From Saccharothrix syringae (GTDB taxonomy: Bacteria > Actinomycetota > Actinomycetes > Mycobacteriales > Pseudonocardiaceae), in assembly GCF_009498035.1 (NCBI RefSeq), contig NZ_CP034550.1:7812001-7876000 (forward strand): DNA of 64,000 bases. The letters are read 5' to 3'. Under the pieces are notes generated by a model, which was given only the letters and a program-made list of their open reading frames with translations, was not told the origin of the DNA and did no database searches. Below, piece after piece: positions 1 through 64,000 of this stretch. The position numbers were made by a program, and so were the translations under genes. The first letter of the stretch is position 1. Every line of letters begins with the position of its first letter.

Positions 1-1464
1 CGCGCACCTCGGGCAGGCCACGCCGGGGCCGGTCGCTCCCGGGCCGGTCGCCCCGAGACCGGTCGCCCCGAGACCGACCACGTCAGGGCCGATCACCCCG
101 CCCGACCGCGCCGCAGCCGGCCCTGTGACCGACCCTGCGACCGACTCCGACCAGGTGCCGGACAGCGTCGACCCCACGGCGACGGACAGCAGGTCCTCGG
201 TGGCGAGGCCGTCCCTGACCCGGACCACGCCGTCCTCCGGCCCGCCGACCACCTCGACCAGGCGCAGCAGCCGGGCCAGCACCCTGTGGTTGCCCAGCCG
301 GGTCGCCAGCGCGACCGCGCGGCCCCAGGCCGCCTCGGTACCGCCCCGGTCGCCCCGGCCGTGCGCCTCGCCGCCCGCCAGCACCGCCCGGCGCAGCTCG
401 GCCTGCCCGCGGTAGTGCGCGATCCTCGCGTCGGTGCGACTGGAGAGCTCCGGGTCGTCGGTGCGGTGCGCCACCACCGACCGCGCGACGCCCGCCGCGG
501 TGAACCCGGTGGCGCCCGCCGGGCGCACCGCCAGGTCGACGCGCGCGACGCGGACCTCGCCGTCGCGCGGCAGGGCGGCGGGGTCGACCGAGAGCCGCAG
601 GTGGTACTCGCGGCTCTCCGCGCCCCAGGAGCCGGTGGTGAACGCGGTGGTCCGCTCGTCGACGGGCTCGCCGCGCAGGTCGGCCTCGGAGGGGTGGATC
701 TGCCGCAGGAAGTCCAGGCGGCTCGCGGCCGTCGTCCGGACCAGCACGCGCAGCTCCGGCACCAGCTTGCCCATGGCGGCCCGGGTCATGGCGGTGAAGT
801 CCGCGACCAGGTCGGCGGGCGCGCGGACGGCGTCGGCCGTGCCGTGCAGCGCCTCGGCGACGCGCAGCAGCTCGGTGGGCAGCCAGTCCGCGCCGATGCC
901 GCGCGCGTCGCAGGTGAACTCCGGGCCGAACTCCGCCAGCACCGCGTCCAGCTCGGCCGCGGGCCGGCTGTTCCGCCCGTCGGTGAGCAGGATGACGTGC
1001 CGCACCGCGGTGGGGTGGTCGCGCAGCAGCCGCCCCGCCAGGGCCAGCCAGGACCCGATGTCCGTGCCACCCGCGGCGGCCAGGCGGTCCACCGCGTCCG
1101 CCGCGGCCCGCCGGGTGCGCGGGCCGGCCACGGCCAGGCCCCGCTCGGGGAACACCTGGCGGGCCCGCTCCGTCCCCTCGACCACGGCGAACAGCGCGCC
1201 GTCGCGCAACGCGCCGACAGCGGCCTTGGTGGCCCGCCGGGCCGCGCGCATCTTGGTGTCCGGTTTGGACATCGAACCCGAGCAGTCGACCAGGATCACC
1301 TGCGCCACCTCGGGTTCGGCGCCGGGGGCCACCCGACCGCGCGCCGTCACCACGAGCGCGGCGTGCACCTCCCGGTCCGCCGGCGACAGGTACGGGTTCT
1401 GGCTGACCAGCAGGTCGAAGTCGGTCCGGTGCGCCACGCTCTCCACGGTGTCCCTGGTCTCCAC
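1..1464 (-). CDS. von Willebrand factor A domain protein, 3' end outside window
   Basis: The reading frame is open from a GTG at 1464 to the left edge, 488 codons with no stop. A GGAGG-like Shine-Dalgarno sequence lies just upstream, and the start is 21 bases after the kinase stop. The vWA fold is supported by a complete MIDAS: DCSGSMS at residues 60-66, the GGTD threonine, and LLTDGRN. The last visible part holds GATG-type repeats and then CPRC, which looks like the beginning of a C-terminal zinc ribbon cut off by the window edge. vWA domains bind metal and partner proteins, so an adaptor or regulatory role beside the kinase is inferred. The gene is third in a coupled set with the protease and PknG-like kinase. 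The fold is clear; the cellular role is unknown. Confidence 0.85.
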   Translation of the reverse strand, partial: METRDTVESVAHRTDFDLLVSQNPYLSPADREVHAALVVTARGRVAPGAEPEVAQVILVDCSGSMSKPDTKMRAARRATKAAVGALRDGALFAVVEGTERARQVFPERGLAVAGPRTRRAAADAVDRLAAAGGTDIGSWLALAGRLLRDHPTAVRHVILLTDGRNSRPAAELDAVLAEFGPEFTCDARGIGADWLPTELLRVAEALHGTADAVRAPADLVADFTAMTRAAMGKLVPELRVLVRTTAASRLDFLRQIHPSEADLRGEPVDERTTAFTTGSWGAESREYHLRLSVDPAALPRDGEVRVARVDLAVRPAGATGFTAAGVARSVVAHRTDDPELSSRTDARIAHYRGQAELRRAVLAGGEAHGRGDRGGTEAAWGRAVALATRLGNHRVLARLLRLVEVVGGPEDGVVRVRDGLATEDLLSVAVGSTLSGTWSESVAGSVTGPAAARSGGVIGPDVVGLGATGLGATGPGATGPGVACPRCA

Positions 1465-1485
1465 GGTCTCCGGCCTCCGGGGCGG

Positions 1486-3825
1486 TCAGCGGAAGGTGAA
1501 CGGGCGGTGCCGGTTGGCCAGGTCCACCAGGTCGGAGCGCCTGCCCCGGTCGGAGGTCTGCCGCGCGAGCGCGCGGTAGTCGGCCTCCAGCAGCACGCGC
1601 AGGCCGTCCCCCGCCCGGCTCGCCGCGTCGGCGGGCGGCAGCAGGCCGAACCTGGCCTCGTGCACCAGGGTCTCCAGGCGGGTGCGCGACTCCCCGGTCG
1701 GCTCGCCGCCGTCGAGGTGGAGCGAGGTCAGCCGGTCGGCGGCCTCGTCCAGGTCCGCCCCGCTCGGGCGGGCGCCGTCCGGCAGCCTGCCGACGAGCAC
1801 CCGCACCGCGGCGACCCGGGCCGCGTCGTGGTGCCGCGAGACCTCGGGCACCTCATCCAGCAGCGCGACCGCGCCCGCCCGGTCACCCCGCGCCAGGTGC
1901 GCCCGGACCAGCCCGAACACGGCGCTGCCCACCGAGCGGTCCCGCCGCCACACCGCCAGGTGCCAGGGCTCCGCCGCCCCCGGGTCGTCGAGGTGCTCGG
2001 CGCAGCAGGCCAGCGCCAGCTCCGGCGCGATCTCGCCGGGCAGCGCGCCGCGCACGTCCGCGAAGTGCCGCCGCGCGGCCGCGCAGTCCGCCGCGGCGAG
2101 CCGCAGCAGGCCCTCGTGCCACCACAGCCGCCAGTCCGCGGGCCCGGCCAGCCCGCGGGCCCTGGCCAGCCCCGCCGCCGCGGCCGCGGGGTCGCCTGCC
2201 GCCAGCCCGGCGCGGACGCGGGCGAACGCCGCCTCGGCGGTGTCCAGGCCCGCCTCCGCGAGCTGGACGAGCAGCCGCCGCGCGTCCTCGGTGGCCGTGG
2301 CGAGCACGCCGGCGGCCGGGTCGTCGGGGAACGGGCGGGGCGTCGGCAGCCCGGTCGCCACCGCGAGGGGCGTCGGCGTCCCGACGTCGAGCGGCAGTTC
2401 GGCCGGCGGGACGCCCGCGGGCCCGCGGGTCCACCGGGTCAGCGGCGGCACCGCGCCCAGCCCGGCGTCCAGCAGCACGGCGCTGTCCGCGAACACCTCC
2501 GACGGCTCCGGCCGCGGCCGGCCGTCGCGCAGGGACGCGATCTCCCGGCGCACCCCGCGCAGCTGCCGCGCCATGTCCGCGGCCCCGGCGAACCTGCGCT
2601 CGGGGTCGGGGTGCCTGGCCCGCGCGCAGACCAGCTCGAACGACGCGATGCCCACCGCGATCCGCCGCTGCTCGCGCCGGTGCTCCTCGGCGGGCACGTG
2701 CCGACCGGTGTGGTCCGCGGTCGCCCGGTACAGCCGGTGCAGGGTCTCCCCCGCGGTGTGGACGTCGGAGGCCACGGTCAGCCCGCGGGCGGAGATCTCC
2801 GCCACCGACACCTGGTAGCGCCGGGTGATCACCATGGGCCTGGTGGTGTCGCCCGCGGGCCGCGCGCCGCCGAGGTCGATCAGCTTGATCCGGGTGTCGG
2901 GATCGCTGCGGTCGGCCGGCCGGAGCATCACGTTGTCCGGCTTGAGGTCGCAGTACAGCACGTCCCGCTCGTGCAGGTGCGCCAGCGCGGCCAGGACCTG
3001 GAGCCCGCAGGTGATCACGTGCTCGGTCCGCAGCGGTTCGCCGAACCGGCTGCCGCCCTCCCGCGCCTCGGCGGCCACCACGCTGAGCGGCAGGCCCGGC
3101 ACGTACTCCATCACGATGTACTCGCGCACCTCGCCGGTGTGCGCGTCCGGGTGCCGGACGAAGTTGTAGACCCCGACGATGTTCGGGTGGTCCAGCTGGG
3201 TGAGCGCCCACAGCTCGAACGCGGTCAGCGCGGCGTCGGAGGCGTCGATCAGGCCCTTGAGGACGCAGTAGCGGTCGTTGAGCCGGCCGTCCCTGGCCAG
3301 GTAGACCCAGCCCAGGCCGCCGTGCGCGATCGGACCGCACACCCGGTACCGCTGCTCGACCACGTCACCCGGCGCGAGGCTCGGCCGGAAGGAGAACGGC
3401 GTGCCGCAGGACAGGCAGTGGCCGGACTCCTGGGCGGGGAGCCTCGTCCGGTCGGCGCACCGCTCGTTGGCGCACGTCCGCGCGCGGTCCGGCACGCGGG
3501 GGTCGGCGAGCACGAGGCTCTCCGGGTCCGGGAAGTCGAAGTCGGGCAGCGGGAAGGGGTCGTCGCCCGCGCCCCGCCGCCGCGCCGGGCCCGCGGCGGG
3601 TGGTGATGCCGCGGCGGGTGGTGACGCCGCCCCAGGCCGCGCCGAAGAGGACCGCGCCGCTCCCGCCGGTGCCGCACCGGAACCCGCGGGCGCAGCCCCG
3701 GACCGCCCGGCAGACGACGACCCGGCGGGCGACGACCCGGTGGACAGCGGCGGGAGGTCGCAGGTGTCGCAGTACCCGGTCTCGTCGATCGAACCGGCGC
3801 ACCCCGCTCTGGCACACGCGGTCAT
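1486..3825 (-). CDS. PknG-like serine/threonine protein kinase with zinc-binding N terminus and TPR region
   Basis: Protein of 779 residues. It begins with a Cys cluster (C4, C9, C19, C22), then a low-complexity Ala/Ser/Gly stretch, then a second cluster near residues 117-140 (CANERC and HCLSC) resembling the rubredoxin-like module of PknG. The kinase domain follows at about 160-420: Gly-rich loop AHGGLGWVY, lysine in VLKG, catalytic loop YCDLKPDN lacking the HRD arginine as in PknG, and DLG in place of DFG. The rest is alpha-helical with TPR character. In mycobacteria PknG regulates glutamate metabolism and is usually next to glnX/glnH; here it sits between a protease and a vWA gene. The ATG overlaps the upstream stop as ATGA, indicating translational coupling. 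The extra first Cys cluster is a departure from the mycobacterial form. Confidence 0.92.
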   Translation of the reverse strand: MTACARAGCAGSIDETGYCDTCDLPPLSTGSSPAGSSSAGRSGAAPAGSGAAPAGAARSSSARPGAASPPAAASPPAAGPARRRGAGDDPFPLPDFDFPDPESLVLADPRVPDRARTCANERCADRTRLPAQESGHCLSCGTPFSFRPSLAPGDVVEQRYRVCGPIAHGGLGWVYLARDGRLNDRYCVLKGLIDASDAALTAFELWALTQLDHPNIVGVYNFVRHPDAHTGEVREYIVMEYVPGLPLSVVAAEAREGGSRFGEPLRTEHVITCGLQVLAALAHLHERDVLYCDLKPDNVMLRPADRSDPDTRIKLIDLGGARPAGDTTRPMVITRRYQVSVAEISARGLTVASDVHTAGETLHRLYRATADHTGRHVPAEEHRREQRRIAVGIASFELVCARARHPDPERRFAGAADMARQLRGVRREIASLRDGRPRPEPSEVFADSAVLLDAGLGAVPPLTRWTRGPAGVPPAELPLDVGTPTPLAVATGLPTPRPFPDDPAAGVLATATEDARRLLVQLAEAGLDTAEAAFARVRAGLAAGDPAAAAAGLARARGLAGPADWRLWWHEGLLRLAAADCAAARRHFADVRGALPGEIAPELALACCAEHLDDPGAAEPWHLAVWRRDRSVGSAVFGLVRAHLARGDRAGAVALLDEVPEVSRHHDAARVAAVRVLVGRLPDGARPSGADLDEAADRLTSLHLDGGEPTGESRTRLETLVHEARFGLLPPADAASRAGDGLRVLLEADYRALARQTSDRGRRSDLVDLANRHRPFTFR

Positions 3826-5342
3826 CGGTCCTCCTCCCCCTCGCGACCTCGCTCCGCCTCACGCGCCGACCGCACCGCGTCCCGGTACGCGGTGACCGCG
3901 GCGTGCACCGCACGGGGGTCCACGGGATCGGCCCCCAGCGCCGCCACGGCCCGCCGGTACGGCTCGGCGAGCCCCAGGTCCTCCTCCAACCCGGCGTCGT
4001 TGGCCATCGCCCGCGACGCCTCCAGCAACCCGCGGTCGTCCTCCACCGCCCGCTCCCGGCGCGCCCGCCGCTCGGCCCGCTCCACACCGCCCTCGAACTC
4101 GTCCAGCCACCGGGCGGCGAGCACCGGGTCCCGCTCGGCCGCCTGGCGCAGCACCAGGAGCCGCAGTTGCAGGTCCGTGCCGTCGGGCAGCGCGTCGACG
4201 CGCCGGGCGAGCGCCGCCAGCCGCGTCCCGACGACCCCGGCGACCAGCGCGGCGGCCGCGGACGCCCCCGCCGAGCCCTCCCGCCGGAACCCCAGCACGA
4301 TCCGGCCGCCACCGCCGAGGACCACCCGGGTCACGTCGTCCACCAGCGCGACGGGCTCCTCCGCCTCGTCGACGCCGTCCAGCACGACCGTCACGGGCGG
4401 CGCGTCGGCGCGCAGCCGCTCGCTCGGCCGCTCCACCTCCGAGGTGGGCAGCCCCGCGCGGTCCACGATGCGCCGCGCCACCTCCTCCACGCCGCGCCCA
4501 CGCACGTCGAGTGCCAGGTCGACGCCACCCCCGCGGTCGGCCGCCGCCACCGCCTGCCGCACCGCGGCCAGTTCCTCCCCCAGCGCCACCAGCACGGCCG
4601 CGCCGCGACCGCGGTGGCGCAGCCAGTCCAGCACCCACCCCACGTCACCCGCCGGAGCCGCGGCGACGTCGGTGAAGAGGGGGTCGATGCCGGTGTCGCC
4701 GACGACCCGGCCGGCCAGGACCGGCAGGTGCGCGGCGATCGCGTCCACCGGGATCATCCAGGACAGGGCCGCCTCGCCCGCGCCGTACCGGGCGACCACG
4801 AGGCCCAGCACGTCGCCGGTCGCGTCGTCGGTGACGCCCGCCCCGCTGTAGCCCACGCGCACCTGCTGCTCGGTCGCGGAGCGCAGGTTCATCTGCAACC
4901 ACTCGGCCCCGGAGTGCCCGAACAGCGTCAGCCTGGTCCACACGCCGTGGTCCAGCCCCTGCGGGAAGCCCTGCGCGTGCACCGGCCGGTCGCGGGTGAC
5001 CGCCATGCGCCGCAGCACGGCCACGTGCTCCTCGGGCCGCGGCGCGTCCAGCCGGAGCAGCGCGACGTCCCCGGACGGGCCGTCCGCCTCGGGTACGCAC
5101 ATCCCGTCGACCAGCCGGGCCCGGCAGCTCGGCGAGCCGGGGACCTCCACCGCGTCGACGACGGGGTCCTCCACCCCGGCCACCACGTGCGCGCAGGTCA
5201 GCACGTGCTCGGGACCCACCAGGACCCCCGCGCCCAGCACCGGCCCGTCCCACCCCCGCCGGACGCGCACCCGCCACCTCTCGCGCGCCGCGGGGGCGTG
5301 CGGGCCGGCGGGCACCTGCCGCGACCCCGATCCGCTCGTCAC
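3822..5342 (-). CDS. Trypsin-like serine protease fused to a degenerate NTPase-like region
   Basis: Protein of 506 residues from a GTG at 5342, preceded by GGAGGTG. The first 200 residues form a trypsin-like domain with an intact triad: His52 in LTCAHVV, Asp92 in GDVALLRL and Ser166 in VGYSGAG. No signal peptide is visible, so it is probably cytoplasmic. After residue 240 comes VTVVLDGVDEA, which resembles the Walker B of NACHT/STAND ATPases, followed by RIVLGFRRE like a sensor strand. The place expected for Walker A (around AAVLVALGEE) has no GxxGxGK. The C-terminal part is helical and charged. Such proteases are known as constant components of actinobacterial conflict or signalling systems. 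The stop overlaps the kinase start. The family assignment is solid for the protease part and speculative for the rest. Confidence 0.82.
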   Translation of the reverse strand: MTSGSGSRQVPAGPHAPAARERWRVRVRRGWDGPVLGAGVLVGPEHVLTCAHVVAGVEDPVVDAVEVPGSPSCRARLVDGMCVPEADGPSGDVALLRLDAPRPEEHVAVLRRMAVTRDRPVHAQGFPQGLDHGVWTRLTLFGHSGAEWLQMNLRSATEQQVRVGYSGAGVTDDATGDVLGLVVARYGAGEAALSWMIPVDAIAAHLPVLAGRVVGDTGIDPLFTDVAAAPAGDVGWVLDWLRHRGRGAAVLVALGEELAAVRQAVAAADRGGGVDLALDVRGRGVEEVARRIVDRAGLPTSEVERPSERLRADAPPVTVVLDGVDEAEEPVALVDDVTRVVLGGGGRIVLGFRREGSAGASAAAALVAGVVGTRLAALARRVDALPDGTDLQLRLLVLRQAAERDPVLAARWLDEFEGGVERAERRARRERAVEDDRGLLEASRAMANDAGLEEDLGLAEPYRRAVAALGADPVDPRAVHAAVTAYRDAVRSAREAERGREGEEDR

Positions 5343-5632
5343 CCGGGCACCTCCACCCCGCCTCGGCGCACACCCGACGATCGCGATGGAAGTGGAAAAC
5401 GTTGCGCCGTGCCGCAAAAACCCGCGAAGTACAGGCATTCGGACGCACCCGGATTCCGCGCGGGGTGGAAAGCGGCGCCGCCCGACCACGTCCCGCCACA
5501 CCCGCGAGCACGTGCCGCCCCTCACCGCGCCGCCCCACCGGCGCGACCAGGTCTCCCCGCGACCCGAGCCCGCCCCGCAACCAACGGGCGGTGGTCGACG
5601 CCCTCGGGCGCGCGAGCGGAACCGCAACCGTC
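5343..5632. other. Intergenic region upstream of the protease-kinase-vWA set
   Basis: This gap separates the DAHP synthase stop from the protease start; both genes are on the minus strand. It is a little less GC-rich around 5385-5440 and presumably carries the promoter of the three-gene set. I found no repeat, RNA gene or clear operator in it. Confidence 0.5.
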
Positions 5633-6655
5633 CTAAAGGGACGAACGGCGGCGCCGCGCGGCGCGGGCCAGGACCTCCAGCAGCGGCACCGTGCGCTCCC
5701 AGCCCAGGCAGGCGTCGGTGACGCTGAGGTCCGGGCGCGGCGGGCCGGCGCCGAGGTCCTGCCTGCCGTCGGCCAGGTAGGACTCGACCATCACGCCGAC
5801 CAGCCCGCGGTTGCCGTCGGCGACCTGGGCCGCCAGGTCCTCCAGCACGGCCGGCTGCCGGTCGTGGTCCTTGCCGCTGTTGCCGTGCGAGGCGTCGACC
5901 ACCACCCGGGGCGGCAGGCCCGCCGCGGTCAGCGCGGCCAGGGAGGCGGCGACGTCGGCCGCGCCGTGGTTCGGCTTCCGGCCGCCGCGCAGGACCAGGT
6001 GCGCGTCGGGGTTGCCGGTGCTGCGCAACGTGGTCAGCCGCCCGTCCGCGGCGATGCCGGGGAACGCGTGCGGCAGGCCGGCGGCGCGCACCGCGTCGAC
6101 CGCGGTGCCGATGTCGCCGGACACGCAGTTCTTCATCCCGACCGGCATGGGCAGCCAGGACGCCAGGTGGCGGTGCGGCTGGCTGGCGACCGTGCGGGCG
6201 CCCACCGCGCCCCACGACACCACGTCGGCCGCGTAGTGGGCCACCAGCGGGTCGACGAACTCGTAGGCCAGCGGCAGGCCGGTGGCCGCCGCCTCCAGCA
6301 GGAACGACCGGCCCAGCCGCACCCCGGTCGCGACGTCGCCCTTGCCGTCGAGGGTGGGGTCGGGCAGCAGGCCGGTCCAGCCCGAGACCGTGCGCGGCTT
6401 CTCCAGGTAGGCGCGCAGCACCACGACCAGGTCGTCGGCCAGGCGGTCGGCCGCGCCCGCGAGCAGGTGCGCGTAGTCCAGGGCCGCGGCCGGGTCGTGC
6501 ACCGAGCAGGGGCCGACCACCACCAGCAGCCGGGGGTCGCGGCGGGTGAGCACGGCGGTGACCGACTCGCGGTGCCGCGCCACCGCCTCCGCCACGGGCG
6601 CGGGCAGCGGGGGTCCGGCCTCGGCGGGCGTGGGCAGGGTGTCCTGGTCAGGCAT
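5633..6655 (-). CDS. 3-deoxy-7-phosphoheptulonate (DAHP) synthase, class I
   Basis: Protein of 340 residues, the usual size of class I (AroFGH-type) enzymes. It condenses phosphoenolpyruvate with erythrose 4-phosphate, the first step of the shikimate pathway. Diagnostic stretches include VVVGPCSVHD, YLEKPRTVSGW, PDPTLDGKGD, MPVGMKNCVSG, LRGGRKPNH and VDASHGNSGKDH. The start ATG has AAGGA eight bases upstream and lies inside the last codons of the exporter gene (8-base overlap). As the last gene of the siderophore operon it probably provides dedicated chorismate for 2,3-dihydroxybenzoate under iron starvation, separate from the housekeeping enzyme. The C terminus is arginine-rich. No separate regulatory (ACT-like) domain is seen. 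Confidence 0.93.
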   Translation of the reverse strand: MPDQDTLPTPAEAGPPLPAPVAEAVARHRESVTAVLTRRDPRLLVVVGPCSVHDPAAALDYAHLLAGAADRLADDLVVVLRAYLEKPRTVSGWTGLLPDPTLDGKGDVATGVRLGRSFLLEAAATGLPLAYEFVDPLVAHYAADVVSWGAVGARTVASQPHRHLASWLPMPVGMKNCVSGDIGTAVDAVRAAGLPHAFPGIAADGRLTTLRSTGNPDAHLVLRGGRKPNHGAADVAASLAALTAAGLPPRVVVDASHGNSGKDHDRQPAVLEDLAAQVADGNRGLVGVMVESYLADGRQDLGAGPPRPDLSVTDACLGWERTVPLLEVLARAARRRRSSL

Positions 6656-8078
6656 CTGCGGAGTCCTTCTCGTGTGCGGGTCGGGCCACCGGGGGGCGGC
6701 GGGGCAGCCTGGTCGCGCCGGCGGCGGCGACGAGGACCAGGGCGAGCACCCACCAGAAGGTGTCGGCGAACGCGGCGGCGACGTCGGGCCCGCGGACCGC
6801 CGACCGCTGCCGGAGGACCACCGCGAGCACGGCGGTGCCGATGCCGCCGCCGACGGTGTTGAGCAGGTTGAGGGCGCCGGCCGCGCGGGGCAGCCGCGCC
6901 GGGGCGACGGCGCGGTAGACGGTGTTCATCACCGGCGCGCCGATCATCGCCGCGCCGAGGCCGCGCACCAGCAGCGCGACCGCGACCGCGGCGTCCGGCA
7001 GCGCCGGGCCGAGCTGGGTGAGCGGGGCCGTGCCCAGGGCCACCAGGCCGATGCCCGACAGCACCAGCGTGCGCGGGGCGGTGGTGTCGATCAGGCGGTT
7101 GACGAGCACCGAGCCCGCCGCCGCGCCCACGCCCTGCGGCGCGAGCAGCAGCCCCGCCTGCCACGCGGTCAGGCCGCCGCCGGTCTGGAGGTACAGCGGC
7201 AGCAGGAACATCGTGCCGAACACGGACGCGCCCAGCACCACCAGCGCGAGCGCCGCCACCCCGAACGGCGGCCGGGCGAACAGGCGCGGGTCGATCAGCG
7301 GGGTGCGGGAGGTGCGCAGCCCGTGGACCACGAAGCCGACCAGCATGCCCAGGCCCACCAGCACCGCCGCCGCCACCAGCGGCACCGGCCGGGCGTCGCC
7401 GACGCCGGTCAGGCCGAAGACCAGCACGGCCAGGCCGGGCGACAGCAGCAGGGCACCGCGCACGTCGAACGCCACCCGCCCCTCGGCGGGCGGTACGACG
7501 GGCACCCAGCGCCGGGCCAGCACGATCGCGGCCAGGCCGATCGGCACGTTGACGTAGAACAGCCACGGCCAGTCCGCGGCGCTCAGCAGCGCGCCGCCGA
7601 CCGGCGGGCCGAGCACCGGCGAGAGCAGCGGCACCACGCCCACCACGCTGATCAGCCGACCGATCCGCTCCCGGCCGGCGACCCGGGCCAGCAGGGCCTG
7701 CCCGGTCGGCGGGAGCAGGCCGCCCGCCAGGCCCTGGAGCACGCGGAACACCACCAGGCTGGGCAGCGACCAGGCCAGCGCGCACAGCACCGAGGCGAGC
7801 AGGAACCCCGCCACCGCGACCAGCCACGTCCGGCGTCCGCCGAAGCGGTCCGCCAGCCAGCCCGAGGCGGGCACCGCCGCGACCACGGCCAGCAGGTAGG
7901 CGGTGGTGGCCCACTGCACGTCGGTGACCGGCGCGTCGAACCGGTCGGCCAGCGCGTCCACGCCGACCGAGACGATGGTGCCGTCCAGGGTGGCCATGAA
8001 GGTGCCGAGCACGAGCACGAACGCGACCCGCCACAGCGCCGCGTCCACGGGCGGTCGGGTGGCGGGGGCGCGGTTCAC
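6648..8078 (-). CDS. MFS drug/siderophore exporter (DHA2-like)
   Basis: Protein of 476 residues with about 14 hydrophobic segments. The first helix contains [12 protein letters not shown], like the DHA2 motif LDxTIVNVALP, and the loop after it reads [11 protein letters not shown] (MFS motif A). A further signature is [11 protein letters not shown] (motif C region typical of drug:proton antiporters). The GTG start overlaps the NRPS stop as GTGA. Its place between the NRPS and the DAHP synthase in an iron-regulated operon suggests that it exports the finished catecholate siderophore across the cytoplasmic membrane. Related transporters also pump drugs, so the substrate is inferred from context only. 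Confidence 0.88.
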
Positions 8079-11000
8079 AACCCCTCCGGCAGCGCTTCGG
8101 CGGCGTCGTCGAAGCGCCCCGGCAGGTCGCGCAGCACCCGCAGCAGGTCGTCGGCCAGCGCCCGGGCCTCCCCGGCGCCGAACAGCCCGGCCTGGTGGCC
8201 CAGCACGCCGTGCCAGCCGTCCTCCCCCGGCACCACGGTCAGCGTCACCGGGTGGTGGGTGCGCTCGCGGAACCGGGTCGCGGTGACGGTCAGGCCCGGT
8301 GCCGGTTCGCGCAGCCGCGCCGGGTCGACCGGGTAGTTCTCGAACACCACGAGGCTGTCGAACAGCCGTCGCCGCCCGGTCAGGCGCTCCAGGTCGGCCA
8401 GCCGGACGTGGTGGTGCTCCAGCAGGTCCTGCTGCCGCGCCTGGAGGTCGGCCAGGGCCTCGGCCACGGTGCCGGTGAACCGGGCGCGCACCGGCACGGT
8501 GTTGGCCAGCAGGCCGATGACCTCCTCCACGCCCGGGACCCCGGCACCGCGACCGGACACCATGGCGCCGAAGCACACCTCGCGCCGCCCGGACCGGGCC
8601 GCCAGCACCGCCGACCACGCGCCCTGCACCAGCGTGTTGGGCGTCAACCCGCGCCGGGCCGCGGCCCGGGTGAGGTCGGCGACCAGCGGGGCGCCGACGG
8701 TGAACAGCACCGGCTCCGCCGCGCCGATCACGACCGCCCGGTCGCCCACCAGGTAGTCGCCCTCGCCCACGCCGGCCAGCTCCGCGCCCCACCTCGCCAG
8801 GTCGGCCGCGGTGTCCCGCTCGGCCAGCCGGCGCGCGTGGGGGGCGAACGGCACGGGCTCGGGCAGCGGCGGCCCGCCGTGCACGCGCCGCGCGTAGAGC
8901 GCGAACAGCTCGGTCAGGATGCGCGGCGCCGACCAGCCGTCCGACAGCACGTGGTGGCTGGTCAGCACGACCACGTGCCGGTCGGGGCCGGTGCGCAGCG
9001 CGGTGAGCCGGACCGGCGGGCCGGCGGCCAGGTCGAACGGCTCGGCCAGGTCCGCGTCCAGGGCCCGCTCCGGGTCGGGCGCGTCGAGCACGCGGAACCC
9101 CGGGCGCGGGTCGACCGGCACGAGCTGCACGCCCGAGCCGGGCGGGAACACCGCGCCGAGGTTGGGGTGGCGGCGCAGCAGGTCGTCGCCCGCGGCGCGC
9201 AGGGCGTCGACGTCGAGCGCGCCGGACAGCGTGAACGCCGCCTGCACGGTGTAGGGGTCGTCGGGCCCGGCGTACCGCAGCACGACCTCCTGCAACGGGG
9301 TCAGCGGCAGCACGTCGGCGGCGCCGTCGAAGGCGGCGACCTCGCGGGCGAGCCGGACCAGCTCGTCGCGCAGGTGCCCGGCCAGCGCCTCCACCTCGGC
9401 CGGCGCGAACAGGGCCGCGGGCCAGGTGAACCGGACGCCCAGCACCTCGTCCCGGGCCAGCGCGTTGACCACCAGCGCGTGCGGCAGCGGCAGGTCGTCG
9501 GAGCCGCCCGAGCCGAGCGGGTCGGCGTCCGGCGGCACCTGCCACGGCGTCTCCACCGCGGGCGGTGCCGGGAAGCGGCCGAGGTAGTTCCAGCTGATCC
9601 ACGGCTGCCGCGCCGGGGCCTCGGCACCGAGGATGCCGTGGCCCAGGCCGTCGCCGGCCGCCTCCAGCTGCTGCTTGACCGCCTCCAGCGCGCCGTCGTC
9701 GGGCACGACCACGCGCGCGGGGTGCACGGCGGTGAACCAGCCGACCGTCTGGGACAGGTCGACCGGGCCCGAGCGGTCGGGCTCGTGGCCGGGGCGGCCG
9801 TGGCCCTCCAGGGCGACCAGGAGGTCCGGCGCGGTGCCGCGCCACGCGCCGACCGCGCGGGCGAGCGCGGTGAGCAGGACGGTGTCCGGGGTGGTGCGGT
9901 GGGCGGCGGGCAGGGTGGTGAGCACGGCCCGCGTGGTGGCGGGGTCCAGCTCGACCACGTGGTGCACGGCCGTGGCCGCGGTGTCGCGGGCCGGGTCGAG
10001 CGGGGTGTCCGACAGCGGCACGTCCGGCGCGGCGGCGACCCACTCCCAGTGCGGCAGCTCGGCGCGGCGGTGCGGCACGGCCTCGCGCAGCGCCCGCGCC
10101 CAGCCCAGGAAGGAGCGGCCGTGGCGGACGAGCGCGCCGCCGGTCTCGTGGACGTGGGCGATGTCGTCCAACAGGACCCGCCACGACACCGCGTCGACCA
10201 GGACGTGGTGCGCGACCAGGACGAGCCGGCCGGGCCTCGGGCCGGCGTCCACCCACACCGCGCGCAGCAGCGGCCCGGTGCGCAGGTCCATGGCGGCGCG
10301 GGCGGCGGCGACGTGCTCGTCCACCACCGCGCGCGGGTCGCCGTCGGCCACCGCGGTGGTGAGCACGTCGGCGCCCGTCACCGCGCCCTCGGCGGGGATG
10401 CGCAGGACCGGTTCGCCGTCGCCGTCGGCCAGGTGGGCGCGCAGCACGTCGTGCCGGGCCAGGACGGCGTCGAACACCGCCCGCCACCGCGCGGCGTCAC
10501 CACCGGCCGGCACGCAGACCTCCACCCACTGGCAGAAGCCGTCCGCCGCGCCGCGGCGCAGCAGGTCCCGCATGACCGGGGTGAGCGGCGCGTCGCCGAC
10601 CGCGGGCGCCTCGTCCACCGGCCCGCCGGCACCGCAGCGCGCGGCGATCCCGGCGACCGTGCCGCCCTCGAACACGTCGCGCGCGGTCAGGCCCAAGCCC
10701 TCGCGCCGGGCCCGCGACACCACCCGCAGCGACACGATGCTGTCGCCGCCGACCTCCAGGAACGCGTCGTCGAGGTTGACGTGCTCGCCCAGCACCTCGC
10801 GGAACACCGCCAGCAGCACGGCCTCCGCGCGGGTGGCGGGCTCGCGGGCGGCGGTGGCGCGGGCCTCGGGCGCGGGCAGGGCGGCGCGGTCCAGCTTGCC
10901 GCTGGGCCCCAGCGGCAGGTGGTCCAGCGCCACGAACGCGGTCGGCACCATGTGGTCGGGCAGCTCCGCGGCCAGGTGCTCGCGCAACCCCTCCGGCGAC

Positions 11001-14000
11001 GGCCGCGCGCCGTCGGTGGGCACGACGTAGCCGACGAGCCTGCGGTCGCCGGGCCGGTCCTCGCGCACGATCACCGCGCACGCCCGCACGTCGGGGTGCC
11101 GGGTCAGCACGGTCTCGATCTCGGACAGCTCGATCCGGAAGCCGCGGACCTTGACCTGGTGGTCGGCGCGGCCCAGGAACACGATCTGCCCGTCGGGCCG
11201 CCAGCGGACCAGGTCGCCGGTGCGGTACATGCGCTCGCCGGCTGGGCCGAACGGGTCGGCCACGAACCGCTCCGCGGTCAGGCCCGGCCGGTTGAGGTAG
11301 CCGCGGGCCAGCTTCGGGCCGGCCAGGTACAGCTCGCCGGTGACGCCGACGCCGACCGGCTGGAGGCCGGCGTCGAGCACGTAGGCGCGCACCTCCGGGT
11401 CGGGCCGGCCGATCGGCAGCGGGCCCGGGTCGGCCGGGTCGTAGTGCCAGGTGACCGAGTTGATGGTGACCTCGGTGGGTCCGTAGGCGTTGAACAGCGC
11501 CCGGCGGTCGCCCCAGCGGCGGGCCAGCTCGGGGTCCAGGCGCTCGGCGCCCACGACGAAGAACACGTCCGGCGGCACGGTGCGGTCGTCGGGCATCGCG
11601 GCCAGGAACGACGGCAGCAGGTTCACCCCGGTCACCCGGTGCTCGGCGATGTAGTCCAGCAGCTCGTCGCCGGGCACGCGGACCTCCTCCGGCGCGATGA
11701 CGGAGGTGCCGCCGGACAGCAGCGGCAGCATGAACTGCCAGAACGCCACGTCGAAGCTGGTCGAGGCGAAGTGCAGGTAGCGCTCGCGCTCCCCGATGCC
11801 GACCACGTCCTCCTGGAGCGAGACCAGGCTGGGCACGCCCCGGTGCGGCACGCCGACGCCCTTGGGCCTGCCGGTGGTGCCGGAGGTGTAGATGACGTAG
11901 GCCAGCGAGTCCGCGGTGAGGTCGCGGCGGGCGTCGACCGGGTCGGCGTCCCACTCGGCCGGGCCCTCCGGCGCGGTGGGGTCGACCACCGGGACGGTCA
12001 CCGGCAGGTCGGGCACGCCGGTCGCGACCACGGCGGCCGGCGCGACGTCGTCGAGCATGAAGGCCAGCCGGTCCCGCGGGTAGTCCGGGTCCATCGGCAC
12101 GTACACCGCGCCCGCCTTGAGCACGCCGAACAGCGCCACCACCATCTCCACGTCGCGGCCCAGCAGCACCGCGACCGGGTCCTGGGGCCGCACGCCGCGG
12201 TGGAGCAGGGCGTTGGCCAGGCGGTTGGCCCGGCGGTCCAGCTCGGCGTAGCCCAGGGAGCGGTCGCGGCAGACCACGGCCTCGGCGTCGGGGGTGCGGC
12301 GGACCCACTCGCCGAACTCGTCCAGGCAGCCGCCGCGCGGCCGGGTGGGCGCCGGCCCGGTGCCCAGGGCCAGCAGGGCGTTCCGCTCGTCGTCGTCGAG
12401 CGCCCGCAGCCGGGCCACGGGCCGGTCGGGGTCGTCGACCAGCTCGTGCAGCAGGGTGCGCAGCCAGCGGCCGTAGGCGCGCACGGTCGCCTCGTCGAAG
12501 GCGTGCGGCTGGTAGCCGAGGCCGATGACGAACTCGTCCTCGGGGATCACGATGACGGTGAGCGGGTAGTGCGTGGCGTCGGTGATGTCGACGCCGACCA
12601 GGTCCAGGCCCGGGGCGAGGGTGGTGCGGCGGCGGCTGGAGAGCGGGAAGTTCTCCATCACCAGCATGGTGTCGAACAGCTCGCCCGCGCCGACCGCGCG
12701 CTGGATGTCGGGCAGGCCGACGTGGTGGTGGTCGGTGAGCGCCACGGCGTCGGCGTGGACCCGGTCGAGCAGGTCGGCGGCGGTGTCGGCGAGCGCGTAC
12801 CGGACCCGGACCGGGATGGTGTTGCCCAGCTGGCCGATCATCGACTCCACGCCGTCGACCTCGGCGGGCCGGCCGGAGACCGGGCAGCCGAACACCACGT
12901 CGCGCCGACCGGTGAGCCGGCCCAGCAGCAGGCCCCAGGCGGTCTGGAGCACGGTGGTGGGCGTGATGCCGCGGTCGCGGGCGAACGCGCGCAGCCGCTC
13001 GCTGAACTCCGCGCCGAGGCCGACCGCCACCCGTTCCGGGCGGTCCACGGTGGACACGGCACCGGCCGGGGCGAGGTGGGTGCCCTCGACGCCGGCCAGG
13101 GCGTCGCGCCAGGCGTCGAGCGCGGCGCCGGGGTCGCGCTCGGCGAGCAGGCGGTGGTACTCCGCCGGCGACGGCGCGACGGGCGCGGCCGGGCCGCCGC
13201 CCAGCTCGGCGTAGGTGGCCAGCAGGGTGCGGCCGACCAGGGGCATGGACCAGCCGTCGAGCAGGGCGTGGTGGTTGGTGATGACCAGGCGGTGCTCGTC
13301 GGGACCGAGGGTGCAGAGCAGGAAGCGGATCAGCGGCGGCCTGGTCGGGGAGAACGGGCGCGCCAGCTCGGCGCGGCAGTGCGCGGCCAGCTCGTCCTCG
13401 TCGGCCGGCGTGACGTGCCGCCAGTCCAGGTGCACGTCGGCGGGCACGACCTGGACGACGTCGCCGGCGGCCGTGGTGTGCAGGTGGACGCGCAGCGCGG
13501 GGTGGCGGCGCAGCAGCTCGGCGGTCGCCGCGCGCATCCGCTCCGGGTCGAGCGCGCCGCGCAGCGCGGTCACGGCCTGCACCACGTAGACGTCGGTGTC
13601 CTGCTCGCCGCGCACCATGGTGTGGAAGGCCAGGCCGACCTGGAGCGGGGTGGCGGGCAGCACGTCGGCCACCCGGCCGGCGCGCTCCAGCGCGTCGATG
13701 GCGTCCTGGTCGAGGTCGACCAGCGGCAGGTCGGACGGGGTGAGGCCGCCGCCGTCGGGTCCGATGCGCGCCGCGTGCGCGGCCAGCGCCTCCAGCGCCT
13801 CGCCCCAGGCGCGCTGGAGGTCGGCCACCACCGGGGGCGGCAGCACCTCGCGGGCGGCGGTCCACTCCACGGCCAGGCGCGGCTCGCCGTCCTCGCGCAC
13901 GAAGCAGTTGAGCGCCAGCAGCTGCTCCAGGGCCTTGGCGGGCGGTTCGGCGACCGCGAACGCGTCGCCCCCGGGCAGCCGCCAGCCGGTGCCGGGCAGC

Positions 14001-17000
14001 GGCGCGAACCGGCCCAGGTAGTTCAGCAGCACGTCCGGCGGCGGTGCCGACAGCTCCGCGCGGCCCACCGGGTCGAGGTGGCGCAGCACGCCGTAGCCGA
14101 CGCCGTGGTCGGGCGTGGACCGCTTGGCCTCCTTGGCGGCGCGCAGCAGGCGGTCGAGGTCGTCGCCCGCGGCGGGCACGCGCACCGGGTACTCGGTGGT
14201 GAACCAGCCGACCGCCCGGGACAGGTCGAGGCCCGGGTGCTCGCGGCCGTGGCCCTCCACGGTGACCGCGACGTCGCCGCGCACGCCGTGCCGGCGCAGC
14301 GCCAGCACGAGCGCGGCCAGCAGCACCTCGTCCGGGCTCGCCCGGTAGGCGGCGGGCAGGGTGGTGAGCACCGCGGCGGTCACCTCGGGCGAGGCGGTCG
14401 TGGTGGTGCGGTCGGCGGTGGCCACCACGTCCACCGCGGGGTCCAGCGGGCGGGCGCCGAGGCGGGCGGTGTCGAGCGCGCGCCGCCAGTGCGCCAGCTC
14501 GCCGCGCCGGGCGCCGCTCCCGGCCTGCCCGGCCAGCAGCAGCGCGTGCCGCCGCCACGAGGCGCCGACCGGGGCGAGCGCGGCACCGGCGCAGGCGGCG
14601 TGCAGGTCCGGCAGCAGGACGCGCCACGACACGCCGTCCACGACGAGGTGGTGCAGCACCACCACGAGCCGGTCCGGTTCGCCGGCCGGGGTGCGCACCA
14701 GCGCCACCCGCACCAGCTCGCCCGCCCGCGGGTCCAGCGACGCGACCAGCTCCCCGGCCACCGCGGCGACGTCGCCGGAGGTCTCGCGCACGTCCGGGAC
14801 CACCGCGCCGCGCGGGCGCACGACCAGCCCGCCGTCGAGCACCACCAGCCGCAGGGCGTCGTGGTGGTCGAGCACGGTGCGCACACCGCGCACCAGGTCT
14901 TCCAGCGCCAGGTCGTCGTCGACGCGCAACGCGGTCCACTGCGCGTACCCGGCCACGGCGGCGGGGTCGGGGTTCGGGTCGAGCAGGGCGCGCACGATCG
15001 GCGGCGCGGGCACCGGCCCGGTCGGCTCGTCGACCGGCTCGGCCGCGGCGGTGGTCTCGCGGGCCGCCGCGGCCAGGGCGGCCAGGGTGCGGCGGGCCAG
15101 CAGGTCGCGCGGCCGCAGGTCCAGGCCGTGGGCGCGCAGCCGGCTGCTGACGCTGATCGCGCTGATGCTGTCGCCGCCCAGGGCGAAGAAGTCGTCGTCG
15201 ACGCCGACGTGCTCCGCACCGGTCACCTCGGCGACGACCGCGCACAGCAGCCGCTCCCGCCCGGTGGCCGGGGCGCGGCCGCCGCCGGTGGCGCGGGGCT
15301 CGGGCAGCGCGGCCCGGTCCAGCTTGCCGTTGACGGTGACCGGCAGCGCGTCGAGCACCACCACGACCGAGGGCACGAGGTGGTCGGGCACCCGGCCGGC
15401 CAGCTCCTCGCGCACCGCCTCGGGCGTCAGCGCCACGCCGGCGGCGGGCACCACGTAACCGACCAGCCGGGCGGTGCCGGTGCCGGTGCGCACGGCGGCG
15501 GCCGCCGCGACGACCCCGGTCACCGCGCCCAGCGCGGCCTCGACCTCGCCCACCTCGACCCGGTGGCCGCGGACCTTCACCTGGCCGTCGCGCCTGCCCA
15601 GGTAGGCCAGGCCGCGGTCGGTCCAGCGGACCAGGTCGCCGGTGCGGTACATGCGCTCGCCCGGCCCGCCGAACGGGTCGGCGACGAACCGCTCCGCGGT
15701 CAGGTCGGGCCGGTCGAGGTAGCCGCGGGCCAGGCGCGGCCCGGCCAGGTACAGCTCGCCGGCCACGCCGGGCGGCACCGGGCGCAGCGCGTTGTCCAGC
15801 ACGTAGGCGCGGGTGCCGGGCAGCGGGGTGCCGATGGTGGGCTCGTCGCCCTCCAGGGTCGCGCCGGTGGCGTCGACGGCGGCTTCGGTGGGGCCGTACA
15901 TGTTGCGCGCGGCCACGCCGGAGGCCACGACGCGCCGCCACAGCGCGGGCGGGGTGGCCTCGCCGCCCAGGACGAGCAGCACCGGCCGGTGGTCGCCGTG
16001 CAGCAGGCCGCCGTCGACGAGCGGCGCGGCCATCGACGGGGTGGTGTCCACGACGTCGATCCGGTCGCGGGCGTAGGCGGCCAGCAGCGCGTCGGCGTCA
16101 CGCGCCAGGTCGGCGCCGTAGAGGTGCAGCTCGTGCCCGCACAGCAGCCACAGGAGCTGGTCCAGCGCGGAGTCGAAGGCGAACGAGTAGGTGTGCGCCA
16201 CGCGCAGCCGCCGGCCCGCCGCCTCCCGCGCCCGCGCGACGGTGGTCGAGCGGTGGTGGTGCACCAGCGCGGTCAGGCCGCCCAGGCGGCCCAGCACGCC
16301 CTTGGGCCTGCCGGTCGAGCCGGAGGTGTGGATGACGTAGGCCAGGCGGTCCGGGTGCCGGTCCACACCGGACAGCGGCTCGCCGCTCAAGGCGGCCACC
16401 TCGGCGCGCACGGCCGGGTCGTCCAGGAGTGTCGCGTGTGGACTGATGTCGGCGGTCTCGGCGACCGCGAGGACGAGCTTCGCGCCCGCGTCGGCGACCA
16501 GCCCGCGCAGCCGCTCGGCTGGGTGCTCGACGTCGAGCGGCAGGAAGGCCGCGCCCGCGTCCAGCACCGCGAGCAGCGCCACCACCAGGTCGGTCGAGCG
16601 GGGCAGCGCGAGCGCCACCACGTCGTCCGGTCCGACGCCACGCGCCCGCAGCGCGCGGGCCAGGCGGTGCACCCGCCCGGCCAGCTCACCCGACGTGAGC
16701 CGGTCGTCCCCGCACACCAGGGCGACGGCGCCCGGGTCCAGGTCGTCCAGCAGCGACACCACGTCCCGCGGCGTGCCGGGCGGGGCGGCGGGCGACCACC
16801 GCGCGAGCAGCCGGTCCCGGTCGGCGGGCTCGACCAGGTCCACCCGGCCGACCGGCGGCGCGTCGGGCCCGGTGAGGTCGGCGAGCAGCCGGCGCAGCGC
16901 GGTCAGCTTGCCCTCGACGCCGGCCCGGTCGTGGGTGCGGGCGTCGACCTCGAAGCCCAGCAGCAGGCCGCCGTCGTGCGTGGGCAGCACGCTCAGGCCC

Positions 17001-18196
17001 ATGTCCTCGGGCGGCCCGCCCGCCACGTTGCGCATCACGCCGGTCGCGCCGGCGAAGTCGAGGGCCAGGTCGAACGCCTTGAGGTTGATGCCCCGGCCGT
17101 GCAGCAGGGCGCCCGCGCCCGGCACGGCCAGGTCGCGCGGCAGGTCCTCGCCCCGGTAGCGCTGGTGGGCGCGCATCCCGCGCATCACCCCGGCCACCCG
17201 CCGGGCCAGCTCGCCCAGCCGGTCGTCGCCGCGCACCGCCACCCGCAGCGGCAGCACGTTGACCGCCATCGCGGGCGTGCGCAGGCCCACGCCCGTGCGG
17301 CACATCAGCGGCAGCGCGAAGACCACCTCGGTGCGCCCGAGCACCCGGTGCAGGAACGCGGCGTAGACCGCGATGAGCGCCTCGCCCCAGGTGACCCCGT
17401 CCCGCTCGGCCGCGGCGCGCAGCCGCGCCACCTCCTCGGCCGGCACGACGGCGCGGGCGGTCAGCGTCCGCTCCCCCGGCGCGTCGACCACCGGGGCGGC
17501 GGCGGGGTCGTCGAGGTCGGGCAGCGGCGTGAACCGGTCCACCCAGTAGCGGCGGTCCTCCTCGGCGCGCCCGCTCGCCCGGTACGCCAGGTCGGCCGCG
17601 ACCAGGTCGGCGAACCGGCCGAACGTCGACGGCGGCGGCTCGGCGCCCGCGACCAGGGCGGTGTAGCGGGCGGCGGTGCGGCGGGCCAGCATCGCCGCGG
17701 TGTAGCCGTCGAAGACCAGGTGGTGCCCGAGCTGGGTGTACCAGACCTCCCGGTCGGACAGGCGGATCACCGTGCACGAGAACAGGTCCCGGTCGACCAT
17801 GCCCCGGCACGCTTCCGCCACGCGCTCCCGCTCGGCCGCCACGAACGCGTGCGCGGCGGCCTCGGGGTCGGCCTCGCCGCCCAGGTCCACCACGCGCGGC
17901 AGCGGCACCGGCTCGGCGGAGACGACCTGGCGCGGCCCGTCCGGGGTGTCGAACACGCGCAGCCGCAGCGTCTCGGCCTCCTCGGCGGTGGCGCGGACCG
18001 CCTCGGCGAGCAGCCCGGTGTCCACCGGCTCCCCGCCGCGCACCTCCACCACGTCGCCGACCACGTAGTAGGGCGAGTCCGGTTCCAGCCGCTGCGCGTG
18101 CCAGATGCCCAGTTGGGCGCCGGTCAGGGCGAGGACCGGGGTGGCGGCGTCCGGCGCGGGCCGGGCGGGCGCGGTGGTCGGCGCGACGGGGTTCAA
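8075..18196 (-). CDS. Siderophore nonribosomal peptide synthetase, C-A-T-E-C-A-T-E-C
   Basis: Protein of 3373 residues from a TTG at 18196 with AGGAG six bases upstream. Domains: C1 about 20-460 (HHLVFDG near 159); A1 480-965 ([33 protein letters not shown]); T1 975-1045 (LGGDSIS); E1 1070-1490 ([25 protein letters not shown]); C2 1500-1940 (HHALLDGWS); A2 1960-2440 ([28 protein letters not shown]); T2 2450-2520 (VGGDSIV); E2 2530-2950 ([18 protein letters not shown]); C3 2960-3370 (HHVLSDGWS). It should accept dihydroxybenzoyl from the stand-alone carrier protein and add two amino acids, both epimerised to D. The protein ends with an apparently active condensation domain and has no thioesterase, reductase or further carrier domain. 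No MbtH-like gene is nearby. By hand alignment the A1 pocket is rich in Asp, suggesting a basic amino acid; A2 is unassigned. Confidence 0.95.
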
Positions 18197-18224
18197 CTCG
18201 GTCTCCTGGTTCTACGGCGCGGTT

Positions 18225-19001
18225 CTACAGCGCGGGCACGACCATGGGCGTGCCGGTCACGGGGTCGGGCACGACGACGCTGGGCAGGTCGAAGACCTCC
18301 TTGAGCAGCGCGGCGTCCACCACCTCGCCCGGCGCGCCCTCGGCGACCACCCGCCCGTCCCTCATGGCGACGAGGTGGTCGGCGTAGCGGCACGCCTGGT
18401 TGATGTCGTGCAGCACGGCGATCACGGTGCGGCCCTCGTCGCGCAGCCGGGCCAGCAGGGACAGCAGCTGGTACTGGTGGGTGATGTCGAGGAACGAGGT
18501 GGGCTCGTCGAGCAGCAGGTGGGGCGTGTCCTGGGCGAGCACCAGCGCCACCCACACCCGCTGCCGCTGCCCGCCGGACAGCTGCTGCACGGGCCGGTCG
18601 GCCAGCTCCTCGACCCCGGCGAGCACCATCGCCTCGGTCACCGCGGCCTCATCCCGCTCCGACCACGTGGACAGCAGCGACTGGTGCGGGAAGCGGCCGC
18701 GGGCGACGAGCTGCCGCACCCGGATGTCCTCGGGCGCGACCGGGTCCTGCGGCAGGAAGCCCAGCACCCGGGCCAGCGCCCTGGTCGGGTACGCGCCGAC
18801 CTCGCGGTCGTCCAGCCGCACCTCCCCCTCGGCGGGGCGCAGCAGCCGCACGAGCGACCGCAGCAGCGTGGACTTGCCGCAGGCGTTGGGCCCGACGATG
18901 GCGGTGAAGGCGCGGTCGGGGATGTCGAGGCTCAGCCGCGTCGACACCACCCGGTCGCCGTAGCGCAGGGTCAGGTCCCTCGCGGTCAGGCGAGCGGTCA
19001 C
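18225..19001 (-). CDS. Ferric-siderophore ABC transporter ATP-binding protein (FepC/FhuC type)
   Basis: Protein of 258 residues. Walker A is GPNACGKST, a form typical of iron-siderophore importers; the signature is LSGGQRQR, Walker B LLLDEPTSFLD and the switch histidine is in VLHDINQACRYADH. The GTG start overlaps the stop of the permease gene as GTGA. With the two permeases and binding protein immediately upstream it makes a complete importer for the ferric siderophore made by this locus. The stop is 28 bases before the NRPS start, so import and synthesis genes appear to share one transcript. Confidence 0.95.
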   Translation of the reverse strand: MTARLTARDLTLRYGDRVVSTRLSLDIPDRAFTAIVGPNACGKSTLLRSLVRLLRPAEGEVRLDDREVGAYPTRALARVLGFLPQDPVAPEDIRVRQLVARGRFPHQSLLSTWSERDEAAVTEAMVLAGVEELADRPVQQLSGGQRQRVWVALVLAQDTPHLLLDEPTSFLDITHQYQLLSLLARLRDEGRTVIAVLHDINQACRYADHLVAMRDGRVVAEGAPGEVVDAALLKEVFDLPSVVVPDPVTGTPMVVPAL

Positions 19002-20020
19002 GTGCGCCGCACCTCCTTGATGAGCAGCCAGATCAGGTAGCAGCCGCCGATGGCGGTGCTGATGACGCCGACGGGCAGCGGCACGGGCGCCAGCAACACC
19101 TGCGCCAGCAGGTCGGCGCCCTGGAGCAGCACGGCGCCGGTGAGCGCGGCGGGCAGCAGCGGGATGCCGGGCGAGCGGGCCAGCCGGCGGCCGATCTGCG
19201 GCGCGGCCAGCGCGATGAACGCGATCGGACCGGCCACCGCGGTGACGGTCGCGGTGCAGCCGACGCCGATCAGCACCATCTGCAACCGCAGCCGCTCCAG
19301 GTGGACGCCGGTGGACGCGGCCACGGCGTCGCCCAGCGCCGCCTGGTGCACCGCGGACGACCGGGCGACCAGCAGCACGAGCAGCACCGCGATGATCGCG
19401 AACGGGATGCGCAGGTCGGCCCAGTCGACGCCGTTGAGGGAGCCCGCGCTCCACCCCACGGCGGCGATGGCCACCTCCAGCTCCGCGCGCAGCACGATCC
19501 ACGAGTTGACCGCGGTGAGGGTGGCGTTGACCGCGATGCCGATCACCACCAGCCGCAGCCCGGACAGCCCGCCGCCCAGCGACAGCAGGTAGACCGCGGC
19601 CGCCGCGACGACGCCGCCCACCACGGAGCCGAACGCCAGTTGCGCGGACGTGCCGGACAGCACGGTGATCGCGACCAGCGCGCCGGTGTAGGCGCCGGCG
19701 TCGAGGCCGATCACGTCCGGGCTGCCCATGGGGTTGCGGGTGAGGTTCTGGAAGATCGCGCCGGCCACGCCGAGCGCCGCGCCGAACACCAGGCCCGCCA
19801 GCACCCGGGGCAGCCGCCACTCGCGGATCACCACGTTGGACCCGCCGCGCGCGCCGCCCAGCGCCTCGAACACCTTGGCCGGGCTCGCCCAGGTCGCGCC
19901 GTAGCACAGCCCGAGCAGGCCCAGGCCCGCGACGGCCAGCGCCATGACGGCCACCAGCAGCAGCGTCCGGCGCTCCACGTTCGCCGAGAACCGCCCCCGG
20001 CGCAGGACCACGGCGCTCAC
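18998..20020 (-). CDS. Ferric-siderophore ABC transporter permease (FecCD/FepG type)
   Basis: Protein of 340 residues with about nine to ten membrane segments. Family signatures include REWRLPRVLAGLVFGAALG, GAIFQNLTRNPMGSPDVIG and AGPIAFIALAAPQIGRRL, the last being the cytoplasmic loop that contacts the ATPase. The GTG start overlaps the preceding permease stop (GTGA). It forms the second half of the heterodimeric membrane channel for siderophore uptake. The pairing and order (binding protein, permease, permease, ATPase) are standard for this importer class. Confidence 0.94.
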   Translation of the reverse strand: MSAVVLRRGRFSANVERRTLLLVAVMALAVAGLGLLGLCYGATWASPAKVFEALGGARGGSNVVIREWRLPRVLAGLVFGAALGVAGAIFQNLTRNPMGSPDVIGLDAGAYTGALVAITVLSGTSAQLAFGSVVGGVVAAAAVYLLSLGGGLSGLRLVVIGIAVNATLTAVNSWIVLRAELEVAIAAVGWSAGSLNGVDWADLRIPFAIIAVLLVLLVARSSAVHQAALGDAVAASTGVHLERLRLQMVLIGVGCTATVTAVAGPIAFIALAAPQIGRRLARSPGIPLLPAALTGAVLLQGADLLAQVLLAPVPLPVGVISTAIGGCYLIWLLIKEVRRT

Positions 20021-21015
20021 AGCGGCGCCGCCCCGTACCGGCGGACGGCCCAGACCAGCACCGGGCCGCCGAGGAACGCGGTCACGATCGCCACCGGCAC
20101 CTCGCCGGTGGGCAGCAGCACCCGCGACCCGATGTCGGACACCACCAGCAGCACCGGGCCGAGCACCGCCGCGTACGCGGTCAGCCAGGGCACCGACGCG
20201 CCCGCCAGGCGCCGCGCCAGGTGCGGCACGATCAGGCCGACGAACAGGATCGGCCCGGCCACCGCCGTGGCCGCCCCGGCCAGCGCGGTGATCAGCACCA
20301 GCGCGACCAGCCGGACCCGGGCCACGTTGGCGCCCAGGGCGTGCGCGGTGGTCTCGCCGAGCGCGATGGCGTCGAGCTGCCTGCTCAGCAGCAGCGCGCC
20401 GAGCACGCCGAGCGCGATCACCAGCAGCGGCCACGCGTTGGGGGCCTGCTCCCGGCCGGCCAGCGAGCCGACCGCCCAGAAGCGGTACTCGTCGAACACG
20501 TCGGGCAGCAGCAGGCGCATGCCCAGGGACACGCCCGCCAGCACCGAGCTGAGCGCGACCCCGGTCAGCACCAGCCGCAGCGGGGAACCGCGGCCGACCG
20601 AGTAGACCAGCAGCGCCGCCGCGACGGCGCCCAGGACGGCGAGCAGCAGCTCGCCCGCCGCCGAGGCGGTCAGGCCCAGCGCCGAGCCGACCGTGATGGC
20701 GAACCCGGCGCCGGCGGTCACGCCGAGCACGCCCGGCTCGGCCAGCGGGTTGCGGGACAGCACCTGCACCAGCACGCCGGACACGGCGAGCGCGGCACCC
20801 GCGCCGACGGCCAGGACCGCGCGGGGCAGCCTGATGTCGCGGACCACGAGGTGGTCGCTGGAGCCGTTGGGCTCCAGCAGCGCCCGGACGACCTCGGCCG
20901 GGGCGATGGCGTGCGCGCCGACGCCGACGCTGACCACCGCCACCCCGACCAGCAGGACGAGGGCGGCGACGAGCAGGACGACCCGCGCGCCCGACCGCCG
21001 GCGCGTTCCGGTCAC
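20017..21015 (-). CDS. Ferric-siderophore ABC transporter permease (FecCD/FepD type)
   Basis: Protein of 332 residues with about nine to ten hydrophobic helices. It carries the FecCD-family stretches VVRDIRLPRAVLAVGAGAAL, SRNPLAEPGVLGVTAGAGF and AGPILFVGLIVPHLARRL (ATPase-coupling loop). The start is GTG at 21015, overlapping the binding-protein stop. It is paired with the next permease to form the importer channel. Nothing is unusual in length or motif content. Confidence 0.94.
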   Translation of the reverse strand: MTGTRRRSGARVVLLVAALVLLVGVAVVSVGVGAHAIAPAEVVRALLEPNGSSDHLVVRDIRLPRAVLAVGAGAALAVSGVLVQVLSRNPLAEPGVLGVTAGAGFAITVGSALGLTASAAGELLLAVLGAVAAALLVYSVGRGSPLRLVLTGVALSSVLAGVSLGMRLLLPDVFDEYRFWAVGSLAGREQAPNAWPLLVIALGVLGALLLSRQLDAIALGETTAHALGANVARVRLVALVLITALAGAATAVAGPILFVGLIVPHLARRLAGASVPWLTAYAAVLGPVLLVVSDIGSRVLLPTGEVPVAIVTAFLGGPVLVWAVRRYGAAPL

Positions 21016-22019
21016 TTCTGCAGCAGCGGCGCGAACGCCTGGTCGGCGGCTTCGAGGGTCTTGATCGCGGACCGGTACGTCGCGGCCTCGGTGTAGCGCA
21101 GCGGGAAGGTCTTGCCCGCCTTGACCGCGGGCAGCTCCTTCCACAGCGGGGAGTCCAGCACGTACTGCACGCCGGCCGGGACCGAGCCGTCGGCGGCGAC
21201 CGAGTAGGTGATGGCGTCGGCCTCGCCGAACGCGGCGGTCAGCTCCTCGATCGACGGGTACTCGCTGACGTCCTTGGAGCCGCCGCCCTTGACCTTGACC
21301 TGGCCGTAGTAGGTGGCGCCGAGGTCCTGGGCGACGTTGGTGCCCCAGGAGCCGTTGAACTCGCGCTGGAAGTTGCCCTTGGCGACCTCGCCGTAGGCGC
21401 CGACGTGACCGAGCTTGAGCTTCGGCAGGACGTCCTTGTACTTGTCGGCCAGCTCCTTGGCCTTGGTCTCGTACTGGCCGCGCACCGCGTCGAACTCGGA
21501 CAGCGCGCCGGCCGCGTCGGCCTGCTTCTCGGACAGCTCGCGCCACGCCGACGGCACGCTCGGGCCGATGGCCACGACCGGGGCGATGGCCTCCAGCCGC
21601 TTGAGGTCGATGTCGGCCAGCACCGGCTTGGGCACGCCGATGACGATCAGGTCGGGGTCGGCCTGGGCGATGGCCTCGTAGTTGGTCTCCGCCGCGGACT
21701 CGCCGGCGACCTTGGCCAGGCCCTCGTAGGTCTTCAGGTCCTCCTCGGTCATCAGCGGCACGCCGCGCTTCCAGGTGGAGATCCCGACGAGCGGCGCGTC
21801 CGCCTCCAGCAGGGCGGGCACCGCGTAGCCGGTGGCCACCACCCGCTTCGGCGAGACCGGGATGGTGATGTCGCCGTTGTCGGCGGTGAACACGCGGGTC
21901 CCGGACCCGGTCGTCCCGGCCGCGGGCGCGTCGCCGCTCTCGGCGGAACCGCAGCCGGTGGCCACGGCGAGGGCGACCGCGAGCGCGGCGGCGAGGCGGG
22001 GGGATCTGGCGATGGACAT
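21012..22019 (-). CDS. Siderophore-binding lipoprotein (FepB/FeuA-like periplasmic-binding family)
   Basis: Protein of 335 residues. It begins with a lipoprotein signal peptide: positive MSIARSP, a hydrophobic Ala/Val stretch, and the lipobox VATGC near residue 23, so it should be anchored outside the membrane by its cysteine. The body is a class III binding protein of the iron-chelate type, recognisable from SPKRVVATGYAVPALLEADA, YEAIAQADPDLIVIG and LEAIAPVVAIG. It delivers ferric siderophore to the two permeases encoded next. The start ATG lies 46 bases after the SIP gene, one of the larger gaps in the operon, but no iron box is visible there. Confidence 0.93.
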   Translation of the reverse strand: MSIARSPRLAAALAVALAVATGCGSAESGDAPAAGTTGSGTRVFTADNGDITIPVSPKRVVATGYAVPALLEADAPLVGISTWKRGVPLMTEEDLKTYEGLAKVAGESAAETNYEAIAQADPDLIVIGVPKPVLADIDLKRLEAIAPVVAIGPSVPSAWRELSEKQADAAGALSEFDAVRGQYETKAKELADKYKDVLPKLKLGHVGAYGEVAKGNFQREFNGSWGTNVAQDLGATYYGQVKVKGGGSKDVSEYPSIEELTAAFGEADAITYSVAADGSVPAGVQYVLDSPLWKELPAVKAGKTFPLRYTEAATYRSAIKTLEAADQAFAPLLQK

Positions 22020-22065
22020 GCTCGTTCCTCGGGGGTTTCGTTCTTCTCGGGTGGTTCTGGGGGGA

Positions 22066-22923
22066 TCAGTGGTCGTGGTCGTCGTCGAAGTCGGCGACGC
22101 CGCGCTTCCAGTAGCCGGTGACGTCGTGGTCCGCCTTGCCCAGGCCCAGCTCGTCGCGGATCCAGCGGCGCAGCGGCTTGATCGCACCGGCCTCGCCCGC
22201 GACCCAGGCGTAGACGCGCTCGCCCTCGGGGACGCGCACGCCGGCGCGCACGGCGCGGGCCAGCAGGTCGGTGGTGCCCGCCGGGGCGTCGCCGCGGTGC
22301 AGCCAGTGCACCTCGACGTCCTCGGGCGCGGACAGCTCGATCTCCTCGCCCGCGTCGGCGACCTCGACGAACGCCCAGCCGGCCGCGGTGCGCGGCAGCT
22401 CCTCCAGCCACCGGGCGATCGCGGGCAGCGCGGTGAGGTCGCCCGCCAGCAGGTAGCGGTCGTAGCTGTGCGGCACGATCAGCCCGCCGGGCGGACCGGC
22501 GACGTGCACCACCGCGCCCGGCTCGACCGACCGCGCCCAGTCCGCGCCCAGCCCGCCGTCGTGCAGGGCGATGTCGATGTCCAGCTCGCCGGTCGCCGGG
22601 TCGTAGCGGCGCACGGTGTACTCGCGCGAGGTCGGCGACGGCTTGGGCCAGCGCAGCATGGTCCCGTTCGGCTCGGGCAGCCGCAGGGTGCCGTCCGGGT
22701 CGGGGAACAGCAGCTTCACGTGCTCGTCGGGCGAGTGGGCCTCGAACCCGGCGGTGCCCGGACCGCCCAGGGTGACCCGGAGCAGCCCGGAGCCGACCCG
22801 GCCGGTGCGCACGACCTCGGCCGCGCGGACGCGGATGGGGTAGCCCACCTTCTCCGCGGCGCGGCCCGCGCGGACCTCGGCGATCCGCTCCAGGTGCCGG
22901 TCGCGGTGGTCGACCCGGCTCAC
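22066..22923 (-). CDS. Siderophore-interacting protein, FAD/NAD(P)H ferric-siderophore reductase
   Basis: Protein of 285 residues from a GTG at 22923 that overlaps the carrier-protein stop (GTGA); longer in-frame starts upstream would run through that gene. Family features are [10 protein letters not shown] (flavin-binding R-x-Y-T), [26 protein letters not shown] (nucleotide-binding region) and the C-terminal [14 protein letters not shown] typical of SIP reductases such as ViuB. It probably releases iron inside the cell by reducing the imported ferric catecholate. The acidic His/Asp tail (DFDDDHDH) is a small oddity that may bind metal. Confidence 0.93.
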
Positions 22924-23180
22924 GCGCGCGTCCCGGCGACCAGCTCGGCCCAGCGCTCCAGGCGCGGGTCCTCGGCCAGGTCCGCGAACTCCAGGCCGGT
23001 CGCGCCGGCGGCGCGCCACCGCTCGACCAGGCTCATGATCCGCATCGAGTCCAGGCCGAGGTCGAGCAGGTCCGCGTCCGGCTCCAGTTCGGCGGGCGCG
23101 ACGCCCAGCAGGTCGGCGACGTCGGCGCGGACGCGTTCGACGGACAGCGGTTCGGTGCCGTGCTGGTCGGGGTTGCTCAT
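22920..23180 (-). CDS. Stand-alone aryl carrier protein
   Basis: Protein of 86 residues, the size of one carrier domain. The phosphopantetheine attachment site is the serine in [13 protein letters not shown]. In Bacillus DhbB and E. coli EntB the aryl carrier is fused to isochorismatase; here it is a separate small gene whose ATG overlaps the isochorismatase stop (ATGA), so the two are still coupled. It should be loaded with 2,3-dihydroxybenzoate by the adjacent AMP ligase and feed the first condensation domain of the NRPS, and possibly its last one. Confidence 0.92.
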
Positions 23181-23845
23181 CGGGTGGCTCCGGCGGGGAT
23201 CGGGGCCGACAGCGCGGCGAGCGCGTCGGCGGTGGTGGTGACGGCGCCGCAGCGCTGGGCGACGTACTCGCACGCCTGGTCGTGCCGCTCGCGGGAGAAG
23301 TCGGCGACCGCGTCGCTCACCAGGAACGGCCGGACGTCGCGCATGAACGCCTCCACGGCCGTGGCCAGGCAGCCGATGTGCGCGTAGACGCCGGTGATCA
23401 GGAGCTGGTCGCGGCCCAGCTCGTCGAGCTGCTCGCCGAAGGTGCTGCGCTGGAACGCGCTGTAGCGCCACTTGGTCAGCACGGTGTCGCCCGGCGCGGG
23501 CGCCAGCTCGGTCACGATGTCGGCGGCGGCGGGGTCGGCGTCGATGACCCCGCCGATGCCCGGTCCCCAGAACTCGGTGAGCAGGCCGCGGTCGGCGGCC
23601 TCCGGGCGGGCCGGCTGCGCGGTGTAGAACACCGGGATGCCCCGCTCCCGCGCCACCGCGATCAGCGCGGCGGTGTTGGCGACCATCTCGGGCAGCGGCG
23701 CGCCCCGGTACGGCGCCAGGAAGTAGCGCTGCGCGTCGTGCACGAGCAGCGCCGCGCGCGCCGGGTCGGGTCGCCAGGCCACCCGGCCCGCGGGCAGGTC
23801 GGCCGCGGTGGGCATCGGGTAGGGCCGGATCTCCGGCAGGGACAC
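23177..23845 (-). CDS. dhbB: Isochorismatase
   Basis: Protein of 222 residues. It hydrolyses isochorismate to 2,3-dihydro-2,3-dihydroxybenzoate and pyruvate. It matches the EntB/DhbB N-terminal domain: [14 protein letters not shown] with the catalytic Asp, [14 protein letters not shown] with the Lys, and [21 protein letters not shown] with the Cys-containing loop. The family's usual C-terminal aryl carrier domain is missing and is encoded by the next gene. GTG start at 23845, three bases after the ligase stop. Part of the dhbC-dhbE-dhbB run that makes the catechol building block. Confidence 0.94.
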
Positions 23846-23848
23846 GTC

Positions 23849-25483
23849 TCACCCCTCCTTCGCCAGGGCGGCCAGCGCCGCCCGCAGTTCGCGCTTGCTG
23901 GTCTTGCCGACGCCCGTCACCGGGAACGCCTCGACGACCTGGACCAGGTCGGGCACCTTGAACGCGGCCACGCCGCGGTCCCGGACGAAGCGGCGCAGCT
24001 CCGGGGCGGTGGGCGCGGCGCCCGCCACGGGCACCACGTAGGCGCAGGTCCGCTCGCCCAGGTAGGCGTCGGGCACCGCGACCACGGCGGCGTCGAGCAC
24101 GCCGGGGTGGGCCATCAGGTGGTTCTCCACCTCTTCGGCGGCCACCTTCTCCCCGCCCCGGTTGATCTGCTCCTTGGCCCGGCCGACGACCTCCAGGTGC
24201 CCGGTCGGCGTGCGCCGCACGAGGTCCCCGGTGCGGTAGAAGCCGTCCGGGGTGAACGCGGTCGCGTTGTGCGCGTCGGCCCGGTAGTAGCCGCGGATGG
24301 TGTACGGGCCGCGGGTCAGCAGGGCGCCGACCTCGCCGGGCGGCACCTCGGCGGTCGACGCGGCCCGCGGGTCGTCCGGGTCGACCACGCGGATCTCGTC
24401 GTCGAGCGAGATCGGCCTGCCCTGGGTGGACAGCACGACCTCGTCCGGGTCGTCGAGCCGGGTGTAGCAGACCAGGCCCTCGGCCATGCCGAACACCTGC
24501 TGGAGCCGGCAGCCCAGCGCGGGGCCGATCCGCTCGGCCAGCTCGCGGCCGCACTTGGCGCCGCCGACGAGCAGCACCTCCAGGCTGGACAGGTCGTGCG
24601 CGCCGCGCGCGGCGGCCTGCACCCAGGCGGCGGCCAGCGGCGGCACCACCCCGGTGATGGTGACGCGCTCGGCCTCGATCAGCCGGAACGCGGTGTCGGC
24701 GTCGGGGCGCGGCGCCAGCACGACCTTCGCGCCGGCGTGCAGCGCGCCGAGCACACCGGGCGAGCTGAGCGGGTAGTTGTGCGCCACCGGCAGGGCGGCC
24801 AGGTAGGCGCTGTCCGGGCGCAGCGCGCAGATCCGGGCGCTCTCCCGGACGCTGTAGAGGTAGTCGTCGTGGGTGCGCGGGATCAGCTTGGGCAGCCCGG
24901 TGCTGCCGCCGGAGAGCTGGAGGAACGCCACGCCGGCCGGGTCGGGGTCGGGCAGCTCGCGCGGCGCGGCGGCGGCCAGGTCGGCGAACTCCGCGGACCC
25001 GACGACGAGCACGTGCCGCACCGAGGGCACCTCGGCGGCGACGGCGCGCGCGGTGGCCGCGTGGTCGTGCCGCTCGTGCTGGTCGACGGTGAGGACGGCG
25101 ACGGCCCCGCTCTGCTCGGCGAAGTGCCGCAGCTCGCTGTGGCGGTGCGCGGGCAGCGCGAACACCGGCCAGGCGCCCACCCGCCACAGCCCGAACACCG
25201 CGGGCAGGAACTCCGGCACGTTCGGCAGCTGCACCACGACCCGGTCGCCCGCGCGGACGCCCAGCTCCACCAACCCGGCGGCGATCCGGTGCGCCCGGTC
25301 GTCCAGGTCGGCGTAGGTCCAGCGGACCTGCCCGCCGCCCTGCTCGCCGACGACGGCGGTGCGGTCGGCGTGGGCGGCGCGCAGCGAGGTGAGCAGCGCG
25401 CCGAAGGTCTGGCCGCGCCAGTGCCCGGCGGCGCGGTAGCGGGCCGCGACCTCCGGCGGCCAGGGGACGTGGTCGGCGTTCAC
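23849..25483 (-). CDS. dhbE: 2,3-Dihydroxybenzoate-AMP ligase
   Basis: Protein of 544 residues, the normal length for EntE/DhbE. It activates 2,3-dihydroxybenzoate with ATP and transfers it to the aryl carrier protein. Motifs: [18 protein letters not shown] (ATP loop), [12 protein letters not shown] (aryl-acid pocket region as in DhbE), [23 protein letters not shown] and the hinge/lysine region ending [11 protein letters not shown]. Dihydroxybenzoate rather than salicylate is inferred from the presence of dhbA, dhbB and dhbC. The GTG start overlaps the dhbC stop as GTGA; a longer frame upstream would run through dhbC. Confidence 0.94.
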
Positions 25484-26673
25484 GCGGAGACCTCCAGCCC
25501 CAGGGCGCGCAGCAGGGTGCGGAACTTGGCGCTGGTCTCGACGACCTCGGCGGCCGGGTCGGAGCCCGCGACGATGCCCGCGCCCGCGAACAGCCGCACG
25601 GTCCGGTCGCACACCTCGGCGCTGCGGATGGTGACCACCCACTCGCCGTCGCCGCTCGCGTCGGTCCAGCCGACCAGGCCGGAGTAGTAGCCGCGGTCCT
25701 CGGGCTCCAGCTCGGCGATCGCGGCGCGGGCGCGCTCGACCGGCACCCCGCACACCGCGGGCGTCGGGTGCAGCGCCTCGGCCAGCGCCAGCGCGGACGC
25801 GCCGGGGTCGTCGGGACGGGCGAGCCTGCCGGTGATCCGGGTGGACAGGTGCCACATGGTCGGCGTCCCGATCACGGTCGGCTCGGGCACGTCCAGGTCG
25901 GTGCAGAACCGGCCCAGCACCTCGGCGACCTGGGCGGAGACGTGCGCGTGCTCGGCCCGGTCCTTGGCCGAGGCCAGCAGGGCCGCGACGCGCCTGCGGT
26001 TCTCGGCCTCGTCCGCGACGCGCGGCAGCGAGCCGGCCAGGGGGTTGGCCACGACCTCGTGGCCGCGCCGGGAGACCAGCAGCTCGGGGCTCGCGCCGAC
26101 CAGGGTGCGCGGCGCGGGGTCGCCGGGCGCGCTGACGTCGACGGCGAAGGCGTGCGCGGCCGGGTTCAGCCGCACCAGCCGGGTCAGCAGCGCGGGCACG
26201 CCGACCGGCTGGTCCGCGGTCAGCTCCAGGCAGCGGGCCAGGACGACCTTGCCCAGCTCGCCGTCGTCGATCAGGGCCAGCGCGCGGCGCACGCCCTCGG
26301 CGTAGACCTCCGGCTCGGGCCGCGGCGTGATCGACCACGAGGCCGAGCCGGTGGCGGCCACCGGGCCGTCCGTGCCCGGCGCCCCCGCGCGGCGCACCAC
26401 GGCGGGCACGACCAGGCTGGTCTCGGCGTCCGGCCGGAACCCGATCGCCCCGACCACCACCGGGTCCCCGACCCCGAGCACCGACGCCGCGTCCAGCGCC
26501 TCGGCCGCCGCGCGCGCCCGGGTCCCGTGCGGGGCCCGCACGGTCGCGTGCACGCCGTCGGCGAGCAGCGAACCGGTGGTGGAGGAGTAGTAGAACGACC
26601 CCGGCAGGTAGGCGGCCAGCAGGTCGGCCGCCCGGTGCACGGGGTGTGGCCGGACCAGAGCAGGTGAGGACAC
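25480..26673 (-). CDS. dhbC: Isochorismate synthase
   Basis: Protein of 397 residues with a GTG start and GGGAAG upstream. It isomerises chorismate to isochorismate. Chorismate-binding family signatures are [65 protein letters not shown] and [15 protein letters not shown]. Length and motifs fit EntC/DhbC rather than a salicylate synthase, and a separate isochorismatase is present. It is the first gene of the long siderophore operon and has its own iron box about 66-84 bases upstream. Confidence 0.95.
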
Positions 26674-26738
26674 GTCGGGGCTTCCCTTTCGGAGCTCGGT
26701 GGTGGTCGTGGGGCGGCGTCGGGTTACACACTCTTTAC

Positions 26739-26757
26739 TTAGGCGAGCCTAGCCTAA
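26739..26757 (-). promoter_or_regulatory. Iron box (DtxR/IdeR/DmdR-type operator) upstream of dhbC
   Basis: The 19-base site TTAGGCGAGCCTAGCCTAA on the plus strand matches the actinobacterial iron-box consensus TTAGGTTAGGCTAACCTAA at 15 of 19 positions. It lies between the dhbA stop and the dhbC start in a locally AT-rich patch. Iron-loaded repressor should block the long operon here. Confidence 0.85.
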
Positions 26758-26799
26758 TTTAGTAATGCTCAGGAAGGCTCCGGAAGGCGTGCGACCCGG

Positions 26800-27591
26800 T
26801 CAGACGCGCAGGGTCGCGCCGCCGTCGACGAACAGGTTCTGCATGGTGATGTGCCGGGCGCGGTCGGAGACCAGGAACAGCACGGCCTCGGCGATGTCCA
26901 CCGGATCGGCCAGGCGGCCCAGCGGGATGCCGACCCGGAACCGCTCCGGGTCGCCGGCGACCACCCGGGCGGGCGCGTCCTCGTCCGTCCACAGCAGACG
27001 CTGCATGGGCGTGTCGGTCGAGCCGGGCGACACCACGTTGCACCGGATGCCGCTGCCCGCCAGCTCCAGGCCCAGGCAGTGGGTCAGCATGGTCGCCGCG
27101 GCCTTCGAGGCCGCGTAGGCGGCCATCCCGACCCGGGGCACCCCGGCCGCGTTGGACCCCACGGTGACCAGGGCACCGCTCCCGCGCGGCACCATCTTCC
27201 GCGCCAGCGCGCGCAGCACGGCGAACACACCGGTGGTGTTGACCGCGAACGTGGCCGCCCAGTCCTCGTCGGAGGTCTCGCACACCGCGCCCGGCCGCAG
27301 GATGCCCGCGACCGAGACCCCGATGCCGATCGGGCCCACCTCGCGCTCGACGTCCTCGACCAGCCGCGCGACCGCCGCGGTGTCCCCCACGTCCACCGCG
27401 CGGGGGTGCACCCGCCCGCCCGAGCCCGCCGCGGCCTCCTCGACGCCGTCCGCGTCCACGTCCACCGCGACGACCGTCGCGCCCGCGCGGACCAGCACGT
27501 CCACCACGGCCGCCCCGATACCGCGGGCGGCCCCGGTGACCAGGGCGACCCTGCCCTCGACACCCGGCTCCCGCTGCCCCGACGAGGCCAC
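26800..27591 (-). CDS. dhbA: 2,3-Dihydro-2,3-dihydroxybenzoate dehydrogenase (SDR)
   Basis: Protein of 263 residues from a GTG at 27591 with AAGGGAG upstream. It is a classical short-chain dehydrogenase: [12 protein letters not shown] (NAD-binding glycine motif), the VSVAG stretch where NNAG is usual, catalytic Ser in VTVGSNAAG and YAASKAA. The C-terminal [19 protein letters not shown] fits EntA/DhbA. It oxidises the dihydrodiol to 2,3-dihydroxybenzoate, completing the pathway encoded by dhbC and dhbB downstream. It has its own iron box and is separated from dhbC by 126 bases, so it may be a separate transcript. Confidence 0.93.
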
Positions 27592-27618
27592 CCGGCGCTC
27601 CCTTCACCGACGAATTCA

Positions 27619-27637
27619 TTAGGTTGGCCTAACCTAA
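27619..27637 (-). promoter_or_regulatory. Iron box upstream of dhbA
   Basis: TTAGGTTGGCCTAACCTAA is a near-perfect palindrome and differs from the actinobacterial iron-box consensus at two central positions. It sits 28-46 bases before the dhbA GTG on the minus strand, so a DtxR/IdeR-type regulator should repress dhbA when iron is plentiful. It is the stronger of the two boxes. Confidence 0.9.
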
Positions 27638-27978
27638 CTTGCCCGAAGGGCCCGTGGTTAGCCCATTTGAGTGATCTGAATCATGGTCGCGTTCGGGGGT
27701 TCGGGGCTTGCGGAACGGCGTGCCCCGCCTGTCCCGCGGCGGTTGTTCGACTCGGTGAGCCGGTTCCCCGGAGCGGAACTCCGGCCGGCGGCGGGACCGG
27801 GTCGAGGTCCCCCGAGGAGGACCCGGAGCCCGGGAGTCGGGGCGGCCGGCCGACGCCGTCCCGTTCCGCGCGCGCGAGGTCGACGCCGACCGTACACAGT
27901 GGACTTCACCGAAAACAGGTGGCCCGTTCCCCGCTCGAATGCTTATTTTGTCGGGGAAACCGGCATTGGGAGGCGATC
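27638..27978. other. Divergent intergenic region between dhbA and the RNA-repair operon
   Basis: After the iron box, about 340 bases lead to the RNA-ligase start. The part nearest the plus-strand gene (27935-27960) is AT-richer, with TTATTTTG that could serve as a -10 region, and GGGAGG precedes the ATG. No additional gene, RNA or repeat is evident. Confidence 0.45.
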
Positions 27979-29802
27979 ATGCGCGTGCCGTACCCGCGCA
28001 CCCCGCACCTCCCGTGGTCACCGGGTGCCTCCTCGGACGACGTGCGGGTCGTCGACCTGACCGGCTTGCGCGGCCACGAGGTCGTGGTCACCGAGAAGCT
28101 GGACGGGGAGAACACCACCCTGTACCCGGACGGCCTGCACGCCCGCTCGCTCGACTCGGCGCACCACCCGTCCCGCTCGTGGGTCAAGGGCCTGCACGGG
28201 CGCATCGCGGCGAGGCTGCCCGCGGGGTGGCGGGTGTGCGGGGAGAACGTCCACGCCCGGCACTCCATCGCCTACACCGACCTGGAGAGCTGGTTCTACG
28301 GCTTCTCGGTGTGGGACGGCGACCGGTGCCTGGGGTGGGACGGCACGGTGCGGTTCCTGCGGTCGGTCGGCGTGCCCACTCCCCCGGTGCTGTGGCGCGG
28401 GGTGTTCGACGAACGGGCGCTGCGCGCGCTGCGGGTCGACACCGAGCGGCAGGAGGGGTTCGTGGTGCGGACCGCGGAGGGGTTCGGGTACCCCGAGTTC
28501 GGGCGGCGGGTGGCCAAGTGGGTGCGGCCGAACCACGTCCGGACCGACGCGCACTGGACGAGCGCGCCGGTGGTGGCGAACGGGCTGGGGTCGGCGGCGG
28601 TGCTGTGGGACGTGCGATCGGGTGCGGCGGTCGACGTCCGGGCACTGCTCGCGGCGGCCGGGGTGAACGGCTCGGGTGGCTTGGACGGCTTGGACGGGTC
28701 AGGCGGCTCGGCGGGCTCGGGCGGCTCGACGGGCTCGGGCGGCTCGGTGACGGCGATGGGCGCGCGGGACGGGAACGCGGGCGGCTCGGCGGGCTCGGTG
28801 GCGGCGGTCGGCGTGCGAGACGGGATCGACCTGGTGGCCGCCGAGGAGGTCGCCGCCACCCCGCTGGGAACCGGGGACACGCGGCTGGCGGCCGTGCTCG
28901 CGGCCGCCCTGCACCGCGTCCCACGCGGCCGGGTGGCACCGCTGCCGGCCGCCGCGGGCGTCGGCGTGGCACGCCGGGCCGGCGACCTGGTCGGCCTGCA
29001 CCGCCTGCTGCACGAGCCGTTCCCGGACGACTCCCGCGCCGCGGGCCTGCTGCGCCTGTCGACCGCCGTCGACCTGACGGCCCTGCACGCGGTGTCCGCC
29101 GCGGTCGCCCCCACGCCCGAGGCGCGAGACCTGGTCGCCTGGTCCGCCCTGCACGCCGAGGAGGTGCGGCCCTGGGACCCCCTGCGCTCGGGCCTGCGCG
29201 CCCAGCTCGGCCGGGGCCCGGCCGCCGACCGGTGCCTGGCCGAGGCGCGGGACGCGAGCCTGCGCGCCGGGCGGGTGCTGGACACCGCCGAGGCGGTGGC
29301 CGCGACGTGGCGGTGGCGGTCCGGCGACTTCCCGGTCCTGGTGCAGCTCGTCGGCTTGTCGGGCAGCGGCAAGAGCACGTTCGCCGCGGGCCTGCCGGGG
29401 GTGGCCGCGCACCTGTCGCTGGACGACCTGCGCGCCGAGTCGGGCGACCGGGCCGACCAGCGGGACAACGGCCGGGTGCTGCGCACCGGGCTCGCCCGGC
29501 TCGACGCGGCACTGCGCGCGGGCGGCACGGTGGTGTGGGACGCGACCTCGCTGTCGGACCACCAGCGGTCCGCGGTGCACGCGGTGGCCCGGCGGCACAA
29601 CGCACTGGTGACGCACGCGGTGGTGCTGGTCGACGAACGCACCGCGGCCCACCGCAACCGCACGCGGGCGCACCCCGTGCCACCCGCCGTCCTGGCCGCC
29701 CAGGCGCGCCGGTTCAGCCCGCCCTACCCGTGGCAGGCCCACCGCACCTGGTACGTCGGCCCGGCCGGCACCGTGGACGACACCGACGACGGGGAGCCGT
29801 GA
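27979..29802 (+). CDS. RNA ligase fused to P-loop polynucleotide kinase-like domain
   Basis: Protein of 607 residues from an ATG with GGGAGG upstream. The N-terminal third is a nucleotidyltransferase-fold RNA ligase: motif I EKLDGEN with the adenylated lysine at residue 40, CGENVHARHSIAY, QEGFVVRT (motif IV region) and RVAKWVRP (motif V). Residues about 222-262 form a Gly/Ser-rich linker made of near-repeats. A helical region follows, then from about 455 a kinase domain with Walker A GLSGSGKST, VVWDATS and a lid-like region rich in Arg. This pairing allows 5' phosphorylation and sealing of broken RNA. The stop overlaps the start of the next gene by one base (TGATG). The family is recognisable; the damaged RNA substrate is unknown. 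Confidence 0.88.
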   Translation: MRVPYPRTPHLPWSPGASSDDVRVVDLTGLRGHEVVVTEKLDGENTTLYPDGLHARSLDSAHHPSRSWVKGLHGRIAARLPAGWRVCGENVHARHSIAYTDLESWFYGFSVWDGDRCLGWDGTVRFLRSVGVPTPPVLWRGVFDERALRALRVDTERQEGFVVRTAEGFGYPEFGRRVAKWVRPNHVRTDAHWTSAPVVANGLGSAAVLWDVRSGAAVDVRALLAAAGVNGSGGLDGLDGSGGSAGSGGSTGSGGSVTAMGARDGNAGGSAGSVAAVGVRDGIDLVAAEEVAATPLGTGDTRLAAVLAAALHRVPRGRVAPLPAAAGVGVARRAGDLVGLHRLLHEPFPDDSRAAGLLRLSTAVDLTALHAVSAAVAPTPEARDLVAWSALHAEEVRPWDPLRSGLRAQLGRGPAADRCLAEARDASLRAGRVLDTAEAVAATWRWRSGDFPVLVQLVGLSGSGKSTFAAGLPGVAAHLSLDDLRAESGDRADQRDNGRVLRTGLARLDAALRAGGTVVWDATSLSDHQRSAVHAVARRHNALVTHAVVLVDERTAAHRNRTRAHPVPPAVLAAQARRFSPPYPWQAHRTWYVGPAGTVDDTDDGEP

Positions 29803-32555
29803 TGCGCACCAGCGAACAGGTCTACCACCAGGTCCGCTGGGACCCGCGGCTGGACCCGGCCAGGTTCGTGCTCGGCGTCGGGCAGCGCGGCGGGCGGACC
29901 GAGCGGATCGCCCTGCCCGCGTTCACGCCCGGTGGCGAGGTGCCGTGGCACCGGGTGCTGTTCGTGGAGGCGGACGGCGAGCTGGTGTGGGACCGGGCGA
30001 CCGGGCTGGACCGCGTCGGCGCGACGGAGGCGGGACGGGTGCGCGCGCCCCGGCGGCTGCGGGCGCCGGCGTTCACCGCGAGCACCCCGCACGCCTGGGA
30101 CCCGCGACGCGGCTGGGTCCCGGCGGAGCCGCGCCCCGCCGAGCCGCGGCGTGTCGAGCCCGCCGAGCCCCGGGACGTCGGACCGGCCGAGGTGCGCGTG
30201 CTGACCTGGAACGTGCTGTGGGACCGCTACGACCACGAGCGCATCGACACCGCCAACCGCCGCCCCCTGCTGCCGGCCGAGCTGGCGACGGCCGACGCGG
30301 ACGTGATCGCGCTCCAAGAGGTCGAACCGGACCTGCTGGCGGCGCTGCTGGCCGAGCCGTGGGTGCGGGCGGACTACACCGCGGACGTCGACCCGACCGG
30401 CCCGGACGTCGACCGCACCGGCCTGGTGATCCTCAGCCGCCTGCCGGTGCTGGAGGCCGGGCGGCTGGCACTCGGCCCGCACAAGGCCGTCGCCGCGATC
30501 GTCGTCGGCACCCTCCTCGTCGCCACCACGCACCTGACCAGCGACCACACCTCCGGTGGCGCCGCCGAGCGGGACCGCCAGCTGACCCGCATCGCCGAGG
30601 CCCTGGACGGCGTCGGCGGGGACGTGGTGCTGGTCGGCGACTTCAACGACGGCGGGCCGCGGCCAGCCGCCGCGCTCGGGGCGCGCGACGCGTGGCCGGA
30701 GGCGCGCGACGACGAACCGCCCACCTTCGACCCGGCGACCAACCCGCTGGCCGCGGTGTCCTCGCCGGCCGGCCGGGCGGCCCGGCTGGACCGGGTGTTC
30801 CTGCGCGGCCGGCCCCGGTGCGTCGGCGCGGAGCTGCGGGGCACCGCGCCCACGGCCGCCGGCCTGTTCGCGTCGGACCACTACGGCGTGCTGGCGCGGG
30901 TGGCACCGGCCGACCTGGTCGCGTCCGACCACCACGGCACGCCAGTGCGGGTAGCGCCCGCCGAGGTGCCGCCCCCGACGCCGCGGACCGCGGTGGTGTG
31001 GCTGCCGGCGGCGCGCGAGGACGTCGACCGCGTCCGCCGCGAGCACGACCACCGCGCCACCCGCTGGCCGGCGCACGTGACCCTGCTGTTCGGCTTCGCC
31101 CCGGAGCACGACTTCGACCGCGCCGTGCCCCTGCTCGCCGCCGCAGCCGCCGAGGTGCCCGCCTTCGACGTGCGGGTGGCGGGCGTCCGGGAGTTCCGGC
31201 GCGACGTGGTGTGGCTCGACCCCGCCGCCGCGGGCACCGAGCGGTGGACGGCTCTGCACGACGCGCTGCGACACAGATTTCCCTTGTACGCCAAGGACTT
31301 CACCCCGCACCTGACAGTCGGCCGTTCGCGGGAGGCGGCCGATGGGATCGGCGCGTGGTCGGACCGCGTGGACCGGCTCGTGGTGCTGTCCCGCCGCGGC
31401 GACGGCCCGATGCTGCCCCGCGCTGCGGTCGCCCTGGGCACGGGTGAGGTGACGTGGTTCGCCGAGCCGCCGACGGCGCCGGGCCCCGCGGTGGACGGGG
31501 TGGCCGGGCGGGTGCTGGACGCGGTGGCGGCCGCGCTGGGCGAGGTGCACGTGGTGGGCTCGCGGCGGATGGGGTGCGCGCTGCCCGACGCCGACCTGGA
31601 CCTGGTGGCGGTGGTGCCGGACCCGGCGGTGGCGGCCGGGCGGGTGGCGGAGGCGCTGCCGGGCGCGACCTCGGTGCGGTCGGTGGTGGGCGCCCGGTCA
31701 CCGGGGCTGCGGCTGGTGGTGGACGGGCTCGGGGTGGACCTGGCCCTGGTCGGTGGGGCGGACGGGGCGGCGCCGGACGCGGGGACCCACAGCGAGACGG
31801 CATCGGGCGCGATCACCGATCGCAGGACCGACCGCGAGGTGGCGTTGAGCGCGATCACCGATGCCGAAGCGGTGCTGGCGGCCGTCGGTGACCGGGTGGA
31901 CGCCTTCCGGCGCCTGGCCCGCCAGGTGAAGGCGTGGGCACGGGCGCGCGGCCTGGACTCCGCGCCGTTCGGCGGAATCCCGGGCCTGGGCTGGGCCGTG
32001 CTGGCCGCGCTGACCACGCGCGAGCACGACGGCCCCGACCCGCTAGGCGGCTTCTTCGCCACCTGGGCCGCGTGGGACTGGCGCGACCCGGTCGCCCTCT
32101 CGTCCCCGCCGCACCGCACCGGGGCGCCGATGACGATCCTGACCCCCACCGCACCCGTGCGCTCCTGCACCGAGCAGGTCACCACCGGGTTCCGCGACCT
32201 GCTGACAGCCGAGCTGTACCGGGCGTGGGAGATCACGGGGGCAGGCGGCCGACTGCTGTCCCCACCCGACCTGCACCGCCTGCACGCCACCTGGGCCGTG
32301 GTGACGGTGCCGCACGACCTCGTCGGGCCGGTGCGCGGGCGGATGCGCGCCCTGCTCACCGCCCTGGCGCCGGACGCCCACGCCTGGCCCCGTCCCATCG
32401 CGCGCGACGCGGACGCGGTGCGGTTCGCGATCGGCCTGGGCCGTCGCCCGGTGCCCGCTTCAGCGCTCGCCGGGATCGCCGCCGGGTGGGCGAAGGGGTG
32501 GCGCGGCGTCGAGGTCGCCCTGGTGGGCAATGGCGAGGTGCCCACCCCGCGCTGA
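29802..32555 (+). CDS. Four-domain RNA-repair protein: MJ1316-like, EEP, 2H phosphoesterase, nucleotidyltransferase
   Basis: Protein of 917 residues. Residues 1-70 match the MJ1316/DUF504 domain, proposed to recognise cyclic phosphate RNA ends (ALPAFTPGGEVPWHRV, GELVWDR). About 130-365 is an endonuclease/exonuclease/phosphatase domain: LTWNVLWDRY, IALQEVE, GDFND, SDHYGV. About 395-540 is a 2H phosphoesterase (LigT-like cyclic phosphodiesterase) with two HxT motifs, AHVTLLF and PHLTVGR. From about 565 comes a poly(A)/CCA-type nucleotidyltransferase (VVGSRRMGCALPDADLDLV with the DxD acidic pair) and a helical domain typical of archaeal-type poly(A) polymerases. Together they could recognise and open cyclic ends, trim, and re-extend RNA for the ligase-kinase encoded just before. 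The combined function is inferred. Confidence 0.88.
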   Translation: MRTSEQVYHQVRWDPRLDPARFVLGVGQRGGRTERIALPAFTPGGEVPWHRVLFVEADGELVWDRATGLDRVGATEAGRVRAPRRLRAPAFTASTPHAWDPRRGWVPAEPRPAEPRRVEPAEPRDVGPAEVRVLTWNVLWDRYDHERIDTANRRPLLPAELATADADVIALQEVEPDLLAALLAEPWVRADYTADVDPTGPDVDRTGLVILSRLPVLEAGRLALGPHKAVAAIVVGTLLVATTHLTSDHTSGGAAERDRQLTRIAEALDGVGGDVVLVGDFNDGGPRPAAALGARDAWPEARDDEPPTFDPATNPLAAVSSPAGRAARLDRVFLRGRPRCVGAELRGTAPTAAGLFASDHYGVLARVAPADLVASDHHGTPVRVAPAEVPPPTPRTAVVWLPAAREDVDRVRREHDHRATRWPAHVTLLFGFAPEHDFDRAVPLLAAAAAEVPAFDVRVAGVREFRRDVVWLDPAAAGTERWTALHDALRHRFPLYAKDFTPHLTVGRSREAADGIGAWSDRVDRLVVLSRRGDGPMLPRAAVALGTGEVTWFAEPPTAPGPAVDGVAGRVLDAVAAALGEVHVVGSRRMGCALPDADLDLVAVVPDPAVAAGRVAEALPGATSVRSVVGARSPGLRLVVDGLGVDLALVGGADGAAPDAGTHSETASGAITDRRTDREVALSAITDAEAVLAAVGDRVDAFRRLARQVKAWARARGLDSAPFGGIPGLGWAVLAALTTREHDGPDPLGGFFATWAAWDWRDPVALSSPPHRTGAPMTILTPTAPVRSCTEQVTTGFRDLLTAELYRAWEITGAGGRLLSPPDLHRLHATWAVVTVPHDLVGPVRGRMRALLTALAPDAHAWPRPIARDADAVRFAIGLGRRPVPASALAGIAAGWAKGWRGVEVALVGNGEVPTPR

Positions 32556-32562
32556 CCCAACC

Positions 32563-32860
32563 CGGCTCCACCTGCCCGACCCAGCCCAGCCCAGCCGCGC
32601 CCCACCCCGCCGCGCCGCGCCCCGCTCGGCCCAGTCCAGCCCCACCCAATCCAGCGCCGCCCCGCCGCGCCCCGCTCGGCCCGACCCAGCCCCACCCAAT
32701 CCAGCCCCGCCCCACCCAGCCGCGCCGCGCCCCGCTCGGCCCAGTCCAGCCCGCCCCAACCTCACCCAGCCCAACCTCACCCAGCCCAACCCCGCGCTGA
32801 CCAGCCCCGCGCCGCCCCACCCAACCGCTCAGCCACCCAACCGCTCAGCCACCCAACCGC
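32563..32860. repeat. C-rich minisatellite between convergent genes, G-quadruplex-prone on minus strand
   Basis: Nearly 300 bases of the plus strand are poor in T and made of degenerate repeats. Three blocks share CCCCGCTCGGCCC followed by CCCAATCCAG or a variant. Then CCCAACCTCACCCAG is repeated at about 32752-32790, and CAACCGCTCAGCCACC occurs at about 32822-32860. On the minus strand the middle block gives runs GGGG-GGG-GGG-GGG-GGG separated by two to seven bases, a classic G-quadruplex pattern. The last repeats reach into the 3' end of the MFS gene and duplicate its final codons and stop. No ORF here is credible. Confidence 0.85.
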
Positions 32861-34272
32861 GCGGCCGTCCGCTCAGCCGTCCCCCGCGCCCACCGCCCCG
32901 TGGTCAGCACCCCCAGCACCAGCACCACCCCACCGCAACCCGCGACAACCCACCACCCGACCTGGGGCAACCCGACGCTCAACGGCCCACGAGCGGCCGA
33001 CGTGACCACGGCGCCGATCACGGCCACGCCGAGGGACTGGCCGACCTGGCGGCTGGTCGAGGCGACCGCCGCGGCGACACCCGCCTGCGCGCGCGGCATC
33101 CCGGACACCGCCGTGTTGGTGATGGGCGCGTTGAGCATGCCGAACCCGATGCCGAACAACACGTACGAGGTAATGATCTGCCACAGGGGTGTGTCGGCCG
33201 ACAACCCGGTGAGCACCAGTGCGCTCGCGGTGATCCCCACCCCCGCGACGAGCAGCGGAACGCGCGGCCCGACGCCGCCCACCAACCGCCCGGACAGCGG
33301 CGCGCACACCGCCGTCAGCCCGGCCATCGGCAGGGTCAGCAGGCCCGCGTGCAGGGCGGACAGGCCCAGCACCTCCTGGAGGTGCAGGGTGTTCAGGAAC
33401 AGGAACCCGGCCAGCGCGGCGAACCCGCACACCGCGATGCCCGTGGCACCGGCGAACGGCGCGCTGCGGAAGAACCTCGGGTTGATCAGCGGTTCCGGCC
33501 GGCGCAGCTCGTGGGGCACCAGGCAGACCAGCGCCAGCGCGGACACCGCGAAGCAGCCGAGCGTCTGCGCCGAGGTCCACCCGGCCGCCGGCGCCTCGAT
33601 CAGCCCGTAGGTGAGGCCGACGAGCAGCACGACGACGAGCACCTGCCCCACCGCGTCCAGCGGCCGGGCGCGCGGCGCGCGGGACTCGGGCACGTACCGG
33701 CCGCACAGGGCGAACGCGACCAGCCCGACCGGGAGGTTGATCCAGAAGACGGCCTGCCACCCCACCGCCGCGACCAGCACGCCGCCCAGCACCGGCCCCA
33801 GCGCCATGCTGATGCCGACCACACCACCCCACACGCCGATGGCCCGCGCGCGTTCCCGGGGTTCGGTGAACGTGTTGGTGATGATCGACATGGCGACCGG
33901 GTTGAGCATGGACCCGCCCACCGCCTGCACCGCGCGCGCCGCGACCAGCCACCCGAGCCCGGGCGCGAGCGAGCACAGCAGCGAGCCGAGCGTGAACAGC
34001 ACCAGCCCGGCCCGGAAGGTGCGCCGCCGCCCGATGCGGTCGCCGGTCGAGCCGGCCAGGACGAGCAGGCTCGCCAGCACCACCGTGTAGGCGTCGATGA
34101 TCCACTGGAGGCCGGAGAGCGGGGCGCCCAGGTCCTGGCGCATGGCGGGCAGCGCGACGTTCACGATCGTGTTGTCGAGGCCGACGATGAACAGGCTGGT
34201 GCAGCAGATGGCCAGGACGACCAGCCGGCCGCGGCGGTCCAGCCGCGCGGTGGGTGCGTCGACCGCGGTCAC
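32845..34272 (-). CDS. MFS multidrug efflux transporter (DHA2, EmrB/QacA-like)
   Basis: Protein of 475 residues with about 14 membrane segments. Motifs are LDNTIVNVALPAM in helix 1, STGDRIGRRR (motif A) and GPVLGGVLVAAVGWQAVFWINLP. It is a proton-driven exporter of hydrophobic compounds. A GTG start only six bases after a TATAGT -10-like element suggests leaderless transcription from the short gap behind marR. It follows the MarR regulator on the same strand, so efflux controlled by that regulator is likely. Its last codons and stop are repeated in the adjoining minisatellite. Confidence 0.92.
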   Translation of the reverse strand: MTAVDAPTARLDRRGRLVVLAICCTSLFIVGLDNTIVNVALPAMRQDLGAPLSGLQWIIDAYTVVLASLLVLAGSTGDRIGRRRTFRAGLVLFTLGSLLCSLAPGLGWLVAARAVQAVGGSMLNPVAMSIITNTFTEPRERARAIGVWGGVVGISMALGPVLGGVLVAAVGWQAVFWINLPVGLVAFALCGRYVPESRAPRARPLDAVGQVLVVVLLVGLTYGLIEAPAAGWTSAQTLGCFAVSALALVCLVPHELRRPEPLINPRFFRSAPFAGATGIAVCGFAALAGFLFLNTLHLQEVLGLSALHAGLLTLPMAGLTAVCAPLSGRLVGGVGPRVPLLVAGVGITASALVLTGLSADTPLWQIITSYVLFGIGFGMLNAPITNTAVSGMPRAQAGVAAAVASTSRQVGQSLGVAVIGAVVTSAARGPLSVGLPQVGWWVVAGCGGVVLVLGVLTTGRWARGTAERTAARLGG

Positions 34273-34278
34273 CCAATT

Positions 34279-34293
34279 ACTATATTAGGCTAA
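34279..34293 (-). promoter_or_regulatory. Probable leaderless promoter of the MFS gene with TTAGGCTAA palindrome
   Basis: Read on the minus strand, TTAGCCTAA runs straight into TATAGT, which ends six bases before the GTG start of the exporter. The 9-base palindrome (34285-34293) abuts the -10-like element and could be an operator. It resembles half of an iron box but lacks the outer bases, and it differs from the TAGGA-N-TCCTA sites nearby. Confidence 0.5.
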
Positions 34294-34320
34294 GCAACTT
34301 CCCGGCTCCGGGCCGCGGCG

Positions 34321-34938
34321 TCAGGTGGCGGCCGGCTCGTGCTCGGGGCAGTCGACCCGCAGGTCCGCCAGCGGCAGGGGGATGCGCAGCAGGTGGCAGT
34401 GGTGGGGCGCCACGGGGTCGCGGTAGGTGTTGGCGCCGAAGAAGCGGCAGCTCGGGCACGTCCGCGCGACGCTCACCACGCCCTGGCGCTGCAACTCCGC
34501 GATCACGTGGAGCAGGCTGCCCAGCGTGGTCGCCCGGTCCGCGGCCGGCACCCCTTCGAGCGCCGTGAGCAGCGGCCCGTCCCACGGTTGCAGCCGCCGC
34601 GCCACCTCGTCGCCCCCGGCGGTCAGGGTGAGCAGCCGCCGACGCCCGTCGCGGCCCGGCGACCGGCCCACGAGCCCCTTGCGCTCCAACGCGCTGACGG
34701 CGTCGGACATCGTCGGCGTGGTGACGTCGAACTCGGCGGCCAGGGCGCTCACCTCGCGGCGGATCCCCGGCTGCCGGGCCAGCGCGAGCACCGCCTGCTG
34801 CTGCAACGGGGTCAGGCCGTGCTCCCGGGCGGTGCGCTGGGCGAGCGAGCGCAGGCCGTGCCCGAGCCGCTCGACCGCGTCGGCCAGTCGTCGGTCCAGG
34901 TCAGGCGTGCCGCCGGCCGCGACCTCGTGCTCGGTCAT
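34321..34938 (-). CDS. MarR-family regulator with cysteine-rich C terminus
   Basis: Protein of 205 residues. The winged-helix part covers about 15-150: LTPLQQQAVLAL, VSALAAEFDVTTPTMSDAVSALERKGLV (recognition helix region) and GRDGRRRLLTLTAGG (wing). Unlike ordinary MarR proteins it continues for 45 residues with CPSCRFFGANTYRD, HHCHLL and VDCPEHEP, that is four Cys and several His which could bind a metal or Fe-S cluster and sense redox or metal state. A TAGGACTCCTA palindrome lies 18-28 bases before its ATG, suggesting autoregulation. It sits between AhpD/MOSC genes and an MFS exporter, all on the same strand. Confidence 0.92.
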   Translation of the reverse strand: MTEHEVAAGGTPDLDRRLADAVERLGHGLRSLAQRTAREHGLTPLQQQAVLALARQPGIRREVSALAAEFDVTTPTMSDAVSALERKGLVGRSPGRDGRRRLLTLTAGGDEVARRLQPWDGPLLTALEGVPAADRATTLGSLLHVIAELQRQGVVSVARTCPSCRFFGANTYRDPVAPHHCHLLRIPLPLADLRVDCPEHEPAAT

Positions 34939-34955
34939 GCCACCCGCTTCGCGCG

Positions 34956-34966
34956 TAGGACTCCTA
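34956..34966. promoter_or_regulatory. Palindromic operator upstream of marR
   Basis: TAGGACTCCTA is a perfect inverted repeat with one central base, located just before the marR start in a promoter-like position. The same palindrome, read on the other strand, occurs upstream of the MOSC gene at 36472-36482. MarR proteins bind such short palindromes, so the encoded MarR is the natural candidate. Confidence 0.7.
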
Positions 34967-35028
34967 ATCGCCCCGAATGATACGTGCCGGGTGGGCGGCG
35001 AGCGGGGCGCCGCCCACCCGGCACCGGA

Positions 35029-35574
35029 TCAGGCGGACTTGCGCAGCGCGACCCCGGGGAAGTCGAGCGGGACCCCCAGGGCGACGTTGACGTAGTTGGT
35101 GAACAGGTTGAGCGCGACGTGCGCCACCAGCTCCACGACCTCCTCGTCGTCGAAGCCGGCCGCGCGCAGCGCCTCCACGTCGGCGTCGGTCACCTGCGCG
35201 CGGTCCTCCACCAGCTTGGCCGCGAAGCCGAGCGCGGCGGCGGTGCGCGGGTCGTGCGAGTGGCCCGCCTGCGCCCGGCGCATGTCCTCCGCGGAGACGC
35301 CCGCCTTCCGGCCGAGGGCGGTGTGGGCGGCCAGGCAGTACTCGCAGGCGTTGCGGTCGGCGACGAGCACGGCGACCTGCTCGCCCAGCTCCGCGCCCAG
35401 GCGCCCGCCACCGAGCGCCCCGAAGCCGGTCCACATCATCTTCAGCGCGGCGGGCGAGTTGGCGACGGCCCTGAACATGGCCGGGGTGACGCCGAACGCC
35501 GCGGTGATGTCGTCCAGCAGGGGCTTGGACTCGGCGGGGGCGTCCTGGAGGTCGGTCAGTCGGACTCGGGACAT
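35029..35574 (-). CDS. AhpD-like / carboxymuconolactone decarboxylase-family protein
   Basis: Protein of 181 residues from an ATG with AGGAG seven bases upstream. The redox motif is CEYCLAAH (CxxC followed by His), preceded by EQVAVLVAD, as in AhpD-like peroxidase helpers. The last third (DDEEVVELVAHVALNLFTNYVNVALGVPLDFP) is characteristic of the family's second half. Such proteins act in thiol-based peroxide or electrophile defence. It is followed by marR and preceded by a MOSC gene, consistent with a stress-response group under the same regulator. An enzymatic decarboxylase role is unlikely given the CxxC. Confidence 0.92.
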   Translation of the reverse strand: MSRVRLTDLQDAPAESKPLLDDITAAFGVTPAMFRAVANSPAALKMMWTGFGALGGGRLGAELGEQVAVLVADRNACEYCLAAHTALGRKAGVSAEDMRRAQAGHSHDPRTAAALGFAAKLVEDRAQVTDADVEALRAAGFDDEEVVELVAHVALNLFTNYVNVALGVPLDFPGVALRKSA

Positions 35575-35678
35575 GGTGGTGCTCCTGTCGTGGAGGGGGT
35601 GTTGCCGCGAGCACGCGGGTGCGCCTCGTTCGGGGGCGGTCGGGGCCGTGGCGCCCGACCGCGCGGTTCCGGTGTGGC

Positions 35679-36407
35679 TCAGGGGTTCGCCGGCGGCGAG
35701 CCGTGCAGGCGCGGTGCCTGGTCGTCGACGTGGCCGTCGAGGCGCTTGCGGAGCAGGCCGACCCAGGCGGTGGGCAGCGCTTCGGGGTGCTCCAGCAGGA
35801 AGCGGGCCGCGGCGCGGTCGGCGCGGTCGACGTTGAGCACGCGGTGCACCTCGGCGGCGGTGATGCCGTGCCGGGGCCGGAAGAGCGGTTCGAGGCGGTC
35901 GCCGGCGGCCAGCAGCCCGGGGCGCAGCACCCGGCAGTAGAACCCGGTCCTGCCGGTGCGCTGGGTCCTCACCGCCATGTCCTCGACGCCGTGGTGGGCG
36001 GCCAGCTTGAAGCAGGGGCGGCGCGGTTGGGTCACTTCGAGCACGGTCGTGCCGACGGCGTAGACCGCGCCCAGCACGACGTCGTCCTCCAGGACCCCCT
36101 CGGTGGTGAGGTTCTCGCCGAACGCCGGCGCGGTGAGGTCGCCGAGCTGCCGGGCCCACTCCCGGTAGTGCTCGCCCGGGTGGACGAGGACCGCCTTGTC
36201 CGGGCCGCCGTGGTGCTCCCGGTCGCCCTGCTCGTCGCCGGCCAGGCCGAGCCGGGTGACCTCGACCGGCCCGCGGACCGGGGTCTTGGCGATGCCCGAA
36301 GCCACGGTGCGCCCGTGCCAGGGCAGTGGCCGCACGGTCCCGGTGGACACGACCAGCACCCGCCCGCCGGCCACCGGATCGGGGTCTTCGTGCCGGATCG
36401 CCCCCAC
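35679..36407 (-). CDS. MOSC domain protein, YiiM-like
   Basis: Protein of 242 residues, GTG start with AGGAGG upstream. MOSC features are GDEQGDREHHGGPDKAVLVHP, FGENLTTEGV and QPRRPCFKLA with the conserved cysteine that in this family binds or transfers molybdenum cofactor-linked sulfur. A C-terminal three-helix region (about 185-230) matches YiiM. YiiM-type proteins contribute to detoxification of N-hydroxylated compounds. The strong TAGGAGTCCTA palindrome upstream links it to the MarR regulator three genes downstream. The gap of 104 bases to the AhpD-like gene leaves open whether they share a transcript. Confidence 0.9.
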   Translation of the reverse strand: MGAIRHEDPDPVAGGRVLVVSTGTVRPLPWHGRTVASGIAKTPVRGPVEVTRLGLAGDEQGDREHHGGPDKAVLVHPGEHYREWARQLGDLTAPAFGENLTTEGVLEDDVVLGAVYAVGTTVLEVTQPRRPCFKLAAHHGVEDMAVRTQRTGRTGFYCRVLRPGLLAAGDRLEPLFRPRHGITAAEVHRVLNVDRADRAAARFLLEHPEALPTAWVGLLRKRLDGHVDDQAPRLHGSPPANP

Positions 36408-36466
36408 CTGGACCTCCTACGTCGCCGTGCCGACGCGGTGTCGTGCCGACGCCGAGATCATGTCAG

Positions 36467-36487
36467 GTTGTTAGGAGTCCTATCAAC
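36467..36487. promoter_or_regulatory. Extended palindromic operator upstream of the MOSC gene
   Basis: The core TAGGAGTCCTA (36472-36482) is flanked by GTTG on the left and CAAC on the right, giving a 21-base inverted repeat with a single mismatched pair. It lies 60-80 bases before the MOSC start, and about 107 bases before the divergent kinase gene. The core equals the reverse complement of the site before marR. Confidence 0.75.
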
Positions 36488-36593
36488 CCTTCGCGCTGTG
36501 TTCGCCGACACCCGTGTCGATCAGCGGGGCACCGGCGGGCGAGGGGTACCGCCGGTTCCCGGGGCCCGGGTGGTCGGTTGCTAGCGTGATGCG

Positions 36594-38357
36594 GTGTCTG
36601 AGCGAGAGCACACCGGGCGGATCGTCGACGGCCGGTTCGAGCTGCTGGAGAGGCTGGGCAGCGGCGGGATGGGCACGGTCTGGCGCGCCCTGGACCTGGG
36701 GCTGCACCGCGAGGTGGCCATCAAGGAGGTCCGCCCGGCCGACGCCGACCAGGTCGAGGGCAACCCCGCCGTGGCCGCCCAGCTGCGGGAGCGGGTGCTG
36801 CGCGAGTCCCGCGCGCTGGCCCGCCTGCAGCACCCGAACGTCGTGTCGATCTACCAGATCATCGAGTCGGCCGACTCGCCGTACCCGTGGATCGTCATGG
36901 AGCTGGTCCGCGGCACGTCGCTGGACGCGCGGCTGGACGAGGGCGTGCTCACCCCGGCCGAGGCGGCGCGGGTCGGGCGGGACGTGCTCGCGGCGCTGCG
37001 CTCGGCCCACTCCGCGGGCGTGATGCACCGCGACGTCAAGCCGGGCAACGTGCTGCTGCGGACCGACGGCAGCGCCGTGCTCACCGACTTCGGCATCGCC
37101 GCCCTCCAGGGCGCGACCCAGCTCACCGCGACCGGCGACGTCATCGGGTCCCCGGAGTACATCGCCCCGGAGCGGCTGCGCGGCGACGAGACGCACGCCG
37201 CGTCGGACCTGTGGTCGCTGGCGATGCTGCTGTACGTGGCGGTCGAGGGGTACCACCCGATGCGCCGCGCCAGCACGATGGCGACCCTCGCCGCGGTGAT
37301 GACCGAGCCGGTCCCCCCGCCGCGGCGCGCGGGCGCCCTCGCGCCCGCGCTCAACGCGGCCCTGCGCAACGACCCGGCCGAGCGGCCCAGCGGCGAGGTG
37401 CTGGACCAGATGTTCGCCGCGGCCGAGCGCGATCCGGGGGTGTTCCAGGGACCGCCGACCCCGGCGGGTTACGCCGTGCCGGAGCGCGACCCGGGGGCGT
37501 TCTCCGGACCACCCACCCCGGCCGGTTTCCCCGCGGCCGAGCGCGACCCGGGGGCGTACCCCGGACCACCCACCCCGGCGGGTTTCGCCGTCCCAGGGTC
37601 GCAGAGCGGCCCCCAGGGCCGGGCGGGTTACCCCCGGTGGCAGTCAGGACCGACGCCGGCACCGTCCGGCGGTTCGCACCCCCACGGCTACCCGCAGCCC
37701 CACCCGACCCCGCTGCCGCGCAAGCGGACGGGCGCCGTGGTGCTCTCACTGGTCGGGGTGGCGCTGATCGTCGCGGTCGCGGTGCTGGTGGTGCGCATGA
37801 AGGACGCGGACACCACGGCGAACTCCCGCACGGGCTCGTCGGCCACGGCGCCGACCGTCCAGCAGAACGCCGACCTGCCCACCGGCCCGACGACCACGGT
37901 GGCCGAAGCGGTGAAGGACGACCTGCTCACGCCCGCCGGTGCGCGCAAAGCGGTCGGTGCGCTGGGCGAGGCGATGGGCGGCACCAAGGTGTCCGAGCTG
38001 ACGCTGTGGCCGGAGCGCGCGTCGGCGGTCGCCCCGACCGCGGCGGTCGCGCACGGCTTCGACGACTTCGAGTACAAGGGCGGCAAGGCCACCAGGCAGG
38101 GCCCGGACGGGGTGGACGCCGACCGCGCCGTGCTGGACCTGAACGAGGTCAACTGGGACGCCCTGCCCGCGCTGTTCGAGCAGGCGAACAAGGAGTTGGG
38201 GGTGCCGCAGCCGACCATGCGGTACGTGATCGTGGACACCGACATCATCGACGGGACCCCGTCGCTGAAGGTGTACCTGCTCGACGACTACGGCGCCGCG
38301 TACCTGCGGGCGAACCTGAAGGGCGAGGTGGAGAGGACCTACCCGCGCGACAAGTGA
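36594..38357 (+). CDS. Membrane Ser/Thr protein kinase (PASTA-less, PknB-like catalytic domain)
   Basis: Protein of 587 residues from a GTG. The kinase domain (about 10-280) is complete: LGSGGMGTVWRA, AIKEVRP, MHRDVKPGNVLL, DFGIAAL, GSPEYIAPER. Then come three copies of a 20-residue unit ERDPGxFxGPPTPAGxxxx, a proline-rich stretch, a basic LPRKRTG stop and one membrane segment (TGAVVLSLVGVALIVAVAVL). The external region of about 190 residues has no PASTA repeats and I do not recognise it. The protein should sense an extracellular signal and phosphorylate cytoplasmic targets. A short gap with a TAGCGT element just before the start suggests little or no leader. Confidence 0.92.
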   Translation: MSEREHTGRIVDGRFELLERLGSGGMGTVWRALDLGLHREVAIKEVRPADADQVEGNPAVAAQLRERVLRESRALARLQHPNVVSIYQIIESADSPYPWIVMELVRGTSLDARLDEGVLTPAEAARVGRDVLAALRSAHSAGVMHRDVKPGNVLLRTDGSAVLTDFGIAALQGATQLTATGDVIGSPEYIAPERLRGDETHAASDLWSLAMLLYVAVEGYHPMRRASTMATLAAVMTEPVPPPRRAGALAPALNAALRNDPAERPSGEVLDQMFAAAERDPGVFQGPPTPAGYAVPERDPGAFSGPPTPAGFPAAERDPGAYPGPPTPAGFAVPGSQSGPQGRAGYPRWQSGPTPAPSGGSHPHGYPQPHPTPLPRKRTGAVVLSLVGVALIVAVAVLVVRMKDADTTANSRTGSSATAPTVQQNADLPTGPTTTVAEAVKDDLLTPAGARKAVGALGEAMGGTKVSELTLWPERASAVAPTAAVAHGFDDFEYKGGKATRQGPDGVDADRAVLDLNEVNWDALPALFEQANKELGVPQPTMRYVIVDTDIIDGTPSLKVYLLDDYGAAYLRANLKGEVERTYPRDK

Positions 38358-38394
38358 CCCCTCGGCCCGGAAAGCGGTGTGGGGCACGGCGACC

Positions 38395-38424
38395 GGGTGC
38401 GGGCGGGACTCGCCGCCCGCACCC
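38395..38424. terminator. Bidirectional stem-loop terminator
   Basis: A perfect 12-base-pair stem (GGGTGCGGGCGG and its complement) closes over a 6-base loop between the convergent kinase and amidohydrolase genes. There is no U-tract, as is common in actinomycetes. Confidence 0.8.
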
Positions 38425-38459
38425 GAAGTCAGTCCATCGGGCACAGCCAAGCCGAGTGG

Positions 38460-39929
38460 TCAGACATCACCCCGATACGTGTAAGGGCTTTCCACCCGCC
38501 GCTCCCCCGCACTGCCCGAGCCACCCGCGCCGCCCGAACCACCCGCACCCCCTCGGCTCCCCGCGCTCCCCCACCCCCCGGCCTCCCGCCAGGCGTCCTC
38601 CCCCACCGCCGCCCGCACGTGCTCCACCGAAGCCAGCACCGCCGCCCGCGCCGCCTCGATGTCAACATTCAACATCCGGTGCTCGTACTTCACCACGCGC
38701 CCCTTGACCACCACCGTGTGCACGTCACCGCGCTGCGCCTGGAACACCAGGTGCCCGTAGGGGTTCAACACCGGGAACATCGCCGGCGACCGGTCGTTCT
38801 TGACCAGCACCAGGTCCGCCGGCGCTCCCGCCGCCACCACCCCCACGTCCAACCCCAGCGCCCGCCCCCCACCGACAGTCGCCCAGTGCACCACCTCCCG
38901 CACCCCCAAAGCGTTGCGCGCCAACGTCTCGCCCTCCCGGTGCGCCTCCAGGTGCGCCCGCCCCCGGTCAGCCGACACCGTGGCCCGCATGGCGGCGAAC
39001 AGGTCCCCGCTGAACCAGGCACCGCTGTCCACCGACAACGACACCGGAATCCCGTACCGGCGCAACAACCAGGTGGGCGGATACCCCTGCCCCGCGTTCA
39101 ACTCGCTCTCCGCCGACACCGACACGTGCCCACCGGAAGAGGCGATCCACCGATAAGCCTCCGCCGACAACGTGGCCGCGTGCACGTACGTGACCGACGG
39201 CGTCATGAACCCGTGCTCCCACATCAACCGCATGCCGTCGTCGTTGGTGGCGCCCCGCACCCCCGCGTGGGTGGTCACCCGCAACCCCAGCTCGCGCGCC
39301 ACCTCGAACGCCGCCCGCTCCGGGAACCCCGGCTCACCGGTGACGTCGAACGCCAGCTGCACCCCCTCGAACTCCCCCGCCCGCCGCTCGACGAACGACC
39401 GGAACCCCGAACTCCTCGCCCACTCCCAGGGCGCCCCCGCCAGGTTCCCGTACCCCAGCACGAACCGACCGGGCACGGCACCCAGCGCGTCCGCCGCCGC
39501 GTCGGCGTGCTCGGGCGTGCGCAACCCGTGGGACCAGTCCAGCGTCGTGGTGACCCCGGCGTCCAACGCCTCCAGCGCGGCCAGGGTGTTGCCGGCGTGG
39601 ATGTCCTCCGGTCGGAACACCGCCCCGTGGTCCAGGTAGAAGAACGTGAAGTACTGCCCGAGGGTCCAGTCCGCGCCCAGACCGCGCAACAACGCCTGCC
39701 ACATGTGCCGGTGGGTGTCGACCATGCCCGGCATCAGGATGCCACCGCGGGCGTCGACCTCCACCGCCTCCGGCGGCGCCTCCAGGAACCGGCCCACCGC
39801 GGCGACGCGCTCGCCCACCACGAGCACGTCCGCGCCGTCGAGCACGCCGGCCCGGTCCATGGTGACCACGGTGGCGCCGCGGAGCACGACGGGCCGACCG
39901 GGGTGGAATTCCGCTGCGTGCGGCGACAC
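38460..39929 (-). CDS. Amidohydrolase-family metal-dependent hydrolase/deaminase
   Basis: Protein of 489 residues, GTG start with AGGAGG six bases upstream. It belongs to the cytosine-deaminase/TrzA-like branch of amidohydrolases: LMPGMVDTHRHMWQ (HxH metal site), VTTHAGV, VTYVHAATL and SLSVDSGAWF with the metal-binding Asp. Substrates in this branch are N-heterocycles such as guanine or triazines, so the exact substrate cannot be read from sequence. After about residue 440 the protein ends with a low-complexity Gly/Ala/Ser tail that is not part of the catalytic fold. It is divergent from the PAP2 gene and faces the kinase gene across a terminator. Confidence 0.88.
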   Translation of the reverse strand: MSPHAAEFHPGRPVVLRGATVVTMDRAGVLDGADVLVVGERVAAVGRFLEAPPEAVEVDARGGILMPGMVDTHRHMWQALLRGLGADWTLGQYFTFFYLDHGAVFRPEDIHAGNTLAALEALDAGVTTTLDWSHGLRTPEHADAAADALGAVPGRFVLGYGNLAGAPWEWARSSGFRSFVERRAGEFEGVQLAFDVTGEPGFPERAAFEVARELGLRVTTHAGVRGATNDDGMRLMWEHGFMTPSVTYVHAATLSAEAYRWIASSGGHVSVSAESELNAGQGYPPTWLLRRYGIPVSLSVDSGAWFSGDLFAAMRATVSADRGRAHLEAHREGETLARNALGVREVVHWATVGGGRALGLDVGVVAAGAPADLVLVKNDRSPAMFPVLNPYGHLVFQAQRGDVHTVVVKGRVVKYEHRMLNVDIEAARAAVLASVEHVRAAVGEDAWREAGGWGSAGSRGGAGGSGGAGGSGSAGERRVESPYTYRGDV

Positions 39930-39999
39930 GGGCGCCTCCTGGGGTGCTCGGGGCGGTGCGGCAGGATTGCGCGCCCGCCGGTTCGGGCAACATCAGTTC

Positions 40000-41427
40000 G
40001 TGACTACCAGCAGCCTCGACCGGCGAACAGTCGTCACCGCGGAGAAGTTCGCGGTGCGCAGCGCGGTGTCCCTGATCGCCGCGAGCACGGCCGGTACCGC
40101 CTTCTTCGCGGTGCTGGCCCTGGTGTGGTCGGGCTGGGCGCCCGTGCGCGAGGCCGACCAGGCGCTCTCCGCCCTGCTCAACCGCTGGGTCTCGGGCTCC
40201 GGCACCACCGTCGCCGTGCTGGGCGCGGTCACGCGGCTGGGCGACACCGCCACGCTGGTCGGGGTGTGCACCCTGGCCGTGGCCTGGCTGCTGGTGCGCC
40301 GCCGCCCGTGGGTCGCGGTGCACGTGGTGGTCACCGCGCTCGGCGGCGGCGTGCTGGGCGTGGTGGTCAAGGAGCTGGTCGGCCGGCTGCGGCCGCTGGT
40401 GGAGGTCGAGGTCGCGCGGGCCGAGGGGTTCAGCTTCCCCAGCGGGCACACGCTGGGCGCCACGGTCACCTACGGCGTGCTGCTCCTGGTGTTCGCCTCG
40501 CTGCCGCGCGGCCGCGTCGCGCTGACCTGGCTGACCGTCGCGGTCGTGCTCGCGGTGGGCCTGAGCAGGGTGGCGCTGGGCGTGCACTACGCGACCGACG
40601 TGCTGGGCGGCTGGCTGCTGGGCCTGCTGTGGCTGGCTTTGACCACCGAGGTGTTCCGGCGGTGGCGGCGCGACCGCGGCATGCCGGACGTGCCGGTGTC
40701 GCACGGCCTGGTCCCGGAGGCGGCGGGCGACCTCGAACCGGCGCCCGAGCGGGTGCACGTGCCGGGCGGCGCGTGGCGGGCCGCGGCGCGCCTGCTGGTG
40801 GCCTGGGCGCTGCTGCTGGTCGCGCTGTTCGCGCTGGGTTCCTGGCTGACCGCCGCGGGCCCGGACGTGCCGCCCGCGTGGGACCGGGCGGTGGTCGAGT
40901 GGTTCGCCGGCCTGCGCACCCCCGAGCGGGACGCGCTGCTGGTCCCGATCGGCGACGCCACCGGCACCGGGCCGGTGGTCGCGGCGGCGGTCGTGGTGTG
41001 CGTGCTCGCCCTGGCCGGGACGCGCGACTGGCGCCCCGTCCTGCTGGTCGTCCTCGGCCTCGTCGGCGAGGTCACCCTGTTCCTGCTCATCACCTCGGTC
41101 GTGGAGCGCGCCCGGCCCGCGTCCCGCATCCCCAGCGACGTGCCGCCCACCTCGGCGTTCCCCTCCGGCCACGTGGCCGCGTCGCTGGTCCTCGGCGCCG
41201 CGGTGGTGCTGCTGGTCAGGCGCGCCGCGAGCGGCTGGTGGCGGGTGCCGGTGCTGGTGGTCGCGGCGGCGGTGCCCGCGGTCGTCGCGGCGCAGCGCCT
41301 CTACACGGGCCTGCACCACCCGACCGACGTCCTGGGCAGCGTCCTGCTCGCGCTGGTGTGGATTGCCGTAGTGCACGCCACGACCTACGGTTCCACGCGG
41401 ACCGCAGAAGGGCGGCCGCGGGGCTGA
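40000..41427 (+). CDS. Membrane protein with two tandem PAP2 phosphatase domains
   Basis: Protein of 475 residues from a GTG at 40000. It contains two complete type-2 phosphatidic-acid phosphatase units. The first has KELVGRLRP, FSFPSGHT and SRVALGVHYATD; the second has ERARPASR, AFPSGHVA and QRLYTGLHHPTD. Each carries the catalytic His/Arg set within its own helices, about 12 membrane segments in all. PAP2 enzymes remove phosphate from lipid phosphates or undecaprenyl pyrophosphate; a single unit is the norm. Both units look catalytically competent. Substrate unknown. The gene is divergent from the amidohydrolase across 70 bases. Confidence 0.9.
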   Translation: MTTSSLDRRTVVTAEKFAVRSAVSLIAASTAGTAFFAVLALVWSGWAPVREADQALSALLNRWVSGSGTTVAVLGAVTRLGDTATLVGVCTLAVAWLLVRRRPWVAVHVVVTALGGGVLGVVVKELVGRLRPLVEVEVARAEGFSFPSGHTLGATVTYGVLLLVFASLPRGRVALTWLTVAVVLAVGLSRVALGVHYATDVLGGWLLGLLWLALTTEVFRRWRRDRGMPDVPVSHGLVPEAAGDLEPAPERVHVPGGAWRAAARLLVAWALLLVALFALGSWLTAAGPDVPPAWDRAVVEWFAGLRTPERDALLVPIGDATGTGPVVAAAVVVCVLALAGTRDWRPVLLVVLGLVGEVTLFLLITSVVERARPASRIPSDVPPTSAFPSGHVAASLVLGAAVVLLVRRAASGWWRVPVLVVAAAVPAVVAAQRLYTGLHHPTDVLGSVLLALVWIAVVHATTYGSTRTAEGRPRG

Positions 41428-41481
41428 GACCACCCCTTACCCCCGAGACTCGTGCGGTGGAACGGTGCCCGCCTGTATAGG

Positions 41482-41493
41482 GTTCGGCCGAAC
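41482..41493. promoter_or_regulatory. Palindrome upstream of the sigma-factor gene
   Basis: GTTCGGCCGAAC is a perfect 12-base palindrome 36-47 bases before the sigma-factor start. Its inner ten bases occur again at 43500-43509 inside the merR 3' end. It may be an operator or part of the promoter; no regulator can be named. Confidence 0.4.
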
Positions 41494-41528
41494 GCTCATG
41501 ACACACCGCATCCAAAAGGGGGCGATCG

Positions 41529-43349
41529 GTGCTCGGGCAACCGGACGGGCGTGACGTCGACGAGTGGCGGGCGGCCGACCCGGACGTCCTGCGCGCCGGC
41601 CTCGACCGGGCGCTGGACGGGGGCACCGACGACGCGGGCGGCGGCCTCGGCAACGCGGGCCACACAGGCGACGGCGGCACCGGCGGCGGGAGCGCGTCCT
41701 CGGACGCCGAGCTGATCGCGGCCGTGCGCGACGGCAACACCCGGGCCTACGGGCAGCTGTACGCGCGGCACGTGGGCGCGGCGCGCACCCTGGCCCGGCA
41801 GCTCTCCCGCTCGCCGGTGGAGGCCGACGACCTGGTCTCGGACGCCTTCGCGAAGGTCCTGATGGCCCTGCGGGCCGGGCGGGGCCCCGACTCGGCGTTC
41901 CGCCCCTACCTGCTCACCGCCCTGCGCCACACCGCCTACGACCGGACGCGGCAGGAGCGCAGGCTGGAGCTGGCGGGCGACGTGGAGGCCGTGTCCGGGG
42001 TCGAGCGGGTGGCCAGCCTGCCGTTCCACGACACCGCCGTGGCCGAGCTGGAGCGGTCGCTGGCCGCGCGCGCGTTCGCCAGCCTGCCGGAGCGGTGGCG
42101 GGCCGTGCTGTGGCACACCGAGGTCGAGGGGCAGTCGCACGCCGAGGTCGCCCCGCTGCTCGGGCTGACCGCCAACGGCGTGTCCGCGATGGCCTACCGG
42201 GCCCGCGAGGGGTTGCGCAAGGCGTACCTCCAGGCGCACGTCGAGCAGAACCCCGGCGGGCGCTGCCGGGCCGCGGTGTCCCGGCTGGGCGCCTGGACCC
42301 GGCGCGGGCTGTCCGTCAGGGAGAGCGCGCAGGTCGAGGCGCACCTGGACGAGTGCCCCGCCTGCCGCGCGCTGGCCGCCGAGCTGGCCGACGTCAGCGG
42401 CGCGCTGCGCGGCGTGGTCGCGCCCCTGGTGCTCGGGGTGGGCGCGTCCGGCTACCTGGCGTCCGCCGGCACCGGCTCGGCCGCCCTCGCCGGCGGTGCC
42501 GCGGCCGGGGGCGCCGCGGCCGGCGGTGCCGCGGCGGGCAACGCCCTGGCGGGCGGCACCGCGGCGAGCGGCACCGCGATCGGCGGTGGCGCGGTGGGTG
42601 GCGCGGTGGGGAGCACCACCTCCTCGGCCGCGCAGTGGCTCGGTGCCGCCGCCTCCGCGGTGGCGGTGGCGGTCGTCGTGGTGTCCGGCACGGCCACCCG
42701 GGACGAGGTGGTGCCGGGGCTCGGCGCGGACCCGACCCCGACCGTCGCCAACGGCTTCGTGCCCACCGCGACCGCCACGTGGCAGCCGCCGGCCGGCAGC
42801 ACGTCGTCCCCCGGCGGCTCGCCGACCGACGTCCCGGGCCTGGCGACCACCGGTGGTTCCCCACCGGTGGTGCTCCCCCCGGCAACGACCACGACCGGCG
42901 CGGGCGCCACCACCCCCGCCGCCGAGCCCCCCGGCGACCGGCTCACCCCGACCGCGCCGGCGGGGCTCTCCACCGACACCGGCGGGCCGCCCACCCCGCT
43001 GCCGGTGATCGTGCGCAACACCGGCTCGACGCCGCTGCCGCCGCCGGTGGTCACGCTGTCGCTGCCGGACGACGTCCGGGTGGTGGGCGCGGGCAACGGC
43101 CTGGTCGGCAGGCGGCTGGTCGCCCTGGACGGCGCCGACGGCCAGGTGCAGGTCCCCTGCCCCGCGGGCCGCGGCACCGTGACGTGCGAGGCCGAGGCCG
43201 GGCTGGCGCCCGGCGAGTCGGTGACGTTCCTCTTCCGGGTGCTGGCCGGGCCCAAGGCCACCGGCGGCGAGATCACCGGTTCGGTGTCGGCGGGCGCGGC
43301 GCCCGGGATGCCGGTGCGGGTGCCGGTGACCATCACGCCGAAGAAGTGA
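41529..43349 (+). CDS. ECF sigma factor fused to anti-sigma-like zinc finger, membrane segment and extracellular domain
   Basis: Protein of 606 residues, GTG start with AGGGGG upstream. Sigma region 2 is at about 60-130 (IAAVRDGNTRAYGQLYARH, EADDLVSDAFAKVLM) and region 4 at about 175-235 (FASLPERWRAVLWHTEVEGQSHAEVAPLLGLT). Unusually the chain continues with HLDECPACRALAAEL, the zf-HC2 zinc-finger pattern of anti-sigma factors, a Gly/Ala-rich run, a hydrophobic segment near 375-390 (AVAVAVVVVSG), a Thr/Pro/Ser-rich linker, and a C-terminal beta-rich domain. So sensor, anti-sigma element and sigma factor lie on one polypeptide, as in known ECF groups with C-terminal extensions. Release of the sigma part presumably needs proteolysis or a conformational change. 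Confidence 0.88.
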   Translation: MLGQPDGRDVDEWRAADPDVLRAGLDRALDGGTDDAGGGLGNAGHTGDGGTGGGSASSDAELIAAVRDGNTRAYGQLYARHVGAARTLARQLSRSPVEADDLVSDAFAKVLMALRAGRGPDSAFRPYLLTALRHTAYDRTRQERRLELAGDVEAVSGVERVASLPFHDTAVAELERSLAARAFASLPERWRAVLWHTEVEGQSHAEVAPLLGLTANGVSAMAYRAREGLRKAYLQAHVEQNPGGRCRAAVSRLGAWTRRGLSVRESAQVEAHLDECPACRALAAELADVSGALRGVVAPLVLGVGASGYLASAGTGSAALAGGAAAGGAAAGGAAAGNALAGGTAASGTAIGGGAVGGAVGSTTSSAAQWLGAAASAVAVAVVVVSGTATRDEVVPGLGADPTPTVANGFVPTATATWQPPAGSTSSPGGSPTDVPGLATTGGSPPVVLPPATTTTGAGATTPAAEPPGDRLTPTAPAGLSTDTGGPPTPLPVIVRNTGSTPLPPPVVTLSLPDDVRVVGAGNGLVGRRLVALDGADGQVQVPCPAGRGTVTCEAEAGLAPGESVTFLFRVLAGPKATGGEITGSVSAGAAPGMPVRVPVTITPKK

Positions 43350-43438
43350 CCTCGCGGGCAAGGACCGGGGACGCGGGCGCTGTTTGGTTCAACGACCCCG
43401 CGCCCCCGGCACCCGGTCCACCCGGAGGGCGCACCTAT

Positions 43439-43461
43439 CCGTGCAGGGCACGCGCGCACGG
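43439..43461. terminator. Possible terminator hairpin between convergent sigma-factor and merR genes
   Basis: CCGTGC and GCACGG form a 6-base-pair stem with an 11-base loop in the gap between the two convergent genes. It is short and has no U-tract, so it is only a candidate. Confidence 0.35.
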
Positions 43462-43472
43462 GTGATGCTCTG

Positions 43473-43892
43473 TTACCCCGTGCGGCGACGGGTAAACGGT
43501 TCGGCCGAAGCGTCCCGCGCACTCCCCGAAGACGGGTCGCCGGAGGCCGCCTCGATGACCTCGTCGAGCACGTCGCGGGAGGTGGCCAGCTCGGTGATCA
43601 TGCGGTCCAGGCGCGCCCGCTCCGCGGTCAGGTCGGCCACCAGCCGGGGCGTGGCGACCTCCGACGGTCCGCCGTCGGCGTCGCGCATGCACGGCAGCAG
43701 CCGCGCGATGGTCCGGCTGGTCAGCCCGGCGGCGAACAGCTCCTGGATGCGCACCACCCGGTCGACCGCCTGCTCCGGGTACTCGCGCAGGCCGCCGGGC
43801 GTGCGGGTGGCGCCCAGCAGGCCCTGCTGCTCGTAGTAGCGCAGCGAGCGCTCGCTCACCCCGGTGCGCCTGGCCAGTTCACCGATCCGCAC
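43473..43892 (-). CDS. MerR-family transcriptional regulator
   Basis: Protein of 139 residues from the GTG at 43892, chosen because the conserved domain starts there (VRIGELARRTGVSERSLRYYEQQGLL); a longer version from a TTG at 43928 would run through the palindrome and looks less likely. The helix-turn-helix is followed by LREYPEQAVDRVVRIQELFAAGLTSRTIARLLPCM and a long dimerisation helix. One Cys follows the DNA-binding domain; no metal-binding Cys set is present, so it probably senses an organic or redox signal. It is divergent from the deacetylase gene and shares a 52-base promoter region with a 14-base palindrome. Confidence 0.9.
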   Translation of the reverse strand: MRIGELARRTGVSERSLRYYEQQGLLGATRTPGGLREYPEQAVDRVVRIQELFAAGLTSRTIARLLPCMRDADGGPSEVATPRLVADLTAERARLDRMITELATSRDVLDEVIEAASGDPSSGSARDASAEPFTRRRTG

Positions 43893-43913
43893 GTCGCCCC
43901 CCGGACTTGCACC

Positions 43914-43927
43914 TGACACCGGTGTCA
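43914..43927. promoter_or_regulatory. MerR-type palindrome in the shared divergent promoter
   Basis: TGACACCGGTGTCA is a perfect 14-base palindrome between merR and the deacetylase gene, with TTGCAC on one side and CTACCTT on the other. MerR activators bind such dyads between the -35 and -10 boxes of a promoter with a long spacer. Control of both flanking genes is inferred. Confidence 0.65.
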
Positions 43928-43944
43928 ACTCCTACCTTGCGGCC

Positions 43945-44844
43945 ATGGCGAACACAACCGGCACCCTCCCCTACGACTACCGCCCGATCACCGAACGCCC
44001 CCGCATCACCTGGCCCGGCGGCGCCCGGGTGGCCGTCTACGTGGGGCTCAACGTCGAGCACTTCCTCGTCGGCCGCCCGTCCACCAGCATCTGGCCGGGC
44101 ACCGCGGACCTGGTCCCGGACGCGCTGAACCACGGCTGGCGCGACTACGGCACGCGGGTCGGCATCTGGCGCGTCGCGGAGAGCCTGGACCGGCACGGCC
44201 TCCGGGCGAGCGTGCTGCTGAACTCCGACGTGGTCCACCACTACCCCCAGGTCATCCGGGCCGGCGTGGCGCGGGACTGGGCGTGGCTCGCGCACGGGCG
44301 GACCAACTCCGTCCTGCACACCGGACTGGAGCCGGACGAGGAGCGGCGCGTGCTGGCCGACGTGGTCGACACCATCGCCGCGGCCACCGGGAAGCGCCCG
44401 CGCGGCTGGATGGGCCCCGGGCTGACCGAGACGTTCAACACCCCGGCGCTGCTGGCCGAGCTGGGCCTGGAGTACGTGCTGGACTGGACCAACGACGACC
44501 AGCCGTACCCGCTGACCGTGCCCGGGGTGCTCAGCGTGCCGTACACGGTGGAGCTGAACGACCTGCTGCTGTTCGGCCGGGGCACCACCGGGCCGGAGTT
44601 CCTGCGGATCGTGCAGGACCAGTACGAGCAGCTGCACGCCGACGCCACCGCCGGCGACAGCGGGCGCGTGCTGGCGCTGGCGCTGCACCCGTTCGTGATC
44701 GGCCAGCCGTTCCGGCACAAGTACCTCGACCTGGCGCTGGCCCACCTCGCCGCGCAGCCCGACGTGTGGCTGACCACCAGCGACGACATCGCCTCGCACT
44801 ACCGCGGCACCGTGCCCGCCCAGGACCCCGTCAGTCCACAGTAG
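43945..44844 (+). CDS. Polysaccharide deacetylase-family protein (allantoinase/PuuE-like)
   Basis: Protein of 299 residues from the ATG at 43945; upstream in-frame starts overlap the palindrome and merR. It reads as a NodB-homology/PuuE-type (beta/alpha) deacetylase: WPGGARVAVYVGLNVEHF, HGWRDYGTRVGIWRVAESLDRHGLRASVLLNSD, GWMGPGLTETFNTPALLAELG and LALHPFVIGQPFRHK. Members hydrolyse C-N bonds in sugars or ureides, including metal-independent allantoinases. The substrate cannot be decided. It lacks a signal peptide, arguing for an intracellular role rather than cell-wall work. Likely activated by the divergent MerR protein. Its last codons overlap the convergent crtU gene by 14 bases. Confidence 0.88.
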   Translation: MANTTGTLPYDYRPITERPRITWPGGARVAVYVGLNVEHFLVGRPSTSIWPGTADLVPDALNHGWRDYGTRVGIWRVAESLDRHGLRASVLLNSDVVHHYPQVIRAGVARDWAWLAHGRTNSVLHTGLEPDEERRVLADVVDTIAAATGKRPRGWMGPGLTETFNTPALLAELGLEYVLDWTNDDQPYPLTVPGVLSVPYTVELNDLLLFGRGTTGPEFLRIVQDQYEQLHADATAGDSGRVLALALHPFVIGQPFRHKYLDLALAHLAAQPDVWLTTSDDIASHYRGTVPAQDPVSPQ

Positions 44845-46402
44845 ACGGCTGACGGTCCCGGCGCCCGCCCGTCCGGGCCCGGCGGGCCGCGCCGCGCAGC
44901 AGGGCCGAGCGCCCCCGGTTGGGCACCGTCCACAGGTCGTGCCCGCGCACGCCCCAGCGCGCCAGCAGCGTGTTCGCGGCGAGGAAACCCGTGGTGGCGG
45001 CGCGTTCCATGAGCGCGACCGGCAGGTCGACCCGGGTCAGGTCGCCGGCCAGCACCAGCGCCGGGTCGGGCGTGGTCACCGCCGGGCGGCCGGGGAAGGA
45101 CCCCGGTGCGAACAGCGGGCAGTCGGCCGCCCGCACGTGCTCCGCCTGCACCACCCGCGCCCCGGTCAGCTCGGGGTAGACCGCCTCGGCCTCCTCGACC
45201 AGCCGGGCCACCACCGCCTCCTGGTCGGCGTCCTCCGGCAGGGCGTAGGCGTGCAGCTCGACCACGGACCCGCCGGTGCGCTCGCGGTAGGCGCGCGCCT
45301 CGTCCTCGAACAGGTCCAGCACGCTGATGTTGTCCAGGTACCCGAACCCGCTGGTGCCCAGGAACGGCGGCCGGTCGCGGCGGGCGGGCCGGTCCAGCCA
45401 CAGCCTGCTGACCAGGAACGGCGGCGTGGTGCGCAGCCCGTCGACCCGGGCGCGCCACGCCGGGGTGCCCAGGTCCGAGCCGGCCACGACGGAGCGCAGG
45501 CCGCGGACGTCGGTCGCCAGCACGACCGCGTCCACGTCGTCCCCCAGCACGCGGAAACCGCCGGGGCGGCGCAGCACCCGGTCGACGGTGCTGCCGGTGC
45601 GCACCTCCACGCCCAGTGACTCCAGGTGGCGGTGCAGCGGCCGCCAGATCGTCGCCGGGTACGGGTCGCGCGGCACGTCGAACAGCAGGCCCTCGCTGGA
45701 GCCCAGGAAGTAGATGTGGAACATGGTCGCCAGCTCCGCGGCCGACAGCGCCGACGGGTGGGCGAAGAAGCTGCGGGAGAACACCTCGAACGCCAGGTGC
45801 CGCGCGGTGTCGGGGAAGCGGATGCCGCGCAGGAACGCATCGGCGTCCAGGCCGTCCAGCTCGGCGTAGGTGCGCGGCAGCGACACGTCGAACAGGGCCG
45901 TGGCCGCGCGGGTGTCCATCCGGGTCAGGTCGCGCAGGGTGAAGGTGTCGCTGCGCAGCACGAAGCCCGCCACGTTCCACGGGGGCGTCAGCGGGAGGCC
46001 GGCGAAGCTCTCCCGCGTGCCCGCCGCGTGGACCAGCGGGTAGTCGGGCACCGGGCGGAGCATGGCGAGGTCGGGGTCGACGCGGCGCAGCAGGGCGCGC
46101 AGGTTGTAGTACTGGCGGAAGAACGCGTGGAAGCCGCGCGTCATCGTCTCGCCGGTGGCGGTGGTCCAGCCCCGGACCCGCCCGCCGAGCTGGTCCTCGC
46201 GCTCGTGCAGCACCACGCGCACCCCGCGCTCGGCCAACCCGACCGCCGCCGCCACCCCCGCGATGCCGCCACCCACGACCGCCGCGCGCGGGGGTTCGCC
46301 GCCGGCGTCGGGGCTGCCCGGGGGTGCGGGCAGCAGGCGGGCGTGCCGGTCGCGCCCGGGCGCGGTGCGACCGGACCCGGTCGGCGGGGGGGTGGTGGCC
46401 AT
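44831..46402 (-). CDS. crtU: Isorenieratene synthase-like carotene desaturase/methyltransferase
   Basis: Protein of 523 residues, the CrtU size. After a proline-rich leader comes the FAD dinucleotide motif AAVVGGGIAGVAAAVGLAERG, then the family-typical MTRGFHAFFRQYYNLRALLRRVDP, FEVFSRSFFAHPSALSAAELATMFHIYFLG and a C-terminal ATTGFLAANTLLARWG. CrtU turns the beta-ionone ring of a carotene into an aromatic phi ring. A CAGGAT element just before the ATG suggests a leaderless transcript. It is divergent from cruF and shares with it a control region holding an inverted motif pair. Substrate: a cyclised carotene made by genes outside the window. Confidence 0.9.
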   Translation of the reverse strand: MATTPPPTGSGRTAPGRDRHARLLPAPPGSPDAGGEPPRAAVVGGGIAGVAAAVGLAERGVRVVLHEREDQLGGRVRGWTTATGETMTRGFHAFFRQYYNLRALLRRVDPDLAMLRPVPDYPLVHAAGTRESFAGLPLTPPWNVAGFVLRSDTFTLRDLTRMDTRAATALFDVSLPRTYAELDGLDADAFLRGIRFPDTARHLAFEVFSRSFFAHPSALSAAELATMFHIYFLGSSEGLLFDVPRDPYPATIWRPLHRHLESLGVEVRTGSTVDRVLRRPGGFRVLGDDVDAVVLATDVRGLRSVVAGSDLGTPAWRARVDGLRTTPPFLVSRLWLDRPARRDRPPFLGTSGFGYLDNISVLDLFEDEARAYRERTGGSVVELHAYALPEDADQEAVVARLVEEAEAVYPELTGARVVQAEHVRAADCPLFAPGSFPGRPAVTTPDPALVLAGDLTRVDLPVALMERAATTGFLAANTLLARWGVRGHDLWTVPNRGRSALLRGAARRARTGGRRDRQPSTVD

Positions 46403-46434
46403 GGCAGCGATCCTGGCAGCGCGGTCGCGACTCC

Positions 46435-46447
46435 GCCCGATGAGTGG
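46435..46447 (+). promoter_or_regulatory. Operator-like motif, first copy, crtU-cruF intergenic region
   Basis: GCCCGATGAGTGG occurs here on the plus strand and again, with one change, in inverted orientation at 46515-46527. The two lie one toward each divergent start. This is a common arrangement for a shared regulator of carotenoid genes. Confidence 0.55.
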
Positions 46448-46514
46448 CCGGGCGCCGGAACGACGGGCTCGGCCGACCTCCGGCCACGAAGGCACGCGGC
46501 ACGGCCCTGCCCAC

Positions 46515-46527
46515 CCGCTCATCGGGC
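46515..46527 (-). promoter_or_regulatory. Operator-like motif, second copy (inverted), crtU-cruF intergenic region
   Basis: On the minus strand this reads GCCCGATGAGCGG, matching the first copy at 12 of 13 positions. It lies about 20 bases upstream of the TAGGTT -10-like element of cruF. A further partial copy, GCCCGAT, follows at about 46534. Confidence 0.55.
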
Positions 46528-46546
46528 AGCACCGCCCGATCGCCGT

Positions 46547-46552
46547 TAGGTT
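46547..46552 (+). promoter_or_regulatory. Probable -10 element of a leaderless cruF promoter
   Basis: TAGGTT fits the actinomycete -10 pattern TAnnnT and ends seven bases before the cruF ATG, so transcription likely starts at or next to the start codon. Confidence 0.5.
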
Positions 46553-46559
46553 CGTCGAC

Positions 46560-47342
46560 ATGTCGACCGGTGTGGCCTCCCGCGTGCCAGTGCGCGCCCT
46601 CCCGGCCGCCGCCTGGGCCTGCGGGGCGGGCGTGGTCCTCACCCAGATCGTCTACTCGGTGACCGCACCCGCCGACCGCCTGCCGACCACCGTCCTGTCG
46701 GTCGTCCTGTTCTGCGCCGCCTCCACCCTGGACGCCGCCGCGCGCGCCGGCCTGCGGGCCGCGGTCCTGCTGCTCGCGGTGGCGGGCGGCGGCGGGCTGG
46801 TGGCCGAGGCGGTGGGCGTGCGCACCGGCTTCCCGTTCGGCGGGTACGCCTACACCGGCACGCTCGGCGCCGAGGTCCTGTCCGTCCCCGTCCTGGTGCC
46901 GATGGCCTGGGTCATGATGGCGTGGCCCGCCCTGCTGGTGGGCCGCGCCCTCGGCACCGGCTGGGCGGTCGTGCCGCTCGCGGGCTGGGCGCTGGCCTCG
47001 TGGGACGTGTTCCTCGACCCGCAGATGGTCGACGCGGGCCACTGGGCGTGGACCCACCCGACCCCGGGCCTGCCCGGCGTGGACGGCATCCCGCTGACCA
47101 ACTTCGCCGGCTGGCTGCTGGTCGCGACCCTGATCACCGGCGCCCTGCACGCCCGGGTCGGCGCCGGCAGCACCGACCTCCGCCTCGGCCCGGCCCCCGT
47201 GCTGTACCTCTGGACCTACGGGTCCTCGGTGTGGGCGCACGCGGCGTTCTTCGGCAGGCCGTGGGTCTCCCTGGTCGGCGGCGTGCTCATGGGCGCGGTC
47301 GCCGTGCCGTTCGCGGTCGCGCTGTGGCGGGCCCACCGGTGA
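46560..47342 (+). CDS. cruF: Carotenoid 1,2-hydratase CruF (DUF422 membrane protein)
   Basis: Protein of 260 residues with about seven membrane helices. Family landmarks include TGFPFGGYAYTGTLGAEVLSVPVLVPMAWVMM, SWDVFLDPQMVDAGHWAW and IPLTNFAGWLL. CruF hydrates the acyclic psi end of a carotenoid to give a 1'-hydroxyl group, which can then be glycosylated. It has no ribosome-binding site of note and appears to be translated from a leaderless message. The stop overlaps the start of the glycosyltransferase gene (GTGA), making a coupled hydratase-glycosyltransferase-desaturase operon. Confidence 0.93.
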   Translation: MSTGVASRVPVRALPAAAWACGAGVVLTQIVYSVTAPADRLPTTVLSVVLFCAASTLDAAARAGLRAAVLLLAVAGGGGLVAEAVGVRTGFPFGGYAYTGTLGAEVLSVPVLVPMAWVMMAWPALLVGRALGTGWAVVPLAGWALASWDVFLDPQMVDAGHWAWTHPTPGLPGVDGIPLTNFAGWLLVATLITGALHARVGAGSTDLRLGPAPVLYLWTYGSSVWAHAAFFGRPWVSLVGGVLMGAVAVPFAVALWRAHR

Positions 47343-48451
47343 GGCGCCTGCTGCGGGGCCTGGTCACCGCCGGGTCGGCGGTCGCCGCCCTGGGCACCCT
47401 CCACGCGGCGGTCAACGCGCGCCTGGTGCGCGCGCCGCGAGCCGACCCGCCGCCGTGCCGGGAACCGGTGTCCCTGCTGGTGCCCGCGCGCGACGAGGCC
47501 CACCGCATCGCCCCGGCGCTGCGGTCGTTCCTGGCCCAGCGGGACGTGCCGGACCTGGAGGTGCTGGTCCTGGACGACGGGTCCACCGACGGCACCGCCG
47601 ACGTGGTGCGCGCGATCGCCGGCGACCGGGTCCGGGTGATCCCCGGCGACCCGCCGCCGCCCGGCCTGCCCGGCAAGCCGCACGCGTGCGCCCGGCTCGC
47701 CGCCGAGGCGCGGGGCCGGGTGCTGGTGTTCGTCGACGCGGACGTGGTGCTGGCACCGCACGCCGTGGCCGCCGCCGTGCACCTGCTGCGGTCGGCGGGC
47801 CTGGACGCGGTGTCCCCGTTCCCCCGGCAGCTCGCCGACGACGCCGCCACCCGCCTGGTGCAGCCGCTGCTGCAGTGGTCCTGGCTGGTCTTCCTGCCGC
47901 TGCGGCTGGCCGAGCGGTCGCGGCGCGAGTCGCTGTCCGCGGCCAACGGCCAGTTCTTCGTGGTCGACGCGACGGCCCTGCGCCGCTGCGGCGGGTTCGA
48001 GGGCGTCGCGGACGCCGTGCTGGACGACATCGCCCTGATGCGGGCGGTCAAGCGCGCGGGCGGGCGCGGCGCCGTGGCCGACGGCAGCGGGATCGCCGAG
48101 TGCCGGATGTACCGGGGCTGGGCGGAGGTCGCGGCCGGCTACGAGAAGTCCCTCTGGGCGGCCACCGGCAGCCCGGCAGCCGCCATCGCGCTCGCCACCG
48201 GCCTGGCGTCCGCGTTCGTGCTCCCCCCGCTGGCCGCCCTGACGGGATCACGCGCGGGCCTGGTCGGCTACGCGGCGGCCGTGGCCGGACGGGTGGTCAC
48301 CGCCCGCCGCACCGGTGGGCGGCCGTGGCCGGACGCCCTGGCGCACCCGGTGTCGGTCGGCACGCTGCTCACCCTGCTGGCCCGCTCCTGGCGGGCACGC
48401 CGCGCGGGCACCCTCACCTGGAAGCACCGACCGCTGCACGGGAGCCGCTGA
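47339..48451 (+). CDS. Family 2 glycosyltransferase (CruG-like), carotenoid glycosylation
   Basis: Protein of 370 residues from a GTG overlapping the cruF stop. An N-terminal hydrophobic stretch is followed by a GT-A domain: VSLLVPARDEAHRI, VLVLDDGSTDGTADVV, LVFVDADVVL (DxD), and LSAANGQFFVV with LDDIALMRAVKRAGG. The C-terminal part has further hydrophobic segments and could anchor it in the membrane. The position after cruF suggests that it puts a sugar on the 1'-hydroxyl of the carotenoid, as CruG does. The sugar is unknown. Confidence 0.88.
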   Translation: MRRLLRGLVTAGSAVAALGTLHAAVNARLVRAPRADPPPCREPVSLLVPARDEAHRIAPALRSFLAQRDVPDLEVLVLDDGSTDGTADVVRAIAGDRVRVIPGDPPPPGLPGKPHACARLAAEARGRVLVFVDADVVLAPHAVAAAVHLLRSAGLDAVSPFPRQLADDAATRLVQPLLQWSWLVFLPLRLAERSRRESLSAANGQFFVVDATALRRCGGFEGVADAVLDDIALMRAVKRAGGRGAVADGSGIAECRMYRGWAEVAAGYEKSLWAATGSPAAAIALATGLASAFVLPPLAALTGSRAGLVGYAAAVAGRVVTARRTGGRPWPDALAHPVSVGTLLTLLARSWRARRAGTLTWKHRPLHGSR

Positions 48452-49917
48452 TGGCACGGGTCGTCGTGGTGGGCGCGGGCATGGGCGGCCTGGCCGCCGC
48501 CGCACGGCTGGCTTCCGGAGGACACCAGGTCACCGTCCTCGAACAGGCGAACACGCACGGCGGCAAGCTGGGCGAGCTGCGCCGCGACGGCTTCGCCTTC
48601 GACACCGGCCCGTCCCTGCTGACCCTGCCCCACGTCTACCGCGACCTGTTCACCGACACCGGAGGCAGGCTCGACGACGCGGTCGACCTGGTCCCGGTGG
48701 ACCCCACCTGCCACTACCGCTTCGCCGACGGCTCCGAAGTGGACCTGCCCCACGACGCCACCGCCGTGCCGTCGGCCCTGGACGCGTGGAGCCCGGGCAC
48801 GGGCGAGCAGTGGGCGGCCCTCATGGCCGACGCGGCGAGGCTGTGGGACCTGGTGGGCGAGGCGGTGCTGCAAAGCCCGCTGGGCGGCGCCCGCGACCTG
48901 CTGCGGCGCTCGACGAGCGTCCGCGACCTGCTGGCACTGGCACCGTGGCGCACGCTGCGGACCGTGGGCAGGCAGCGCTTGTCCGACCCACGGGCCCGGG
49001 TGCTGCTGGACCGCTACGCCACCTACAGCGGCTCCGACCCACGCCGACTGCCGGGCCTGATGACCGTCGTCCCCTACATCGAACAACACCACGGCGGCTG
49101 GTACGTGCGCGGCGGCCTGCGGCGGCTGGGGGATGCCCTGTTCGACCACTGCGGCAAGCTGGGCGTGCGCTTCGAGTTCGACGCGCGCGTGACCGAGGTG
49201 GAGACGTCGGGCGACGGCGTGTCCGGCGTGCGCGTGGCAGGTCGGGAGGTGCCCGCCGACGTCGTGGTGTCCAACGCGGACGCCAGAGCCCTCTACGACG
49301 ACCTGCTGACCGATCGGCGGTCCCAAGCCCCGCGCCGGGCGCTGACCCGCGCGGTGCCGTCACTGTCGGGTTTCGTGCTCCTGCTGGCCCTGCGCGGCCG
49401 TTCCGCCAGGCCCTACCACCACCGCGTGCTGTTCCCCGAGGACTACGACGCCGAGTTCGACGCCCTGTTCGGCCGAACCCCGCACCCGGTGGGGGACCCG
49501 GCGGTGTACGTGTGCTCCCCCGACGACCCGGCCGTGCGCCCGGACGGCCACGAGTCGTGGTTCGTGCTGGTCAACGCCCCCCGCCAGGGCCAGGTCGACT
49601 GGACTGCGCCAGGTCTGGCGAACCGCTACGCCGACCACGTGCTCGACGTCCTGGCCACCCGAGGCCACGACGTGCGCGACCGGGTGCTGTGGCGCGAGAT
49701 CCGAACCCCCGCCGACTGGGAACGCGACACAGGAGCGGTAGGCGGCGCCCTGTACGGCTCGTCGTCCAACGGTCCCCGCGCGGCCCTGCTGCGCCCCGCC
49801 AACCGCGCCCCCGTACCCGGCCTGTACCTGGTAGGTGGGTCGGCACACCCGGGCGGCGGCCTGCCCCTGGTCGCCATGTCCGCACGCATCACCGCCGACC
49901 TCATCGGCCCGGCGTGA
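48451..49917 (+). CDS. Carotenoid desaturase (CrtD/CrtI-like)
   Basis: Protein of 488 residues whose ATG overlaps the preceding stop as TGATG. FAD-binding motif VVVGAGMGGLAAAARLASGGHQVTVLE; family segments GGKLGELRRDGFAFDTGPSLLTLP, RYATYSGSDPRRLPGLMTVVPY, GGWYVRGGLRRLGDAL and the C-terminal GLYLVGGSAHPGGGLPLVAMSARI. This is the phytoene desaturase superfamily. The operon context after cruF points to a 1-hydroxycarotenoid 3,4-desaturase (CrtD) rather than the primary CrtI, but sequence alone does not settle this. Its end overlaps the convergent phosphatidyltransferase gene by 17 bases. Confidence 0.9.
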   Translation: MARVVVVGAGMGGLAAAARLASGGHQVTVLEQANTHGGKLGELRRDGFAFDTGPSLLTLPHVYRDLFTDTGGRLDDAVDLVPVDPTCHYRFADGSEVDLPHDATAVPSALDAWSPGTGEQWAALMADAARLWDLVGEAVLQSPLGGARDLLRRSTSVRDLLALAPWRTLRTVGRQRLSDPRARVLLDRYATYSGSDPRRLPGLMTVVPYIEQHHGGWYVRGGLRRLGDALFDHCGKLGVRFEFDARVTEVETSGDGVSGVRVAGREVPADVVVSNADARALYDDLLTDRRSQAPRRALTRAVPSLSGFVLLLALRGRSARPYHHRVLFPEDYDAEFDALFGRTPHPVGDPAVYVCSPDDPAVRPDGHESWFVLVNAPRQGQVDWTAPGLANRYADHVLDVLATRGHDVRDRVLWREIRTPADWERDTGAVGGALYGSSSNGPRAALLRPANRAPVPGLYLVGGSAHPGGGLPLVAMSARITADLIGPA

Positions 49918-50605
49918 GGACTCTCCGGATCGCCGCGACGAGCTGAACCCCACCCACTGCGGCGAGCACCGCCCACAGCACAAGGCAGGTGGTCCCCCAC
50001 TCCCAACCCAGCCACGGCGCGCCCGCAGGCCAGGTGCCGGCACTCAGGCACGCCACCGCGGCGACCACCACCCGGGTAGGCCGCTCCGCAACGGTCACCG
50101 CCCCCGCACCGGTCATCCCGACCCCTTGCGCACGGGCCCGCGCGTACTCGTGCAGGAAGACCGCCGCACCCACTGCAGCACCCAGCCACCCCGGACCGTC
50201 CAGCAGGACCAGGAGGGCCACCAGGCACACGTCACCAAGCCGATCGGCAACCGCGTCCACCACGGCCCCCAGCGGACGCGCCCGACCGGTGCGCAGGGCC
50301 ACCGCCCCGTCCAGCCCGTCGAGCACCCCGGACACGACGACCAGCAGCGCGGCCACGAGAACCCAGCGCCCTCCCAGGACCGCCGCACCTACCGCGCTTG
50401 CCGCCGCGACCACACCGCAGGCCGACAGCACATCGGGGTTCGCCCCGGGAAGGCGCCGGGCGAGCAGGTGCACGAACCGGATCCACCCCACCGCCAACCG
50501 GCTGCCGGACACGTCCTCCCCGTGCAACCGCGACCAGCCCTCGACCGCGCCCCGTCCGTCCAGGTTGTCCACCGGGTCACGGTACGTGGGGAGCGAGGTG
50601 GGCAC
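49901..50605 (-). CDS. CDP-alcohol phosphatidyltransferase-family membrane protein
   Basis: About 234 residues from a GTG at 50605 (AGGTGA upstream). Longer starts at 50617 (GTG) and 50644 (ATG) exist; the last falls inside a transposase remnant and is disfavoured. The family motif is present as DGLDGAVALRTGRARPLGAVVDAVAD, matching D-x2-DG-x2-AR-x8-G-x3-D-x3-D except that the Arg after Ala is Leu. About six hydrophobic segments follow. These enzymes swap CMP of a CDP-alcohol for another alcohol, as in phospholipid synthesis. Such a gene next to carotenoid genes is seen in other actinomycetes, but its role there is not defined. The Arg-to-Leu change may alter activity. Confidence 0.82.
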   Translation of the reverse strand: MPTSLPTYRDPVDNLDGRGAVEGWSRLHGEDVSGSRLAVGWIRFVHLLARRLPGANPDVLSACGVVAAASAVGAAVLGGRWVLVAALLVVVSGVLDGLDGAVALRTGRARPLGAVVDAVADRLGDVCLVALLVLLDGPGWLGAAVGAAVFLHEYARARAQGVGMTGAGAVTVAERPTRVVVAAVACLSAGTWPAGAPWLGWEWGTTCLVLWAVLAAVGGVQLVAAIRRVLTPGR

Positions 50606-50627
50606 ACGGTGACTCACCTGGGCGAGT

Positions 50628-50672
50628 TCAGGTGGTGGAAGCATCTGCTTCGAGGAGTTCGGTGAATACCTG
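50628..50672 (-). pseudogene. Remnant of the 3' end of an IS30-family transposase (inverted copy)
   Basis: Fifteen minus-strand codons ending in TGA read QVFTELLEADASTT, nearly identical to EVFAEFLEADSSTI at the end of the plus-strand transposase at 51646-51691. The copy is cut off upstream. It shows that a second element, in opposite orientation, once lay here. Confidence 0.75.
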
Positions 50673-50684
50673 GCAGGTTCAGAC

Positions 50685-51722
50685 TGTCGCAGCATCTGAT
50701 CGTGCTGTTCGGCGGGGAAGGATCGCTCACCGTGCGTTGAGTGCTGACATTGGCCGATCGGGAGGAGATCTCCCGAGGACTGGCCGAGTCGTCGAAGTAC
50801 GGGAAGATCGCGGTTCGAATCGGTCGTGACGCCTCGGTGGTCTCCCGTGAGGTGGGCCGTCACGGCGGTCGCGAGGTTTATCGGGCCATAGTGGCCGAGC
50901 AGGCCGCGGGCGTGGCTCGGTCGAGGCCGTTGGCGGTGGACCGGGACCCGGCTGTTCGGGCACGGGTGGTCGGACTGTTGCGCGGGGCTGGTCGCCGGCG
51001 TCGATCACGAGCCGGTCGGCACGGGGCGAGGACGGCGAGGACACTGTGCGGGTGAGCCACGAGACCGTCTACCAGAGTGGGTCTACACCTAACCTGTCGC
51101 CACGCTGAACCGGGAGTTGATCGCGCTGCGCACCGGCCACATGGGCAGGTGCAGGCCACGTCCGGCGCAGGCACCGCGTATTCGTGAGCCCCGTTACCTC
51201 GGCGAACGTCCAGTCGAGGCCGACGACCGGGCCGTGCCCGGCCATGGGGAAGGCACCTCGTGATCGGCAAGGGCGGTCGCAGCGCAGTGGCCACGCTGGT
51301 CGAGCGCACCAACCGCTTCCCGGTCTTGGTCCCGCTGCGCGGGCACGACTCGCTGACGGTCACCGACGCGGCCATCGCCGCCGTCGGCGGCCTGCCGGCT
51401 TCGATCACACGCTCCCTGACCTGGGACTGCGGCTCGGGGATGACCCTGCACGAGCAGGTGACCGCCACCGAACTGCCGGTCTTCTTCGCCCGCCCACACT
51501 CACCGTGGGAACGCGGCGGCAACGAGAAGCTCAACCTGATCGTGCGCGAACTCCTGCCCAAGGGCGTCGACATCCCCTCCGACCCGAGCTACCTCGCGGA
51601 GATCAACGACCGACCTCGTAAGATCCACGACTGGAGAAAACCCAGCGAGGTGTTCGCCGAATTCCTCGAAGCGGATTCTTCCACCATCTGAATCTGTCGG
51701 GTTCACGCACGATGCTGCGCAT
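50685..51722 (+). mobile_element. Degenerate IS30-family insertion sequence
   Basis: The span covers the broken transposase plus possible terminal inverted repeats: GCAGCATC...CGTGC near 50689-50705 and its complement at 51707-51718, differing by a four-base insertion. Target duplications were not identified. The element sits at the border between the carotenoid genes and the low-GC region beside the RHS locus. Confidence 0.7.
50741..51691 (+). pseudogene. IS30-family transposase, frameshifted
   Basis: The N-terminal helix-turn-helix is readable from the GTG at 50741 (LTLADREEISRGLAESSKYGKIAVRIGRDASVVSREVGRHGG). Near 50985 the frame shifts to GWSPASITSR and VSHETVYQ. After another shift WVYT is followed by a TAA, then PVATLNRELIALRTGH. 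The core stretch that normally reads GHWEGDLVIGK is broken (GHGEGTS then TGA), losing the first catalytic Asp. From 51260 the end is intact: GGRSAVATLVERTNRF, LTWDCGSGM, PHSPWERGGNE, DRPRKIHDWRKPSEVF. It cannot make active transposase. Confidence 0.88.
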
Positions 51723-52545
51723 CCACTGAACGACCGCAGAGCCTACGAATATCGGGCCGAATCGTCACCTCGAACATCGACCGGAAGAACCGGATGAATT
51801 CCTGGATTCCAAATCGAAGCGATGAATCTACATTCTTCAAGACTGCTCCGCAGTGGCGGAACAGTCAGGGAAGGCCATACGCACGAATCATCTACGACTT
51901 TCAAGGAGGGCACGGCGACACGAAGCGCCGCCAGAAGTTCTTCCTCGCCTCCCGAAGGAGGGAAACCCGCCCGATTCGCGCCATACCGCGAGCCCTTGCA
52001 CTCAAGTGCACGCGTTGCACCAACGACGATCAATCGAAATTTACTCACAAAAGAAGAACCATCCAAGAGCAAGAATTTCACGTATGCTCGCCGAACCTGG
52101 CATGTGGCGTCATCCAAGACATCGCCCCAAGGGCCACCCCTCCGTCTCCCACCTGGGCCCAGCCAGCCGACAGTTCGACACTGCACCACGCGCCCGACTC
52201 ATGGACCTCATGCACTGGATCATCGATGCCTGCTCACCCATCAAGGCCAAGAACACCCAGCACGGCCACGGCAACCGGATCCCCTACACCACCCCCTGGA
52301 AGTCCGGACGTAACCGAGGGGACTGGCCAGCGACCCGAAGCACTTCCACCCCAGCACCGATTTGATTTCACCCACAACATCGACCGATGCCGGAGGGGGA
52401 GCCGAAAGCGGTGGTCACCGAGTTGCAACTCGTGCGAACCGTTGATTTTGCACTCCCCCTCCGAAGGATTCATCCTGCGGAAATATCCAGGCAAGACCCC
52501 CCAGAGCGTCGCCCCCGATTCGAACAATCGCCACACTTGAAACAC
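51723..52545. other. Low-GC stretch with no convincing gene
   Basis: Roughly 820 bases clearly poorer in GC than the surroundings, downstream of the immunity gene. Several frames are open on both strands, the longest on minus at 51743-52189 (148 codons), but none has a good ribosome-binding site, sensible codon use or a recognisable domain. On the minus strand a readable tail ends near 51708 (EFIRFFRSMFEV, RPDIRRLCGRS) but is preceded by stops, so it may be a broken gene. Decayed toxin or immunity cassettes are a reasonable guess. Confidence 0.45.
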
Positions 52546-52989
52546 CTACACACTGCCGCCCAGTAGGACAACAATTTCGGACGACTCGCGCAAATTATCT
52601 CCATAAACTTTTACGGAGAATTCGGCTTCATCGATGGGGATGACAAGCGAGAACGACTCCCCGGGATCGTACACGTGAATGGAGAGCGAAGGAGACGTGA
52701 AAGATCCTTCATGCAGAAGGAATGCCTCCGAAGAGATTTCAGCACGGTCCGCCACGATTACCAGGACTGCACCGCCGGCCGCGTCACGCACACCGACGTA
52801 CAACGAGTCCGGGCCGGCGTGCACAACCTCCGTCGCCGGATTCCAGTCATCGTGGGCGTCCGCACTGTCACGATCCGAGACAACCAGAAGACCGTAGGTG
52901 CACTTTCCGATTACGGCTCCCATGACAGATTCAAAGACGCCGATCCTACTCGTTATCGAATCTGTCATAAAATCCCCGGTTGACGCCAT
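52546..52989 (-). CDS. Candidate immunity protein for the RHS toxin
   Basis: Protein of 147 residues. The ATG at 52989 has GGGAGG eight bases upstream and makes a 44-base overlap with the toxin gene end; a second ATG at 52968 is possible. The sequence is acidic, with no Cys-rich or membrane features: a beta-rich pattern (YGLLVVSDRD, DSLYVGVRDAAGGAVLVIVAD, FSLVIPIDEAEFSVKVYG). Its base composition is low like the toxin tail. I do not recognise the family. Function is inferred from position: small genes directly after an RHS nuclease tail are almost always cognate immunity genes. Confidence 0.75.
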   Translation of the reverse strand: MASTGDFMTDSITSRIGVFESVMGAVIGKCTYGLLVVSDRDSADAHDDWNPATEVVHAGPDSLYVGVRDAAGGAVLVIVADRAEISSEAFLLHEGSFTSPSLSIHVYDPGESFSLVIPIDEAEFSVKVYGDNLRESSEIVVLLGGSV

Positions 52990-55900
52990 TTACCATACCT
53001 CCCTGCCGACGCGCACAAGCCATGCAATGCGGATAAATCGTCCACGGACCCTCGGGTGCCAACTTGTTCGGCGGGATATGATCGCCAGTCCAGTGGCCGT
53101 CAGCGTAGCCGGATTCACGAGCCGGACAACTCCAACACCCATGGGTATCACCGAATTCGTTGATCAACACTTGCTCGTGCGGCAGCACTCTATCACCACG
53201 TTCAGCCGCCACTCCTTGCACCTGTTGTTCCCGGTCAGGCCCCAAGGTCAAGTGGCAAACTTCAGCAGAGTTAGCGTTGTGACTGAGCAGTCCAACGCCT
53301 TCGGTTACCACGTAGAAAGTGTGGATGTCGTCGATGGTCAGGTTGTGGACTCGGGCGACTTCGAACCACCGCTCAACCGAGACAACCTCCGTCCAGGAGC
53401 CGTCAGGAGATTGCAGAAGGCTTCCGACTCGCAGTTCGTCTGCGTTCCGCCATCGCTTCTCGTCCGCCAACCAGAAGGGATGACCGCCGGTAGCGACTAC
53501 AACTCCGGTCGCATCGCCTTCCGGTCCGTCGATATCGAGCGCAATCCGCACCAAGTGCTTGACACCTTCGCCGACCACTGTGCCCACGACCTGCCGACCG
53601 CCGGAAACGCCACTATCGGGGTCATACGCCATGACCTGGTCATCAAGTGACAACTCCTCGATGGGCTTGGTCGAGCCATCAGCCATCAGGACCAAAGTGC
53701 CTGGCGCAAAGCTATTGCAACCGCCACCTCGGGAGAGGAGCTTCTGGAACTGCTCGGTAGCGGCCTCGGTCACCTGCTCGGTGATGGCCTGGACTCGGCG
53801 CAGTACCCCCTGAGCTTTGCTGATGATCGAAGTCAGGCGGTCGACGGCTTTGATGGCGTTCCAGCCGGCTTCGAGGATCTTGCCGACCTTGCCCCAGGGC
53901 ACCAGGCCCGCGACGAGTCCGGCGCAGCCCCAGATGTCGCCCTTGGTGAAGCAGTCGACGATGTCGTTCCAGCCCGAGATCTCCTTCAGGACGTCCCAGG
54001 CGACCTCCTTGATCACATCCCACTTGGTCTTGTGCGCGTCGGCCAGGGCCTTCTGGTAGTCCTCCCAGCTGATGCCCTGCTCGGACATCGCCTGCTCGGT
54101 CCTGGCCTTGACCTCCGCGGTGTACTGCTGAACCGCCCGCCGGTACGCCTGGACAGACCGCCTCTCCGACTCGTACTGAGCCCGCTGCTCCTTGTTGTCG
54201 CCGTTGAACATGCGCTTGTCGAAGCCGCACATCACGCCGTCGGGGCCGCAGTCGCGGATCAGGCCGGTGGGGTCGCTGTAGGTGACCGGGCTGTTGTTGG
54301 CGTAGGCGTAGCCGTTGAGCTGCTGCGGGTCGTTGTTGTCGATGATTGGGTCGGCGGAGAGGAAGCGGCCCGAAGCGTTGTCGTACAGGCGTGCGCCGAC
54401 CTGGGTCAGGCCCGACTCGTCGTTGCGGCCACCGACGAAGCCCAGGCGATCGGGCCACGAACCGGGCGCTGGACCTCGTTGTGCGCCGTATGGGGTCTGG
54501 CGGCGTTGGGTGACGGTCAGGCTGGTGGTCTTGGCGACGCTGATCTGGCTGGTGCCCTGGTGGTCCGGGATCATCCACTTCACGCCTGTGACGCTGTTGC
54601 GCACCGCCACGGTCTGACCGCCGAAGGAGTACCAGCGGGTCCAGGACGGGGTGGTGGTGCCCTTCTCCAGGCGGATCTCCTGGCCGAACACGTACAGGGT
54701 GGTGGCCGAGGGCTCGCGGCTGATCAGACGTCGGCCGTCGGCGTCGTAGAGGTAGGTCGACTCCTTGCCGTCGGCGTTGACGATCTTTGAGACGTGGCCT
54801 TCGGCGTCGTACTCCAGGGTTTGGGTGTCGCCGCCGATGCGGCGGGTGGTGGTGCGGCCGGAGCTGTCGTAGTCGAAGGTGTCCAGCGACGTGCCGTTGG
54901 GGCCGGTGGTGGTCACCGACCGCGCCGTGTGGGGCTGGGCTGCTCCGGCTGCCGGGTAGGTGGTGGTGCGGGTGGTGTCGCCAGCCGCGGCGTGCTGGGT
55001 TTCGGTCAGGCGGTTGCCGGTCTTGTCGAAGGTCCAGGAGTGCCAGTACGGGGCCGGGCCGCCCAGGGCGGTGGCCGACCGGGTGGCGGTGCAGTCGCTT
55101 GACGCCGGGGTCCACGCCTCGGTCATGCGCTGCAGGTGGTCGTAGGTGAAGCACTGGGTGTCCGCCGCCCGGCCTTCGGGGGTGTCGGCGACCTTGGTGA
55201 TGTTGCCGGCCGGGTCGTAGGTGTACTTGCGGTCGGCCAGGCGGTTGTCGGTCGTGGTCTCGCGGCTGACCAGACTGCGCTCCAGGCGACGGGTGCCGAC
55301 TTCGTAGAAGTTGGTCACCTCGACGTTCTTGGCCGCGTTCGCTTCCGCGCTGTCGTACGTGAGCTGGAGGATCTCGCCGAAGCTGGAGTAGGTGGTGTCA
55401 CCGACGTAGACGTCGAAGCCGATGAGCTTGTGGGGTGTGCCGTTGGGGCGGTACGTGGTGGCCACCCCGTCGGTGGGGTAGATCTGTCGGCCCGCCGAGC
55501 TGGCGCCCACGTAGAAGATCGTGTCGATCTTGCCGGTGTAGGTGTAGTACTGGTCCAGCTCGTAGCTGGTGCCGAGCACGCCCTCGACCGCGGGGATCGT
55601 CACCTTCTCGCCGGTGGGTCGACCTGCTTCGTCGTAGCCGCGGATGGAGCGCTCGTAGGCGTGACCGTCGACCAGGCGACGGGAGGAGGCCGGCATGCCG
55701 AGACCACCGTCGAGCGTGTCGTAGGTCCAGTCGGCCAGTTTGGTGCCGGTGAGGGAGTCCTTGTGCTTGGCGGTCAGGCGGCCGAGCTTGTCGTAGGCGT
55801 TGGCGATCGTGCGGCCCTGGGCGTCGGTGCTGGACAGCACCTGGCCGGCGGCGTCGTAGGTGACGGTGCTGTGGCCGGTGTCCGGGTCGTCGGTGGCCAC

Positions 55901-58900
55901 GACGCGGCCGCGCAGGTCGTAGGTGTAGCGCCACTGGTTGCCCGCCGGGTCCGTCAGAGCTTTGAGGAGGCCGGCGGCGTTGTAGGTATAGGTGGTGGTG
56001 TCGTAGGGGCTGTCGACGCCCGCGGTGTGCTGGCGCTTCTCGACCGTGCGGCCCTGGGCGTCGTTGATCAGCGTGGTGGCGGTGCCGCCCTGGGGCGGGG
56101 TGGTCTTGACCCGGTCACCGCCGTAGGAGGTGGTGGTGCGCCACTGCTCGACGGCGAACTTGCGCTGGATCGCGGCGGTGGGACGGCCCATGCCGTCGTA
56201 CTCGGTGATGGTCTGGGCCGGGACCTCGTTGTCGTAGACACCGGCCAGGGTGCCGCTGGGCTCCTGGGCGTTCCACCAGACGCCGTTGGTCTTGTAGGGC
56301 AGGCCGCGGGAGTCGTAGAAGGTATCGGTGACCAGTCGGCCGCCGCTGGCGCCAGGTGAGGGGGCCTGGGTCTGGCGTTCGCGCAGCAGGCCGTCGTAGA
56401 GCGTGTACGCGGTCAGGTAACGGTTGTTGTCCTGGAGCTGCTTGGTGACGACGACGCTGGGCTTGTCGTTGTTGTACTGGTACTCGAACGCCGCGTCGGC
56501 GGGCCTGGTCGCCTTGTTGTGGCCGGGGGTCCAGGCGGCGACGAGACGACCCAGTGGGTCGTAGGTCAGGTCGGCTCGGCGGTTGTTGGCGTCCACGGAG
56601 GCGGTCGACAGGCCCCATGCCGGGTCGAGGTATTCGCGGGTGACGTGGCCGAGCGGGTTGGTGCTGGAGATCTCGGTCAGTGGGCCGGTGTCGGGGGTGT
56701 AGTCGGTGGTGGTCTTCTCACCCCGCGCGTCCCACACGTCGAGAGGACGGCCGATCGCGTCGTAGGTGGCGCGGGAGGCGGTCACCCAGGTCTGGCCGGA
56801 GGCGTCCCACTTGTCGAGCACCTCTGCCTTGGTGATCAACCCTCGGGTGGGTGCGGCGCCGTGTACTTGGTCGTCGTAGTAGGAGCGGGCCAGGGACTGG
56901 ATCGTGGTCGGCGACGCCGTCACCGCGCACGTGCCCACCACCGTCTCCACCTGCGAGGCCAACGTCAGCAGCCACGCCGTCTCGTTGCGGGCGAAGGTGG
57001 AGCGGGTGCAGGTCTCGTCCCCGGTCACGGCCAGGTCGCCGTGGTCCTCGGTGCGCCGGGCCACGCCCTCGGGCGTGAAGTCGCCCTTGTCCACCCGCGT
57101 GCGCCGCCACGCACCGCTCTCCAGCAACGTCCGGCCGCGCACCGAGGCGTTGCCGGTCACGTACGCCTTGTTACCCGCCGTATCGGTCGCGGTGGGGGTG
57201 TCGGGCAGGTACGGGTCGTTGACCGACGCCGACACCAACCGGCCGCCGTCGTACTGGCGGGTCTCGCGGACGAACCCGCGCAGCCGCTGCACGTCCCGGA
57301 CCGGCTCACCCTCGGACGTGGTGATCCACGCCTCACGCGTGCCGGACGGGAGCCGGTCGCCGTCCATGCCGCGGCCGTAGACAGTCTCGGTGACCGACTG
57401 CGGACCGGACGGGTCGCCCTTGGTCGTGCGCACCGTGGCGTACCCGCGCCACTGGGACCAGGTACGACGGTCGGGCTCGGCGAACTCGGCCTCGTCGAAA
57501 TGCCACGCCGGGTCGCCCAGATAGGTGTAGTTGGTCTTGACCAGGCTGGAGGCGCCGGTGCGGTCGTCGTCGACCACAGTCGTGACCACGTACTTGTGGA
57601 ACCAGTGCAGCTCGGGCTCCCGACCACCGTCCGGAGTCCACCACGATGGATAGCACCGCAGCGTGTTCGACTCGGCCGCCGCGGGCATCCGCGAACCCGG
57701 CACGCAGTCCGCGCCGCTGTACTCGACCTGCGTGTGAGAACCCGCCTCACCGGTGATCCCCACGATGCGGTACCGGGTGATCGGCGGCCGGTTGTCGCTG
57801 CCGGTGTCCACCCGGTTGGGCAACGCCTTGTGCGAGAACACCGTCGCCGGCAACGCCACGCTGCCGCCGACCAGGCCGGTGTGCCGGACCGAGGTCAGGT
57901 TCATCGCCGGTGCCAACCCGTCGCCGGTGCCCAGGAACTGGTGCTCCAACGCCCATGAGTCCACGTCCCGGAACCCGCTGCCGCCGTCCGAGACCCGCGT
58001 GACCACCTTGGTCAGCTTCTTGCGGGTGAAGAACGACGGGGTCAGCCGGTTGGTGCACGACTCACCCGTGCCACAGATCTGGTCGAACGGCACGTCCGGC
58101 CACGACGCCGCCGTCGAAGCGTTGAGCTGCGACGGATCACACGTCACCGCACCGGAGGGCAGGCAGCGTTCGGCGGTCTCGAAACTGATTCGGGCACCGG
58201 GGTGGCCGAAGACGTTGTCACTGCGCAGGCCGTAGTCGATCCGGTCCAGCCACCCGCCGCGCACGTAGTCGGTGCCCTTGGCCGGGTCGGCGTTGCGGCC
58301 GTACCGGTTGAACTCCCGCTGGTAGTAGTAGGTCGTCACGTTGCCGTGCGGATCGACCGAGTAGTCCAGGTTCCACCGGTACGCCTGCTGGCACCACGAC
58401 GCGTCGAACGCGGCCTGGTGGCACTCCTCACCGGCGTGGTTGCCGTACACCGGCACCGTCCACGTCGACTGCGTCTCTGGCCTGCCCTCCGACCACCCCG
58501 GCAACCGGTTCATGCCCAGGAAGTACTGCGTACCGTCCGGCGTGGTGACCTTCCAGTGCTCACCGTTGTTGTCACCGTTGGCGGCGTTGAACAACCGCTC
58601 GATCCGGGCACCGTCATCGGACTCGGTCCGCCACTGGTTGCTCGTACCGACGCGCACCAACTTGCCCGACACACCGACCAGGCTGATCGTCGCGTTGTCC
58701 GTCGCCCAACACTGGTCACCGGTCTTCGTCTGACCGTTGTTCCCGCCCAGGTCCAACGAACACGGCTTGTACTGCCGCTCGATAAACCCAGCCGGAGACA
58801 AATCCCAACCATCACCCGCCCACGACGCCTGATTGTTCGTCGACGACGTCCGCCCGTCCAAACTCTGCGCCGAATACCCCAACGACACCGACGGCGCCCC

Positions 58901-59713
58901 ACCACCCACAGCAGGCGGCACCCGCATCGGATACCCGTAAGTGAAGTCACCCGACGAACCACCCGCGTTCCACGAGCCAGCCGGGGCCAGCGACGTCGCC
59001 GCGTAACTACCCGCCGGACCCGACGCCGCCGCCACCGCGGCAAACACCGCCGGCTCCGACCCCACCGTCACCGGAGCCGACAGCACACCCGAGGCCGTGT
59101 CGTTCTTCGCGCCCTCCACCGGAGTGGCGGCCTGGCACTCCGCCTTCTCCGGCGAGGACACCGCACACGACGGCAACCGCACCAACCTCAGCCGGGAGGC
59201 GTAGTCACCACCGAACGCCGACCCGAACGACGAGTAGTCGAACGTCAGATCCAACGGCTTGTCCTTGACACCCCCGGCGTCGGACACGCTGAACACCACC
59301 GCGTCGGACTTCCGCTCGTGCACCTGGACGCGCGCCTTGCCCGACTTCGCCTGGCCCTTCACCCCCACCGCAACGGGAGTCCCGGCAGCCCGCACCGGAC
59401 GACCCGTCGCACGCGCCGCCGCCTGCGCGGGCGTACCACCGGTCGCCGCGAAGTCCACCTCCGCAGCCACCGCCCGAGGCCACACCACACCCGCCGCCGG
59501 TGCGGTGACCACGGCACCACTCGCCGGGTCCGCGGGCAGGGGTCTGGTCTCGCCGGGACGGGTCGGAACCGACTGCTCCTGTTGGAGTTCGGTGACGTTC
59601 CAGGCCGATGTACCGCCCGGAGCCGCGACGGCCTGACCGGTCGACGCGGTCAACACCACCACCACGCCGAACGCGATGGCCTTCCGGGCCAGTTCACGCG
59701 GGGATGCACGCAT
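52946..59713 (-). CDS. RHS-repeat polymorphic toxin with Hint protease and HNH-like zinc nuclease tail
   Basis: Protein of 2255 residues. A signal peptide covers about 1-31 (AIAFGVVVVLTASTGQAVAA). YD/RHS repeats fill the middle (for example YDPLGRLVAAW, YDAAGQVLSS, YDLRGRVVATD). The RHS core motif RFLSADPIIDNNDPQQLNGYAY...DPTGL is near 1781-1815. After a helical pre-toxin segment comes a Hint domain from about 1995 to 2146 (CNSFAPGTLVLMADGS, GHPFWLAD, VHNLTIDDIHTFYV, LLSHN), able to cut off the tail. The last 109 residues carry CWSC, GHWTGDHIPPNKL and CMAC, the pattern of a zinc-stabilised HNH-type nuclease. GC content drops in this tail. The gene follows the LamG gene by 37 bases and overlaps the candidate immunity gene. 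Confidence 0.93.
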   Translation of the reverse strand: MRASPRELARKAIAFGVVVVLTASTGQAVAAPGGTSAWNVTELQQEQSVPTRPGETRPLPADPASGAVVTAPAAGVVWPRAVAAEVDFAATGGTPAQAAARATGRPVRAAGTPVAVGVKGQAKSGKARVQVHERKSDAVVFSVSDAGGVKDKPLDLTFDYSSFGSAFGGDYASRLRLVRLPSCAVSSPEKAECQAATPVEGAKNDTASGVLSAPVTVGSEPAVFAAVAAASGPAGSYAATSLAPAGSWNAGGSSGDFTYGYPMRVPPAVGGGAPSVSLGYSAQSLDGRTSSTNNQASWAGDGWDLSPAGFIERQYKPCSLDLGGNNGQTKTGDQCWATDNATISLVGVSGKLVRVGTSNQWRTESDDGARIERLFNAANGDNNGEHWKVTTPDGTQYFLGMNRLPGWSEGRPETQSTWTVPVYGNHAGEECHQAAFDASWCQQAYRWNLDYSVDPHGNVTTYYYQREFNRYGRNADPAKGTDYVRGGWLDRIDYGLRSDNVFGHPGARISFETAERCLPSGAVTCDPSQLNASTAASWPDVPFDQICGTGESCTNRLTPSFFTRKKLTKVVTRVSDGGSGFRDVDSWALEHQFLGTGDGLAPAMNLTSVRHTGLVGGSVALPATVFSHKALPNRVDTGSDNRPPITRYRIVGITGEAGSHTQVEYSGADCVPGSRMPAAAESNTLRCYPSWWTPDGGREPELHWFHKYVVTTVVDDDRTGASSLVKTNYTYLGDPAWHFDEAEFAEPDRRTWSQWRGYATVRTTKGDPSGPQSVTETVYGRGMDGDRLPSGTREAWITTSEGEPVRDVQRLRGFVRETRQYDGGRLVSASVNDPYLPDTPTATDTAGNKAYVTGNASVRGRTLLESGAWRRTRVDKGDFTPEGVARRTEDHGDLAVTGDETCTRSTFARNETAWLLTLASQVETVVGTCAVTASPTTIQSLARSYYDDQVHGAAPTRGLITKAEVLDKWDASGQTWVTASRATYDAIGRPLDVWDARGEKTTTDYTPDTGPLTEISSTNPLGHVTREYLDPAWGLSTASVDANNRRADLTYDPLGRLVAAWTPGHNKATRPADAAFEYQYNNDKPSVVVTKQLQDNNRYLTAYTLYDGLLRERQTQAPSPGASGGRLVTDTFYDSRGLPYKTNGVWWNAQEPSGTLAGVYDNEVPAQTITEYDGMGRPTAAIQRKFAVEQWRTTTSYGGDRVKTTPPQGGTATTLINDAQGRTVEKRQHTAGVDSPYDTTTYTYNAAGLLKALTDPAGNQWRYTYDLRGRVVATDDPDTGHSTVTYDAAGQVLSSTDAQGRTIANAYDKLGRLTAKHKDSLTGTKLADWTYDTLDGGLGMPASSRRLVDGHAYERSIRGYDEAGRPTGEKVTIPAVEGVLGTSYELDQYYTYTGKIDTIFYVGASSAGRQIYPTDGVATTYRPNGTPHKLIGFDVYVGDTTYSSFGEILQLTYDSAEANAAKNVEVTNFYEVGTRRLERSLVSRETTTDNRLADRKYTYDPAGNITKVADTPEGRAADTQCFTYDHLQRMTEAWTPASSDCTATRSATALGGPAPYWHSWTFDKTGNRLTETQHAAAGDTTRTTTYPAAGAAQPHTARSVTTTGPNGTSLDTFDYDSSGRTTTRRIGGDTQTLEYDAEGHVSKIVNADGKESTYLYDADGRRLISREPSATTLYVFGQEIRLEKGTTTPSWTRWYSFGGQTVAVRNSVTGVKWMIPDHQGTSQISVAKTTSLTVTQRRQTPYGAQRGPAPGSWPDRLGFVGGRNDESGLTQVGARLYDNASGRFLSADPIIDNNDPQQLNGYAYANNSPVTYSDPTGLIRDCGPDGVMCGFDKRMFNGDNKEQRAQYESERRSVQAYRRAVQQYTAEVKARTEQAMSEQGISWEDYQKALADAHKTKWDVIKEVAWDVLKEISGWNDIVDCFTKGDIWGCAGLVAGLVPWGKVGKILEAGWNAIKAVDRLTSIISKAQGVLRRVQAITEQVTEAATEQFQKLLSRGGGCNSFAPGTLVLMADGSTKPIEELSLDDQVMAYDPDSGVSGGRQVVGTVVGEGVKHLVRIALDIDGPEGDATGVVVATGGHPFWLADEKRWRNADELRVGSLLQSPDGSWTEVVSVERWFEVARVHNLTIDDIHTFYVVTEGVGLLSHNANSAEVCHLTLGPDREQQVQGVAAERGDRVLPHEQVLINEFGDTHGCWSCPARESGYADGHWTGDHIPPNKLAPEGPWTIYPHCMACARRQGGMVNGVNRGFYDRFDNE

Positions 59714-59750
59714 GGCAGACAGACACCTCTCGTGAAGCGGTCGGCAGGGA

Positions 59751-62700
59751 TCAGCGGTGTGAGGTGGTCAAGTACAATTGCCTGATCGCATCGGCAGGCA
59801 GGATTCCCGTGCGGATCTGGACGTCGTCCAGATCCCCCAGCCAGGGCGCGGACGCCGAGGCCGCCGTGGTCGAGCGCCCCAACCACAGGTTTCCGCTCGT
59901 GGCACGTCCTGCGACACCGCTACCGTCCGGTGTGCCGGAGAACGCGCTCTGCTTCGTGCCGTTGACGTACAACGCGATGTGCCCGGTGGTCGCGTCGAAG
60001 GTCGCCACCAGGTGGACCCAGCGACCCGCCACCGGCTCGTCATCCGACAACGCGGACACCACGGTCTGGTCGGTAGCCGACCTGGATACCGAGAACTCCC
60101 AACGCGAACCGTTGTAGCCCAAGGTGAACGGCGAGTTCTGGCTGTCGTGCCCGCTCACCGCGACGCGACGCGTACCGGCTCCACCCGTGTGCCGCACCCA
60201 CGCACTCACGATGAACGAACGGTCAGTGCGGAAGTTCGCCGGGCGCGGCACCGCGACCTGCCCGGTGCCGGCCGAGGTGAAGTTGAGCCACTTGTCCTCG
60301 CTCGCCGCCGACGCGTCGGGTTGACCACCCCACACGACCCCACCGGTCAGCGTCGCGCTCGCCCCGGAGTCCTGGTCGACTGTGGTGGTGCCGGACCGCT
60401 CGTCGAGCGCGTACCGGGCGCGTCGCACCGCCAGGTTGGCCTGCGCCGCGACCTCCTCGGCCGCCAGCACCCGGTCCCAGACCAGGGTGTGGTCGACCGC
60501 GCCGGGGAACCGGTTGACCCGAGCCCCGTCCCACTTCGCCGCGCCCACGACGAACGCACCCGTCGCGTTCCATGTCGCGACCGTGGTAGTGCTTTGGTAC
60601 CTGCCGTCGACGTAGAGCTTCAGGCTGTCGCTGTCCGGGTCGTAGGTGCCCACCAGGTTGGTCCACACCCCCGTCTGCGGCGCACCCGTCGACGACGCCC
60701 GAGCGGTCCCGGCGGTGTTCGAGTCGGCCCCTGGCGCGGCCATGGTCCAGCGGTTGACGTCCTGGCTGTACCCCAGGAAGAACGAGCTGGCGCTGCCACC
60801 GTCCTGACTCACCGCAGTGAAGTAACCGTCCGCGCGGTCCAACTTCACCCACGTCGACACCGAGAACGCCCGAGAAGTGTCCACCACAGGGCCGGACGAG
60901 ACCGCCGCGCCGTTGGTGAACAACAAGCTGTTACCCGAGTACCCCGCAGTGAACGAGCCGCCCGTCACCGTCAAGGGGCGGTTGCCCGCGCTGTCCTCCG
61001 CAACGGTGCCCCCCGTCTCGTCGAACAGCCACCCGGCCTTCAAGTCGGCCGGCTCGGCAACCTCGAACACGTACACCGCGTTGGCCGCAGGTCGGTTGCC
61101 CGCCCGGTCGAACGCCGTCACGTACAACACGTTCGTCCCGGTCTTCGTCGGCGTGATCGGCACCGTCACCGTGCCATCGGCCGACTGCACCGTCGCCGAA
61201 TGGGTGATGGCCGTGTCGTCGTTGAGTGACCAGCCGTAACGACGCATGTCCATCGTCCCGCCCAACCCCGTCAGCACACCGGGGTTGAACGTGAAGTTCC
61301 CTGTCCGCCCCACACTGCCGTGCGGACCATCAACAGCCGGATAGTCGGTGGAGGACACCACCGGCGTGCCCGGCGCGACGCTGTCCACCTCGAACTCGCA
61401 ATCCACCGTGCCGGTGAACAACCCGTGATCACTACCCCACACCCGCCACGTGAACAACCCGTCACGGGTGATCCGGCCCGACGGCACCGTCACCTCGGCG
61501 AACGAACCCGCCGGAATCCCGTTGGTGTAGTGGTCGGTGTAGCCGGCCGACAGGTTCGGCGCCACCCCGTCGAACACCCGGAACATCGCATCCATGATCC
61601 CACCGTCCGGATCGTTCATCCGCGCCCGCAACCGCGGCGTCCGCGTGAACACCGCCGACCGACCCACACCCGTCACACACGGCAGAGCATCCGACCCACC
61701 CGGACCCCACCCCTCCATGCCCAACGCCGTCGGCATGAACGGCCAACTGTTGTAGCCGACCTGCAGGTACGGGTTCAGGTCGAACAGCCGCCACGAGGTG
61801 TCCAACTCCCCCTCGTTCTTGGCCTGCAACAAAAACGTCGTCCAGTTCCAGCCCTCGTTCGACGCCTGCCGCACCGCCGCCGTCGCGTCGAAGTCCGCCT
61901 GGCTCGCACCGGGGCAGAACCGCGCGTTGTTGGCCACGTTGGTCTCGGACAGCTTGTAGAACCAGCCCGGCTGGTTGGACCACGTCGTGTTCGCGTCCAC
62001 ATACGGACTCACGTACAGCTCCGTCGCCGACGGCTTGCACGAGTACGTGTGCACCACGTTCGTCTTCAACGTCGCCCACGCGATGTACTTGCCCACGACC
62101 GGCGCCGTGTGCATCTGCAGGTACGACCGCGACCGACCGGCCCGACCGGCACCCAGCGACGTCGCGTTGAGGTACCCCGCCTTCAGATTGCCCAAATCAC
62201 CGGAGGTCTTGTCGAAGTTGCGCTCGTCCGGCCACGGGTCCTGCACCACCACGTGGTGCACCTTCCAGCACTTCTCGCAGTAGTACTCCGGGTCGATCAC
62301 CACCGGGTACGTCGTACCGGGATCGGCCAGGAACTCCCGGTCCGGTAGCACGGCTACGGTGTCCGCGCCGACCTCGACCCCCATCTCCGCCCGACGGTCC
62401 CCCTCCGCAGGCCCCTCGGTGTGGTTGTCCGCACTCCCGCCCGAGGAATCCCACATCGACGAGGCGTCACCGGAGAACACCCGCACACCCGCCTCGTCCC
62501 GCACCACCAGGTCACCACCCGGAGCCGGACCCTCCTGCACCCGCACCCCCCGCGCGTGCGTGCGGAACGCGATCCGCTCCAACCCCGCACCCTCCACGGC
62601 CCGCGCGGTCTTGACCACCAACACCTCGTTGAACCCGTTGATCGTCGCCTCGACCTTCAGGTCCACCCCCGGCAACACCTCCGGATACGTCAACGACGCC

Positions 62701-63176
62701 CCGTCCCCCACCCCCGGCGGCAGATCACGCCCCCAACCCAACCCGACCTCGTCGCCATCCCGCGCCAACCGCGCCACGACGTCATCGGCCGACCCCTCAC
62801 CACCCGGCGAGAACACCACGTCCACCGGAGCCGCCTTCGGACCGAACGTCCCGTCCGCCCGACGCTCCAACTCCAGGTCCACCGGCACCCAGCCACCGTC
62901 ACGCCGCACCCGCACCGGCAGGAGGTGCTGCGTGAACGTGAACGAACCGTCCGGATTGGCCTTCAGCTCATCGGTCTCCGTGGTCGCCGACTCCACCACC
63001 ACCGACTCACCACGCGCCGCCGCATACCGCGACGCCGTCGCCTCGTCCGGCGCCGAATCGGGCACCGCCCGCGCGACCGCCGACTGCGGCGTCACCACCC
63101 CCGACGCCACGACAACGGCCAGTCCCGTCATGAAAGCGCGCAGGGGCCAACCCCGCGCATGCACGCGCGAACGCAT
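59751..63176 (-). CDS. Secreted LamG/DNRLRE-domain protein preceding the RHS toxin
   Basis: Protein of 1141 residues. The ATG at 63176 (GGGGGGAAG upstream) is preferred over a GTG 45 bases earlier because it begins directly with a signal peptide (ALRAF-like GWPLRAFMTGLAVVVASGVV). Then come a beta-rich region typical of this family (DPEYYCEKCW), a DNRLRE-like section with HTYSCKPSATELYVS and TTWSNQPGW, an Ig-like stretch, and two C-terminal LamG/concanavalin-like domains (AFSVSTWVKLD with LKLYVDGRYQS; SFIVSAWVRHT with HIALYVNGTKQS). LamG domains bind carbohydrates or surface proteins. The gene precedes the RHS gene in an apparent operon, so it may help to display or deliver the toxin. Confidence 0.88.
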   Translation of the reverse strand: MRSRVHARGWPLRAFMTGLAVVVASGVVTPQSAVARAVPDSAPDEATASRYAAARGESVVVESATTETDELKANPDGSFTFTQHLLPVRVRRDGGWVPVDLELERRADGTFGPKAAPVDVVFSPGGEGSADDVVARLARDGDEVGLGWGRDLPPGVGDGASLTYPEVLPGVDLKVEATINGFNEVLVVKTARAVEGAGLERIAFRTHARGVRVQEGPAPGGDLVVRDEAGVRVFSGDASSMWDSSGGSADNHTEGPAEGDRRAEMGVEVGADTVAVLPDREFLADPGTTYPVVIDPEYYCEKCWKVHHVVVQDPWPDERNFDKTSGDLGNLKAGYLNATSLGAGRAGRSRSYLQMHTAPVVGKYIAWATLKTNVVHTYSCKPSATELYVSPYVDANTTWSNQPGWFYKLSETNVANNARFCPGASQADFDATAAVRQASNEGWNWTTFLLQAKNEGELDTSWRLFDLNPYLQVGYNSWPFMPTALGMEGWGPGGSDALPCVTGVGRSAVFTRTPRLRARMNDPDGGIMDAMFRVFDGVAPNLSAGYTDHYTNGIPAGSFAEVTVPSGRITRDGLFTWRVWGSDHGLFTGTVDCEFEVDSVAPGTPVVSSTDYPAVDGPHGSVGRTGNFTFNPGVLTGLGGTMDMRRYGWSLNDDTAITHSATVQSADGTVTVPITPTKTGTNVLYVTAFDRAGNRPAANAVYVFEVAEPADLKAGWLFDETGGTVAEDSAGNRPLTVTGGSFTAGYSGNSLLFTNGAAVSSGPVVDTSRAFSVSTWVKLDRADGYFTAVSQDGGSASSFFLGYSQDVNRWTMAAPGADSNTAGTARASSTGAPQTGVWTNLVGTYDPDSDSLKLYVDGRYQSTTTVATWNATGAFVVGAAKWDGARVNRFPGAVDHTLVWDRVLAAEEVAAQANLAVRRARYALDERSGTTTVDQDSGASATLTGGVVWGGQPDASAASEDKWLNFTSAGTGQVAVPRPANFRTDRSFIVSAWVRHTGGAGTRRVAVSGHDSQNSPFTLGYNGSRWEFSVSRSATDQTVVSALSDDEPVAGRWVHLVATFDATTGHIALYVNGTKQSAFSGTPDGSGVAGRATSGNLWLGRSTTAASASAPWLGDLDDVQIRTGILPADAIRQLYLTTSHR

Positions 63177-63393
63177 GAACCGACTTCCCCCCGTACCGCG
63201 CCCCACCGCGCGGGTTGCCACAAGTCCCCCGACCCGCAGAAGATCATGGACGTTTCAACGACCCCGGCACAGCAGCCGAACGGGCGAAACATCCTCACAA
63301 TCAGTGATCGCCGACGAACCGCCGCGCACGCCTGTCGCCCAAGTCGTCCGTCGAACCGCGGTACGCGGACCGCTGCGTGGGTATGTAGCGGCC

Positions 63394-64000
63394 ATGTCCC
63401 TCATCCGCGCGGTGCTGCGTCACGCGTTGGGCGCGCTGCGCGGGCGCGACCTGGCGCTGTGGGCGGCGGGTGTCACGTTCTTCGCCGGGCTCGCGGTGGT
63501 GCCCGTGCTGTTGTTGGCGCTGCGCGGTGCGGCGGAGTTGTTCGGTGCGGACCTCGTGGTCGACGGGGCTCGGTTGCTCGCCGGCTCGCTGCCGGGCGCC
63601 CAGCGGGTCGGGCCGGCGGTGGAGGGGCTCGCTTCCGCCGCCGTGGGGGCGTCGTGGTGGGTCTTGCTCTCCGCGTTGCTGCCGGCCAGTTTGTACGGCG
63701 AGGGGTTGCGGCGGGGGATGGCGCAACTGGCCAACGAACCGGTCGGTGCCGGGACGGGCTGGTTGGGGCGGCTGGGGTTCGTGCCGGTGATCGTGGTGGC
63801 GCCGTTGTTGGTGGCGGCGCCTCTGGCCACTGCGCCTTGGGTGGCTCCTCGGTATTCGGGGGGCGGGTGGTCGGCGGCGCTGGGGGTGGTCGTGTCCTTC
63901 CACGTCGACTGGGTGGCGTTGTCGGTGGCCCTCGGCTTGATCTTCCTGGCCACCGGGCCCTCCGTGCTCTCCCGCCGGCAGGCGGTGGTGGGCGGGTTCG
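63394..64000 (+). CDS. YihY/BrkB-like integral membrane protein, 3' end outside window
   Basis: The frame is open from the ATG at 63394 to the right edge (about 202 codons). It begins MSLIRAVLRHALGALRGRDLALWAAGVTFFAGLAVVPVLLLALRGA, typical of the YihY/BrkB (formerly RNase BN) family, followed by at least four hydrophobic segments (for example SWWVLLSALLPASLYGEGLRRGM and VPVIVVAPLLVAAPLATA). The family has no established biochemical role. A TATGTA element just upstream of the ATG suggests a leaderless promoter in the 217-base gap shared with the LamG gene. Confidence 0.82.
   Translation, partial: MSLIRAVLRHALGALRGRDLALWAAGVTFFAGLAVVPVLLLALRGAAELFGADLVVDGARLLAGSLPGAQRVGPAVEGLASAAVGASWWVLLSALLPASLYGEGLRRGMAQLANEPVGAGTGWLGRLGFVPVIVVAPLLVAAPLATAPWVAPRYSGGGWSAALGVVVSFHVDWVALSVALGLIFLATGPSVLSRRQAVVGGF

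Follow-up and report, generated by a model that had tools for sequence, protein, structure and literature searches.

What do two adjoining genes of the soil actinobacterium Saccharothrix syringae do, whose predicted products join an RNA ligase and a polynucleotide kinase to a series of RNA-end-processing modules and a poly(A)-polymerase-like domain? The genes (ORF1 and ORF2; Table 1) lie in a 64,000-nucleotide stretch of DNA, which is called the window here, in a genome that forms a single 10.9-Mb contig.

Two overlapping genes encode ligase, kinase and end-processing modules

ORF1 starts at the ATG at 27979 and is joined to ORF2 by the one-base overlap that an earlier note on this DNA had described, the TGA of ORF1 (29800-29802) and the ATG of ORF2 (29802-29804) having one base in common. 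Pfam matches bear out the RNA ligase and kinase that the note had read in the first protein (PF09414 RNA_ligase, aa 34-182, E 1.7e-33; AAA_33, aa 454-582, E 1.1e-23) and the order of modules that it had given for the second: MJ1316 (aa 1-65, E 2.1e-16), Exo_endo_phos (EEP; aa 134-360, E 2e-18), 2_5_RNA_ligase2 (2H; aa 403-514, E 8.5e-26) and a nucleotidyltransferase region matching PAP_central (aa 702-812, E 1.2e-6, 28.7 bits against a cut-off of 27.1), NTP_transf_2 and MTPAP-like_central. All six modules of its count stand, but it had overlooked a seventh: ligase and kinase are separated by an HD-like domain that has degenerated. The active sites of ligase, kinase, EEP and PAP are not decayed, a prospect that the note had raised: among database relatives the ligase residues K40, D42, G43, E89, E159 and K180 and the kinase P-loop lysine K465 are present in 77/77, and the EEP catalytic residues as well as the GS motif and Asp triad of the poly(A) polymerase (PAP) region in 87/87 (for the latter, 79/81 in the locus set, L015 and L050 excepted). 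AlphaFold2 models reached a mean pLDDT of 78.9 for ORF1 (below 50 at residues 237-278) and of 85.4 for ORF2.

Table 1. Features of the two-gene unit (positions in the window).
Feature	Position	Strand	Basis
ORF1, 607 aa: RNA ligase, degenerate HD-like domain, polynucleotide 5'-kinase (predicted)	27979..29802	+	translation, Pfam, homologs, AlphaFold2
Predicted DRB0100-type RNA ligase domain, aa 1-225, adenylation Lys K40 in TEKLDGEN	27979..28653	+	identity to D. radiodurans DR_RS15960; catalytic residues
Gly/Ser-rich low-complexity linker, expanded in ORF1	28660..28830	+	sequence, alignment, relatives' lengths, pLDDT
Helical domain between ligase and kinase; decayed homologue of the HD phosphohydrolase in Deinococcus HD-kinases	28828..29322	+	hhalign
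Predicted polynucleotide 5'-kinase domain, aa 452-600, P-loop GLSGSGKST	29332..29778	+	
TGATG stop/start, one-base overlap	29800..29804	+	sequence
ORF2, 917 aa: MJ1316, EEP, 2H, poly(A)-polymerase-like	29802..32555	+	translation, Pfam, AlphaFold2
MJ1316 domain (Pfam: RNA cyclic group end recognition) and the strands after it	29802..30125	+	Pfam; conserved residues
EEP domain, TDP2-like: N137, E173, H244, D280, N282, D330, D359, H360	30183..30917	+	
2H phosphoesterase domain: H425-V-T, H503-L-T	30975..31466	+	Pfam, profile match
Predicted canonical-type poly(A) polymerase, catalytic/central/RNA-binding domains: G586, S587, D598, D600, D646	31479..32552	+	

The database holds 1349 protein matches to ORF1 and 1256 to ORF2 (of ~8000 scored candidates each), 120 of which were listed for each query; the nearest among those listed come from Actinosynnema and Saccharothrix, and many database entries already label ORF2 relatives as RNA repair domain-containing protein or poly(A) polymerase. 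Given these numbers and the 291 genomic stretches that encode ORF2 relatives, the two-gene unit is not a product of chance. No NCBIfam model reached its cut-off in ORF1 or ORF2, and no defence system was matched by PADLOC at E ≤ 0.01, a weak P-loop match to mad3 (E 0.0015) apart.

ORF1 resembles a fused Deinococcus pair with a dead phosphatase

The ORF1 ligase is, by homology, of the DRB0100 type, sharing 58% identity over 204 aa with D. radiodurans DR_RS15960, with K40 common to both. DraRnl had been our first guess for the nearest ligase relative, from the Deinococcus matches, and was given up when the matched gene proved to be DRB0100-type; the 342-aa ligase DR_RS15930, which we take to be DraRnl / Rnl5, is 27% identical to ORF1 (E 7e-4). 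The DraRnl / Rnl5 clade is marked by an N-terminal module, and ORF1 carries no such extra module, its ligase domain lying at the very start. Solved structures yielded no credible relative of this domain; the VIA-align fold comparison reached as far as the families listed, with unlisted ones (e.g. CCA enzymes, ligase folds) outside it. K40 of DRB0100 is adenylated (PMC1997131, in excerpt), and in the same excerpt none of the DNA or RNA tested was ligated by DRB0100, even with its operon partners, which counts against sealing by ORF1.

The kinase of ORF1 is 38-43% identical to those of Deinococcus HD-kinases (38% to the DRB0098-type protein), and the middle domain matches the HD domain of the same proteins with an hhalign probability of 97.1 (E 7.5e-11). 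Within the aligned part, which leaves out the stretch of the first His, the HD motif retains its His in 66/77 relatives and its Asp in 8/77, so that an intact HD phosphohydrolase motif appears to be missing from ORF1. With this decayed domain in its middle, ORF1 has the appearance of DRB0100 and DRB0098 joined into one protein whose phosphatase is dead, and the decay would fit a transfer of 3' healing to ORF2. The nearest ORF1 relatives among the matches listed (545-564 aa) lack most of the Gly/Ser linker.

In four genomes of the same family (G355, G407, G424 and G456) a 182-aa ligase-like gene, a second ligase of that operon by appearance, ends where ORF1 starts (L111:480-1025, also in L108, L109 and L110); it carries the motifs KLDGTN, EGLVFHH and KIKRKDF, falls below the cut-off of Pfam RNA_ligase and has a non-significant match to RNA ligase 1.

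End-processing modules of ORF2

MJ1316 residues W13, D14 and H50 are found in 87/87 database relatives. Among EEP families, the ORF2 domain is closest to TDP2 by sequence and predicted fold, TDP2 being its best match in both profile and fold comparisons. An ANGEL2-like enzyme, as expected from the literature, is a weakened candidate, with profile scores of 8.1e-15 for TDP2 and 0.0054 for ANGEL2, and the TDP2 likeness suggests by analogy that phosphodiester bonds of 5' adducts are targets at least as much as 3'-phosphates.

The 2H domain (best profile match B. subtilis 2d4g, 2.7e-9) has the motifs HVT and HLT in S. syringae; H425 is kept in 86/87 and H503 in 84/87 database relatives, the first motif reading HVN instead of HVT in 68/87 actinobacterial relatives. 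It is cut to 114-125 of 164 residues in P0019, P0021 and P0022 (3/87 in alignment A3), two of which have lost the second His, and it is absent from the own-family locus L121 (1/17 further pairs, L108-L124) and from 4/121 cyanobacterial proteins in which EEP and PAP are intact. Because 2H is shortened or missing in several relatives, these alignments point to its repeated loss and to a core of ligase, kinase, EEP and PAP.

A complete poly(A) polymerase of eukaryotic type

As judged from sequence and structure model, the nucleotidyltransferase of ORF2 contains, in order, all three domains of a canonical poly(A) polymerase of eukaryotic type, and its best relatives by sequence are RNA poly(A) polymerases. 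The earlier note had left the choice between a CCA-adding and a poly(A) type: the canonical domains and the Asp triad speak for the latter, and the CCA reading was dropped after inspection of pocket residues, fold matches and PDB sequence matches (no CCA enzyme among the 38 PDB sequences matched at E ≤ 10, although absence from that list is no proof). The RlaP family of Pfam did not match ORF2 at E ≤ 1. The pocket Tyr and Asn of yeast PAP read the base. At these positions, Tyr/Asn in human PAPγ, the actinobacterial proteins have D719 (86/87) and A721 (87/87), which makes the added base uncertain, and if the pocket residues read the base here too, the actinobacterial PAP may not prefer ATP; the cyanobacterial relatives have Asn in 118/121 and, at the other position, Tyr in 77/121 or His in 39/121.

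ORF1 and ORF2 mostly live and decay together

Linkage was followed in 80 loci, the best 80 of the 291 genomic stretches. ORF1 accompanies ORF2 in 77/80 genomes, in ten of which it is seen in part, at contig ends. A first pass placed ORF1 or a remnant directly upstream of ORF2 in 77/80 loci; a recheck of coverage gave an end-to-end ORF1 match at that place in 65/80 (L088 included) and a match cut by the contig end in 10/80, with an open frame of which one part aligned to ORF1 in L027 and an ORF1 elsewhere in the genome, not beside ORF2, in L076. Spacing among the 77 loci is tight: a one-base overlap in 45, gaps of 0 to 7 bases in 27, a 14-base overlap in three, 50 bases in one and, in L088, a frame shift near the ORF1 end, whose open frame, at one time a candidate ORF1-ORF2 fusion, is a shifted reading of that end. 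No other neighbour is conserved, the next gene cluster occurring in 19/81 sequences clustered (all-against-all, with crude gene prediction). Alignments A5-A8 omit L015 and L050; they comprise 14 loci for the ORF2 parts or 12 for the ligase, selected at under 66% identity, to which L094 or three outgroup ligases were added.

The distribution of the unit is patchy. MJ1316 was found in 2/296 actinobacterial genomes, each of which also has ORF1; the other 294 gave no full-length ORF1 match, and one of them, G205, has the ligase part alone, without ORF2. Within the own family 19/249 genomes have ORF2, and an RNA_ligase match adjoins it in 18 of the 19. The one genome that departs from this, G457, has lost almost the whole of ORF1, and its ORF2 is split over three frames in which the catalytic codons can still be read; in G441 and G440 the ligase is cut after about 143 and 133 residues, respectively, and ORF2 is broken or gone. 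PAP_central (PF04928) matches occur in 17/249 family genomes, 16 in the operon and one in an operon remnant, in a search that missed the PAP of 3/19 ORF2 genomes, where its residues are intact (L108-L110). ORF1 and ORF2 thus mostly live and decay together, the exceptions being L037, L015 and L050.

These three are the genomes, out of 80, without usable ORF1. In L015 and L050, sister strains that represent one event, ORF1 was not found in the genome (a weak kinase-type match was seen in one), and PAP Asp600 is replaced by Asn (DLN for DLD), a change confined to these two within the locus set, while the EEP and 2H residues of the orphan ORF2 are kept. Such proteins are possibly pseudo-polymerases retained for RNA binding; relaxed selection on their PAP was not detected, the dN/dS of 0.49 lying within the 0.25-0.73 of 22 non-overlapping control pairs. 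In L037 (Microtetraspora sp.), with 4 kb of upstream DNA covered, only the kinase end of ORF1 is left (query 476-603, or 479-602 by coverage, at L037:3614-3997) beside an intact ORF2 (L037:3849-7076) with all PAP residues kept, and a search of this genome for the ligase part of ORF1 gave none, only the kinase remnant and another kinase. Since the L037 ORF2 is intact, ORF2 can persist without the ligase. A strict rule by which PAP catalysis is lost with the ligase is ruled out by this locus, which also supersedes a 2-by-2 table (78, 0, 0, 2; P 0.0003) that ignored kinship; with the PAP broken in L015/L050 but intact in L037, a dependence of PAP on the ligase is weakly indicated by the sequences.

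Relatives beyond Actinobacteria

The four domains of ORF2 recur, in unchanged order, in a 991-aa protein encoded on a plasmid of Calothrix brevissima that is typed as conjugative; the two proteins are 28% identical end to end, and the PAP part of the Calothrix protein matches yeast PAP at 7.7e-38. This protein has 162 database matches, cyanobacterial where named among the 120 listed. No PF09414 ligase was found on the plasmid, and ORF2 may therefore work with other ligases or alone. Conversely, the ligase family is widespread without ORF2 (phages, Deinococcus and proteobacterial plasmids, G205), which we count against a joint system. An origin of ORF2 in phages or viruses was discarded: phages gave no match, and of 74 pattern matches in viral contigs none was confirmed.

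Streptomyces plasmids carry short MJ1316 and 2H-type pieces (L095:6001-6837, L096:4298-5134, L097:5001-5513) with the remainder of ORF2 absent, perhaps remnants or a reduced version. A Caulobacter jumbo phage encodes a ligase of the same type (L098:3551-4630) that is longer by about 150 residues at its N-terminus; an HNH gene comes next.

A probable heal-and-seal system and its alternatives

The domains, structure models, linkage, catalytic residues and DRB0100/DRB0098 homology lead us to read the locus as a stand-alone, patchily inherited two-protein system that heals and seals RNA breaks, a reading that we consider probable jointly with the descent of ORF1 from the Deinococcus DRB0100 and DRB0098 pair, or its common ancestry with them. 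MJ1316 of ORF2 would dock the broken RNA 3' end, 2H, where present, would open the 2',3'-cyclic phosphate, and the TDP2-like EEP would remove the remaining phosphate or an end adduct; PAP may then add nucleotides to the resulting 3'-OH, re-extension being optional, the ORF1 kinase would phosphorylate the 5'-OH and the DRB0100-type ligase would seal the joint. The genome encodes a Tpt1-type 2'-phosphotransferase and RtcB elsewhere, so that any 2'-phosphate remaining after sealing could be taken off, and a second route of ligation is present. Healing, re-adding and sealing, as the earlier note had proposed, are thus retained as the best reading; the response to RNA-cleaving toxins that it had added drew no support from co-occurrence, the one family tested, AAA_13 nucleases, showing no association. 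That template-independent re-extension by PAP is required before a DRB0100-type ligase otherwise unable to seal can act is a tentative idea that we find doubtful; if true, it would explain the apparent inactivity of DRB0100 and assign canonical PAP, beyond the tailing of mRNA, a task in bacterial repair.

ORF2 might instead clean and tail 3' ends for decay, with ORF1 sealing the salvageable ones and tailing competing with sealing. Poly(A) tails promote decay in bacteria, and the intact ORF2 of L037 without a ligase fits such a role, as does the enzyme order of the EEP-PAP fusion: ANGEL2, a CCR4-family enzyme of the EEP kind, strips 3'-phosphates before tailing by poly(A) polymerase in metazoan mitochondria (available text of PMC9525292), a known case in which an EEP enzyme supplies ends to a PAP. 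However, the ORF2 EEP is nearer to TDP2 than to ANGEL2, and the PAP site is broken in 2/3 genomes without usable ORF1 (one event) and in 0/77 with it; together with the confinement of PAP_central to operon or remnant in the family sample, this pattern suggests that PAP serves the ligase, and we regard tailing for decay as unlikely. The TDP2 likeness in profile and fold would also suit an EEP that clears 5' adducts (protein, or AMP from abortive ligation) for the ligase, the 3' modules being secondary, and TDP2 is in addition the VPg unlinkase that frees picornavirus RNA of its peptide (PMC7077319, in part); we judge this scheme improbable. Highly improbable, in our view, is repair of DNA or RNA/DNA hybrids, the light in which the D. 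radiodurans operon was first described: the homologous DRB0098-DRB0100 operon was termed a putative DNA repair operon (excerpt of PMC1997131) and is induced after DNA damage (excerpt of PMC11833690), and TDP2 acts on DNA according to structure entry titles, but MJ1316 and PAP are RNA-end modules by name, the best PAP relatives act on RNA, and the PMC1997131 excerpt has DRB0100 ligating no DNA.

Relation to known systems

The DRB0100-DRB0099-DRB0098 operon of D. radiodurans encodes a ligase, a PARG macrodomain and an HD-phosphatase/kinase (in gene order ligase, TIGR02452, HD/AAA). Ligase, kinase and middle domain are homologous to those of S. syringae, as described above, whereas in S. syringae ligase and kinase sit on one protein, the HD is decayed, and the two-gene unit has no PARG gene and adds a four-domain end-processing/PAP protein. 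Burroughs and Aravind (2016) reportedly predicted RNA-repair systems of biological conflicts, with the same syntax of ligase, kinase, end-healing phosphoesterases and nucleotidyltransferase. Eukaryotic fusions of MJ1316 to RNA-repair domains are credited to that work (PMC6514570, in excerpt), and the nucleotidyltransferase cited from it is RlaP (PMC7824862, in excerpt), unlike the canonical PAP of ORF2, as far as these excerpts go.

The ORF2 PAP shares all three domains and the catalytic Asp triad with PAPα/PAPγ, yeast Pap1 and Pla1, and differs from them in the pocket residues Asp719/Ala721 and in its fusion behind MJ1316-EEP-2H. Ligase, kinase and 2H of fungal Trl1 act on 2',3'-cyclic-phosphate breaks and form one chain, unlike the modules of S. 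syringae, which are spread over separate proteins and joined by EEP, MJ1316 and PAP; Foldseek lists Trl1-LIG-KIN (9r3w) for ORF1, with a poor superposition (rmsd 18.1). The ORF1 kinase also has a Foldseek match to 4xrp, akin to Pnkp1-Rnl-Hen1, in which kinase and ligase repair ribotoxin-cleaved RNA (PMC4411300, in part). Pfam found no Hen1 methyltransferase, Pnkp-type phosphatase or RtcB ligase in ORF1 or ORF2.

As far as the papers searched can show, what seems to be new is the placing of ORF1 in the DRB0100/DRB0098 lineage with a dead HD, the TDP2-like EEP, the recurrent loss of 2H and, in the family sample, the restriction of a full canonical PAP to the operon; none of those papers was found to treat a eukaryotic-type poly(A) polymerase in cyanobacterial RNA repair. 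The locus ties an RNA-ligase family for which adenylation, but not sealing, has been demonstrated to PAP and end-processing modules. Its PAP appears to be a bacterial instance of the canonical enzyme with all domains present, and within the own-family sample such a PAP occurs only in this operon or its remnant. The end-recognition and end-cleaning modules keep one fixed order across Actinobacteria and Cyanobacteria, and the order of healing, extension and sealing lends itself to direct testing, the proteins being two in number and their active sites conserved.

Surroundings of the locus

Rfam yielded no candidate for a non-coding RNA partner, whether the window was searched at gathering score or 27000-33500 at E ≤ 1, and no tRNA was found. 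Upstream regions share only short k-mers, the commonest in 17/83. On the minus strand, frames at 21012-27591 resemble a catecholate siderophore set as judged from their translations (binding protein, flavin reductase-like protein, isochorismatase, DHB-AMP ligase, isochorismate synthase and SDR dehydrogenase). Upstream of the divergent SDR gene lies a palindrome, TTAGGTTGGCCTAACCTAA (27619-27640), which we take to resemble the actinobacterial iron-regulator box consensus and presumably serves the neighbouring siderophore genes. Just 3' of ORF2, about 330 bases (32556-32890) consist of imperfect CCCAGCCC/CCGCGCCCC repeats.
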